NCBI GenBank assembly: GCA_040882285.1
Contig: JBBEBQ010000003.1
Coordinates: 1-43,847 of the forward strand
From: Gemmatimonadaceae bacterium
Lineage (GTDB): Bacteria > Gemmatimonadota > Gemmatimonadetes > Gemmatimonadales > Gemmatimonadaceae
DNA: 43,847 nt
Direction: 5' to 3'
A program made the position numbers and the translations under genes. Shown here one piece after another: positions 1 to 43,847 of the stretch. Each line of letters opens with the position of its first letter. Position 1 is the stretch's first letter. The notes under the pieces are model-generated. The model was not told where the DNA came from, ran no database searches, and saw only the letters and a program-made list of their open reading frames with translations.

Positions 1-1
1 G

Positions 2-55
2 TCACTAGTCACTAGTCACTAGTCACTAGTCACTAGTCACTAGTCACTAGTCACT
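2..55. repeat. Heptanucleotide tandem repeat (TCACTAG)n
   Basis: Seven perfect copies of the 7-mer TCACTAG followed by five bases of an eighth. The array is cut by the window edge, so its full length is unknown. It supplies the last codons and the TAG stop of the minus-strand patatin-ferredoxin gene. The same heptamer (as GTGACTA) recurs near 17484-17554. Confidence 0.95.
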
Positions 56-1152
56 GTTTCATTGGCTTGCGTCCCTTCCAACGCGGTCGCCGGCTCCGCG
101 CCCACGCGCTCGGCTGCTATCGCGAACGTCGGGCAGTGGTGCACGAAGTCGCCGTCCGCGGGGGACCAGCTCACCACGCGCTCGCGGGAGAATGCCTTGC
201 CGTCGGTGCCCATGCCCATGAGGTCCGGCGCCAGCGCGGCGCACAGCCCGCAGCCGATGCACTTGGCCTTGTCCACCTCTATGCGCATGTCGCGGCGCGG
301 ATACACGCCGCTCTCCTGCTCGAAGGCGCTGTCGTAGAAATCGAGCGCCTCGCTCGCCGCGTCGTACCCGGCGGAGATCAGCTCCGAGGTGCGGGAGAAG
401 CTGAACCAGCCGATGTGGGAGACCTTGGGCCGGATGAGGAGCATCGGCGGGCCCGCCCAGTGCATAAGCGGGACGAGCTGCAGCGCGTGCATCATGGACG
501 AGGCCGCGCGCATGTAGATCGAGCCGAAGCCGTGCGTGAGGATGTCCTCGCGGCGGATGATCTCGGCGCTGCCGACGTCCACCGCTATCACCGCGTCCAT
601 CCCCTGGGCCGCGATGGTGACGGGGAGGTTGTCGATGATTCCGCCGTCGGCGCAGACTCGCCCGGCAACGATGCCCGGAGGAAAGAACCCGGGGAGCGCG
701 CAGGACGCGTACACCGCGTCGGGCACGTGAACGTCGCGCAGTCCGGGCAGACCCCACACCACCTGCGCGGCCTGCTCGAGGTCGACCGTGTTGACCAGCA
801 CCGGTATGTCGAGCTCGTCGAACGACGCCGCGGGCGCCACCGCTTCGCACAGCTCGCGGAGCGGCGCCTCGAGGTAGATCGAAACCGCTCGCTGCCTGTC
901 GCGGACCATCCCCAGCCGGTTCAGGCGGAAAACGTCGCGCCGCCGCACGGCGAGCGCGCGCTCCTCCATCGTGCCGACGCTCGTCCCGCCCGCGGCGGCG
1001 GCGGCGATGAGCGCGCCGATGCTCGTGCCAGCCAGGAGGCTGGGCACGACTCCGCGCTCCTCGAGCGCGCGCAGCACGCCGATATGCGCGAACCCCTTGA
1101 GGCCGCCTCCGCCGAGTACCAGCGCGATCCGTTCCGGGAGCAGTGCGGTCAT
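40..1152 (-). CDS. Patatin-like phospholipase fused to a C-terminal ferredoxin domain
   Basis: A 370-residue protein. Residues 1-285 are a patatin-like acyl hydrolase: the oxyanion loop GGGGLKG lies at 14-20, the nucleophile elbow GTSIG puts Ser44 at the active site, and the DGG motif gives the dyad Asp169. Residues 289-345 look like a single-cluster bacterial ferredoxin: CIGCGLC (Cys298, 301, 304) and a distal HCP (Cys340), the pattern for one 4Fe-4S or 3Fe-4S cluster. No signal peptide is visible, so it is probably cytoplasmic or membrane-peripheral. The ATG at 1152 was chosen because the patatin fold starts eight codons later; no clear Shine-Dalgarno precedes it. The extreme C-terminus (VTSD) is encoded by the heptamer repeat. 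Lipid acyl hydrolysis is the family role; what a redox cluster would do here is unknown. Confidence 0.9.
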   Translation of the reverse strand: MTALLPERIALVLGGGGLKGFAHIGVLRALEERGVVPSLLAGTSIGALIAAAAAGGTSVGTMEERALAVRRRDVFRLNRLGMVRDRQRAVSIYLEAPLRELCEAVAPAASFDELDIPVLVNTVDLEQAAQVVWGLPGLRDVHVPDAVYASCALPGFFPPGIVAGRVCADGGIIDNLPVTIAAQGMDAVIAVDVGSAEIIRREDILTHGFGSIYMRAASSMMHALQLVPLMHWAGPPMLLIRPKVSHIGWFSFSRTSELISAGYDAASEALDFYDSAFEQESGVYPRRDMRIEVDKAKCIGCGLCAALAPDLMGMGTDGKAFSRERVVSWSPADGDFVHHCPTFAIAAERVGAEPATALEGTQANETVTSD

Positions 1153-1191
1153 TGTGCAAGCGTAATCAGTGGAGTGATGGCCGGCATCGTC

Positions 1192-1208
1192 CAACCATAT
1201 ATTGGTTG
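1192..1208. promoter_or_regulatory. Palindrome in a divergent promoter region (candidate operator)
   Basis: CAACCA and TGGTTG form a 6-base inverted repeat around a 5-base AT core, in the 83-bp gap between the divergent patatin gene and the M28 peptidase. Its symmetry and position suit a dimeric regulator, but no regulator gene lies nearby. Confidence 0.35.
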
Positions 1209-1235
1209 CAAAACCTTCGACCCTCCACAGCCGCC

Positions 1236-2927
1236 ATGTCCAGAATCCATTCGATGCTGCCGCTCGCCGTGATCCTCGCCGGCGCCGGCTGCGCCACCGT
1301 TCCGCCGTCGACCGACCAGAGCCGCGTGGAGCCCGCGGTGGTGGCCGCGGCTCCGGCGCAGCAGCGCGGGCACCTCGTGCAACCCCGCGAGATAGACGCG
1401 CACATACGCTTCCTCGCTTCCGATCTGCTTGAGGGAAGGGCGCCGGCCACGCGCGGCGGCAGGCTCGCCGCGGAGTACATCGCGTCGCAGCTGCGCCTGT
1501 TCGGCGTCGAGCCCGGCGTGAACGGCTCGTACTTCCAGGAGTTCCCGATCGAGGTGGTAGGCGCGGACCGGTCGAAGCTTTTCGTCGTGGCGGGCGGCCG
1601 CGCGAGCGCGCGCCTGCGCTACCCGGAGGACGTCGTCGTGTGGGCCGGCTCCGCCGCGCCGCGGAGCGAAGCATCGGGAGAGCTGATTTTCGTCGGGTAT
1701 GGCACCACTGCCCCCGAGTTCCGCTGGGACGACTTCAAGGACGTTGACGTCCGCGGCAAGATCCTCCTCGTGCTGGTGAATGACCCGCCCGAGACGGCGG
1801 CCGAGCCGAATCTGTTCGGCGGGCGCGCGATGACGTACTACGGCCGATGGACGTACAAGTTCGAGGAGGCCGAGCGGCGCGGCGCCGCGGGAATGCTCAT
1901 CGTGCACACCACCGAGCGCGCCGGCTACCCCTGGCACACGGTCGTCGGATCGTGGGCAAAGGAGCAGCGGATGCTGCCGCGCCCCGCGACCGGCCCCGCG
2001 CCGATCGGAGTGCGCGGCTGGATCACCGACAGCGCGGCGACCGCGCTGCTCTCGCAGGCGGGCGTCGATCTCGGGCAGTTGACGCGCTCGGCGGAATCGC
2101 GCGATTTCCGCCCGGTTTCGACCGGCATCAACGTGTCGATGTCGTTCCCCAACACCGTCGAGCGGTTGCAGGCGGTGAACGTCGTGGGGGTAGTCCCCGG
2201 CACGGATCCAGTGAAGCGCGGCGAGTACGTCGCGTACACCGCCCACTTCGATCATCTCGGCATCGGCCCGCCCGTGAACGGCGACTCGATCTACAACGGC
2301 GCGTCCGACAACGCGTCCGGCGTCGCGGTGATCCTCGGCGTGGCGAATTCGGCCGCAAATTCGCCGCGCGTCATGCGATCCCAGCTTTTCGTGTTCGTGG
2401 ACGCGGAGGAGTCCGGATTGCTCGGGTCCGAGTATTACGCCGCGCATCCGACCGTGCCGATCGACAGGATCATCGCCAACCTCAACGTGGACGGCGGAAA
2501 TCTCCTCGGCAGAGCGCGGACGCTGCGCGTGCTCGGCGACACGAAGAGCTCGCTCGGCTCGATGCTGGCCGAGCTCGTGCGGGCCGACACCGTCACCATC
2601 GAGCCGGATACGCACCCCGAGCGCGGCTACTTCTACCGCTCGGACCATTTCTCCTTCGCCAAGGTCGGCGTGCCTTCGGCGTCGATCGGCGCCGGCGTGC
2701 AGTTCGTCGGACGGCCCGAGGGGTGGGGGGTCGAGCAGAACGAGGACTACACCGCGCACAGGTATCACCAGCCGTCCGACGAGTACCGGCCCGATTTCGA
2801 TCTGACGGGCGCGGCGCAGCTCGCGGGCATCGCATACCGGTTCGGGAGCTGGCTCGCCGATTCGCCGGTCGTCCCGACGTGGAATCAGGACGCCGAGTTC
2901 CGCGCGCTGCGGCCGGGAGGGGAGTGA
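1236..2927 (+). CDS. M28-family metallopeptidase lipoprotein with PA domain
   Basis: A 563-residue predicted exported aminopeptidase. The N-terminus has a hydrophobic stretch ending ILAGAGC, a probable lipobox, which points to a periplasmic or outer-membrane lipoprotein. The middle (about 130-330) fits a protease-associated insert. The M28 di-zinc core follows: AHFDHLG, NGASDNASG, DAEESGLLGSE, LNVDGG and RSDHFSF supply the expected His/Asp/Glu/Asp/His ligands and the general-base Glu, so the enzyme looks intact. The ATG at 1236 was chosen because it starts the signal sequence. Its stop overlaps the next gene's GTG by 4 bases, implying translational coupling to the aminotransferase. It likely trims N-terminal residues from imported peptides. 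Confidence 0.92.
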   Translation: MSRIHSMLPLAVILAGAGCATVPPSTDQSRVEPAVVAAAPAQQRGHLVQPREIDAHIRFLASDLLEGRAPATRGGRLAAEYIASQLRLFGVEPGVNGSYFQEFPIEVVGADRSKLFVVAGGRASARLRYPEDVVVWAGSAAPRSEASGELIFVGYGTTAPEFRWDDFKDVDVRGKILLVLVNDPPETAAEPNLFGGRAMTYYGRWTYKFEEAERRGAAGMLIVHTTERAGYPWHTVVGSWAKEQRMLPRPATGPAPIGVRGWITDSAATALLSQAGVDLGQLTRSAESRDFRPVSTGINVSMSFPNTVERLQAVNVVGVVPGTDPVKRGEYVAYTAHFDHLGIGPPVNGDSIYNGASDNASGVAVILGVANSAANSPRVMRSQLFVFVDAEESGLLGSEYYAAHPTVPIDRIIANLNVDGGNLLGRARTLRVLGDTKSSLGSMLAELVRADTVTIEPDTHPERGYFYRSDHFSFAKVGVPSASIGAGVQFVGRPEGWGVEQNEDYTAHRYHQPSDEYRPDFDLTGAAQLAGIAYRFGSWLADSPVVPTWNQDAEFRALRPGGE

Positions 2928-4120
2928 CCGCGCAGGACCCGCTGCTCGCTCTCCGGAGCGAATTCCCGATTCTGGAGCGCACCACGTACCTGGTCTCGAA
3001 CTCCCTGGGACCGATGCCGCGCAGCGTGCCGGCGAAGCTCGCGGAATACGCCGCGGCCTGGGGCGATCACGGCGTGAAGGCATGGAACTTCGGCTGGTGG
3101 GAGATGCCGGTCACCGTGGGGAACGTAATCGCGCCGCTGATCGGCGCGGGCGAAAACGAAGTGGTGATGCTGCCCAACGTGACCATCGCCCAGTCCGTGG
3201 TTTTTTCCGCGCTCGATTTCCCGCCGGAGCGCAACCGGATAGTCATGACGGGGCTCGATTTTCCTTCGGTCCGATACGCCGCGCACGAGATGGCGCGCCG
3301 GCTCGGGGCAGAGGTCGTCAGCGTTCCCTCCGACGACGGGATCGCGATCGACACCGAGCGCGTGCTCGCGGCCATCGACGAGCGCACGCGGCTCGTGGCG
3401 GTGTCGCACGTCCTGTTCAGGTCGGCATTTGTGATGGACGCGGAGCGGATATGCCGCCGCGCGCACGAGATGGGCGCGCTCGTGGCGCTCGACGCGTTCC
3501 ACTCCGTGGGCATTCTGCCGGTGGACGTCAAGGCGCTCGGCGTGGATTTTCTCACCGGCGGCGTCCTGAAATGGCTGTGCGGCGGACCGGGCGCGTGCTT
3601 CCTGTACGTCTCGCCCGCGATCAGGGACCGGTTGTCGCCGGCGCTCACCGGCTGGCAGGCACACGAGGAGCCGTTCAGCTTTGAGCCGGCGATGCGGTTC
3701 ACGACCGGCGCGTTCCGCTGGCTCAACGGCACTCCCGTGATCCCCGCGCTGTACGCCGGCGCCGAGGGTCCGAAGATCGTGCGGCGCGCGGGGGTGGATG
3801 CCATAAGGCGCAAGAGCATGCGGCAGACGGCGAGGCTGATCGAGCTCGCGGACGAGCGTGGCTACCGGGTGCGCGCGCCGCGGGACGCGGCGCGGCGCGG
3901 CGGCACCGTCGCAGTCGACCTGCCGAGCGCGGAATTCGTGGCGCGGGACCTGGTATCGCAGGACATTCTGATCGACTACCGCGTGGGCGCGGGGATTCGG
4001 ATCGCGCCACACTTCTTTACCGAGGATGCCGAGCTGGACACGGTCTTCGAGGCCATCGACGCGTCGCTCGCGACGGGGAGCTGGAAGAAGTTCGCCGGGT
4101 CCACGCCGGTCGTAACCTGA
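2924..4120 (+). CDS. Class V aminotransferase-fold PLP enzyme, kynureninase-like
   Basis: A 398-residue fold-type I PLP enzyme. The N-terminal YLVSNSLGPMP segment, the PLP Asp/His pair in DAFHSVG (190-193) and the Schiff-base Lys216 in GGVLKWLCGG are visible. The later GWQAHEEPF and NGTPVIPAL segments resemble kynureninase, but desulfurases, isopenicillin-N epimerase-like enzymes and other class V members share this architecture, so the substrate is open. The GTG start overlaps the M28 stop (GTGA at 2924-2927) and is preceded by a purine-rich GGGAGGGG. No other tryptophan-degradation gene is seen nearby. Confidence 0.85.
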   Translation: MTAQDPLLALRSEFPILERTTYLVSNSLGPMPRSVPAKLAEYAAAWGDHGVKAWNFGWWEMPVTVGNVIAPLIGAGENEVVMLPNVTIAQSVVFSALDFPPERNRIVMTGLDFPSVRYAAHEMARRLGAEVVSVPSDDGIAIDTERVLAAIDERTRLVAVSHVLFRSAFVMDAERICRRAHEMGALVALDAFHSVGILPVDVKALGVDFLTGGVLKWLCGGPGACFLYVSPAIRDRLSPALTGWQAHEEPFSFEPAMRFTTGAFRWLNGTPVIPALYAGAEGPKIVRRAGVDAIRRKSMRQTARLIELADERGYRVRAPRDAARRGGTVAVDLPSAEFVARDLVSQDILIDYRVGAGIRIAPHFFTEDAELDTVFEAIDASLATGSWKKFAGSTPVVT

Positions 4121-4155
4121 GACAGGCGGGCGAAGCGCTCCGCGTCTCCGCCAGT

Positions 4156-5043
4156 GTGGCCGACGCGCTCGCCGCCGGCAAGCCGGTCGTCGCGCTGGAG
4201 AGCTCGGTCTTCGCGCAGGGGCTGCCGGAGCCCGCCAACCGTGAAGCGTGCGACAGGATGCTCGGCGCGATCGCGCGTCACGGCGCCGTGCCGGCGATCA
4301 CCGCGGTGGCGAGCGGCGAACTGGTCGTAGGCCTCGAGGACGCGGATCTCGAGCGCTTCCTGGCGCGGGACGGAATCGTGAAGGTCGCGGCGCGCGATCT
4401 CGCGGCCGCGGCCACGCTCGGCGCCGACGGCGCGACGACGGTGAGCGCGAGTCTGGTGCTCGCTGCTCGCGCGGGCATTCGGGTTTTCGCCACCGGCGGA
4501 ATCGGCGGCGTGCATCGCGACGCGCCCTTCGACGAATCCTCGGACCTGATCGAGCTGTCGCGGAATCCGGTCGTCTGCGTCTGTGCCGGCGCCAAGGCAA
4601 TCCTCGATCTCCGCGCGACCAGCGAGCGGCTCGAGACGTTGAGCGTCCCTGTCGTCGGGTTCGGCACGGACCGGCTGCCGGAGTTCTACACCGCGGGCGC
4701 GGCGATTCCGGTGGCGTGGCGCGTGGATTCGCCGGAAGAGGTAGCGCGGCTGTTCGAGCGGCATCTCGCGCTGGGCATGACGAGCGCCGTGCTGGTCGGG
4801 AATCCGCCGCCCGAGAGCAGCCGGCTCGCGCCGGACGAGATCGGGGCCGCGGTGGCGGCGGCACTGCGCGAGCTGAAGAGCGCGGGCATCGCGGGAAGGG
4901 AAGCGACCCCCGCGCTGCTCGCTTCAGTGGAGCGCGCGACGGGCGGAAGGTCGGTGGCGACGAACCTCGCGCTGCTCGAGAGCAACGCCGATCTGGCCGC
5001 GCGCATCGCCGTAGCGCTCGCCGCCCCGAAAAAAAACCGTTGA
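4156..5043 (+). CDS. psuG: Pseudouridine-5'-phosphate glycosidase
   Basis: A 295-residue PsuG/IndA-family protein that reversibly splits pseudouridine 5'-phosphate into uracil and ribose 5-phosphate, as part of modified-RNA recycling. VVALESSVFAQGLPEP near the N-terminus, FATGGIGGVHR around 111-121 and the catalytic-Lys segment CAGAKAILDL (Lys147) are all family hallmarks. The start is uncertain. GTG at 4156 is used, but the frame stays open upstream and a CTG at 4117 would overlap the preceding stop by 4 bases, restoring the longer N-terminus usual in the family. The usual partner kinase psuK is not in the window. Confidence 0.92.
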   Translation: MADALAAGKPVVALESSVFAQGLPEPANREACDRMLGAIARHGAVPAITAVASGELVVGLEDADLERFLARDGIVKVAARDLAAAATLGADGATTVSASLVLAARAGIRVFATGGIGGVHRDAPFDESSDLIELSRNPVVCVCAGAKAILDLRATSERLETLSVPVVGFGTDRLPEFYTAGAAIPVAWRVDSPEEVARLFERHLALGMTSAVLVGNPPPESSRLAPDEIGAAVAAALRELKSAGIAGREATPALLASVERATGGRSVATNLALLESNADLAARIAVALAAPKKNR

Positions 5044-5069
5044 ACTAACGAGCGCACAAGTGGTACAAT
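5040..5069 (+). promoter_or_regulatory. Sigma70-like promoter for the TPR gene pair
   Basis: TTGAAC (5040-5045) and TACAAT (5064-5069) are separated by 18 bases, just after the psuG stop. A GGAGG ribosome-binding site at 5091-5095 leads to the ATG at 5107. The AT-rich block stands out from the GC-rich surroundings. Confidence 0.6.
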
Positions 5070-5106
5070 TTCAAAAGGTTCTCTCGCGCCGGAGGAATGC
5101 ACCAAA

Positions 5107-6216
5107 ATGGCTACCCCTTTCCTTAGTTCTGAAGAGTACGACGAGCGTGCGCATCAGTTCTACAACGAAGGGAGGTACGACGACGCAGTAGAGACTTTAC
5201 GCGAAGGGCTCGACGTGTACCCGAATTCCGTCGAGCTGCACATCGGTCTGGGATACGCTTTTCACGCGCGGGAGGAGTTCGCGTGGGCCCGCCGCAGCTT
5301 CGAGGAAGCTCTCATCCTCGACTCGGAGCACGAGGACGCGCTTGCCGGCTTCGGCGAGACGCTGCTCAAGTTCGGGCAGCAGGCAGCGGCGCTCCGGTCC
5401 TTCCGGCGCATACTCGAGCTGGGATACAGCGACGATCTCGAGCTGATGCTCCAGGTGGGACGCGCGCTGTTTCGCGAAGGCCTGATCGAGGACGCCAAGC
5501 AGTTCTTCGAGGTCGCGGTGGAGCAGGCGCCCGAGTCCGCCGAAGCCGTGGCATGCGTGGGCTACGCGCAGCACCGGCTCGGCGACAACGACGGCGCGGT
5601 CACGACGCTGCGTCGCGCGCTCCAGCTCGACAGCGACCACAGCGAGGCCCGCATCTATCTCGGCAACATTCTGTACGACCGCGGCGATTACGAGGCCGCG
5701 TTGTATCATCTCGACCGGTCGTCGCCCGACGACCACTGGGACGAGCTCGGCATCTGGCGGATCATCGAGCTCAAGAAGACCGTGTATCGGCTGCGCGACA
5801 ACGACGCCGAGCTGAAGCCGTGGCAGGACCGGCTGAAGGATCTCGCCGGCGAGCCGGACGACATAGACGAGATGCTGGCGGAGATCGAGGCCAAGGTCGT
5901 CGAGTCGGACCAGGAGCAGGCGCGCGGCCAGCTGGAGCTGTTCGGCGCGCTGCTGACGTCGCTGGCCGGCCGCGAGGAACCGGAATTGCACACGATCGCG
6001 CTCGACGAGCGCCGTCAGCTCGAAGGGACTTGGGACGAGATCGTCGACCAGATGCACCGGGCGAGCCCGACGGCGCGCACCAGAACGATCGAGGAATACA
6101 TGGCAACCGAGGCACGCCGCGCTTTTACGCTGACCGGGAAGACGGTGTCCACGTCGGACGCTGAGAGCTTCGTCCGTGCGATCGCGCACGCAGGGCTTGT
6201 CCGGATCGTAAGATGA
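5107..6216 (+). CDS. Tetratricopeptide-repeat protein
   Basis: A 369-residue soluble protein. From about residue 10 to 210 it consists of consecutive TPR units (recognisable W/G/Y-A-P spacing, for example NEGRYDDAVETLREGL, LGYAFHAREEFAWARRSFEEAL, GYAQHRLGDNDGAVTTL and LGNILYDRGDYEAALYHL). The C-terminal 150 residues are Asp/Glu-rich helical sequence with no domain I recognise. No signal peptide is seen. It has its own promoter and a good GGAGG site. Its stop overlaps the next start (ATGA), so the two TPR proteins are probably made together and may interact. Role inferred only: a protein-protein scaffold. Confidence 0.9.
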   Translation: MATPFLSSEEYDERAHQFYNEGRYDDAVETLREGLDVYPNSVELHIGLGYAFHAREEFAWARRSFEEALILDSEHEDALAGFGETLLKFGQQAAALRSFRRILELGYSDDLELMLQVGRALFREGLIEDAKQFFEVAVEQAPESAEAVACVGYAQHRLGDNDGAVTTLRRALQLDSDHSEARIYLGNILYDRGDYEAALYHLDRSSPDDHWDELGIWRIIELKKTVYRLRDNDAELKPWQDRLKDLAGEPDDIDEMLAEIEAKVVESDQEQARGQLELFGALLTSLAGREEPELHTIALDERRQLEGTWDEIVDQMHRASPTARTRTIEEYMATEARRAFTLTGKTVSTSDAESFVRAIAHAGLVRIVR

Positions 6217-7235
6217 CGGCCGGCTACGGCGGCGGCGGCGCGGACTCCGCGCTGGCGGACATCCGGCCCGTAGTGACCAGGATCGACACTCCCCGCAGCT
6301 CGGAAGATCTCGCGGCCGACCTGATCGAGATCTGGAGCGGATTGGAGACGGTCCTGCGCCGGATGTTCGGCGGATCGGCGCTGAGCGGTCAGGCGCTGGT
6401 GCGCGAAGTCCGACAGCGGGAGATGATCACCCTGACGCAGGCGCACGCGCTGCTCGAGTTCCTCGCCGCGCGCGAGCGGTGCGACAACGTGAGCTACAAG
6501 CCCACGCCGGCGGACGTGGCGGCCGCCAAGGACGCGTTCGCGCAGCTCGACACCGCCACGGGCGTACCCGGCCGCGACGCGGCTACCGCGGGCGCCGCGT
6601 CCGCGATGGCCGGCGCACCGGCCGCCGCCACGGGATACAGCTCGGCGCAGCGCGCTGCCGCCGCGCCGCAGGAGCCGGCGATCGTGCCTCCGGCTCCGGG
6701 GCTTCGGCCGCTCATGCGCGAGCGCGCGGCCGGCCTCCCCACGTGGGGCTGGATCGCCATCGCGGTCGTGGCGCTCGCGTTCGCCGGCGTGGCGGCCTAC
6801 TACGCGATGCAGAATCGCGGCGACGACATGGATAAGGCGGTCCGCATGATGGCGGATGGCAGGCGCGAGGCGGCGCGCGGAGAGTTCACCCGGATCGCGC
6901 GGGAGAATCCCGAGCTGGCCACACCGCACGTGTTTCTCGCGCGGATAGCCCGGGAAGAAGGCGATCTCGCGGCGGCGCGGCGCGAGATCGAGACGGCCAT
7001 CCGGCTCGACCCGGCGTGGAGCGTCGCGCAGCGAGAGATGGGAATGCTGCTGCTCTCGCAGGGCAACTACGATCTCGCGCGGAGGTTCTTCGTGCGCGCG
7101 ATTGAGCTCAACCCCGCCGACTCGGCAGCGAAGGGATTTCTCGGATGCTCGCTCATCCGGCTGGGGAACCGTGACCTGGGACTGAGGTTCATCGGCCAGG
7201 CGGGGACGGGGTCGTGGTCGGCGTGCGCCAGATAA
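6213..7235 (+). CDS. Membrane-anchored TPR protein
   Basis: A 340-residue protein. Residues 20-100 form a helical domain I do not recognise. Then comes an Ala/Pro-rich linker (about 110-165), one transmembrane helix around 172-194 (WIAIAVVALAFAGVAAYYAM), and a C-terminal TPR region (about 200-335) with clear units such as ARREIETAIRLDPAWSVAQ and YDLARRFFVRAIELNPAD. The ATG overlaps the previous stop (6213-6216). The likely topology is helical domain in the cytoplasm and TPRs on the far side of the inner membrane, though the reverse cannot be excluded. A 109-bp palindrome follows 60 bases downstream. Confidence 0.87.
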   Translation: MTAGYGGGGADSALADIRPVVTRIDTPRSSEDLAADLIEIWSGLETVLRRMFGGSALSGQALVREVRQREMITLTQAHALLEFLAARERCDNVSYKPTPADVAAAKDAFAQLDTATGVPGRDAATAGAASAMAGAPAAATGYSSAQRAAAAPQEPAIVPPAPGLRPLMRERAAGLPTWGWIAIAVVALAFAGVAAYYAMQNRGDDMDKAVRMMADGRREAARGEFTRIARENPELATPHVFLARIAREEGDLAAARREIETAIRLDPAWSVAQREMGMLLLSQGNYDLARRFFVRAIELNPADSAAKGFLGCSLIRLGNRDLGLRFIGQAGTGSWSACAR

Positions 7236-7294
7236 CGACCGTATCTGCCTGAGCGCGGCGGTCTCCCGCGTTGCCGACCCCGAGCGCGCGGAAG

Positions 7295-7403
7295 GGGAAT
7301 CCAAGTTTGGAGTGTGGCAGTGCGGAGTCATCAGTGAGGAGTGTCCTCGTTTGCTACTCCGAACTCATCACTCCCGACTGCCACACTCCTAACTTGGATT
7401 CCC
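7295..7403. repeat. Long imperfect palindrome with 7-base internal period
   Basis: Arms of about 48 bases (7295-7342 and 7356-7403) are near-perfect reverse complements starting GGGAATCCAAGTT and ending AACTTGGATTCCC, with a 13-base loop. Inside the arms AGT (left) or ACT (right) recurs every 7-8 bases. The right end continues into GCAACATCCTGGAGC, a motif shared with the palindrome at 16911-17027. It lies between the TPR gene and the ABC gene and could terminate transcription or be a non-autonomous repeat. Confidence 0.93.
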
Positions 7404-7430
7404 TGCAACATCCTGGAGCCCGGTCGCCCC

Positions 7431-8345
7431 ATGATTGAGTTCCACAACGTCGGAAAAACGTACCGGTCTCTCACCAGCCGGAGCGTTCGCGCCGTGGACG
7501 GCTTTTCGCTCGAGATCCCGCGCGGAGAAGTCTTCGGGATAGCGGGCCCCAACGGCGCCGGCAAGAGCACGCTCATCGGCGTCCTGCTCGGGTTCCTGCA
7601 TCCGTCGGACGGCCGCGTGCGCGTCAACGGGATGCAGCCGCGGTCGTACATAGAGAAGCACGGGATCGGCTACCTCTCGGAGCTGGTGACGATCAACAAG
7701 CGGTGGCGCGCGGACGCGGCGCTCACCCGCTACGCGATCCTCGCCGACATCCCCCGCGAGCGGATCTCCGAATCGGTCGAGAAGGTGATAACGACCCTCG
7801 GACTCGGCGAGCACCGGCGCAAGAGCGTGAAGGCGCTCTCCAAGGGAAACCTGCAGCGGCTCGGCTTGGCGCAGGCGCTGCTGCGCGACGAGGAGCTGCT
7901 CATCCTGGACGAGCCGACCCACGGTCTCGACCCGGTGTGGACGCAGCGCTTTCGCGACATAGTCGGCGGGCTGCGCGATCCCAACCGCACGATGCTCATC
8001 GCGTCGCACAACCTCGACGAGCTGCAGCGCCTCGCCGACCGCGTGGCGATCATCGATCACGGCAGGCTCCAGCGCGTGGTCGGCACGAGCTCGCTGGACC
8101 AGCAGTCCGTGGGCGCGCTCACCTACCGGATCTCGCTGGCCTCGGGCGCCGAGCATTTTATGCGGGTATTCCCCGAGGCCGCGGCCGTGGGTCGCGGCGA
8201 GTACGAGGTGGTCGTGTCCGACGTCGTGGCTCTCAACCGCCGCCTCGGCGAGCTGATGCTGGCCGGCGGGGTCGTTGCGGCGGTGGTTCCAACCAGGTCC
8301 GTGCTCGAGCAGCAGTTCCGCGAAGCGGTGGGAGAGAGCGCATGA
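7431..8345 (+). CDS. ABC transporter ATP-binding protein (ABC-2 type)
   Basis: A 304-residue ATPase. Walker A GPNGAGKST lies at 39-47, a short signature LSKGN precedes LQRLGLAQALL, Walker B is LLILDEPTHGLDP and the switch His sits in LIASHNLDEL. The C-terminal 90 residues are the extra domain common in ABC-2 export ATPases. The ATG at 7431 was chosen because the ABC fold begins immediately. An in-frame extension to 7341 runs through the palindrome and is not credible. It overlaps the permease start by 4 bases and would power that permease; the substrate is unknown. Confidence 0.93.
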   Translation: MIEFHNVGKTYRSLTSRSVRAVDGFSLEIPRGEVFGIAGPNGAGKSTLIGVLLGFLHPSDGRVRVNGMQPRSYIEKHGIGYLSELVTINKRWRADAALTRYAILADIPRERISESVEKVITTLGLGEHRRKSVKALSKGNLQRLGLAQALLRDEELLILDEPTHGLDPVWTQRFRDIVGGLRDPNRTMLIASHNLDELQRLADRVAIIDHGRLQRVVGTSSLDQQSVGALTYRISLASGAEHFMRVFPEAAAVGRGEYEVVVSDVVALNRRLGELMLAGGVVAAVVPTRSVLEQQFREAVGESA

Positions 8346-9064
8346 ACCGGCGCCAGGTCGCCTCGTACGTGCCGTGGCAGCTGTGGGACTTCGCGCTCGA
8401 CCGCGGAGTCGCTCTGCTGTTCGTGGGCGGGCTGATGGGACTGTCCGTGCTGTGGCCCGGATACATCGCGCTCCGCGAGCAGATGGCCCCCGAGCTGGTC
8501 GCCGGCAAGCTGCTCGAAATCGCCGTCGCGCAGCAGGTATCGATCCTCGTGGTCATCGCGGCGAGCGGGATCGTCGCGAACGACAGGATCGGGGGCTACT
8601 ACCGGTTCCTGTTCTCCAAGCCCGTGCGGATGCCGGCGTATTACGCGCTCCAGTTTTTCGTGACGCTCACCGGGTTGCTGCTCGCCACGCTGATCCTGCT
8701 GTCGGCGTTCTGGATTCTGGTGGGGTGGGCTTCGCCCATGGTGCCGCTCATAATGGTTGTCGCGACTTTTCTCGCTCTCGGCGGGACGATCTTCTTCTTC
8801 TCGACCATCACGCGCTTCGACTGGGCGATGCTCGTGCTCCTCTGGGGCGCGAGCGCGCTGTCGCGCACCCTCGCGGCCGACAAAGCATGGTACGAGGTCG
8901 CGCGCTGGGTGCTGCCGCCCACCCACCAGATCGGCAAGCTCCAGGGCGCGCTGTTCGCGGGCACGGAGATAGACATTGCCGGGACCGCCTGGCTCGTGGG
9001 TTACGGCGTGATCTTTTTCCTCGCCGGGCTCGTCGTACTCCACAGGAAGGCGATAGCAGAGTGA
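8342..9064 (+). CDS. ABC-2 type permease
   Basis: A 240-residue integral membrane protein with about six hydrophobic helices: near 23-45, 60-80, a pair around 100-140, 145-165 and a final helix at about 215-235 (VGYGVIFFLAGLVVL). It has ATGA overlap with the ATPase and GTGA overlap with the M16 peptidase, so all three are probably one translationally coupled unit. ABC-2 permeases of this size normally dimerise with two ATPases for export of lipids, polysaccharides, peptides or drugs. Nothing in the sequence narrows the substrate. Confidence 0.88.
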   Translation: MNRRQVASYVPWQLWDFALDRGVALLFVGGLMGLSVLWPGYIALREQMAPELVAGKLLEIAVAQQVSILVVIAASGIVANDRIGGYYRFLFSKPVRMPAYYALQFFVTLTGLLLATLILLSAFWILVGWASPMVPLIMVVATFLALGGTIFFFSTITRFDWAMLVLLWGASALSRTLAADKAWYEVARWVLPPTHQIGKLQGALFAGTEIDIAGTAWLVGYGVIFFLAGLVVLHRKAIAE

Positions 9065-11649
9065 TTCCCGCCGGGGTGACACGCGCCGTGCTTGGCAACG
9101 GCCTCACGGTGCTGGTGAAGGCAGACCCCGATTCGGAAGTCGTCGCGATAGTCACCTACGTCAAGGCGGGATACTTCGACGAGCCCGACGATTCCGTCGG
9201 AATCTCGCACGTGCTCGAGCACATGTTCTTCAAGGGCACTCCGACGCGCGGAGTGGGCGAGATCGCGCGGCAGACGAAGGCGAGCGGCGGCTACCTCAAC
9301 GCTCACACGATCTACGACCACACGAGCTACTACACCGTCCTGCCGGCGGCCTCGCTCGCCAGGGGAATCGCAATCCAGTCCGACGCGTACCGCAACGCGC
9401 TGATCGACGAGACCGAGCTCGCGCGCGAGCTCGAGGTGATCATCCAGGAAGCCAAGCGCAAGGAGGACAACCCCGCGGCGGTCGTGACCGAGAACCTCTA
9501 CGCGCTGCTGCACGACACGCACCGGATGCGGCGCTGGCGCATCGGACGGGAGGATGTGCTCCGCGGCCTGACGCGCGAGCGAATGCTCGCGTTCTACCGC
9601 GCCTACTACCGCCCGTCGAACACGATCCTGGCGATCGCCGGCGGAGTGGACACGGCTGCCGCTCTCGCGGAAGTCGAGCGGGCATACGGCGACATGCCCG
9701 CCGGCGACGTCGCGCGCGACCGCGGGCCGCCGGAGACGGGCACGCCGGCTTTCCGCTACCGCGAGCTCTCGGGCGACGTCGCGCAGACGCAGCTCGCGCT
9801 CGGCTGGCGCACCGCGCCGCTGGACGATCCCGTCACGCCGGCGCTCGATCTCGGCGCGATGCTGCTCTCCGCGGGACGCTCGTCGCGGCTGTACCGCGCG
9901 GTCCGGGAGCGGCAGCTCGCGTCTTCCGTCTCGGCGAGCAACTACACGCCGACCGACGTGGGCGTATTCGTCATCCACGCCGAGACCGAGCCGGAGAAAA
10001 CCGCGGACGCCGCGCGCGGAATACGAGCGCAGGTGGACTCCCTGCGACACGGCGACATCGCGCGCGCGGAGATCGACCGCGCGCGGCGGCTGTTCGAGAG
10101 CCGCTGGATCCGCCACCTCGAGACGATGGAAGGGCAGGCGCATTATCTGGCGGAGTGGGAAGCGCAGGGCGGCTGGCGGCTGGGCGAAGACTATTACGCG
10201 CGCTTTCTGCGCGCGGACGAGCGCGACGTTGCGGACGCCGCCGCGCGATTTCTCGGGAACGACCGCTGCGGCGTAATGATCTATCGTCCCGAGTCGGCGC
10301 CGGCGGTCGCCGCGGGAGCCGCGGAGCTCAACGCGCTGCTGCAGGGGGGCGACGCCGGGCTGCGGCACGAATCTCCGCGCGCGGCGCCGGCTGTCCACAC
10401 GCGGCCGGTAGAGGAGGCTGGCGTCGAGCACGGGGTGCACGTATTCCGGACCGGGCGCGGGCTCCCCATTCTCGTGCGGCAACGGTCGTCAGTGCCGATG
10501 GCTCACCTCGCGGTGGTCAGCGCCGCCGGCGCGGCCTACGACACCGAGGACCGTTCCGGTCTGGCGCTGCTGCTCGCGCGCACAGCGCTGAAGGGGACGG
10601 CCACCCGGACCGCCGACGAGCTGGCCGCCGAAGCCGAGCTCCTCGGCGGGAGCATGGCGACCAGCGTAACCGCGGAGACGCTCGGCTGGAGCATCTCGGT
10701 GCCGGCAAGCCGGCTCGAAGCCGCGGCGGCGCTGCTCGCCGACGTGATCGAGAATCCCGCGCTGAGCCAGGACGCGCTGGAGACCGAGCGCTCGATAACT
10801 CTCTCGGATCTGGCTTCGTTCCGCGACGACATGTACTCGTACCCCATCCATCTCGCGGGCGCGGCCGCGTACGGCGCGCATCCGTATGCCCGGTCCACGC
10901 TGGGGACGGAGCAATCGCTGCACGCGGCCAGCGCGCGCGATCTGCGCGAGCGGCACGCGCGATCGGTGGCGCGCGGGCGCGTCGTCGTCGGCATCGTGGG
11001 CGACGTGGAGCCGCGGCGCGCGGCGGAGGCCGCGGCCGGCGTGTTCGGGAAGATCGAGTACGACGAGCGCGCACAGCTCGTGCGCCCCGTGTGGCCCGAC
11101 GCGGTCCGGCTCTCCGCGGAAGACCGCGACAAGGCGCAGACGGCGCTGGCGATGGCGTTTCCCGCGCCGTCGCGCCGCGACGACGACCGGTTCACCGCAC
11201 GGCTCATCTCACTGATGGCCAGCGGTCTTGGCGGACGGTTCTTCGACGAGCTGCGCGAGCGCCAGTCGCTGGCGTACACGGTGGGCGTGCACGTGATCGA
11301 GCGCGCGCTTGCCGGCACCTTCGTCGGCTACATCGCCACGGCGCCGGAGAAGGAGGAAAGAGCGCGGGAAGGGCTGCTGCGCGAGTTCCAGCGGCTGCGG
11401 GAGGAGCTGGTCACCGAGGAGGAGCTCGAGCGCGCGAAGGAATACGCGGTGGGGACGCATGTCATCCGCCGGGAGAGCAACGCCGCGCTGCTGTCCGAGA
11501 TGATCGAGGCCTGGCTGTTCGGGCGGCTGGCCGAGCCCGCGGAGTTCGAGGGAAAGATCCGCTCGGTCACGCGCAAGCAGGTACGGCGGCTGGCCGCGGC
11601 GTGCTTCGATCCCGCGAGGCGGGCGGAAGGAGTGGTGCGGGGCCGTTAA
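9061..11649 (+). CDS. Double-length M16 (pitrilysin-type) zinc peptidase
   Basis: An 862-residue protein made of two M16 halves. The N-terminal half carries the inverted zinc motif HVLEH (50-54) and a downstream acidic helix ELEVIIQEAKRKEDN with the third ligand Glu. The C-terminal half (from about 460) has the fold (GLALLLARTALKGT aligns with the motif region) but no HxxEH, as expected for the inactive half, plus the usual RxxxxY-like segment LRERQSLAYTVGVHV. GTG at 9061 overlaps the permease stop by 4 bases. No signal peptide is apparent from this start. The coupling to an ABC exporter suggests processing of an exported peptide, which is inference. The gene converges on the next one with a shared TTAA. 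Confidence 0.92.
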   Translation: MIPAGVTRAVLGNGLTVLVKADPDSEVVAIVTYVKAGYFDEPDDSVGISHVLEHMFFKGTPTRGVGEIARQTKASGGYLNAHTIYDHTSYYTVLPAASLARGIAIQSDAYRNALIDETELARELEVIIQEAKRKEDNPAAVVTENLYALLHDTHRMRRWRIGREDVLRGLTRERMLAFYRAYYRPSNTILAIAGGVDTAAALAEVERAYGDMPAGDVARDRGPPETGTPAFRYRELSGDVAQTQLALGWRTAPLDDPVTPALDLGAMLLSAGRSSRLYRAVRERQLASSVSASNYTPTDVGVFVIHAETEPEKTADAARGIRAQVDSLRHGDIARAEIDRARRLFESRWIRHLETMEGQAHYLAEWEAQGGWRLGEDYYARFLRADERDVADAAARFLGNDRCGVMIYRPESAPAVAAGAAELNALLQGGDAGLRHESPRAAPAVHTRPVEEAGVEHGVHVFRTGRGLPILVRQRSSVPMAHLAVVSAAGAAYDTEDRSGLALLLARTALKGTATRTADELAAEAELLGGSMATSVTAETLGWSISVPASRLEAAAALLADVIENPALSQDALETERSITLSDLASFRDDMYSYPIHLAGAAAYGAHPYARSTLGTEQSLHAASARDLRERHARSVARGRVVVGIVGDVEPRRAAEAAAGVFGKIEYDERAQLVRPVWPDAVRLSAEDRDKAQTALAMAFPAPSRRDDDRFTARLISLMASGLGGRFFDELRERQSLAYTVGVHVIERALAGTFVGYIATAPEKEERAREGLLREFQRLREELVTEEELERAKEYAVGTHVIRRESNAALLSEMIEAWLFGRLAEPAEFEGKIRSVTRKQVRRLAAACFDPARRAEGVVRGR

Positions 11650-13181
11650 GGGGCGGCGGCTTCGCGCAGACCCGCGCGAGCCCGGGTGAGCATCGCCACG
11701 GCCGGACGCAGTCGTCCGTTGGGGGCTCGCAGTCCGCGCTCCGAGTTGTAATCCCCGGCCTCGCCGACGATCAGGCCCTTGATCGCGGTCTGCGTCGTCG
11801 CCCAGGCGAGTGCGCCCCAGATCGCCAGCTCCTGACTTTTCTCGCCGTGCACTGCGGGAAACCCGCCCGCGTTGAATACCCAGTGCGGCTTCTGCCGCTC
11901 CGGATTCTGCAACAGCCAGCGCTGCGCGATCCGCGTGCGCGTGTCGAGCGTCGTCGCCCCGTCGAAGCCGGGAAGCAGCGTGAAGCCGACGACGTCCATC
12001 GGCGATCCGGGGCGCGCGGCCCAGGAGTACAGCACGCTGTCGCGGACGCCGTAGTTCGACGCGGCGACCCCGACCCTCATCGCCGGACGCAGGCGCTGTC
12101 CGAGCTGCGCCGCGCGCGTCAGGTAATCGACCCAGAATTGCACGGGCTGCGTGCCGAGGGCGCGGGCTCCCTCGCCGTACGGCTCGACGGCCGGCAGCAG
12201 AATGTCGGGGCGCAGCCGCCGGATGATCTGATCCAGGTGGCGCAGGCGCGTCTGGTTGAACGCGGTGACGGACTCTCCGAGCCGGCCGTTGGCCTTGGGC
12301 GAATATCCCAGAGAGACGACGAGAAGCACGGTGTCCGCGCGCAGTCCGGCCAGCGCGCGCGAAAGCGAGTCGAGCGTCGGTCCTTCGATCGCCTCGGGAG
12401 TGAGGACGACGCTGACGACGTCGACTTCGAGCTGGTGCGCGAGCGCGGTGTCGTTGCGGAGCGCCAGGCGGGAGACCGGCCCACCCAGGTCCGGGAAGAT
12501 CTTGAGCCCGAGCGCGAAATCGCCCGCGGGCCGCTCCTGCAGCCGCTGACTCTCGTACCGCGGATAGCTGCGCACCGCGGCCAGGCCGTCGGGGACTTCC
12601 ACGAGCACCACCGCGGTCATGGCCATCGCGATCAGCGCGAGCACCGCCCGCGCGAATCCGGTGGTGCGCCAGTGCGCCGGGAGCGCGGGAGCCAGCAGCG
12701 GAACCTGCGCGTACGCGGTGCGCCAGAGCGCCGCGGTACCGAAGACGATTCCGGCCGCGCTGGTCTGCGCCGCCGCGAGCCCGTGCACGAACTCGGGGGG
12801 CTCGGCGCCGCGGGAGACCACGAACTTGCTCACTGCCACCGCGGCGATGACGGTGTTGTACAACAGGATCGGGACGCCGAACATCGGGGTCACCAGGCGC
12901 TTGCTCAGGGCATATATCACCTGCAGCAGGAACATCACCGCGACCAGCGGCCACACCCACAACAGCGGCTGCATCGCCCTTCCGTACAGAATCGACGAAG
13001 CGGCGAACGCGATCAGCAGAGCGGGCGCGAGCAGCAGCCCGCACAGCGCCGAGAGCGTGGCGAAGTTGCGGGGGGCCCGCCGGAGCTGGGCTATCCTGCC
13101 GGCGACGACGACGTTCCACGCGAACATCATCACCGACAGGATGACGTACAGCGGGACCATCAGCGATGGGTGGGGAATCAC
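11646..13181 (-). CDS. Multi-pass membrane protein with C-terminal barrel-like hydrolase domain
   Basis: A 511-residue protein. The first 205 residues contain six or seven hydrophobic helices (for example VPLYVILSVMMFAWNVVVAG and LAIAMAMTAVVLVEV-type segments). The remaining 300 residues look like a soluble alpha/beta barrel with alternating strands and loops (TVLLVVSLGYSP, PDILLPAVEPYGEG, VGVAASNYG, MDVVGFTLLPGFDG, HWVFNAGGFP, IKGLIVGEAGDY). Candidate acidic residues are Glu in AVEPYG and in IVGEAG. This resembles glycoside-hydrolase-type barrels, but I cannot assign a family. The GTG start is used; an ATG seven codons later is an alternative. Its stop is shared with the M16 gene as TTAA. 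Confidence 0.75.
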   Translation of the reverse strand: MIPHPSLMVPLYVILSVMMFAWNVVVAGRIAQLRRAPRNFATLSALCGLLLAPALLIAFAASSILYGRAMQPLLWVWPLVAVMFLLQVIYALSKRLVTPMFGVPILLYNTVIAAVAVSKFVVSRGAEPPEFVHGLAAAQTSAAGIVFGTAALWRTAYAQVPLLAPALPAHWRTTGFARAVLALIAMAMTAVVLVEVPDGLAAVRSYPRYESQRLQERPAGDFALGLKIFPDLGGPVSRLALRNDTALAHQLEVDVVSVVLTPEAIEGPTLDSLSRALAGLRADTVLLVVSLGYSPKANGRLGESVTAFNQTRLRHLDQIIRRLRPDILLPAVEPYGEGARALGTQPVQFWVDYLTRAAQLGQRLRPAMRVGVAASNYGVRDSVLYSWAARPGSPMDVVGFTLLPGFDGATTLDTRTRIAQRWLLQNPERQKPHWVFNAGGFPAVHGEKSQELAIWGALAWATTQTAIKGLIVGEAGDYNSERGLRAPNGRLRPAVAMLTRARAGLREAAAP

Positions 13182-13210
13182 GTGAGAAGGCTAGATGACG
13201 TCGACACGGC

Positions 13211-13239
13211 TGGCAAGCAATTCACGGGCTGCGTAGCTT
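13211..13239 (+). promoter_or_regulatory. Candidate promoter, -10 TAGCTT
   Basis: TGGCAA, a 17-base spacer and TAGCTT lie just upstream of the phosphatidyltransferase. Transcription would start close to the ATG at 13246, suggesting a leaderless or nearly leaderless mRNA. The same -10 hexamer appears at 34960 and 42801. Confidence 0.4.
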
Positions 13240-13245
13240 CGAGGG

Positions 13246-13818
13246 ATGCCTGGCGCCGTGCCGATGAATCTGCCGAACATCGTTTCCCTCTCGCGGCTCG
13301 TGCTCGCGGCGGCGTTCATCGCGCTCGACGACGACGCGACCAGGATCGCGCTGATCGCCGCGGCCGGCTTCACGGATTTTCTCGACGGGTGGCTCGCGCG
13401 GCGGCAGCACACGTCGACCTCGATGGGAGCGCTCATCGATCCCATCGCGGACCGCGCGTTCGTGCTCACAGCGCTGTCGGTGTACCTGTTCGACGGCAAG
13501 ATCACCACTCCCGAGTATTTCATTGTGCTGTCGCGCGATTTCGCGACCGCGATCGGCTTCCTCGTTGCAAGGGTCGTCCCATGGCTGCGGCCCGCCGTGT
13601 TCCAGGCGCGGATGCTGGGCAAGACGGTCACCGTGCTGCAGCTGACGCTGCTAGTGGTGGTGCTGCTCTGGCGCGCGCCGGTCGACCTGCTCGTGCTGGC
13701 CATCGGGGCATTCTCCGCGGCGTCGATCGTGGATTACACGCTGGCTCTGTGGCATCGGGCCAAGGCCGCGAGCGCCGAGCGCCAGGCCGCCGCCGACACC
13801 ACCGTTCCTCCGCGGTAG
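13246..13818 (+). CDS. CDP-alcohol phosphatidyltransferase family protein
   Basis: A 190-residue integral membrane enzyme. The family signature DGxxAR(x8)GxxxDxxxD is perfect in DGWLARRQHTSTSMG followed by ALIDPIAD, giving the metal- and CDP-binding aspartates. Several hydrophobic helices follow, including LQLTLLVVVLLW. Such enzymes transfer a phosphatidyl group from CDP-diacylglycerol, or a phospho-alcohol from CDP, onto an acceptor in the inner membrane. PgsA-like phosphatidylglycerophosphate synthase is one option, but the acceptor cannot be read from the sequence. The start may instead be the ATG at 13264, where the family's conserved N-terminus begins. Confidence 0.9.
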   Translation: MPGAVPMNLPNIVSLSRLVLAAAFIALDDDATRIALIAAAGFTDFLDGWLARRQHTSTSMGALIDPIADRAFVLTALSVYLFDGKITTPEYFIVLSRDFATAIGFLVARVVPWLRPAVFQARMLGKTVTVLQLTLLVVVLLWRAPVDLLVLAIGAFSAASIVDYTLALWHRAKAASAERQAAADTTVPPR

Positions 13819-13844
13819 CTCCTCCTCCAGCCGAAGCCAGGACG

Positions 13845-14309
13845 TTGATCTTTTGGAGAGCGGCTCTCGGTGCGCTCGTGGCGACGCTGCTCGCCTGGGT
13901 TCAGGCGGGCGCGCAGAACGCTCCGCGGCTCCAGCCCGAGGCCCGGCTCGACGTGATGACGGGCGCCGCCTGGGCGGTTCATGCGGGGCTCGGCGTGACG
14001 GCCCCCCTCGGCACATATGTCCGGTTCGGCGTGGTCGGCGGCATCGGACCCGGCGCCGGCGGCGTGACCGGACGCGGCGATCTGATCGCGCGGTTCACGC
14101 TCGATCCGTTCAGGGAGCGGCGCTGGGCCCCGTACGGCGCGGGCGGCGTTTCGGCGCGGTTCGGGGACGGCTCGCGCAACTATCTCCTGCTCCTGGCAGG
14201 CGTGGAGGGGCCGGCCCGCCGCGAGATAGCGCCCGCGTTCGAGCTCGGCGTCGGCGGCGGGGTCCGGGTGGGAGTGATCCTGCGCCGGGCTCTCGAGCGG
14301 CGACGGTGA
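13845..14309 (+). CDS. Secreted small protein, possible outer-membrane beta-barrel-like
   Basis: A 154-residue protein starting at TTG. Residues 1-23 form a signal peptide with a likely cut after AGA in VQAGAQN. The mature part alternates short Gly-rich hydrophobic and polar stretches (WAVHAGLGVTAPLGTYVRFG, APYGAGGVSARFGDG, FELGVGGGVRVGVIL), the pattern of a small beta-barrel outer-membrane protein. I do not recognise a family. It sits 26 bases after the phosphatidyltransferase and ends before a strong hairpin terminator. Confidence 0.65.
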   Translation: MIFWRAALGALVATLLAWVQAGAQNAPRLQPEARLDVMTGAAWAVHAGLGVTAPLGTYVRFGVVGGIGPGAGGVTGRGDLIARFTLDPFRERRWAPYGAGGVSARFGDGSRNYLLLLAGVEGPARREIAPAFELGVGGGVRVGVILRRALERRR

Positions 14310-14329
14310 CACGCGCCCCAGATAACAAG

Positions 14330-14355
14330 AACGCCCCGCTCTAGGGCGGGGCGTT
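14330..14355. terminator. Hairpin terminator between convergent genes
   Basis: A 10-bp perfect stem AACGCCCCGC / GCGGGGCGTT closes a 6-base loop, between the convergent genes ending at 14309 (+) and 14378 (-). The T-tract is short on both strands (GTTTC one way, GTTCTTGTT the other), so it may serve both directions. Confidence 0.75.
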
Positions 14356-14377
14356 TCGAACGGCAGCGCGAGCTTTT

Positions 14378-14656
14378 TCAGGCCGCGCTCGCCGACTCCT
14401 GTGCCACGTTGCCCTTGGCGGGACGGGCGAACCGCTCGCCAAGAATCCGCAGCTCCGTCAGCTCGACGGCGTCGAGCTCGTGATACCGGTCCTCGAAGTA
14501 CGCCATCGTATCGTCGAACCACTCTTCCTGGTGTCGCGCTTCGGCCTGCACGACGCCGCACTGCATTATCTGCTGAAACATCTCATCGCGCGCCCGCTCG
14601 AATACGCTGGGCCCAGCCGAGAACGTTTTAGGTCTGTTAGAGGTCTTTCTCGCCAT
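14378..14656 (-). CDS. Small hypothetical protein, acidic and helical
   Basis: A 92-residue protein with an Arg/Lys-rich N-terminus (MARKTSNRPKTFS) followed by amphipathic helices rich in Glu/Asp/Gln (VFERARDEMFQQIMQCG, AEARHQEEWFDDTMAYFEDR). There is no membrane segment and no family I know. AGGA directly before the ATG is a weak ribosome-binding site. It stands alone, with a terminator beyond its stop and a 150-bp non-coding stretch upstream, so it is probably monocistronic. Confidence 0.65.
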   Translation of the reverse strand: MARKTSNRPKTFSAGPSVFERARDEMFQQIMQCGVVQAEARHQEEWFDDTMAYFEDRYHELDAVELTELRILGERFARPAKGNVAQESASAA

Positions 14657-14806
14657 TCCTGATTGTCATGAGTGTGTGATCCGACTGTAAAGATAACACC
14701 GGCTGCTTGTAATTACCCCGTCGAGTGCTCCATGGTTTCACTACGTTCGACACCGCGAGATCGCTAAGGGTTTGGACTACAACGCGTCCCGCCGCGCAAT
14801 CTGCTG
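14657..14806. other. Non-coding gap
   Basis: About 150 bases between two minus-strand genes. It is visibly more AT-rich than its surroundings near 14680-14730 (GTAAAGATAACACC, TTGTAATTACC). It probably holds the promoter of the 92-residue gene, but no hexamer pair is convincing. No RNA gene is recognisable. Confidence 0.4.
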
Positions 14807-14840
14807 CCGCTCGCGGGATCACGTCTGATCCCGCGAGCGG
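14807..14840. terminator. Perfect 15-bp hairpin spanning the hydrolase stop codon
   Basis: CCGCTCGCGGGATCA and TGATCCCGCGAGCGG are exact reverse complements around the loop CGTC. The right arm encodes the last codons of the minus-strand hydrolase and the left arm lies just beyond its stop. No U-tract follows, so termination, mRNA 3'-end protection and a protein-binding site are all possible. Confidence 0.7.
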
Positions 14841-15661
14841 ATGAAGCTCAGCAGCAGCTCGCACAGTTGCTCCGGACTCTCCTCGGGGACCAGCCGCGCG
14901 ACTCCGTGCACGCGGCTCAGCCTGCTGTCCGGGATCGCGTTCACCAGCCGGTCGGGCAGCTTCGGATCGAGCCACTTGTCCTGATCTCCCCAGACGACGA
15001 GAGTCGGCGCGTGAATGCCGCTCAGATCGAGGTCCTCGAAATCCTCCCGCCGGACCGAGCTCGCGAGCGCGAGCAGATGCTGCACCCCGTTCTGGCCGGC
15101 GAACGAGGCCAGGTATCGCGCGACGAGCTTCATCGGCATCTTGGCCGGATCGGCCACCCCGCCCTCGAGCACGCTCCGCAGCAGCGGCGCCGCGCCGAGA
15201 ACTCCGCGAGTGACCCGCACGGCGAACTTCGCGGTGCTCCGCTGCATGGACGTGATGTCCTTGGGCGGGAGCTCGTCGAAAGCCGGCGTGTTGATCAACA
15301 CCAGCCGCTGGACGCGCTCCGGGCGGGTGACCGCCAGCCGCAGCGCGATGACGCCGCCGAGGTCGACGCCGACGATCACGCCCCTGGCGACGCGGAGCGC
15401 GGTCATGGCCGCGTCGAGATACTCGGCCTGCGCGGCGATGCCGAAGTCCGCGTCGAACGAGCGATCCGATTCGCCGTAGCCGAACAGATCCACCGCGTAG
15501 GCAGTATGGCCCGCTTCGGCCAGCACCGGCGCGACGTTGCGCCAGAGGAAGCCCGACGTGCCGAACCCGTGCAGCAGAATTATGCCGGTGCCGCCGTGGC
15601 CGTACCGCTCCACGTGGATCGCTCCCGGACCGACCGGGACCCGGATGCTGTCAGCTTGCAT
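14819..15661 (-). CDS. Alpha/beta hydrolase with aspartate nucleophile (dehalogenase/epoxide-hydrolase type)
   Basis: A 280-residue single-domain hydrolase. The oxyanion segment is LLHGFGTSGFLW (29-40). The nucleophile elbow reads VGVDLGG, so Asp100 replaces the serine of esterases. The acid is in WGDQDKW (Asp226 or Asp228) and the His is His252 in SRVHGVARLVPEES. An Asp nucleophile is the hallmark of haloalkane/haloacetate dehalogenases and soluble epoxide hydrolases, which act through a covalent ester intermediate. The substrate is unknown. The ATG at 15661 faces the dsbA-like gene across a 71-bp gap. The cap region (130-205) is helical, as expected. Confidence 0.88.
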   Translation of the reverse strand: MQADSIRVPVGPGAIHVERYGHGGTGIILLHGFGTSGFLWRNVAPVLAEAGHTAYAVDLFGYGESDRSFDADFGIAAQAEYLDAAMTALRVARGVIVGVDLGGVIALRLAVTRPERVQRLVLINTPAFDELPPKDITSMQRSTAKFAVRVTRGVLGAAPLLRSVLEGGVADPAKMPMKLVARYLASFAGQNGVQHLLALASSVRREDFEDLDLSGIHAPTLVVWGDQDKWLDPKLPDRLVNAIPDSRLSRVHGVARLVPEESPEQLCELLLSFIRSRDQT

Positions 15662-15692
15662 AGCCGTAAATGGCGTTCATGGACTTACCTTT

Positions 15693-15726
15693 CCCGTTCA
15701 TCCCGTTCATCCCGTCGTCTCGAGAC
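15693..15726. promoter_or_regulatory. Direct repeats and palindrome in divergent gap
   Basis: CCCGTTCAT occurs twice in tandem (15693-15710) followed by a partial third copy, then the perfect 10-base palindrome GTCTCGAGAC (15717-15726), seven bases before the dsbA-like ATG. This could be an operator region for the divergent hydrolase and dsbA-like genes. Confidence 0.4.
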
Positions 15727-15732
15727 AGCAAA

Positions 15733-16494
15733 ATGGCCCAAAAGAAGGCACCTTCCGGGCGGAAGAGCTCCGTTCGCACCGCTCGCAACGCATCAAGTCG
15801 GCCACTCGGCTTCTACCTGATTCTCGGCGCCATCACGGCGGCCGGAGTCGGTGGGCTCGCCTACGCCGCCCTGAGGTCCGGCCCATCCACTACCGTGGCC
15901 GACGCGCCGGTACCGGTTACGCCCGGCAGCGGAACGGCCCGCGGGTACCTGCTTGGTGATTCCGCGGCCCCGGTGCAGATCGTCGAGTTCGCGGATTTCG
16001 AGTGTCCCTCGTGCGCGCGGTTCGCGACGATAACGGAGCCCGACGTCCGCACGAGAATCATCGAGACCGGATTGGCGAATCTTACCTACTTCGATTTGCC
16101 GCTGCCACAGCACATCAACAGCCAGCCGGCGTCGAACGCCGCCGCGTGCGCCGACGACCAGGGCAGGTTCTGGGCGATGCACGACCAGATATACGCCCGG
16201 CAGCACGAATGGAGCACGTACGCCACGAAGAACCCCAAGGGTTCGCTGCGCGCCGCCGCACAGGCCGCGGGCCTGGACCTGAGAGCGTGGGTGGAATGCT
16301 ACGACTCTCGCCGGCACCAGGCGCGGATCGACGCGAACGCCGCCGAAGCCGGCCGCAGAGGCGTCAACTCGACGCCGACGTTCTTCATCGGCGGGAAGAT
16401 GTACACCGGCCCGATGACGTACGATGAGGTCAAGGCTGCCGTGGATTCCGCGCGCGCGGCCGCGGGTGCGGCGGGGAGCGACACCAGCAGGTGA
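15733..16494 (+). CDS. Membrane-anchored DsbA-like thiol oxidoreductase
   Basis: A 253-residue protein. A basic N-terminus and one transmembrane anchor (about 26-46, GFYLILGAITAAGVGGLAYAA) are followed by a periplasmic thioredoxin-fold domain. The active site is CPSC at 91-94, preceded by VEFADFE. The cis-Pro region is STPTFFIGGK near the C-terminus, typical of DsbA/DsbG-like bacterial oxidoreductases with the helical insert. The ATG at 15733 was preferred over one at 15670 because the upstream 21 codons are just translated direct repeats. It overlaps the VKOR gene by 4 bases, so the two form an oxidase pair for periplasmic disulfide formation. Confidence 0.93.
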   Translation: MAQKKAPSGRKSSVRTARNASSRPLGFYLILGAITAAGVGGLAYAALRSGPSTTVADAPVPVTPGSGTARGYLLGDSAAPVQIVEFADFECPSCARFATITEPDVRTRIIETGLANLTYFDLPLPQHINSQPASNAAACADDQGRFWAMHDQIYARQHEWSTYATKNPKGSLRAAAQAAGLDLRAWVECYDSRRHQARIDANAAEAGRRGVNSTPTFFIGGKMYTGPMTYDEVKAAVDSARAAAGAAGSDTSR

Positions 16495-16943
16495 GTCGCC
16501 GCGAGGTCGTGGCGGCGCTGGCGCTCGCCGGGATCTTCGTCGCGCTGTACCTGACGCTGTACAAGCTGGGCGCGATCGGCGAGCTGTCCTGCCGCGTCGG
16601 TTCGTGCGAGACGGTGAACTCGAGCCCGTGGGCGGTGTTCCTGGGCGCGCCGGTGGCGGCGTGGGGCGTCGGGTTCTACGTGGTGACGTTCGCGGTTGCG
16701 CTGGCGGGGCTGCAGGCGCGTTTTGCCGGTTCCCGGCGGCTGTCGCTGGCGCTGGTGCTGCTGTCTGGGTTCGGAGTGCTGTTCTCCGCCTGGCTGACGT
16801 ACCTGGAGCTGTTCGTTATCCGCGCGATCTGCCAGTGGTGCGTCGTGTCGGCTGTGATCGTGCTGGCGATTTTCGCTGTTAGCGTCTGGGATTATTTGGC
16901 ACGCGGTGATTCCAGGAATGCTACGGGGGAATCCAGGCCGTGA
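16491..16943 (+). CDS. Vitamin K epoxide reductase (VKOR) family protein
   Basis: A 150-residue, four-helix inner-membrane protein. The loop cysteines Cys34 and Cys39 (CRVGSC) precede the family's SSPWAVFLGAPVAAWG segment, and the quinone-side redox pair CQWC is at 114-117. VKORs replace DsbB: they reoxidise a DsbA-like partner and pass electrons to quinone. The partner is encoded directly upstream with GTGA overlap. The last ten residues and the stop lie inside a palindromic repeat, so the C-terminal tail is probably repeat-derived. Confidence 0.93.
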   Translation: MSRREVVAALALAGIFVALYLTLYKLGAIGELSCRVGSCETVNSSPWAVFLGAPVAAWGVGFYVVTFAVALAGLQARFAGSRRLSLALVLLSGFGVLFSAWLTYLELFVIRAICQWCVVSAVIVLAIFAVSVWDYLARGDSRNATGESRP

Positions 16944-17027
16944 GCTTTGAGCTGTGAGCAGTTGCTGATGGCTGATTGCTAATAGCTCGCTGCTCACGGC
17001 CTGGATTCCCCCGCAACATTCCAGGAG
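16911..17027. repeat. Long imperfect palindrome with 7-base internal period
   Basis: Arms of about 43 bases (16911-16953, 16985-17027) begin TCCAGGAATGCTACGGGGGA and mirror with only a few mismatches. The interior reads as heptamers with a GCT/AGC core (GTGAGCT, TTGAGCT, GTGAGCA, then GTTGCTG, ATGGCTG, ATTGCTA). Its outer end GGATTCCCCCGCAACATTCC matches the outer end of the palindrome at 7295-7403. It contains the stop of the VKOR gene. Confidence 0.92.
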
Positions 17028-17053
17028 CTACAGAGCCCTCCCCAACGACAGCC

Positions 17054-17428
17054 CTACGCCCGTTGGACTGTCTTCTTCCTCGCCGCCGCGTCGTCCAGCC
17101 GCAGTCGCGGCTTGGTCTCCTGATCCTCCTGCCCCTCTTCGCGCGCGCGGCGCCTGAACGGAACCAGGTCGCGGCCCAGCTGCACCAGCGCCCTCGTGGC
17201 GACCGTGCTCGCCAGCGGCTCCGGGATCCCCATCACGCGCACGTACGTGTCAATCGCGCGGTCGAACGAGAGGTCCTCGGCCAGCGTGTCCACGAACATC
17301 AGCGCGTTGTCCACGTGCCCGCGGATGATCGTCTCCTCCGCGCGCGCCTGCGACAGCTTGAGCCGGCGCTCGGCGTTCGGATTCAGCTTGCGCGAGAATA
17401 TGGATTCAGGAAACAGGCGACTTAGCAT
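17054..17428 (-). CDS. Hypothetical helical protein
   Basis: A 124-residue protein of unknown function. The first 90 residues are predicted helix (AERRLKLSQARAEETIIRGH, VDNALMFVDTLAEDLSFDRA) ending in a hydrophobic patch (ALVQLGRDLVPF). The tail is highly charged (RRRAREEGQEDQETKPRLR). No transmembrane segment and no catalytic motif are visible. It sits between two palindromic heptamer repeats and is not coupled to either neighbour. Coding is likely from the unbroken frame and protein-like composition. Confidence 0.65.
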   Translation of the reverse strand: MLSRLFPESIFSRKLNPNAERRLKLSQARAEETIIRGHVDNALMFVDTLAEDLSFDRAIDTYVRVMGIPEPLASTVATRALVQLGRDLVPFRRRAREEGQEDQETKPRLRLDDAAARKKTVQRA

Positions 17429-17483
17429 GGAGCGGGCGTTGTTGAGGTGGAGTCAATCTAAGCAGCAGTCGTGCCAGAAAATG

Positions 17484-17554
17484 GTGACTAGTGACTGGTG
17501 ACTAGTGACTAGTAAGAGCCGAACAGCAAGGGCTAAGGGCAGTTACTAGTCACT
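17484..17554. repeat. Heptamer repeat hairpin at the acs 3' end
   Basis: Four near-perfect copies of GTGACTA (17484-17513) are followed by a spacer and the complementary TTACTAGTCACT (17543-17554), which pairs exactly with AGTGACTAGTAA (17504-17515). The right arm overlaps the acs stop codon. The heptamer is the reverse complement of the one at the start of the window. Confidence 0.92.
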
Positions 17555-19517
17555 CTTTATCCTCGTACTGAACCTTCAGGGCCGCCACCACGTTCGGGTC
17601 CGCCAGCGTTGTCGTATCGCCCAGCGCCCGCCCCTCGGCGATGTCGCGCAGGAGCCGCCGCATGATCTTGCCCGAGCGCGTCTTGGGGAGATCGGCGGAG
17701 AACAGGATGTCGTCGGGGCGCGCGATCGCGCCGATCTTCTGCGCCACGAAATCGCGCAACTCGTCGCGGAGCGCGGGGTTCTGCGTGAACCCCTCGCGCA
17801 GCGTCACGAACGCGGCGATCGCCTGCCCCTTGAGCTCGTGCGTCTTGCCCACGACCGCGGCTTCGGCCACGGAGGGGTGCTCGACCAGAGCCGACTCGAC
17901 TTCCATGGTGCCGATGCGATGGCCGGCGACGTTCAACACGTCGTCCACGCGGCCGAGGATCCAGAAATAGCCCTCGTCGTCGCGCTTGGCGCCGTCGCCC
18001 GGGAAGTAGAGATCCGGCCGCCCATCCCACTTCGTGAAATACGTCTGCACGTACCGGTCATCGTCGCCCCAGATCGTTCGGAGCATCGCGGGCCAGGGCT
18101 TGGTGAGCGCCAGCAGGCCACCGCCCACGGGGATTCTCTGCGCCGTGGAATCGAGCAGCTCCGCGAAGAAGCCCGGCAACGGTTTGGTAGCACTCCCGGG
18201 CTTGGTGTCGGTCACGCCCGGCAGCGGCGAGATCACGATCGAGCCTGTCTCCGTCTGCCACCACGTGTCGACGATGGGGCAGCGGTTGCCGCCGATGTGC
18301 TCCTGGTACCACATCCACGCTTCGGGATTGATCGGCTCGCCGACCGTGCCGAGCAGGCGGAGCCGCGACAGGTCGTGCTTGGCGGGATACTCGTCCCCCC
18401 ACTTCATGAATGCCCGGATCGCCGTCGGCGCCGTGTATAGGACCGTGACTCCGTGGCGCGCGCACATGTCCCAGAAGCGGTCCTTTTCCGGCCAGTCCGG
18501 CGCTCCCTCGTACATGAGGCAGGTCACGCCATTCGCGAGCGGCCCGTAAGCCACGTAGGAATGGCCGGTAACCCAGCCGACGTCCGCGGTGCACCAGAAC
18601 ACGTCCTCGTCCTTGAGGTCGAACACCATCTTCGTCGTGTATGCCACGCCGGTGAGGTATCCGCCGGTCGTGTGCACGATCCCCTTCGGCTTGCCGGTCG
18701 TCCCCGACGTGTACAGGATGTACAGCACGTCTTCGGCATCCATCTCTTCCGGCTCGCAGCCGATCGCAGCGTCGTCGACCAGTTGGTGCCACCAATGGTC
18801 GCGCCCGTCCTGCATCTCGGCGAACGTGTCGTCTTCGTGTCCGGCCGACGTGCGGCGGACGACCACCACGTTCTTGATCGACGGCGTCTCCTCCAGCGCC
18901 TTGTCGGCGTTGCGCTTGAGCGGGACGACCTGCCCGCGCCGGTAGCCGCCGTCGGCCGTCACCAGCAGCTTGCATTTGGAGTCTTTGATCCGGTCGCTCA
19001 GAGATTCGGGGGAGAAGCCGCCGAAAACCACCGAGTGAATGGCCCCGATCCGGGTGCAGGCCAGCATCGAGATGATGACTTCCGGTATCATCGGCAGGTA
19101 GATCGCTACCCGATCACCCTTGCCCACGCCCAGCCCGCGGAGGACGTTCGCGAACTTGGTGACCTCGCAATACATGTCCCAGTAGGTCAGCGTGCGCCGC
19201 TCGCCCGGCTCGCCTTCCCAGATCAGCGCCGCTTTGTTGCGTCGTGGCCCATTGAGATGCCGGTCCACGCAATTGACCGAGACGTTGAGCCTGCCGCCGA
19301 CGAACCACTTGGCGTACGGCGGCTTCCAGTCGAGGACTTTTTTCCAGGGCTTCGACCACTGCAGCGTCGCCGCCTGCTCGGCCCAGAACGCCTCGTAGTC
19401 CGCGGTCGCGCGGTCGTAGATGTCGAGCGTGCGCACGTGCGCGTTCTCCCGGAACTCCGCGGGGGGCGGGAACTTCCGGTGCTCCTGCAACAGGACGTCG
19501 ATGTCGTCGTGGCTCAT
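17550..19517 (-). CDS. acs: Acetyl-CoA synthetase
   Basis: A 655-residue AMP-forming acetate-CoA ligase that activates acetate through acetyl-AMP. The AMP-binding P-loop [15 protein letters not shown], the ACS-typical [16 protein letters not shown] and [10 protein letters not shown], and the C-terminal TRSGKIMRR with Lys617, the usual acetylation site, are all present, at full family length. The ATG at 19517 matches the family N-terminus. The gene stands alone. Its stop codon borders a heptamer-repeat hairpin, and another short heptamer repeat lies 38 bases upstream of its start. Confidence 0.97.
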
Positions 19518-19554
19518 TGAGATGCTGGAGGGATGATTCGACCGAAGTAAAGCC

Positions 19555-19572
19555 AGCAGCTAGCAGCTAGCT
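19555..19572. repeat. Short heptamer repeat (AGCAGCT)
   Basis: Two perfect copies and a partial third of AGCAGCT, forming a near-palindrome, in the 136-bp gap between the divergent acs and lipoprotein genes. It has the same 7-base period as the larger loci. Confidence 0.7.
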
Positions 19573-19653
19573 TTCAAGGGCTGCAATTCACCGCAATAGT
19601 GCCGCCGCGCGCAGCCGACTGGTAGAGCCCGCGGTGTTCCCCAACCGGACGAA

Positions 19654-20253
19654 ATGATGAACTCAACCGTACGCGCACTCGCCGCAGCGGCCGCCGCCGC
19701 GCTGATTGCGGGCTGCGCCACGTTTCCACAGTCGGCCGGCACGCTGGCCCCGGAGCAGCGGACCTTCTGGACGTCCGCCCGCGCCCATTGCGGCCGGGCA
19801 TACGAGGGGCGGGTGGCGCTCTCCACCGGCTCCGCGGGAGACACGGCCATGGCGGGGAAGCGTCTGGTCATGCACGTGCGCGAGTGCAGCGCGAACGAGA
19901 TTCGCATTCCGTTCCATGTGGGCGACGACCGGTCGCGGACCTGGGTGCTGACCCGTACCGCGACGGGGATCCGCCTCAAGCACGACCACCGGCACGAGGA
20001 CGGAGCTCCGGACGCGATCACGCAGTACGGCGGCGACACGCGCGGGCCAGGGACCGCTACCAGCCAGAGCTTTCCGGCGGACGCGCACACGATCTCGCTC
20101 AATCCGGTCTACGCAACCAACGTCTGGACGATGGAGATCGAGCCGGATCGGTTCGTGTACGAGCTGATTCGGGTGGGGACCGACCGCCGGTTCCGCGTGC
20201 AGTTCGATTTGACGCGCGCGGTTCCCGCGCCACCCGCTCCGTGGGGGTCGTGA
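19654..20253 (+). CDS. Hypothetical lipoprotein
   Basis: A 199-residue protein. A signal sequence ends in the lipobox LIAGC at about residues 17-21, so it is predicted to be lipid-anchored in the cell envelope. The mature domain is beta-rich with two conserved-looking cysteines (AHCGRAYEG, VRECSAN) that could pair, and motifs such as DDRSRTWVLTRTATG, LKHDHRHEDG and PDAITQYGG. I recognise no family by name. Its stop overlaps the tiny Pro/Ala-rich reading frame that follows. Confidence 0.8.
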   Translation: MMNSTVRALAAAAAAALIAGCATFPQSAGTLAPEQRTFWTSARAHCGRAYEGRVALSTGSAGDTAMAGKRLVMHVRECSANEIRIPFHVGDDRSRTWVLTRTATGIRLKHDHRHEDGAPDAITQYGGDTRGPGTATSQSFPADAHTISLNPVYATNVWTMEIEPDRFVYELIRVGTDRRFRVQFDLTRAVPAPPAPWGS

Positions 20254-20348
20254 TCATCACCCGCCGCTCACCCCGCGACATCCCGGACGCCCCGGACGCC
20301 CCGGCCGCCCCGGCCGCCCCGGACGTCCCGGACGCCGTGACGGCGTGA
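20250..20348 (+). CDS. Possible 32-residue Pro/Ala/Asp repeat ORF bridging two genes
   Basis: A GTG at 20250 overlaps the lipoprotein stop (GTGA), and the ORF ends in GCGTGA whose GTGA contains the next gene's GTG at 20345. The product is a short basic start followed by PDAPDAPAAPAAPDVPDA, encoded by a 9-base repeat (CCGGACGCC and variants). It could be a real mini-protein or simply a coupling device that carries ribosomes across the gap. Evidence is positional only. Confidence 0.3.
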   Translation: MIITRRSPRDIPDAPDAPAAPAAPDVPDAVTA

Positions 20349-20953
20349 CGGCGCCCGAAGCCGACACACCGGAGCCGCGCCGGCTCGAGGACGCCTTCTT
20401 CGACGTCGCGATCGACATGCTCTGCCTGTTGGGCTTCGACGGCTATTTCAAACGGCTCAACCCTGCGTGGGAGAAGACGCTGAGCTTTACCCGCGAGGAG
20501 CTGATGTCGCGGCCGTTCATCGAGTTCGTCCATCCCGACGACCGCGAGCGGACGCTGCGCCAGAACGCGGCTGTCAGAGCCGGGGGACAGGCGTTGTCGT
20601 TCGAGAACCGCTATCTCTGCAAGGATGGCTCGTTCCGCTGGCTCCGCTGGAACGCCGCGCCCGATTCGGCCAGGCAGGGGATCTACTCGGTGGCGCGCGA
20701 CATCACCGGGAACAAGCGGGCCGCGGAGGAGCGCGAACAGCTGGTGCGGGAGCTTCAGACTGCGCTGGAGGAAGTGCGGACGCTGCGCGAGATCCTGCCG
20801 ATCTGCTCGTATTGCAGGAAGATCCGCGACGACGAGAACTACTGGCACACCGTCGAGAGCTACATCTCGCAGCACACGGGGACGCGGTTCAGCCACGGCA
20901 TCTGCCCGAGCTGCATGGCGGCGCACGCCGAGCCGGCGCACGACGTAGACTAG
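20345..20953 (+). CDS. PAS-domain protein with C-terminal Cys-rich tail
   Basis: A 202-residue soluble protein. A PAS sensory domain spans about 15-125 (LLGFDGYFKRLNPAWEKTL, FIEFVHPDDRERTL, CKDGSFRWLRW, GIYSVARDITGNKRAAEE). A coiled linker follows, then the tail LPICSYCRKIRDDENYW and SHGICPSCM, two CxxC pairs that could bind zinc. This tail recurs at the C-terminus of many stand-alone PAS and receiver proteins, where its role is not well defined. There is no kinase or cyclase domain, so output must go through a partner. GTG at 20345 is used; no strong ribosome-binding site is visible. Confidence 0.85.
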   Translation: MTAPEADTPEPRRLEDAFFDVAIDMLCLLGFDGYFKRLNPAWEKTLSFTREELMSRPFIEFVHPDDRERTLRQNAAVRAGGQALSFENRYLCKDGSFRWLRWNAAPDSARQGIYSVARDITGNKRAAEEREQLVRELQTALEEVRTLREILPICSYCRKIRDDENYWHTVESYISQHTGTRFSHGICPSCMAAHAEPAHDVD

Positions 20954-21158
20954 CCGGGCGCCGCGCTGCGGTCGCGCAGCGGCTCGAAAGGGGTGCGGCA
21001 AGCCAGAGAAACCTGCGCAAAGGCTCGGATTCCCGATCGTCTATGTCGGCGAATTACCAGGGATGAATTGCAGGTTTTCCTGATGGTTTTTGCGACGCGA
21101 AGCGGTTTCACTCCAATGCAAGGCCGGCCGCTTCGACCGGATATGGCGGAGGTGCTAT

Positions 21159-21362
21159 ATGGAAGCCGCGCTTATTGTCATTCCGCTCGTGGGACTCGCG
21201 ATCCCGATCGGGATGTTGCTCGCAGCGATCGCGTTCGATGCGGCAATGGTCGCATGGGCGACGTATCGGACGGTGCACGATCACCCGCCGCACCCCTCAC
21301 GCTGGCTCCACCGGGTTCATTGGCCCGACGGGTTCACGCACCCGCGGCTGATACGCAAGTAA
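21159..21362 (+). CDS. Small membrane protein
   Basis: A 67-residue protein with one long hydrophobic segment (about 3-33, ALIVIPLVGLAIPIGMLLAA) and a His/Pro-rich polar tail (VHDHPPHPSRWLHRVHWPDG). A textbook GGAGGT sits at 21148-21153, five bases before the ATG, which decides this start over an in-frame ATG at 21090. Function unknown. The His cluster might bind metal, but that is speculation. Confidence 0.7.
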   Translation: MEAALIVIPLVGLAIPIGMLLAAIAFDAAMVAWATYRTVHDHPPHPSRWLHRVHWPDGFTHPRLIRK

Positions 21363-21546
21363 GACGGCCCCGGGTCAGGGGATTCGCCGTGGGCCGGCGC
21401 GAAGCGCCCAGCTCGCCAACGAGCCGGCAATGAGAGCCGCGACAGCCGAGGGCCACATAGGCACGTCGTAGGTCGCGACGCGGACCGGCCACTGCCGAGG
21501 AAGGGGGCGAGCCGAAAGCAAAGCCCAGCGACTATCGTTAACGGCG

Positions 21547-23094
21547 ATGCTCTCGGAAGCCGGGGTGGCGATGGCGGAAGGAAAGGTTTTTCTCGTCGGT
21601 GCGGGCCCGGGCGATCCGGGCCTGATCACCGTGCGCGGCCGCGAGCTGATCGACAGCGCGGATGCGATCGTGTACGACGCGCTGGCCAATCCCGCGCTGC
21701 TACCGCCCGACGCGGTATCCGCGGGGTTCCCCGAGCTGTTCTACGTCGGGAAGCGCGGCGGCGGCAAGCGGTCGGTGACGCAGGAAGACGTCAATCAGCT
21801 CATCTTGCGGCTGGCGCGCGAAGGGAAGCGCGTGGTGCGGCTCAAGGGCGGCGATCCGTTCGTGTTCGGTCGCGGCAGCGAGGAGGCGATCGCGTGCGCC
21901 GAGGCGAGCGTTTCCTGCGAGATCGTTCCCGGGATAACGGCGGGGATAGCCGCGCCCGCGTACGCCGGAATTCCCGTCACGCACCGCGGCATGGCTTCAT
22001 CCGTCACGCTGGTGACCGGCAGCGAGGACCCGTCCAGGCTGTCGAGCCCGACGAACTGGGGAGCGCTGGCGAAGAGCGGCAGCACGATCGTGCTGTACAC
22101 GGGAGTGAAGACGCTCCCGCAGACGACGGCGGCTCTCATCGAAGGCGGGCTGCCCGCGGAAACGCCGGCGGCGGCCATCCAGTGGGGCACTCACTCCAGG
22201 CAGCGCACGGTGGTCGCGACCCTCGGCACGCTGTGCGACGCGATCGAGCGCGAGCGGCTGAAGGCGCCCGTAGTCACCGTCATCGGCTGGCCGGTGCTGC
22301 TGCGGGACGAGATCGCCTGGTTCGAGAAGCGCCCGCTGTTCGGCAAGCGCATCGTGGTGACGCGCGCGGCCGAGCAGGCGCCCGCGCTCAGCGGCCGGCT
22401 CCGGGAGCTCGGCGCGGACGTGCTCGAGGTGCCGGCCGTGCGGATCGCGCGGCTCGATCTCGATCCGCTTCGCGCGGCGCTGGAGCAGCTCGGCGCGTTC
22501 GAGTGGATCGTGTTCACGAGCCGCAACGGCGTGTCGCTGTTCTGGGAGCAGCTGCTGTCGAGCGGGCGCGACGCGCGCGCGCTCGCGGGAATCAGGATCG
22601 CCGCGGTGGGAGCGGCGACCGCGGGCGCCTTGCTCGAGCACGGCATCGCGGTCGACGTGATCCCCGACCGGTTCGTCGCGGAAGGGCTGCTCGATGCGCT
22701 GCGCGAGCGCGACGACTTGCGCGGCGCGAGCGTGCTGCACGTGGGCGCGGAGGGCGCGCGCGACGTGCTGCGCGCGGGGCTGGAAGAGCTGGGCGCGACG
22801 GTCACGCTCCTGTCGGTGTACCGCTCGGTGCCGCAGCCCGAGGGGGCCGAGAATCTCCGCGCGGCGCTGGAGCAGGGCGAGGTCGATCTGGTCACGTTGA
22901 CGTCGGCGTCGGCGGTGACGGGCTTCGTGGACGCCGTGGGCGCGGCCGCCGCGCATGGCGCGGCCGCGGCTTCGATCGGGCCGATCACGTCCGAGGCCGC
23001 GCGCAACGCGGGTCTCGACGTCACGATCGAAGCAGCGGAGTCGACGATCGACGGACTGGTGGACGCCATAGTCGGGACGTACACCCGTGGGTGA
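21547..23094 (+). CDS. cobA-hemD: Fused uroporphyrinogen-III C-methyltransferase / uroporphyrinogen-III synthase
   Basis: A 515-residue bifunctional enzyme. Residues 1-260 are the SAM-dependent methyltransferase (SUMT) that makes precorrin-2: VGAGPGDPGLITVRG, LKGGDPFVFGRG, VPGITAGIAAPAYAGIPVTH and the family's TVVLYTG-like segment are present. Residues 270-510 are HemD, which closes and inverts ring D to form uroporphyrinogen III (ITRAAEQAP-type start, WIVFTSRNGV, LTSASAVTGFV). The fusion lets the product of one domain feed the other, at the branch to siroheme/cobalamin. The start may be the ATG at 21571. It overlaps hemC by 8 bases. Confidence 0.95.
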   Translation: MLSEAGVAMAEGKVFLVGAGPGDPGLITVRGRELIDSADAIVYDALANPALLPPDAVSAGFPELFYVGKRGGGKRSVTQEDVNQLILRLAREGKRVVRLKGGDPFVFGRGSEEAIACAEASVSCEIVPGITAGIAAPAYAGIPVTHRGMASSVTLVTGSEDPSRLSSPTNWGALAKSGSTIVLYTGVKTLPQTTAALIEGGLPAETPAAAIQWGTHSRQRTVVATLGTLCDAIERERLKAPVVTVIGWPVLLRDEIAWFEKRPLFGKRIVVTRAAEQAPALSGRLRELGADVLEVPAVRIARLDLDPLRAALEQLGAFEWIVFTSRNGVSLFWEQLLSSGRDARALAGIRIAAVGAATAGALLEHGIAVDVIPDRFVAEGLLDALRERDDLRGASVLHVGAEGARDVLRAGLEELGATVTLLSVYRSVPQPEGAENLRAALEQGEVDLVTLTSASAVTGFVDAVGAAAAHGAAAASIGPITSEAARNAGLDVTIEAAESTIDGLVDAIVGTYTRG

Positions 23095-24067
23095 GACGAC
23101 CGTGCGCGACGTGGTCAGGATCGGAACGCGGGCGTCGGAGCTGGCGCTGCGGCAGGCGGCGATGGTGGAGTCCGCGCTCGTCGCGCAGGGCGTGACCGTC
23201 GAGATCGTGAAAATCCGGACGACCGGCGACAAGAAGACGCAGGAGCCCCTGCGCGAGATCGGCGCGAAGGGACTATTCACGAAGGAGCTGGAATCCGCTC
23301 TTCGGCGAAAGAAAGTGGATTGTTGCGTGCACTCGCTGAAGGATCTTCCCACCGAGCAGCCCGACGGGCTCGAGCTGGCAGCGATCCTCGAGCGGGAAGA
23401 CCCGCGGGACGTGCTCGTGATCAATCCGGTGACGGATGCGAGCAGTCTCGCCGATTTGCCGTCCGGCTCGCGCGTCGGAACCTCGAGTCTCCGGCGTCGC
23501 GCGCAGCTGCTGGCCGCGCGGCCCGACCTCGACGTCGTGGACATGCGCGGCAACGTCCCGACCAGGCTCAGGAAGATGGACGAGGGGAAATTCCACGCGG
23601 CGGTCCTGGCTGCGGCGGGTCTCATCCGGCTGGACGCGAGCCAGCGCATCGGCGCTTTCCTCGAGCCGCCGGAATGGCTGCCGGCGGCGGGGCAGGGCGC
23701 GATCGCCGTGCAGATACGCGCGTCCGACGAGCGGATGCGGTCGCTCACCGCGCCGCTGGAACACGCACCGACGCGTACGGCCGTCAGCGCCGAGCGCGCG
23801 TTCCTCGCCGCGCTGGAGGGCGGCTGCCAGGTGCCTATCGGCGCGCTGGTGATGCCGTCGAAGGATGGAGCCGGCGAATACATTTTACACGGATTGATCT
23901 CGGACGTCGCCGGCCGCCAGATCGTGCGCGGCTCGCGAACGGTGGACGGCGCGGACCCGGAGCTGGCCGGTCGGGAGCTCGCCGCCGAGATTCGCGCGCG
24001 CGGCGGATCCAGCATCCTGGCGGAGCTGCGAGCGGCCGCGGACGTCACACCCCCTCAGCCGGAGTGA
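23087..24067 (+). CDS. hemC: Porphobilinogen deaminase (hydroxymethylbilane synthase)
   Basis: A 326-residue enzyme that polymerises four porphobilinogens into hydroxymethylbilane, the substrate of the HemD domain encoded just upstream. Family motifs in order are [68 protein letters not shown] and [10 protein letters not shown], where Cys247 carries the dipyrromethane cofactor. The GTG start lies inside the end of cobA-hemD, and the stop overlaps hemB's GTG by 4 bases, so the three proteins are translationally coupled. Confidence 0.97.
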
Positions 24068-25047
24068 GCTTGGCGAGATTTCCCGAATCGAGGTCCCGTC
24101 GTCTGCGCCGGACGCCCGCTCTGCGGCGGCTGTTCAGCGAGACCGATCTCACGCCCGCGCGGCTGGTGCTGCCGCTGTTCGTGCGCGACGGCGCCGGCGT
24201 GCGCAACCCCGTGCGGTCGATGCCGGGAGTGGCGCAGACGTCGGTGGACGAAATGCTGCGGGACGTCGAGCGCGCAGCCGAGCATCGCCTCGGCGGCGTG
24301 ATCCTGTTCGGCATCCCCGAGCGCAAGGACGCAACCGGCTCGGAGGCGTGGAGCGAGCAGGGCGCGGTACAGCAGGCGGTGCGCGCCATCAAGCGGGAGT
24401 TCCCCGGAATCGTGGTCGTCACCGACGTGTGCCTGTGCGAGTACATGGAGCATGGGCACTGCGGGATCGTGCGGGATGGCGAGGTGGACAACGACGCGAC
24501 GCTCGATCTGCTCGCGCGCGCGGCCGCGTCGCACGCCGCGGCGGGCGCGGACATCGTTGCCCCCAGCGACATGATGGACGGCCGCGTGGCGGCGATCCGG
24601 GCGCGGCTGGATTCGGACGGCTTTCACAGCACGGCGATCCTGAGCTACGCCGCCAAGCACGCGTCGGCTTTCTACGGTCCTTTCAGGGATGCCGCGGAAT
24701 CCGCGCCCGCTTTCGGCGACAGGCGCTCGTATCAGATGGATCCCGCGAACGCGCGGGAATCGCTGCGGGAAGTGCGCGCGGATCTCGAGGAGGGCGCGGA
24801 CGCGATCATGGTGAAGCCCGCCGGTCCCTCCCTGGACCTCATCTGGCGCGTGCGCGAGGAAACTGATCATCCGATCGCGGCGTACCAGGTCAGCGGCGAG
24901 TACACGATGATCAAGGCCGCCGCCGCGCTCGGCTCCATCGACGAGTCGGCGGTGATGATGGAGTCGCTGGTCGCGATCCGGCGCGCTGGAGCGGACCTCA
25001 TCGTCACGTATTTTGCGGTGGAAGCGGCGGCACGGCTGCGCGAGTGA
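24064..25047 (+). CDS. hemB: Delta-aminolevulinic acid dehydratase (porphobilinogen synthase)
   Basis: A 327-residue enzyme that condenses two 5-aminolevulinates into porphobilinogen in the cytoplasm. The Schiff-base lysines are Lys251 in [13 protein letters not shown] and Lys198 in [14 protein letters not shown]. The cysteine cluster [14 protein letters not shown] (Cys123, 125, 133) marks a zinc-dependent type rather than the Mg-only type. GTG at 24064 overlaps the hemC stop (GTGA). No hemA or hemL is in the window, so precursor supply is encoded elsewhere. Confidence 0.97.
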
Positions 25048-25079
25048 TTCCGCCCGCCGACAACCGAACCGGAGAGAGA

Positions 25080-25550
25080 ATGGCAAAGGCGACTTTTGGC
25101 GCGGGGTGCTTCTGGGGTGTCGAGGCCGCGTTCAGGCAGATCCCGGGAGTCACCGACGCGGTGTCGGGATATTCCGGCGGGACGATTGTGAACCCCACGT
25201 ACAAGGACGTGTGCACCGGGACGACCGGTCACGCCGAGGTAGTGGAAGTCGCCTACGATCCGGCACGGGTCACCTATCAGCAGCTGCTCGACGCCTTCTG
25301 GAAGATGCACGATCCAGCCACGCGGGACCGGCAGGGGCCCGACGTGGGCTCACAGTACCGCTCGGCGATCTTCTATCACGACGACGAGCAGAAGCGCCTG
25401 GCCGAGGAGTCGAAGGCCGCGCAGGACGCGTCGAAGCTGTACCGGGGGCCGATCGTCACGGCCATAGAGCAAGCGGGACCGTTCTACGAGGCCGAGGACT
25501 ATCACCAGCGCTATCTGGAGAAGCGCGGGATGGTGAGCTGTAAGGTCTAG
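25080..25550 (+). CDS. msrA: Peptide methionine (S)-S-oxide reductase
   Basis: A 156-residue MsrA that repairs oxidised methionine. The active-site GCFWG (Cys10) is followed by [29 protein letters not shown] and YRSAIFYH, all family motifs. Cys154 in the last four residues is the likely resolving cysteine. The ATG at 25080 is chosen for its GGAGAGAG site. A GTG at 25044 overlapping the hemB stop is an alternative that would couple it to the heme operon. The gene converges on the next with a shared CTAG. Confidence 0.96.
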
Positions 25551-26503
25551 TGCCGCGCGAGCTCCGCCTCGGAGGCGATGTAGCCGAACGCCGGCCAGTT
25601 GCCTCCGCTCAATACGCGCCTGAAAACCTTCATCGCTTCCTCGCGCCGACCGTTGTACAGATGCCAATTGCCCAGGCCGTAGCCGACGGAAGCATCGGTG
25701 AGCGCAGCGGTGCCTGACGGAGCGAGGGAATCCGGCGACAGCTCGCCCTTGTACAGGAGAAGCAGCCGGTGGTACGCGTCGTTCTCGATGATGTCCATGT
25801 CGCGCGAGATCGAAGCCAGCACCGCTTCCGCTTCCACATTGCGGCCCAGCCGTCGCAGCGTCATGTACAGCCAGTGCGACGTGGCCACGAGCATGTCGGG
25901 GTTGCCGGAGACCCGCATCGCTTGGCGGTATGCCGGGAGCGCGCGGTCAAAGTCGCCCTGCAGGTAGTGCGCGAGCCCCAAGTGGTACCAGATATTGGAC
26001 TGCAGGGTGCTCGTCGGGATGTTGCGCGCGTTTGGAATCCCGTCAGGCTCGATCTCGTCCGGCTGGCCCTTAGTCAGCTCTCCGGCGTGAGTGAGATCGG
26101 CTATCGCGTTGTCCAGCTCCCGCACGGTGATGTATCTGTGCCCGCGGTGGCGATACATGCGCGCGTCGTCCGGATGTTTCGCGATCCCCTCGGTGAAAAT
26201 CGCGATGGCTTCCCGGTAGCGCCCGAGATACGCGGTGCGGCGGCCGAGCCAGATGATCGGGTCGGCGTTGCCCGGGGCGCGATCGTACGCCCGGCGGGCT
26301 TCGGCGAGCCTTTGCTCGTACACCGCGCGCGCCGCCGCGGGAATCGGCGGGCTGTACAGCGGCTCCCCGAGCAGCGACATCGCTTCGGGCTGAGCGCCGG
26401 CGGCGGTTGTGCCCGCGGCCGGCGGCGCCAGCCGGCAGGAGGCGAGTCCCAGAGCGAGAGCCAGTGGCGCGTACGCCGCGCATCGGCGGCCGATTGCTTG
26501 CAT
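25547..26503 (-). CDS. TPR lipoprotein
   Basis: A 318-residue lipoprotein. The signal sequence ends LGLASC, a good lipobox at about residue 23. The mature protein contains TPR-like helical repeats: [60 protein letters not shown] and [18 protein letters not shown]. It is probably envelope-located. ATG at 26503 is chosen because the lipobox follows at the right distance; the open frame further upstream runs into the divergent gene. It shares the CTAG stop overlap with msrA. Confidence 0.88.
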
Positions 26504-26561
26504 AGCTATTTCCGATTCCGTTGGAGTGACACGCCGGACATCGACGGCAGGCGAGCGAATT

Positions 26562-26978
26562 ATGGCGAAATACGACGACGACGGCATAGGTAGCGAGCCC
26601 CCACGGAGGCGCGGCGGAGCGCAGCCGGCTACCAAGCTGCCCATGCGGCACGAGGACCGGGAGCCCATGCGCGGGATTCGCCTGGTCGCGATCCTGTTGA
26701 AGGCGGTCGCGGCCATTCTCGTTTTCGTCATGCTCGCGCAGATCTATTTGACGGTCACCGATCCTTCGGGGATGCCGGTGACGCCGGGTACCATCATGGG
26801 CGAGGCGGTGCGCCTGCTGGCGTTCGCCGCGTTGCTGTGGGGCGGCGCGGACCTGGCGCTGATGCTCACTCGCACGCATCATGAGACGCGGGCGATGCGA
26901 TTCCTGCTGCAGCGCCAGAACAATCTCCTGTCGAAGATCCTGCGCGGCGAAAGGAAAATGGGAAAGGGACCGGAATGA
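26562..26978 (+). CDS. Two-helix membrane protein
   Basis: A 138-residue protein. A charged N-terminus (about 1-40) precedes two transmembrane helices (about 44-64, VAILLKAVAAILVFVMLAQ, and 83-104, AVRLLAFAALLWGGADLALM). It ends with a basic tail that looks helical (AMRFLLQRQNNLLSKILRGE). Function unknown. It starts the plus-strand string of small genes 58 bases from the divergent TPR lipoprotein and overlaps the next gene by ATGA. Confidence 0.78.
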   Translation: MAKYDDDGIGSEPPRRRGGAQPATKLPMRHEDREPMRGIRLVAILLKAVAAILVFVMLAQIYLTVTDPSGMPVTPGTIMGEAVRLLAFAALLWGGADLALMLTRTHHETRAMRFLLQRQNNLLSKILRGERKMGKGPE

Positions 26979-27244
26979 CTACCAGCAAGGAAACCGACTG
27001 GATGAACCATCCGGTTCTCCGCAAGCTCGTGCAGGAGATCAACGCGCTCACGCTCGCGGAGCGTGTCACGCTGGTGAAGGGGCTGATACCGGGAATAGCC
27101 GAGGAGCTGAGCGACCGCGAGTACGAAGGGTTCGTCGAGTCGGTGCGACTCAAGGGCGAGCGCTTTCACGAGGCGCAGGCGCATCCGGGCGAGGGACGCG
27201 CCGCTCGCATGACGCCAGGGGAGCGCGATCTCGAGAAGCGCTGA
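26975..27244 (+). CDS. Hypothetical small protein
   Basis: An 89-residue, probably soluble helical protein (HPVLRKLVQEINALTLAER, LIPGIAEELSDREYEGFVES) with a charged C-terminus. I do not recognise it. ATGA overlap with the membrane protein upstream and a stop touching the next ATG (TGAATG) place it inside a coupled string. It shows no resemblance to the missing N-terminal part of the pyrophosphatase fragment that follows. Confidence 0.72.
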   Translation: MTTSKETDWMNHPVLRKLVQEINALTLAERVTLVKGLIPGIAEELSDREYEGFVESVRLKGERFHEAQAHPGEGRAARMTPGERDLEKR

Positions 27245-27457
27245 ATGGGGCCCGCCCACCTGCACGAGGACGGCGATCCGCTCGACGTCCTCGTCATGAT
27301 CAACCGCAAGGAAGTCGAGCACTTCTTCTCGATCTACAAGGACCTCGAGGGGAGGCGCGCGGAGATCCAGCGGCGGGAGAAGAGCGAGCTCGCGGCGGAA
27401 GTCATCCTCGATTCGATCCGGCGGTACGAGAAGAAGTATCTCCAGCACGGTCCCTGA
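27245..27457 (+). CDS. Mini-ORF built from two inorganic pyrophosphatase segments
   Basis: A 70-residue reading frame. Residues 1-18 end in HEDGDPLDVLVM, the metal-binding signature of family I pyrophosphatase. Residues 19-70 (EVEHFFSIYKDLEGRRAEI, then AAEVILDSIRRYEKKY) match its C-terminal helix region. Missing are the whole N-terminal half and about 50-60 residues between the two segments, including the second Asp-rich metal motif. With those gone it should not hydrolyse pyrophosphate. It may be a decayed ppa with an in-frame internal deletion, or a repurposed small protein. The frame is intact and starts right after the previous stop, so it may still be translated. Confidence 0.7.
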   Translation: MGPAHLHEDGDPLDVLVMINRKEVEHFFSIYKDLEGRRAEIQRREKSELAAEVILDSIRRYEKKYLQHGP

Positions 27458-27464
27458 TCGTCCG

Positions 27465-27731
27465 GTGGGCGCCGCGCGGCTCAAGATCCACGTGGTCGCG
27501 AACGCGAAGAAGACCGGGCTGGCCGGCCTTCACGGCGACGCCGTCAAGATCCGCTGCGCGGCGCCGCCGCTCGACGGCCGCGCCAACAGGGAAGTGCGGG
27601 AGATTCTCGCCGGACTCCTCGGCGTTCCCGTGCGCGACGTGACCATCGCGCGAGGCGAGCGCTCGCGCGACAAGATCGTGGAAGTTGCCGGAATGGACGC
27701 CGACGAGGCCCGCGCGCGGCTGGGCGTCTAG
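27465..27731 (+). CDS. DUF167 / YggU family protein
   Basis: An 88-residue protein of the small conserved DUF167 family, whose members are widespread but of unsettled function. Visible hallmarks are the initial strand LKIHVVANAKKTG, VKIRCAAPPLDGRANREV and VTIARGERSRDKIVEV. It starts at GTG, seven bases after the pyrophosphatase-like mini-ORF. It converges on the aquaporin gene, sharing CTAG as both stop codons. Confidence 0.9.
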   Translation: MGAARLKIHVVANAKKTGLAGLHGDAVKIRCAAPPLDGRANREVREILAGLLGVPVRDVTIARGERSRDKIVEVAGMDADEARARLGV

Positions 27732-28435
27732 GCCGGCGTCACCGTGCCGTGATCCACGGGCTCCGGCGCGCCGCGCATGAAGAGATACTCGTAGAGCACT
27801 GCCGCGATGATCCCGCCGAGGATCGGCGCGGTCCAGTAGATGAGCTGCCCCTCGTACATGCCGCTCGCGACCGCTGGCCCGAACGAGCGCGCCGGGTTGA
27901 GTGATCCGCCCGTGATCGGCCCGATCGCGAGTATGCCGGCGGCGAGAGTGAAGCCGATCGCGAAGCCGCCCACCCGGGGAGCCTTGGGATCGACGGCCGT
28001 GCCGAACACCACCAGTACCAGGAAGAACGTCGCGATCATCTCCGCGACGAACGCCTGCGTCCCGGTGATGTCGAGCGAGATGAACTGGCCGCCGCCGCGG
28101 GCCGCGGCGAAAATGGGATCGGGAAAGACGATCTTGAGCAGATACGCGCCGAGCATCGCGCCGAGCAGCTGCGCCACGAGATAGACGCCGGCCATCATCG
28201 GCTCGATGCGCCGCACGGCGAGAAAGCCGAGCGTGACCGCGGGATTGAAGTGCCCCGAGATCCGCATCAGCGCGGTGACCATCACGGCGAAAATCAGTCC
28301 GTGCGCGAAAGCGATCTCCACCAGACTCGCCTGCGATCCGGATATGGCCGTGCCCATGATCGCGGCGCCGCCGACGAAGACCAGCGCCAATGTGCCGATG
28401 AGCTCCGCCGTAAAGTGCCTCAGCGAGTCCCGCAT
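27728..28435 (-). CDS. Aquaporin (MIP family channel)
   Basis: A 235-residue, six-helix channel with two re-entrant NPA motifs: HFNPAVTLG (NPA 64-66) and GGSLNPARSFGP (NPA 180-182), the second followed by the selectivity-filter Arg183. The lack of an Asp after the second NPA and its replacement by RSFGP favours a water channel over a glycerol facilitator. A strong GGAGGGAGG precedes the ATG. It lies 48 bases after the ketosynthase stop on the same strand, so it may be the last gene of the biosynthetic operon, though a functional link is not obvious. Confidence 0.93.
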   Translation of the reverse strand: MRDSLRHFTAELIGTLALVFVGGAAIMGTAISGSQASLVEIAFAHGLIFAVMVTALMRISGHFNPAVTLGFLAVRRIEPMMAGVYLVAQLLGAMLGAYLLKIVFPDPIFAAARGGGQFISLDITGTQAFVAEMIATFFLVLVVFGTAVDPKAPRVGGFAIGFTLAAGILAIGPITGGSLNPARSFGPAVASGMYEGQLIYWTAPILGGIIAAVLYEYLFMRGAPEPVDHGTVTPA

Positions 28436-28483
28436 GCTCCTCCCTCCGCTGTGAGTGCCGGCTGGGCCGGCTGGTTTTCTGTC

Positions 28484-29725
28484 TTAACTGGCCTGACGCA
28501 GCACCAGCGCCGCGTTGATTCCGCCGAACCCGAACGAGTTGGTCAGCATGTGCTCGACTCTCCGCTCGCGGCCGGCGCCGGGAAGGTAGTCAAGATCGCA
28601 CGCCTCGTCCGCGACGGTAAGGTTGATCGTGGGCGGAAGCCAGTTCTCTTCGAGCGCGAGGGCGCATATCCCCGCCTCGATGGCGCCGGACGCACCGAGC
28701 GCGTGACCGTAGTAGCCCTTCGTGCCGCTGACGAGAAGCCGGCGTGAGTGCTCGCCAAACACGGCCTTTATGGCCACGGTCTCGGTCGAGTCGTTGAGCT
28801 GCGTGGAGCTGCCGTGCGCGTTGACGTACTCGATGTCGGCGGGTGACACGTCGGCGTCCGCCAGGGCGATCCGCATCGCGCGCGCGGCCTGCGAGCCGTC
28901 GGGCAGCGGCGCGGTCATGTGATGCGCGTCGTTGGTGACGCCGAAGCCGGCGACTTCGCCGTAGATGCGCGCGCCGCGCGCCACCGCGCGGCCGTACTCC
29001 TCGAGGATCAGCGTGGCCGCGCCCTCGCCCATCACGAAGCCGTCGCGGTGGCGGTCGAACGGCCGCGAGGCGTGCTCGGGATCGTCGTTGTTAATGGACA
29101 TCGCGCGGATCAGCGCGAACGCGCCGAAGCACAGCGGCGACAGCGGGGCCTCGGCGCCGCCCGCGATCATCACGTCGGCGTAGCCGTCGCGGATCTGGCG
29201 GAACGCGTCGCCGATCGCGATCGCCCCCGACGCGCAGCTCATGGAGTTCGTCGAGTTCGGCCCCTGCACGCCGAGCTCGATCGCCACGTTGCAGCTGGCC
29301 GACCCGCCGAACACCGCCAGCGCGAGCGTGGCGTCGACGCCGCGCAGCCCATCGCGCATGAACACGCCCATCTGCTGCTCACCGTAAGCGACCCCGCCGA
29401 GCGCCGTGCCCATCATCGCGCCGATCCGCTCCCGGTCCTCGCGCTCCATGCGGATGCCGGCGTCGTCCAGCGCCATGCGCGCGGTGACCACCGCGAACTG
29501 CGCGAACCGGTCGAGCCGGCGGGCGCGCTTCGCGTCGAGATGGTCAGTGGCGACGAAGTCGCTCACCTCGGCGGCGTTACGACTGCGGAACGGCGTCGGG
29601 TCGAAGCGCGTCACGTTGCGCACGGCCGATCGGCCGTCGCGCAGCCCGCGCAGCAGCGCGGAGTGCGTGATTCCGATCGGCGTGATCGCGCCGATCCCGG
29701 TGATCGCGACGCGGCGGCGCTTCAT
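28484..29725 (-). CDS. Beta-ketoacyl synthase (FabF-type)
   Basis: A 413-residue condensing enzyme with a complete catalytic triad: Cys164 in SMSCASGAI, His304 in NAHGSSTQLND and His341 in KGYYGHALGASG, plus GFGGINAALV near the C-terminus. It would extend an acyl chain carried on an acyl carrier protein. No acyl carrier protein, ketoreductase or malonyl transferase is encoded nearby, so it must borrow them. Its position at the end of an operon of redox, methyl-transfer and radical SAM genes argues for a specialised lipid or polyketide role rather than housekeeping fatty-acid synthesis. A good GGGGAGGG precedes the ATG, which overlaps the SRPBCC stop. Confidence 0.92.
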   Translation of the reverse strand: MKRRRVAITGIGAITPIGITHSALLRGLRDGRSAVRNVTRFDPTPFRSRNAAEVSDFVATDHLDAKRARRLDRFAQFAVVTARMALDDAGIRMEREDRERIGAMMGTALGGVAYGEQQMGVFMRDGLRGVDATLALAVFGGSASCNVAIELGVQGPNSTNSMSCASGAIAIGDAFRQIRDGYADVMIAGGAEAPLSPLCFGAFALIRAMSINNDDPEHASRPFDRHRDGFVMGEGAATLILEEYGRAVARGARIYGEVAGFGVTNDAHHMTAPLPDGSQAARAMRIALADADVSPADIEYVNAHGSSTQLNDSTETVAIKAVFGEHSRRLLVSGTKGYYGHALGASGAIEAGICALALEENWLPPTINLTVADEACDLDYLPGAGRERRVEHMLTNSFGFGGINAALVLRQAS

Positions 29726-30258
29726 GAGCCCTCCCCTGCGCGCAGAGCGGCGCGCTCGGCGACCGCCGCCAGCCCGGCGAGCGTGCGGCTCGCGATGCCG
29801 TGGATGAACACCGGACCGATGACGCGCCGCGCGGCGTACACGCCGATCAGCGGCCAGCGCGGCCCATCCCACGCGTGCACGATCCTCACCCGCGTTCCCG
29901 CCGCAACGGGCTCGAAGCTCCACTCGACATCCATCTCCCTGGTTATGCCCCCGATGTGGCGAAAGCGAATTGCGGGCCGCTCCGGAATCAGCTCCATGAG
30001 CGATAGCCACCACGTGGGCCATCCGATAGGACCAAAATGACGATACGCGGACATCTCGACGACCGGCACTCCCTCAGGCGCCGGCGCGCGAAACCGCACG
30101 TACCGGTAGTGTCGGAGATGCGCGGGCCAGCTCTCCACGTCGCGCGCCACGTCGAACATGGTAGTCGGGGCCGCGGCGACGATGCGCTCGTCGATCGTCT
30201 CTATCGCGCGGCCGAGCGGCATCGCGCCGAGCGATCCACTCCCTGCCGCGCCGGTCAT
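29722..30258 (-). CDS. SRPBCC-fold protein (polyketide cyclase/START-like)
   Basis: A 178-residue protein with the helix-grip pattern: an initial strand (ETIDERIVAAAPTTMFDVA), WPAHLRHYRYVRF in the first helix/strand turn, later antiparallel strands (RFRHIGGITREMDVEWSFEP, GTRVRIVHAWDG) and a long C-terminal helix. Members bind hydrophobic ligands, and some act as cyclases or aromatases on polyketides. In this operon, between a methyltransferase and a ketosynthase, a role in shaping or holding the chain is plausible but inferred. It overlaps both neighbours by 4 bases. Confidence 0.82.
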   Translation of the reverse strand: MTGAAGSGSLGAMPLGRAIETIDERIVAAAPTTMFDVARDVESWPAHLRHYRYVRFRAPAPEGVPVVEMSAYRHFGPIGWPTWWLSLMELIPERPAIRFRHIGGITREMDVEWSFEPVAAGTRVRIVHAWDGPRWPLIGVYAARRVIGPVFIHGIASRTLAGLAAVAERAALRAGEGS

Positions 30259-30941
30259 CGCGGCGCCCAGCTGGTAGTCACCCGGAACGCGAACCGCCGG
30301 CAGACGCGCACGTTCTCGCCGACGGCGTCGCGCACCAGCTCCCGCAGCTCCGCGGGAGTGAATCCGCGCAGCACGGAGACCACTCCGTCGTGCCGGCTGA
30401 CCGGGTGAAAGCGCAGCGGGAACGACGCGAGCCACAGTCCGGCGGCCGCCATCCAGCTCCGGCGGAGGTCGCTGACGACGACACGCACGCGCGCCACGCG
30501 GCTCAGCTCGCGCAGCAGCGCCGTCCCGGTGGCGCCCGGAAAGTGATGCAGCAGCTGCGAGCACGTGACCACGTCCACGCTGTCGTCCGCGAAGGGGAGC
30601 CGGAGCGCGTCGGCGCAGACCGCCGCATCCACCTTTGCCGCGGTCGCGGCTGCGAGGTCGGGAGCGATGTCGAGTCCGATCGTGCGCAGCTGCACGCCGT
30701 GCGCCCAGGCCAGGTGCCTCGCCCGCGCGGGAATGTCTCCCAGCCCCGTGCCGATGTCGAGCAGCGTCGCCATGAGCGGGAGATCGCCGATCGTCGACTC
30801 GAGCTCCGCGAGCAGCGCGGACGCCCCGCCGAACAGGGCGTTGGCGCGGACGACGTCGCTCATCGATCGGCGCACGACGCGCGGATCGAGATCCTTTTCG
30901 TCGAGTATCTCGCTGCCATGGCGTCGGGCCGGTGTGAGCAT
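30255..30941 (-). CDS. SAM-dependent class I methyltransferase
   Basis: A 228-residue Rossmann-fold methyltransferase. Motif I LLDIGTGLGDIP (SAM binding), an acidic residue in TIGLDIAPDLA, DALRLPFADDSVDVVTCS (motif II/III) and LLHHFPG are clear. Substrate unknown. It could methylate the product of this operon. ATG at 30941 is chosen because the fold fits the family length. It lies 11 bases after the flavin reductase stop and overlaps the SRPBCC start (ATGA). Confidence 0.88.
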   Translation of the reverse strand: MLTPARRHGSEILDEKDLDPRVVRRSMSDVVRANALFGGASALLAELESTIGDLPLMATLLDIGTGLGDIPARARHLAWAHGVQLRTIGLDIAPDLAAATAAKVDAAVCADALRLPFADDSVDVVTCSQLLHHFPGATGTALLRELSRVARVRVVVSDLRRSWMAAAGLWLASFPLRFHPVSRHDGVVSVLRGFTPAELRELVRDAVGENVRVCRRFAFRVTTSWAPR

Positions 30942-30952
30942 CGTCGGCGCTC

Positions 30953-31432
30953 TCAAGCTCCGAAGCTCGCGTATCCGCCGCGATAGTAGAGCAGCGGCTG
31001 CGCGTCGCTCGCGTCCGCGGCCTCGACGCGGCCGACGAATATCGTGTGGTCGCCGCCCTCGAAGCGGTGCGTCAGCGCGCACTCCAGCCGCGCCGCCGCG
31101 CCCGTGAGGAGCGCCAGTCCGTTTGCCCCCCGCGTGTAGGACGTGCCCTCGAACCGGTCATCGTCGGGATCGCTGAACCTGCGCGCCAGGTCCTCCTGGT
31201 CCGCGGCGAGCACGTTGACGGTGAACGCCGCGGCGCTATCGAGGATGCCGTGCATGACCGCGGCGTGGTCGATGCACACGAGGACTAGCGGGGGATCGAG
31301 GCTCAGCGAGCAGAACGCGCTCACGGTGATGCCGTGGTCCACGCCGTCGCCGCCCCTGGCGGTCACCACGGTCACGCCGCTCGCGAACCTGCTCAGCACG
31401 CTGCGGAACCGGTATTCGTCGATCCCGGTCAT
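30953..31432 (-). CDS. Flavin reductase-like FMN-binding protein
   Basis: A 159-residue split-barrel flavin reductase family member (HpaC-type). FASGVTVVTARG, GITVSAFCSLSLDPPLVLVC and FTVNVLAADQEDLARRFS are typical. It would use NAD(P)H to reduce free flavin, often to supply a partner monooxygenase. The neighbouring FAD oxidoreductase overlaps it by 4 bases and is an obvious candidate partner, although that enzyme's family usually reduces its own FAD. Confidence 0.9.
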   Translation of the reverse strand: MTGIDEYRFRSVLSRFASGVTVVTARGGDGVDHGITVSAFCSLSLDPPLVLVCIDHAAVMHGILDSAAAFTVNVLAADQEDLARRFSDPDDDRFEGTSYTRGANGLALLTGAAARLECALTHRFEGGDHTIFVGRVEAADASDAQPLLYYRGGYASFGA

Positions 31433-32673
31433 CGTCCGGCGACCAGCAGCAAACCGAGGTTGGACAGGCGTAGCACCTCGCGCGGCGGCACGAAGTCGCC
31501 GGCCGCGCCGACGAACAGATCGGCCAGATCCTGGCGGCGCGACAGCAGGCGCACGGCGCGATTCATCATTCGCGGGAATGCCACCGCGGCGCCCACGAGA
31601 CGCTCCAGCCGCCACTTCCCGCCGAACTCCGCGCGCCGCGCGCGGTCGTACGCGGCGAGCGGCGCGTTCGCGCTTCGCGCCGGGGCCGCCAGCGATTCCA
31701 GCACGAAGGAGCTGAGCAGCTCGCCGCCCCGGAGCGCGGCGTAGATCCCCTCACCGGTGAACGGATCGAAGAAGTCCGCGGCGTCGCCGACCACGGCGGC
31801 GCCCGGAGCCCACGCGCGCCGCACCGCCGACGCGAACGGGCCGGTCGCGCGCACGGGCGTCACGCGCCGCGCGCCGGCAAACCGCTCGCGCAGGTGCGGC
31901 CGGTCGTCGATCCATTCCTCGAAGAACTCCTCTCTTGCGCCCGCGATGTCCTGCGCGCGCGCGACCGGGACGACGAGCGCGACATTTATCACGCCGCCGC
32001 CGACGGGAGCGAGCCCGAAGTAGCCCGCACGGTCGACGTGCATCTCGCCGACGTCGCCCATCCCGGCTACGCCCGAATGGTGCGACACGAGCGCGATCCG
32101 GCTCGGCCAGCGGGAGCGCCGGGCGAGGCCGAGTCTGCGCGACACGACCGAGCGAAGTCCGTCGGCGCCGACGATCAGCCGCGCTCCGAGGGAAGTGCGC
32201 CGGCCGTCCGCGTCCGCGACGACCACGCCGGTCGCGCGTCCGGCATCGTCCCGCGCGACGTCGACGACTCTCGCTTCCTCCCGCACGCGCGCGCCCGCGG
32301 CTCTGGCCTGCGCGAGCAGAATCGAATCCAGGATCGTGCGCCGCAGCGCCAGCCCGTCGTCGCGGAAGCCGCGGAAGCGGTGCGCGCCGGCGAACCTCCC
32401 GCGAAAGCTCAATCCGCTCGGCGCGCGCACCATCATCCCGGCCAGCCGCGCGGCGCCGGCGGCCTCGACTTTGTCGAGCGCGCCCATCGCCTGTAGGATG
32501 CGCGACGCCTGCGGGCTGAGATACTCGGAGCAGATCTTGTCGCGCGGAAACACCGCGCGGTCGAGCAGGAGCACGTCCACGCCCTGTGAGGCGAGAAAGA
32601 ACGCCGTCGCCGACCCCGCCGGGCCCGCGCCCACGACGATCACGTCGGCGTCCAACGCGCGCGTGCCGCTCAC
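31429..32673 (-). CDS. FAD-dependent oxidoreductase, geranylgeranyl-reductase-like
   Basis: A 414-residue flavoprotein. The dinucleotide motif VIVVGAGPAGSATAFF is at the N-terminus, followed by FPRDKICSEYLSP, a mid-chain LIVGADGLRSVVSRRLG and the FAD-ribityl motif VVGDAADFFDPFTGEGIY. The KIC(S/G)E and GDAA...DPFTGEGI signatures are shared by geranylgeranyl reductases and related lipid or halogenating oxidoreductases, so a double-bond-reducing or hydroxylating role on a lipophilic substrate is likely. The GTG start overlaps the radical SAM stop by 4 bases. Confidence 0.9.
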   Translation of the reverse strand: MSGTRALDADVIVVGAGPAGSATAFFLASQGVDVLLLDRAVFPRDKICSEYLSPQASRILQAMGALDKVEAAGAARLAGMMVRAPSGLSFRGRFAGAHRFRGFRDDGLALRRTILDSILLAQARAAGARVREEARVVDVARDDAGRATGVVVADADGRRTSLGARLIVGADGLRSVVSRRLGLARRSRWPSRIALVSHHSGVAGMGDVGEMHVDRAGYFGLAPVGGGVINVALVVPVARAQDIAGAREEFFEEWIDDRPHLRERFAGARRVTPVRATGPFASAVRRAWAPGAAVVGDAADFFDPFTGEGIYAALRGGELLSSFVLESLAAPARSANAPLAAYDRARRAEFGGKWRLERLVGAAVAFPRMMNRAVRLLSRRQDLADLFVGAAGDFVPPREVLRLSNLGLLLVAGR

Positions 32674-34148
32674 GCCACGGCCCTCGCCATGCGCTGGAAC
32701 AGCCCCATGTACCGCCAGTGCGGCCGCGGCAGGTGCAGCACCGACGCCATTCGCGTGAGATACGGCAGGATGACGGAGCGCGAATCGGCCGAGAACATGA
32801 AGCGCGGGTGATCCGCCGCGAACCGGCGCAGGCGGATGACGGCGCTGTCGAAGTCGAGCGCCGGCGAGAAGTAGAAGCGCGGCGCGAGCAGCGTGTCGCC
32901 CGCGGCCACTACGCCTTCCTCGAGCGCGATCCGGTGCAGCGTCGTGCCGGGGTAGATGCGGAGTCCGACGGTGAGGTACACGGCGTCGCCGCGGCCGAGG
33001 CGCCACGCGGCGAACGACAACGTCTCTTCGAGCGTGGCCGGCGTCTCACCCGGTCCGCCCACGAGAAAGATCCAGAGCGCGCGGATGCCGGCGCGCTCGA
33101 CGCGCCCGGCGACTTCCCGCGCCTTGGCGGCGGTGAATCCCTTCTCGAGCCGGTCGAGCACCGAGTCGCTCGCGCTCTCGGCGGTGATCCCGAGGGTGCG
33201 GAACCCGGCCGCGCGCATCGCGGACAGCAGCTCGCGCGGCGCGGTCGCGGGAGTGAAGTTCGTCGTGTCGAGCTGGACGCCGAGCCGGCGCCGCTCGATC
33301 TCCTCGCACACTTCGATCGCGTGGCCGGGCGGAGAGTTGAACGTCGAGTCCACGAAGTCCACGTGGCGCACGCCCGCGTCGCGGCGCAGCTCGGCTATCT
33401 CGTCCGCGACGAGCGCGGGATTTCTGGTGCGGTACCCGAATCCTTCCACGTTCCGGTACGTGCAGTACACGCAGCGGTACACGCAGCCGCGCTTGGTCTG
33501 CACCGGTACTGTTGCCCCGTGCCGCTGGTAGCGCTTGAGATCGATCCAGCGCGCGAGCGAGAGCGGCGGGAGCGAATCCAGGTCGGCATCCTCGCCCGGG
33601 GGCGTGAAGGCGATCGCACCTTCGCCGCGCCGCACGAGTCCGGGAATCGCCTTGGGCTCCTCGCCTGCCGCGAGCGCCGCCACGAGCGCGACGCTGGCGC
33701 GCTCGCCGTCGCCCGCGACGGCGTAGTCGACGCCCAGCTCCGCGAACAGGGCTTCGGGCGCGACTCCGAACGCCGCGCCGCCCGCGACGAGATGGGCCGC
33801 GGGTGAGGCGGAGCGCAGCTCGCGCACGACGGCCGCCGCCTCCGGCGTGTAGTGCTGCAGCGCAACCACGTCGCTGTTGTCGATGTTGCGCACGGACACG
33901 CCGACGACGTCGGGCTCGAATCGCCGCGCGGCGGCACCCGCGGCGGCGGCCGGCGCGCGCGCGAAGCAGAGATCGAGGAGCCGCACGTCGTGGCCCGCGT
34001 GCTCGAGCGACGACGCGACGGCCGCGAGGCCGTTCGGCATGACGGGATAGGGCTGCCGCTCGGTGTTCGTGCTCACGAGCAGCACGCGCGCCCGCGAGCC
34101 CGCGCTCGCGCCGCGCGAAGCGACCGGCGGGTTATACGCCGACAACAA
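32670..34148 (-). CDS. B12-binding-domain radical SAM protein
   Basis: A 492-residue enzyme. Residues 20-150 have a cobalamin-binding-like Rossmann domain (VLLVSTNTERQPYPVMPNG, then VRLLDLCF and VVGVSVRN) but lack the DxHxxG lower-ligand motif, so any cobalamin would bind base-off without that His. The radical SAM core follows: RGCVYRCVYCTYRN with Cys222, 226 and 229 ligating the 4Fe-4S cluster, and a later IFLVGGPGET. Family members perform methylations, cyclisations and ring rearrangements. The start is TTG at 34148, overlapping DUF92 by 17 bases; other starts are less convincing. It is the most informative gene of the operon. Confidence 0.9.
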   Translation of the reverse strand: MLSAYNPPVASRGASAGSRARVLLVSTNTERQPYPVMPNGLAAVASSLEHAGHDVRLLDLCFARAPAAAAGAAARRFEPDVVGVSVRNIDNSDVVALQHYTPEAAAVVRELRSASPAAHLVAGGAAFGVAPEALFAELGVDYAVAGDGERASVALVAALAAGEEPKAIPGLVRRGEGAIAFTPPGEDADLDSLPPLSLARWIDLKRYQRHGATVPVQTKRGCVYRCVYCTYRNVEGFGYRTRNPALVADEIAELRRDAGVRHVDFVDSTFNSPPGHAIEVCEEIERRRLGVQLDTTNFTPATAPRELLSAMRAAGFRTLGITAESASDSVLDRLEKGFTAAKAREVAGRVERAGIRALWIFLVGGPGETPATLEETLSFAAWRLGRGDAVYLTVGLRIYPGTTLHRIALEEGVVAAGDTLLAPRFYFSPALDFDSAVIRLRRFAADHPRFMFSADSRSVILPYLTRMASVLHLPRPHWRYMGLFQRMARAVA

Positions 34149-34923
34149 GAAGAATCCCCGCGATCACCGCGCCCGACAGCGTAGCCAGCATGTTGACCAG
34201 GTCGTTGTCCATCCAGCGCACTCCACGAATCACCTGCGTGTGCCTGCCGCAATCATGTACCGGCTGCTCGGTCTCGGTGCCGCAGTCGGGGCAGAATCGG
34301 CGTGCCTGCAACGTCGCGCCAAGGACCGAGTCAATGATCATGCCGAACATACCCGAAAAAACTGCCGCGAGGGCGACGGCACGTGGCCATCCAATAAGTA
34401 GCATGGTTCCGGCCATCCCGGCGGCTCCGGCGGCGGCGCCGAAGAAGCCCGCGATGGTCACGCCACCGGACGTGCCGCGAGTCATTCGCGTCCAAAAGAT
34501 TATCGAGCGGGGGACACCACCGAATGCGATGCCGGTCTCGGTCGCCCAGCTGTCGGCCGCCGCGGCGGCGATCGCGCCGGCTCCGGCGGCAAGCAACACG
34601 GGTGTCCCGGCGAACAGCCAGCCCAGAGCGGCGACGGCGAACACTCCTCCATTGGTGAGCACCTGCACCGCGTCGCGTGTGGCGCTCTTGGCGAGCACGC
34701 CCCGCGTCAGCGCCCGCTTGCGTTCGGCGCCGTACGCGGAGAACCCCGAAGTCAGCGCGAAAAAAACCACGAGGACGATCCCCCAGCTCCACCCCGCGGT
34801 GACCGCCGCCGTACCGACGACGGCCGCGGCGAGCGCGCCCGTCGTGGAGAGCAGCCGCGCCCGGGCCGCGGCTGCGGCGATGATCGCCGCGAGGGCCGCG
34901 CCGATTACCAAACGGAGCATCAT
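34132..34923 (-). CDS. DUF92 (TMEM19/VTE6-like) membrane protein
   Basis: A 263-residue multi-pass membrane protein (about six helices) of the DUF92 family. Hallmarks are ADSWATETG, a Gly-rich GTSGGVTIAGFFGAAAG and the C-terminal MDNDLVNMLATLSGA. The loop CPDCGTETEQPVHDCG could hold a metal or a disulfide. The plant member VTE6 is a phytyl-phosphate kinase, so an isoprenoid-phosphate kinase role is possible. It is the first gene of the minus-strand operon, and its link to a geranylgeranyl-reductase-like enzyme is suggestive, not proven. Confidence 0.87.
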   Translation of the reverse strand: MMLRLVIGAALAAIIAAAAARARLLSTTGALAAAVVGTAAVTAGWSWGIVLVVFFALTSGFSAYGAERKRALTRGVLAKSATRDAVQVLTNGGVFAVAALGWLFAGTPVLLAAGAGAIAAAAADSWATETGIAFGGVPRSIIFWTRMTRGTSGGVTIAGFFGAAAGAAGMAGTMLLIGWPRAVALAAVFSGMFGMIIDSVLGATLQARRFCPDCGTETEQPVHDCGRHTQVIRGVRWMDNDLVNMLATLSGAVIAGILLVVGV

Positions 34924-34936
34924 GGCGTCATGAGCG

Positions 34937-34986
34937 TTGAAGGGTGTTCAGGCGCAGATTAGCTTGGGCGCTCACTAGAGACGCAA
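34937..34986. promoter_or_regulatory. Overlapping divergent promoters
   Basis: On the plus strand TTGAAG (34937-34942), 17 bases, then TAGCTT (34960-34965). On the minus strand TTGCGT (34986-34981), 17 bases, then GCTAAT (34963-34958). The two -10 boxes overlap in ATTAGCTT, so polymerases for the biosynthetic operon and the V4R-like gene would compete. Hexamers only partly match consensus. Confidence 0.4.
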
Positions 34987-35001
34987 AAAACTTCCGCGAC
35001 A

Positions 35002-35610
35002 ATGCCAGCCACAGTCGACGCCCTCCTTCCGCTCAGCCTGCTCGAATCCGTACGTGGGGCTGATACGCCCGAGGACACGGAAGCCGAATATGTCCACGAG
35101 CTTCGCAACAAGCGACTCGGCCTCAGTGACACCGTGTACGCTGAGATCCAGCGGTACACGGACGACGTGAAGAAGAACCGGAGAGTGGGCAACGATAAAG
35201 CGATCGCGATTGCGAAGCTGATCGGGCGCCGGCCGGACGCGGAAGCGGTGTTCCGCGGCGCCGGCAGGCGGCTGGCGGGCGAGATGTACGACTCGATCTC
35301 GGGGACGCGCCGGGGGTTGGTGCGCTTTCTTCCGGCTGTCATATCCCGGCCACTCGCGCTGTCGGGCGCGCGCCGCGTCGCGCGCCGCTACCTGAACGGC
35401 TCGCTCAGCAGGGTCGGCGGCTACATCATGCTGTCGGTGGGCGAATCAGCCACCGCCAACACCGCCCCGCGCGGCATCGGCTGCACGTTCTACGAGGCCA
35501 ATCTCGGCGAGCTGTTACGGCTGCTGGTGGACGGGGGCGGGGCGATAGAGCACGTGCGCTGCATGGACCGGGATGAAGGGTCGTGCGAATGGCGGGCGGA
35601 GTGGAGATAG
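35002..35610 (+). CDS. Hypothetical protein with V4R-like C-terminus
   Basis: A 202-residue soluble protein. The C-terminal 60 residues (GCTFYEANLGELLRLLV, then HVRCMDRDEGSCEWRAEW) resemble the end of V4R/4-vinyl-reductase-type small-molecule-binding domains, including the late Cys pair. The N-terminal half is helical (TVYAEIQRYTDDVKKNRRVG) and not recognised. It may sense a ligand. It diverges from the biosynthetic operon across a shared promoter region, so a regulatory link is conceivable. Confidence 0.65.
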   Translation: MPATVDALLPLSLLESVRGADTPEDTEAEYVHELRNKRLGLSDTVYAEIQRYTDDVKKNRRVGNDKAIAIAKLIGRRPDAEAVFRGAGRRLAGEMYDSISGTRRGLVRFLPAVISRPLALSGARRVARRYLNGSLSRVGGYIMLSVGESATANTAPRGIGCTFYEANLGELLRLLVDGGGAIEHVRCMDRDEGSCEWRAEWR

Positions 35611-35636
35611 ATCGGGGGTTGGACTAGCCCGAGCGT

Positions 35637-36174
35637 TGTGCGTTTCCCGTTTTTCCGTGGTGCGTTATTGCGTGCCTATTTACTGCAATGCGGCCAGCAC
35701 CTTGGATCGCAGGCCGCAAAGCATTCGTCTGACGTCGATCGTTTCTGCATTTAGGGATTCCCATTGGGCACGGGGCAGTATCCCGTGGTCCCGGGCGAGC
35801 TGAAGTTGATACTCCAGCTCCATGCTGGATTTCCGGCTGATGTCGAGAAAACGCGCAAGCTCGGCCTGACTGGCCGCCCCGCAACCTTCCACGATATTGA
35901 AGGCGATCGACTCTGCTGCAGCGGTTATCTGCGAACGAAGAGAGGTGTATCCAGTGCGCGGAAGACGGCTGGTGGCGAGCCTGACGTTCAAGGCAAGAGC
36001 GTGCGCCTGGCCCCAAACGCGTAATTTGCGGTAGTCCTGCACGCCGAAGGCTGATCCTCTGCCTCTTGCACTAGCCCATCAAAAAACTTCGAGCTGATAC
36101 GAACCACCCCGCGACATCGCCGCCGTCCCGGCTATAACGTCCCAACGCAAAAACGGTTAAACGGGAAACGCACA
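35637..36174. mobile_element. Inverted-repeat-flanked cassette containing an S23-type gene
   Basis: A 22-base terminal inverted repeat (35637-35658 and 36153-36174) matches at 20 of 22 positions, with TGTGCGTTTCCCGTTT perfect on both sides. It encloses one gene, the four-helix-bundle protein. The interior is visibly less GC-rich than its flanks. No target duplication or transposase is seen. S23 proteins are best known from intervening sequences in 23S rRNA, which also have complementary ends. Confidence 0.7.
35680..36042 (-). CDS. Four-helix-bundle (S23/IVS-encoded) protein
   Basis: A 120-residue, all-helical protein of the family encoded in 23S rRNA intervening sequences and also found free in genomes. 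The opening MQDYRKLRVWGQAHALALNV, the RSQITAAAESIAFNIVEGCG helix and RFLDISRKSSMELEYQLQLA are characteristic. Function is not established; structural work on homologues shows oligomeric helix bundles. It is the only gene inside the inverted-repeat cassette and has lower GC than its neighbours, consistent with acquisition. Confidence 0.92.
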   Translation of the reverse strand: MQDYRKLRVWGQAHALALNVRLATSRLPRTGYTSLRSQITAAAESIAFNIVEGCGAASQAELARFLDISRKSSMELEYQLQLARDHGILPRAQWESLNAETIDVRRMLCGLRSKVLAALQ

Positions 36175-36221
36175 CCGCGCCCTGCCTTCCATCCGCTCTT
36201 GATCCCTATCTCCGCCTTGCA

Positions 36222-37397
36222 ATGCTGACTCCCCAATCCCTTCCATCCATTCAACAGGCCATCAGGGAATCGACGACGGACGGGTGGCTGATCTTCGATT
36301 TTCACGGCCTCAACCCCATCGCCTCCGGCATGCTCCGCCTCGAGGGCATGACCACGCGCCGCCTGTTCGCCTTCATCCCCCGCGAAGGGACCCCCGTGGC
36401 GATCTCCCACGCGATCGAGCAGGGCCCGTGGAAGCACTGGCCCGCCGAATGGAAGAAGCTCGAGTACAGCGGCTGGCGCGTGCTCGAATCGATGCTCGCC
36501 GAGGTCGTCGGCGGCAAGCGCGTGGCGATGGAGTACTCCGCGGGCGACGCCGTGCCGTATCTGGACCGCGTGCCGGCCGGCGTGATCGAGATGGTGCGCG
36601 CCGCGGGCGCCACGGTGGAATCGTCGGCGGATCTGGTCACGCGGTTTTATGCCGTGTGGAATGATGCGCAGCTCGCCTCGCACCAGCGCGCCGCGGAGAC
36701 GATCGCCGGCATCGCGCACGCTGCGATGTCGCTCGCGGGCGAGCGGGCGCGCTCGGGCTCGCCGATGCAGGAGTTCGAGCTGAAGCAGTGGATCCTCGAC
36801 CGGTTCGCGAAGGAAAAGCTGGAGACCGACCACGGACCCATCGTCGCCATCGGGCCCAACGCGGCCAATCCCCACTACGAGCCGACCGCCGGGGAGTCCG
36901 CGCCGATCGAGCGCGGCGCGGTTCTGCTCATCGATCTCTGGGCGCGCGAAGCGAACGGAGTGTACGCGGACCAGACCTGGATGGGGTCGCTCGGCGAGCC
37001 TGACGCGCGGAGCCTGAAGGTCTGGGAAGCCATCCGCGACGCGCGCGATGCGGCGATCGCTCTCCTGCGCGAGAGGCTGGCCGGCCCGACGCCGGTCCGC
37101 GGCGGAGAAGTGGACGACGCGGCGCGGGCGGTCATCGAGCAGCGAGGCTTCGGCCCGCAGTTCATCCACCGCACCGGCCACTCGATCGACCCGCGCGACC
37201 TGCACGGCTCGGGTCCGCACATAGACAACCTCGAGACCCGCGAGGAGCGCGCGCTCCTCCCGGGAGTCGGCTTCTCGATCGAGCCCGGGGTTTATCTACG
37301 CGGCGACGTCGGGATGCGTACCGAGGTCAACGCATTCGTGGCGCGTGATCTCGTCGTGACGCCGAAGGATATTCAGCGGGACCTGATCATCGTGTGA
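36222..37397 (+). CDS. M24-family metallopeptidase (aminopeptidase P / prolidase-like)
   Basis: A 391-residue pita-bread-fold peptidase. The N-terminal creatinase-like domain spans about 1-150. The C-terminal catalytic domain shows the full dinuclear metal set: Asp in LLIDLWA, Asp in YADQTW, His in IHRTGHSID, Glu in FSIEPGVY and Glu in RTEVNAF. It removes an N-terminal residue next to proline or cleaves Xaa-Pro dipeptides. No signal peptide, so it is cytoplasmic. TATAAC at 36133-36138 is a possible -10. It converges on and overlaps the next gene by 11 bases. Confidence 0.93.
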   Translation: MLTPQSLPSIQQAIRESTTDGWLIFDFHGLNPIASGMLRLEGMTTRRLFAFIPREGTPVAISHAIEQGPWKHWPAEWKKLEYSGWRVLESMLAEVVGGKRVAMEYSAGDAVPYLDRVPAGVIEMVRAAGATVESSADLVTRFYAVWNDAQLASHQRAAETIAGIAHAAMSLAGERARSGSPMQEFELKQWILDRFAKEKLETDHGPIVAIGPNAANPHYEPTAGESAPIERGAVLLIDLWAREANGVYADQTWMGSLGEPDARSLKVWEAIRDARDAAIALLRERLAGPTPVRGGEVDDAARAVIEQRGFGPQFIHRTGHSIDPRDLHGSGPHIDNLETREERALLPGVGFSIEPGVYLRGDVGMRTEVNAFVARDLVVTPKDIQRDLIIV

Positions 37398-38442
37398 CGG
37401 GCCGCGGCGCGATCGTCGGCCAGATCGCCGGGTCTTCGCCGCCCAGGCCGTACAACGCGAATCGCCTGATGCCCAACCGCCGCGCGTCGCGCACGATATC
37501 GGCGATCAGCATCGCATCGTTCACCCAGATCTCGCCGCGTCCCGGCGCTCTCGCGCGCAGGGTCGAGCTCGATTCGTCCCGCACGAGCTCCACGCGCCAA
37601 TCGCGGGCGAGCGCGACCGCCTCCTCGAACGACACGCGGCGGCGTCCCTCACCGGCGAGCCACGCGTAGCCGTCGGCGGGGATCAGCAGCAGCACGCGGT
37701 GGGCGCCGATCTCCGCCGCGCGCGCGCCGATATGTCTCGCCATGATCTCGCGCGGCGTGAGCGGTCCGGGTGACGCGGGCTCGGTCTCCAGCTGCAGCGC
37801 AAGGAAATCCGTCAGCGGACCAAGCTGTCGGCCGGGGTACGCCGCGGTGTCGGCGACGGGGACGGCGATTCCGACGGGTGAGAGATCCCTCGCCCGCGCG
37901 GCGGCACGAATGTCAGTGACGAGCGCCGCGAGCGCGGGAACGTCGCGTGGACCCAACGACCTGAAATCGAGCAGCATTCCCACGTAGTCGCGCTCCTCCG
38001 CGAGCCAGACGGCTCGTTGGGCGAACCGTTCGCGCGTCTCCGCATGGGACATTACGATGCGAAGAATGTCGGACTGATAGCCTCGCATGCTCCAGTTCGT
38101 CACGATCAACAGCCGGCGGGTTTTCCGCAGGTCGTCCCTCGGGATCTCGGCACAACTAATTTCCGCGGAGAAGACCAAGCTGTCGGGCGAAGCGCATCCC
38201 ATCGCGACGACGGTTCCCGCCTCCGCGAGCGAGTCGGCGCGCGCCCACGCCGTCATGCTGGACGGAGGAAAGCTGACGAACATCCATTCCTCCGGCACGG
38301 GCGAATTCGAGCGGAGAAACGCACATCCGGCGAGCGCTCCAGCCAGTAGCGTGATCGTGGCTGCCGCAAACGCGCGCCGGGCTATGCCCGGCTGCGGAAA
38401 TCCGGCGGCCCCGGGTACTATTTGTGCGTTACCGTTAGTCAT
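37387..38442 (-). CDS. GH18-like lipoprotein lacking the catalytic glutamate
   Basis: A 351-residue lipoprotein (lipobox ALAGC, Cys40). The barrel resembles the GH18-like domains found fused to polysaccharide deacetylases: YVGMLLDFRSLGPRD, a mid SFEEAVALARDW, and the closing ARRLGIRRFALYGLGGEDP. In GH18 the active-site strand normally reads DGxxxDxE with a catalytic Glu. Here it is LLDFRSL (157-163), so Arg161 stands where Glu is expected, and the leading DG is also altered. It is probably a carbohydrate-binding or scaffolding pseudoenzyme in the envelope. Its start ATG nearly touches the divergent lipoprotein gene. Confidence 0.75.
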   Translation of the reverse strand: MTNGNAQIVPGAAGFPQPGIARRAFAAATITLLAGALAGCAFLRSNSPVPEEWMFVSFPPSSMTAWARADSLAEAGTVVAMGCASPDSLVFSAEISCAEIPRDDLRKTRRLLIVTNWSMRGYQSDILRIVMSHAETRERFAQRAVWLAEERDYVGMLLDFRSLGPRDVPALAALVTDIRAAARARDLSPVGIAVPVADTAAYPGRQLGPLTDFLALQLETEPASPGPLTPREIMARHIGARAAEIGAHRVLLLIPADGYAWLAGEGRRRVSFEEAVALARDWRVELVRDESSSTLRARAPGRGEIWVNDAMLIADIVRDARRLGIRRFALYGLGGEDPAIWPTIAPRPVTR

Positions 38443-38458
38443 GGCAATTGAAAGGTCC

Positions 38459-39286
38459 ATGCTGCGACACGGGGCGCTAGGGATGTCAGTCCTGGCGCTC
38501 ATTTCGTCCGGGTGCTCGCGCGACGACGAGCCGGCGTACGCCAAGTCTCCCAACGGAAACGGTCCGCGGATCACGGTCATCGCCCCCCCGACCGAGCCGT
38601 ACCGCCCGGCCGCCGTCGTGAACGGCGTGCCGCTCCGCGGAGCGGTGCTGTTCACCGGCACCCGGCCGGACGATTCGACGGTGACACCGGGACGCGATCA
38701 GAACGTGTGCGGCGCTACCATCCACGTGCCTACCCTCACCATGCAGGACAGCTCGCTGGCCGACGTCGTCGTGTGGCTCGACAACATCAGGACGGGCCGG
38801 CCGCTGCCGGTGGCGAAGCGCTTCGAGCTGGTGTCGCAGAAGTGCGGCTTCACGCCGCGCGTGCAGGCCATAGTCACCGGTGGCGCTCTGAACGTGAGGA
38901 ACGACGATCCGGTGATCTACCGGAGCCACGCGATCGACTCCCGGACCGGCGAGACGGTGATCGATCTCCCCTTCACCGATGCGGGACAGGTGATCCCGCT
39001 GGACCGGCAGCTCGCCGCGCCGGTGCTCCTGGAGGTGAAATCCGCATCGCACCCCTGGATGCGCGCGTGGGTCGCGACGTTCGATCATCCGTACTTCGCG
39101 GTGACGGGGAAGGACGGCAGCTTCACCATCGACGACGTTCCGCAGGGCACGTACACGCTCAAGGCGTGGCATCCCGCGCTCGGCGTCACCAGTCATTCAC
39201 TGACGATCGGCCCCGGTGGAGCATCGGCGGTCGTGAAGTTCGGCGATCGCGCGCCGCCGGTGAACCCCGCTACGGGCGCGCAATGA
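38459..39286 (+). CDS. Lipoprotein with carboxypeptidase-regulatory-like domain
   Basis: A 275-residue exported protein. The signal ends ALISSGC, a probable lipobox. Residues 60-190 form a beta-rich domain with Cys in QNVCGATIHVP and SQKCGFTP, and VVWLDNI. Residues 190-265 look like a CarboxypepD_reg beta-sandwich (GKDGSFTIDDVPQGTYTLKA). ATG at 38459 with GAAAGG upstream is preferred. An in-frame ATG at 38441 would overlap the divergent start codon. It borders ctaB/ctaA and converges on ctaB with a 17-base overlap; a respiratory-chain role is only positional inference. Confidence 0.78.
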   Translation: MLRHGALGMSVLALISSGCSRDDEPAYAKSPNGNGPRITVIAPPTEPYRPAAVVNGVPLRGAVLFTGTRPDDSTVTPGRDQNVCGATIHVPTLTMQDSSLADVVVWLDNIRTGRPLPVAKRFELVSQKCGFTPRVQAIVTGGALNVRNDDPVIYRSHAIDSRTGETVIDLPFTDAGQVIPLDRQLAAPVLLEVKSASHPWMRAWVATFDHPYFAVTGKDGSFTIDDVPQGTYTLKAWHPALGVTSHSLTIGPGGASAVVKFGDRAPPVNPATGAQ

Positions 39287-40160
39287 CGCGGTCCACCGCC
39301 ATCGCCAGGAAGAGCAGCGCGAGGTAGAGCAGCGAGAACCGGTACAGCCACCAGGCGTGGCCCTGCCACGCGGCGGTCGCCCGCAGCTTGAGGACCGCGC
39401 CGAGGAATATCGCGTCCAGGAGCAGAGCGCTGGCCAGATAGATCCAACCCAGCGCCCCGAACGTCACCGGCAGCACCGTCAGCGGGATCAGGATGAACAT
39501 GTACCAGAGCATCTGGTTCATGGTCTCGCGCTCGCCCCATACCAGAGGCGCCATCGGTATGCCGGCGTTGCCGTAGTCCTTCTGCTTGAGGAGGGCCAGC
39601 GCCCAGAAGTGCGGCGGCGTCCAGTAAAAGACGATGGCGAACAGATACAGCGCGGTGAGATCGATCTGATTGGTGACGGCGGCCCAGCCCACGAGCGGAG
39701 GAAACGCGCCCGCCGCTCCGCCGATGACGATGTTCTGCGGGGTCGAGCGCTTGAGCCAGCGGGTGTAGATGAAGACGTAGAAGTAGAACCCGCCCAGCGC
39801 GAGCACCGCCGTGAGCACGTTCGCGAACCGCGCGAGCAGGAACGTGGCCGCGCTCGCGAGCGCGACTCCAAACGCGAGCACCGCGGCGGGAGACATCCTG
39901 CCGCTCGGAATGGGCCGGAGCCTGGTCCGCGCCATCGCGTCGTCGATGTCGCGGTCAAAATACATGTTGACCGCGTTCGCGCCGCCCGCCATCAGATAGC
40001 CGCCGATCACCACGATGAGGATCAGCAGCAGGGACGGCCGGCCGGCGACGTACATCGGCGCCACGGTCGTCACTAGCAGCAGGCTTATGATCCGCGGCTT
40101 GGTGAGCGCGAGCAGGTCGCGGCCGAACGGCCCCCCCGACGGCGCGGCCGCGGACGGCAT
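39270..40160 (-). CDS. ctaB: Protoheme IX farnesyltransferase (heme O synthase)
   Basis: A 296-residue UbiA-family membrane prenyltransferase that farnesylates heme B to heme O. The prenyl-diphosphate/Mg site NMYFDRDIDDAMARTRLRP is present, as are GGAAGAFPPLVGWAA and FYWTPPHFWALAL, both specific to CtaB/CyoE, and about eight or nine helices. The ATG shares one base with the ctaA stop (TAATG), so the two are co-translated. Together they supply heme A for an aa3-type cytochrome oxidase, whose main subunits lie outside the window. Confidence 0.96.
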   Translation of the reverse strand: MPSAAAPSGGPFGRDLLALTKPRIISLLLVTTVAPMYVAGRPSLLLILIVVIGGYLMAGGANAVNMYFDRDIDDAMARTRLRPIPSGRMSPAAVLAFGVALASAATFLLARFANVLTAVLALGGFYFYVFIYTRWLKRSTPQNIVIGGAAGAFPPLVGWAAVTNQIDLTALYLFAIVFYWTPPHFWALALLKQKDYGNAGIPMAPLVWGERETMNQMLWYMFILIPLTVLPVTFGALGWIYLASALLLDAIFLGAVLKLRATAAWQGHAWWLYRFSLLYLALLFLAMAVDRVIARP

Positions 40161-41062
40161 TATCTCGCCGGCCGCCGCGTGACCGCCGCGAAGACGAAAA
40201 CGACGAGCCAGACGAGAGTGCCCAGTGCCTGATGCAACACGCGCAGCTGCAGCGGCAGCCCGGTCTCGACCATCGCGGCCGCGACGAGGATCTGCGCCAG
40301 CGCGGTGAAGAAGGCGATCTTCACCCACAGGTTCGTGGCGGCGGGCTCGCCGCGCTTGCGCAGCGCGAGCACCATGCCGAGCAGATGAAACAGCAGCAGG
40401 AAAGCGAGAATGCGGTGGCTCACCTGGACGAACAGAGCCGCGCCGCCCAGCGAGACGCGGCGGCAGTGGGGAAACCCGATGCACGACACAGCCGCACCGG
40501 CCATGTTCGCGGTCGCGCCACCCAGGAGAACCGCGAAAAACGCCATGACCGCCGCGGTTGTCGAGCCACGAATCGTGCGCGGCGAGGTGGGCGCGATGGC
40601 TCGGCCCGAAAGCGACGAGCTTCGCACGGCGGCCAGCGATAGAGCGGCGATGAGACCCATGGCCAGCGCCAGATGAATCACCACCGCCGCCGCGTGCAGC
40701 TCCAGCTTCACGGTCACAGCGCCGAGCAGAGCGGCGGCCACGACGAGTAATGCCGCGGCGACGGCGGGGCGGAGGATTCCGCCGCGTCCACCCACACCCG
40801 CCGACGTACGCCCGCGCCACGCCGCGAACAGCAGGGCCAGCACGGCGAGCGTCAGCGCGGCGGCTACGTACCGGTGCGTGACCTCGATTATCAGGTCGAG
40901 GCGGTCGAGCGGCGGGAACCAGTAGCCGTGGCAGCGGGGCCAGTGGTCGCCGCACCCCATCCCCGAGCCCGTGATCCGCACGACCGCGCCGAGCACCGCC
41001 TGCATGTAGGCGAGCGCGAGCGATGCGTACGCGATCCGCCTCAGACCGGCAGCGCGTACCAA
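40160..41062 (-). CDS. ctaA: Heme A synthase (COX15/CtaA family)
   Basis: A 300-residue, eight-helix enzyme that oxidises the heme O methyl group to formyl. The conserved helix histidines appear in EVTHRYVAA, VVIHLALA, QVSHRILAF and VLHQALGT. Extracytoplasmic cysteine pairs are in CGDHWPRCHG and SCIGFPHC. The start is TTG at 41062, chosen because the family N-terminus (LVRAAGLRRIAYASLALAYM) begins there. It overlaps the upstream two-helix protein by 22 bases. Confidence 0.94.
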   Translation of the reverse strand: MVRAAGLRRIAYASLALAYMQAVLGAVVRITGSGMGCGDHWPRCHGYWFPPLDRLDLIIEVTHRYVAAALTLAVLALLFAAWRGRTSAGVGGRGGILRPAVAAALLVVAAALLGAVTVKLELHAAAVVIHLALAMGLIAALSLAAVRSSSLSGRAIAPTSPRTIRGSTTAAVMAFFAVLLGGATANMAGAAVSCIGFPHCRRVSLGGAALFVQVSHRILAFLLLFHLLGMVLALRKRGEPAATNLWVKIAFFTALAQILVAAAMVETGLPLQLRVLHQALGTLVWLVVFVFAAVTRRPAR

Positions 41063-41331
41063 GTTGCTATCAGTAGTGCGGCGATGGCCAGCGCGGGCAA
41101 CAGCGCCCAGCCGATCTCGAGCTCTCGCGATGAAGACGCGGCGCTCTCCGTCGTCGTGGATCGCCTGTCCGGCCCCCAGCGCATCCCGCCCCGCCGCGGA
41201 CGCTTCCTGCGGTCGTCGGGATAGATGCCGGATGCCGCGCCCGTCACCACGGACCAGATCAGCGCGCCATGGGCGACCGCGCAGGAGGCTGCGGCCACCC
41301 AGAATATCATGCGCGCGAGACCGGGACTCAT
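41041..41331 (-). CDS. Small two-helix protein resembling the COX subunit II membrane hairpin
   Basis: A 96-residue protein. Helix one is about 8-30 (IFWVAAASCAVAHGALIWSV), a basic loop follows (DDRRKRPRRGGMRWGPDRR), then SSRELEIGWALLPALAIAALLIATW. The second helix with its ELEIGWALLP entry resembles the LEIxWTxxP entry of cytochrome oxidase subunit II helix two, but no CuA domain follows. It may be an oxidase assembly or accessory protein. It is coupled to ctaA by a 22-base overlap. Confidence 0.65.
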   Translation of the reverse strand: MSPGLARMIFWVAAASCAVAHGALIWSVVTGAASGIYPDDRRKRPRRGGMRWGPDRRSTTTESAASSSRELEIGWALLPALAIAALLIATWYALPV

Positions 41332-41381
41332 GGCAGGAAGGTACTCGCCACCCATCCGCCTTTGCACTACCGTTTGTCGCC

Positions 41382-42755
41382 ATGAATTCCACGAATCGCG
41401 GGAATACCGACCTTCCGCGCACCATCGGGCTCTGGTCGGCGGTGGCCATACTGGTCGGATCCGTCATCGGATCGGGGATCTTCCGCTCGCCGGCCGCGAT
41501 CGCGGACCGGGTGCCGGACGCCACGGCCATGATGCTGGTGTGGGTCGCCGGCGGCGCGTTCGCGCTGTGCGGCGCGCTGACGGTGGCCGAGCTGTCGGCG
41601 GCGTTCCCGCGCAGCGGCGGGCCGTACGTGTACCTGAAGGAAGCGTGGGGCAGGTTGCCGGCGTTCCTCTACGGTTGGGCCGAGCTGACGATCATCCGCG
41701 CGGCCGCGCTCGGCGCGATCGCCACGACGTTTGCCGAGTACTTCGTGCGCGCGCTGGGCTACGATCCCGGCGTGGCCCCGTACTCCGACCAGGTCCACTA
41801 CGTCGCGGCCGGGGCGATACTTCTGGTGGGGACGCTGAACTACTGCGGCGTGCGCTGGGGCACACTGCTGCAGAACGCGACCACGATCGCGAAGTACGGC
41901 GCGCTGCTGGTGATCATCGGGCTCGCGTTCGCGGTAGCTCTCGGGGGCGACGCGGCGGCCGCGGTGGCTACGCCGGCCGTTCCGGACGCGACGCGCGCGA
42001 CGGTCTCGGTCGGCGCGTTCGGGCTGGCGCTGGTCTCGGTGCTGTGGGCGTACGACGGCTGGGCGGACCTGAGCAAGGTGTCGGGCGAGGTGAAGGATCC
42101 GCAGCGGGTCCTCCCCAAGGCCATCATCATTGGGACGCTCGCCGTGATCGGCGTCTACCTGCTCGCCAATCTGGCGTATCTCTCGGTGCTGTCGGTGGAC
42201 GGCATGCGGACCTCCCGGCTCGTGGCCGCGGACGTCGCGTCGAAGGCGATGGGCCCGGCCGGGCTGGCGTTCGTGGTCGGCGCCGTAATGATCTCCACCT
42301 TCGGCACGCTCAACGGGTCGCTGTTGACCGGGCCTCGCGTGCTGTTCGGGATGTCGGAGCACGGGTCGGTGTTTCGCCATCTGGGGCGGGTGCATTCGCG
42401 CTTCCAGACTCCGCACGTCGCCATCGCTACGGCCACGGTGCTGGGCGCGCTCTTCGTTCTCGTCGGTACGTTCGAGAACCTGGCGGACGCGTTCGTGACC
42501 GCGATCGTACCGTTCTACGCGTGGGCAGTCGCGGGGATTTACCTCCTGCGCCGCCGGGCCGGGTACCAGCCGCCGTTCCGCGTGCCCGGGTATCCGGTGG
42601 TTCCGGCGCTGTTCATCGCAGCGACCATCTATTTGCTGGGCAATGCTTTACTCGATCCGGGAAGCCGGCTCGCGACCATGGCAGTGTTCGGAGCCATCCT
42701 ATTGGGGATTCCGATCTACTATCTGACCGGTGGCTCGCGACGTGGCACCGAGTGA
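41382..42755 (+). CDS. APC-family amino acid permease
   Basis: A 457-residue secondary transporter with about 12 helices. The APC signature GSVIGSGIFRSPAAIA on helix one (about 28-43) is the unwound substrate-binding segment. AELSAAFPRSGGPYVYLKEA and WAYDGWADLSKVSGEVKDP (helix six/seven region) are typical of the LAT/AAT-like branch. Substrate specificity cannot be read. It has no coupled neighbour and diverges from the ctaA operon across a 50-bp gap. Confidence 0.93.
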   Translation: MNSTNRGNTDLPRTIGLWSAVAILVGSVIGSGIFRSPAAIADRVPDATAMMLVWVAGGAFALCGALTVAELSAAFPRSGGPYVYLKEAWGRLPAFLYGWAELTIIRAAALGAIATTFAEYFVRALGYDPGVAPYSDQVHYVAAGAILLVGTLNYCGVRWGTLLQNATTIAKYGALLVIIGLAFAVALGGDAAAAVATPAVPDATRATVSVGAFGLALVSVLWAYDGWADLSKVSGEVKDPQRVLPKAIIIGTLAVIGVYLLANLAYLSVLSVDGMRTSRLVAADVASKAMGPAGLAFVVGAVMISTFGTLNGSLLTGPRVLFGMSEHGSVFRHLGRVHSRFQTPHVAIATATVLGALFVLVGTFENLADAFVTAIVPFYAWAVAGIYLLRRRAGYQPPFRVPGYPVVPALFIAATIYLLGNALLDPGSRLATMAVFGAILLGIPIYYLTGGSRRGTE

Positions 42756-42778
42756 TGAAACCGATACAAAATCAATGG

Positions 42779-42806
42779 TTGCAAGGCGCCGCTGGAGGCG
42801 TAGCTT
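42779..42806 (+). promoter_or_regulatory. Candidate promoter of the TonB receptor gene
   Basis: TTGCAA, a 16-base spacer and TAGCTT in the 128-bp gap before the receptor. It is the third instance in this window of a TAGCTT -10 with a plausible -35. Confidence 0.4.
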
Positions 42807-42883
42807 GTAGCCGCACGATGTCCTATTTTGTCCGCGCTCATGAGAGCCGCATTGTCCCCCCCAGACGCTCGAGAGGGAAATCG

Positions 42884-43847
42884 ATGACAAGATCACTCGT
42901 CCGCGTCGCGTCCACCGTTGTGGTCGCGATCCTATCATTTACCGCCGCGCCGGCGGCCGGCGCACAGGGCGTCACGACCGGCGCCATCGCGGGGTCGGTG
43001 AACGACGCGGCCGCGGCCGGTCGTCCCGATGTCCGGGTCGTGGCCGTGCACGTGCCTTCGGGAACGACGTACGAGGCCCGCACTCGTGCCGACGGAAGAT
43101 TCACGATTCCGGGCATGCGAGTCGGCGGACCGTATCGTGTCACCGCGACGGTGATCGGCTTCGAGGCGGACGTCAGGGAGGACGTGTTCGTCAACCTGGG
43201 CCAGACGACCGACCTCAGGTTCACGCTGCGTGAGACGGCCGTCCAGCTCGGCGCCGTGACCGTCACTGCGGAAGGCGAGAGGATTTTCAGCTCCGCCCGA
43301 ACGGGCGCCGCGACCTCCGTTGGTCGGGAAGCCATCTCCCGGCTGCCGACGATCTCCGGCCGGATCGAGGACTTCGCCCGCCTGACGCCGCAGTACAGCG
43401 GCGCGGGGTTCGGCTTCTCCTTTGCCGGCCAGGACAACCGGCTGAACAACGTCACGGTCGACGGCTCGTACTTCAACAATTCGTTCGGTCTCGCCGGGCA
43501 GCCGGGCGACCGGACCGGTGTCGCGCCGATCTCGATGGACGCGATCGAGCAGCTCCAGATCAACATCGCGCCATACGACGTCCGACAAGGCAACTTCGTC
43601 GGCGCCGGTGTGAACACGGTTACGAGGAGCGGCACGAACCAGATGCGAGGCTCGCTGTACTGGGCATTCCGCGACAACCGCAAGCTGCTGCACGGGACGA
43701 ATGCGGGCGAGAACAAGGTCGACCCGGGCCAGTTCAACTACAGAAAGGTCGGAATGAGCATAGGTGGTCCGATCATCCCGAACCGGCTTTTCTTCTTCGT
43801 CAATTATGAGGTGGACGGCCTGACCTCACCGGGAACCACTTTCCGTG
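42884..43847 (+). CDS. TonB-dependent receptor, Oar-like, partial
   Basis: The first 321 codons of a gene that runs off the window. A signal peptide spans about 1-27 (VVVAILSFTAAPAAGAQG). Residues 30-115 are a CarboxypepD_reg beta-sandwich (GAIAGSVNDAAAAGRPDVRV, then FTIPGMRVGGPYRVTATVIG). The plug domain follows, with LPTISGRIEDFARLTPQY, DNRLNNVTVDGSYFNNSFG, MDAIEQLQINIAPYDVRQ, VNTVTRSGTNQMRGSLYW and IGGPIIPNRLFFFVNYE. This order is typical of Oar/SusC-like outer-membrane receptors that import bulky substrates with TonB energy. GAGAGGGA precedes the ATG. The barrel itself is not in the window. Confidence 0.93.
   Translation, partial: MTRSLVRVASTVVVAILSFTAAPAAGAQGVTTGAIAGSVNDAAAAGRPDVRVVAVHVPSGTTYEARTRADGRFTIPGMRVGGPYRVTATVIGFEADVREDVFVNLGQTTDLRFTLRETAVQLGAVTVTAEGERIFSSARTGAATSVGREAISRLPTISGRIEDFARLTPQYSGAGFGFSFAGQDNRLNNVTVDGSYFNNSFGLAGQPGDRTGVAPISMDAIEQLQINIAPYDVRQGNFVGAGVNTVTRSGTNQMRGSLYWAFRDNRKLLHGTNAGENKVDPGQFNYRKVGMSIGGPIIPNRLFFFVNYEVDGLTSPGTTFR

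Follow-up and report, generated by a model that had tools for sequence, protein, structure and literature searches.

Inverted arms of seven-base repeats around S23 genes suggest an overlooked bacterial mobile element

The locus described here raises the question of how a gene of the S23 family, known from intervening sequences (IVSs) of 23S rRNA, comes to lie inside an inverted repeat between two protein genes, and whether such a block is able to spread. The origin and mobility of S23-bearing IVSs have been an open question since 1990 (PMC4990558). We analyzed a 43,847-nucleotide stretch of DNA from a Gemmatimonadaceae bacterium (the window), the genome to which it belongs (G000, the home genome) and genomes of relatives. 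The initial annotation had described an S23 gene within an inverted repeat in a low-GC block at 35637-36174. This description was borne out by a 26-nt repeat (23/26), a match to PF05635 (E 1.4e-26) and a GC content of 57.6% in the block versus 68.5% in the whole window, and the interpretation of the block as an IVS-like cassette (an S23 ORF with terminal inverted repeats) at an intergenic site was supported. Its arms consist of heptads and extend a little past the block, to about 35631-36180:

35611 to 36221, no strand: entire intergenic gap with the cassette inside it; relatives from other genera commonly have 28-60 bp here
35631 to 35673, minus strand: outer arm lying 3' of S23, plus-strand heptads GAGCGTT GTGCGTT TCCCGTT TTTCCGT GGTGCGTT ATTGCGT
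35680 to 36042, minus strand: S23 / four helix bundle gene encoding 120 aa from a GTG start, the coordinates including the stop, PF05635 and TIGR02436
36136 to 36180, minus strand: outer arm lying 5' of S23, minus-strand heptads GCGCGGT GTGCGTT TCCCGTT TAACCGT TTTTGCGTT GGGACGTT

The inverted repeat pairs 35633-35658 with 36153-36178 (88% complementary, 494 nt separating the arms). Its score of 18.5 was reached by none of 2,091 same-geometry placements elsewhere in the window (maximum 14), and these placements, together with the control blocks described below (0.7%), rule out a chance inverted repeat. The cassette lies between a 202-aa gene (35002-35610) and an M24 peptidase gene (36222-37397). 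Since both neighbors are encoded on the plus strand and S23 on the minus strand, S23 is antisense to both. The window contained no Rfam match at gathering thresholds, and thus neither the conserved RNA structure of a group I or group II intron nor any other known structured RNA or riboswitch accounts for the block. The cassette has the terminal inverted repeats around an S23 ORF that characterize an IVS; its location is between two protein genes and not in a 23S rRNA gene. The G000 assembly, which is 96.6% complete, lacks a 23S rRNA gene.

The product of the gene belongs to the S23 family, matching PF05635 with 93.3 bits (cut-off 33.8) and TIGR02436 with 90 bits (E 1.1e-25, cut-off 24). The dN/dS between G000 and G001 was 0.10, and the protein is under purifying selection. 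Its predicted model has a four-helix fold (pLDDT 95) and matched the structures of Xanthomonas XCC0516 (2gsc) and Bacteroides BT_0352 (2rld) with TM 0.81-0.85. The five chains in each of these two entries suggest that S23 is a pentamer. The next-closest fold was that of Avd (4dwl, and the ribonucleoprotein 8ub7 of a diversity-generating retroelement), and the PHROG Avd model matched S23 weakly (E 0.0018). Avd is a pentamer. No recognized catalytic domain was found in S23. A phage gene was ruled out by the lack of S23 matches in a phage collection of 50,697 records, and a known defence gene by the lack of a PADLOC match.

A neighbor-gene synteny search of 99 genomes revealed that the two genes flanking the cassette adjoin closely in many genera. 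The gap between them is about 28-60 bp in most relatives (35 bp in G004, 33 bp in G007 and 37 bp in G033), and these short gaps are empty sites, of the kind that the initial annotation had proposed to look for. The cassette was present at this site only in the genus of the window, namely in G001 (with 94% identity across the region) and G002 (75%). The inverted repeat is retained in both of these gene-bearing orthologues. Because empty sites exist and the repeat has been kept together with the gene, neither of the two findings that would have spoken against the annotation, orthologues with the gene but not the repeat or a block present throughout the clade, was obtained. The empty sites have diverged too far to define any target-site duplication. 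In five other genomes (G037, G017, G047, G011 and G018) the same gap holds short palindromes without S23. In the congeneric G003 the inverted repeat of this cassette forms the end of a contig (C102), as would be expected if a multi-copy repeat had interrupted assembly.

We examined 105 non-redundant S23 loci from the home genome, its relatives and a scan of named genomes; loci of the last group were picked by one S23 subfamily motif and span Acidobacteria, Planctomycetes, Proteobacteria, Chloroflexi, Hydrogenedentes and others. Flanking inverted repeats scored at least 16 in 87% of the 105 loci versus 0.7% of 1,073 same-contig control blocks, and the same score was reached by 63% of the cyanobacterial loci, which were fetched separately, versus 0 of 78 controls. 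Signatures of 23S rRNA were found near only 1 of 116 non-redundant S23 loci, where 23S ends beside S23 on the opposite strand. Nearly every sampled cassette is therefore outside rRNA. The initial annotation was thus right in placing the window copy outside rRNA, as the lack of an Rfam match also indicates, but this location is the rule rather than the exception among the sampled loci, and the idea that the rRNA IVS is the norm and the window copy an escapee found no support.

The arms are degenerate G-rich 7-nt repeats of four to five units apiece (median 4.4). Arm identity at lags of 7, 14 and 21 was 0.48, 0.445 and 0.407 versus 0.285 for shuffled arms, lag 8 giving 0.31, and the lag-7 periodicity had a z of 42. 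The arm located 5' of S23, read in the sense of S23, was G-skewed in 93 of 96 cases. Paired arms are in register, with an identity of 0.895 versus 0.647 after a shift by one unit, although the choice of register by the alignment favours the former value. Mismatches between arms showed no significant strand asymmetry in wobble pairs (110 versus 93), hence no indication that base pairing of the sense RNA has been selected for, and this form of RNA-strand selection was rejected. At one locus (L021) heptads are present although they were missed by the alignment. Inverted heptad arms are the normal state of S23 genes in many phyla; neither the periodicity of the arms nor this generality, nor the cognate palindromes lacking S23 that are described below, had been recognized by the initial annotation. 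Two S23 genes of the home genome (C25:144175 and C11:96163) are decayed, with an internal stop, and their inverted arms are still recognizable. A divergent S23-like domain (26% identity) in a 231-aa reading frame of the same genome (C27:18310-18633) is without heptad arms.

The unit varies between elements and is common within S23 clades, for example GGCTRTT, NNNCGTT, GGAATCCAAGTTTGGAGTGTGGCAGT or GTGACTA/GTGATCA, and clades carry the same units at different loci. An arm similarity score of at least 13 was found in 0-1% of the pairs with a protein identity below 40%, in 38% at 60-70%, in 68% at 70-80%, and in all pairs above 80%. The Mantel correlation between arm similarity and protein identity was 0.143, the maximum in 500 permutations being 0.098. 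Common descent of whole cassettes accounts for part of this co-variation.

Repeats of the same kind were found scattered without a gene. Dispersed repeats were sought in 400 kb of the home genome, and densities were compared with 60-400 kb per genome, most S23-rich relatives being sampled away from their S23 genes. The home genome had about 150 lag-7 segments per Mb, compared with 2-5 for other lags, and five relatives without detected S23 (1.08 Mb in total) had 0-2 lag-7 segments per Mb. Many of the segments in the home genome form palindromes of about 70-170 bp, grouped in families that match the arms of resident S23 genes, and palindromes of the window type (87-137 bp) were present at eight other loci. 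Among 61 segments located away from the S23 genes then known, 49 matched an arm of the home genome best, 7 a foreign arm, and 5 were tied, whereas the expected share of home arms was 10%. Column-permuted arms of the same composition reached a score of 20 in 1.7% of cases versus 72% observed, and composition therefore does not explain the matches to resident arms; the few permuted replicates with high scores are probably near-rotations of the same unit. The arms of the home genome gave 42 dispersed match clusters in its 400 kb versus 3 in 2.0 Mb of eight relatives, and the cognate matches of G021 and G007 arms were likewise concentrated in their own genomes. The sample of G007 contained no strict lag-7 segment, yet it held five dispersed matches to the S23 arm of that genome, and none was found elsewhere.

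Palindromes of GTGCTGC units in the home genome had no partner gene at first and led to an element (C5:162486-163128) with an eleventh S23 gene, overlooked by two family searches, which bears GTGCTGC arms; the expectation that a cognate gene exists was met. In G059, which has 12 S23 genes, the one arm tested had no dispersed match in 120 kb, and neither had the arm of L018 in the 400 kb of the home genome. The S23 clade with CTGGTTNNNGGTT arms (L018, L339 and L334) had no dispersed cognates in these 400 kb, and this family may be new or low in copy number. There are also long, perfect heptad arrays that lack a partner arm. Slippage of simple sequence at a single locus was ruled out as the whole story, because the units are found again across dozens of loci and in the two arms alike. 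The arrangement that defines REP/RAYT elements, a gene flanked by a palindromic motif scattered over the genome, was thus found here with S23 in the place of RAYT.

Turnover of the palindromes was followed in one 11-kb syntenic stretch among congeneric genomes. Palindrome P1 is absent in G002. The unit of P2 is GTGACTA in the home genome, GTGATTR in G001 and CAGGTAT in G003, both arms being changed. The G003 unit is a rotated form of GGTATCA, which makes up the arms of an S23 gene in that genome (L067/L345). P3 has a recognizably conserved center, and most of its heptads in G001 share one C-to-T change. In P2 and P3 (L296, L299 and L300 compared with L180) this change, from GTGACTA to GTGATTR, affects most heptads of G001, and some of the outermost heptads keep the old unit. 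From these differences it follows that entire arms are replaced or rewritten. Part of this turnover could come from slippage and from template switching at hairpins.

On balance, we consider it somewhat probable that the block represents a copy of a mobile element whose S23 protein reads its own heptad arms both in cis and in trans, in the manner of RAYT and REP but with a protein unrelated to RAYT. The element would have S23 as its single gene, placed between two inverted arms in which 7-nt repeats run in phase, and its protein probably forms a five-subunit ring or barrel, as in the solved relatives and Avd. S23 would recognize its own arms, as single strands or hairpins, by their phased units, perhaps with one unit per subunit, which the four to five units per arm would fit. 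With its help, both the cassette itself (in cis) and short S23-free palindromes built of that unit (in trans) would be copied or inserted into intergenic gaps. Since neither a reverse transcriptase nor a Y1 transposase was found in the genome, strand transfer might fall to replication or repair in the host, or else to an S23 activity not yet recognized. S23-bearing IVSs would then be the special case in which this element has inserted into helices of 23S rRNA, where RNase III cuts the stem. The analysis documents how the cassettes are built and how general they are, the polarity of the arms, the joint variation of protein and unit, the confinement of cognate palindromes to particular genomes, empty sites and insertion polymorphism, the turnover of units at orthologous sites and purifying selection on the protein. 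We infer that S23 binds the heptads, that it has a causal role in their spread and that the strand transfer is made by the host or by S23 itself.

Two other readings, both of them unlikely in our judgment, keep S23 away from DNA mobility or leave the repeats to the host. The arms may be stems cut by RNase III and selected for harmless residence in transcripts, S23 being a passenger or a binder of its own RNA and spread being rare and indirect. The in-register complementarity of the arms, a window element that folds better than its shuffles (z -3.05), cassettes within tight operons such as cas6|cas4 and nrdB|nrdA, and the known RNase III excision of the Coxiella IVS (PMC4990558) would all agree with such an origin. 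However, the arms lack wobble asymmetry, the window S23 is antisense to both neighbors, and this reading explains neither the period of 7 nor why palindromes without a gene have the same unit as a resident S23. The palindromes may instead be generated and spread by the host through slippage, template switching and recombination, with S23 as cargo or as a housekeeping or regulatory binder that tames them, a reading to which we give a similarly small chance. The rewriting of whole arms in P2 and P3 resembles slippage followed by quasi-palindrome correction, and the long perfect arrays lacking a partner arm would also be accounted for, but S23 genes lie within palindromes across phyla, the unit tracks the S23 protein, and relatives without S23 are almost free of heptad segments.

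Readings based on a borrowed enzyme fare worse. A retroelement with a reverse transcriptase acting in trans, in which S23 would act like Avd and a hairpin cDNA would be inserted, is suggested by the fold and the weak PHROG match of S23 and by the reverse transcriptases in some relatives; it is very unlikely, as no PF00078 match was found in the home genome, G001 or G002, each of which has about ten S23 genes. An RT-driven element was rejected on the same absence from the home genome, in which no match to the reverse transcriptase gene that defines a diversity-generating retroelement was detected. REP/RAYT identity was rejected because no Y1 (PF01797) transposase was found in this genome. If the cassette were simply a MITE belonging to some other transposon and S23 a passenger, terminal inverted repeats and short gene-free copies would be expected, as observed, but we regard this as scarcely credible; what the elements have in common is S23 and not their termini, which differ completely from one element to the next, different S23 clades have different units, and a transposase survey that covered Y1 found none in the home genome.

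For the window cassette we keep the reading of a mobile element whose S23 would recognize its own arms. The repeats of most S23 copies of the home genome are also scattered without the gene, which suggests an overlooked bacterial mobile element and a source for unexplained seven-base repeats. It may be, with a chance that we put slightly short of even, that S23 proteins in general are the trans-acting specificity factors of an unrecognized and widespread class of mobile elements without a recognized transposase or reverse transcriptase, each S23 reading a 7-nt code of its own and spreading and rewriting heptad palindromes throughout its genome, and that this class accounts for S23-bearing 23S IVSs and for much of the unexplained heptanucleotide excess in bacterial genomes.

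Heptanucleotide repeats are over-represented in many bacterial genomes by a mechanism that is not known, and G-quadruplex or translational roles have been proposed for them (PMC4679880, PMC4692102). They include TAACTGA (PMC4679880) as well as GGGAATC in Xanthomonas and GGGGA(C/T)T in Nostoc; the Xanthomonas arrays favor four units, and each genome has 70-75 inverted pairs of them (PMC4692102). These repeats resemble S23 arms in unit length and intergenic bias, and arms of cyanobacterial S23 genes (L374 and L376) hold GGGGATT/GGGGACT and CAGTTAT, which is TAACTGA on the other strand. The texts of PMC4679880 and PMC4692102 mention neither S23 nor a four-helix protein; the literature covered was open-access, and an earlier description may exist. 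S23 genes with heptad arms were found on plasmids between nrdB and nrdA (Nostoc edaphicum), and within CRISPR-cas operons between cas6 and cas4 (L379, pANA02 of Anabaena sp. 90) and between cas10 and cmr3 (L389, Picosynechococcus PCC 7003). A '23S rRNA IVP' has been listed among CRISPR-linked genes (PMC10910872), and such cassettes may be the reason. The pairing of S23 with heptads joins the question of IVS origin with that of heptanucleotide repeats and makes both testable, since it predicts the partners of proteins and repeats, the locations of cassettes and the effect of a knockout. If true, it would explain the genes for a 'four helix bundle protein' inside cas and other operons and would reveal a natural protein family with diverse 7-nt specificities.

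Compared with known systems, the cassette is closest in layout to the IVS of Coxiella burnetii 23S rRNA, with which it shares an S23 ORF, pairing inverted termini, a length of about 400-550 bp and a GC content below that of the host, and in which heptameric repeats of GACAGAT directly precede the S23 ORF (PMC4990558). Unlike a 23S IVS, it is intergenic rather than located in helix 9, 25 or 45 of 23S rRNA, and its unit also occurs in scattered gene-free palindromes. REP/RAYT systems (REPtrons) likewise combine short intergenic palindromes scattered over the genome with a gene whose flanks carry the same motif; in contrast, the protein here is S23 rather than a Y1 transposase, and the motif, a 7-nt unit repeated in tandem and in phase, varies from one paralogue to another. 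With Avd of diversity-generating retroelements S23 shares the four-helix bundle fold (TM about 0.78 with 4dwl and 8ub7), whereas the genome is without a reverse transcriptase and the window without a retroelement.
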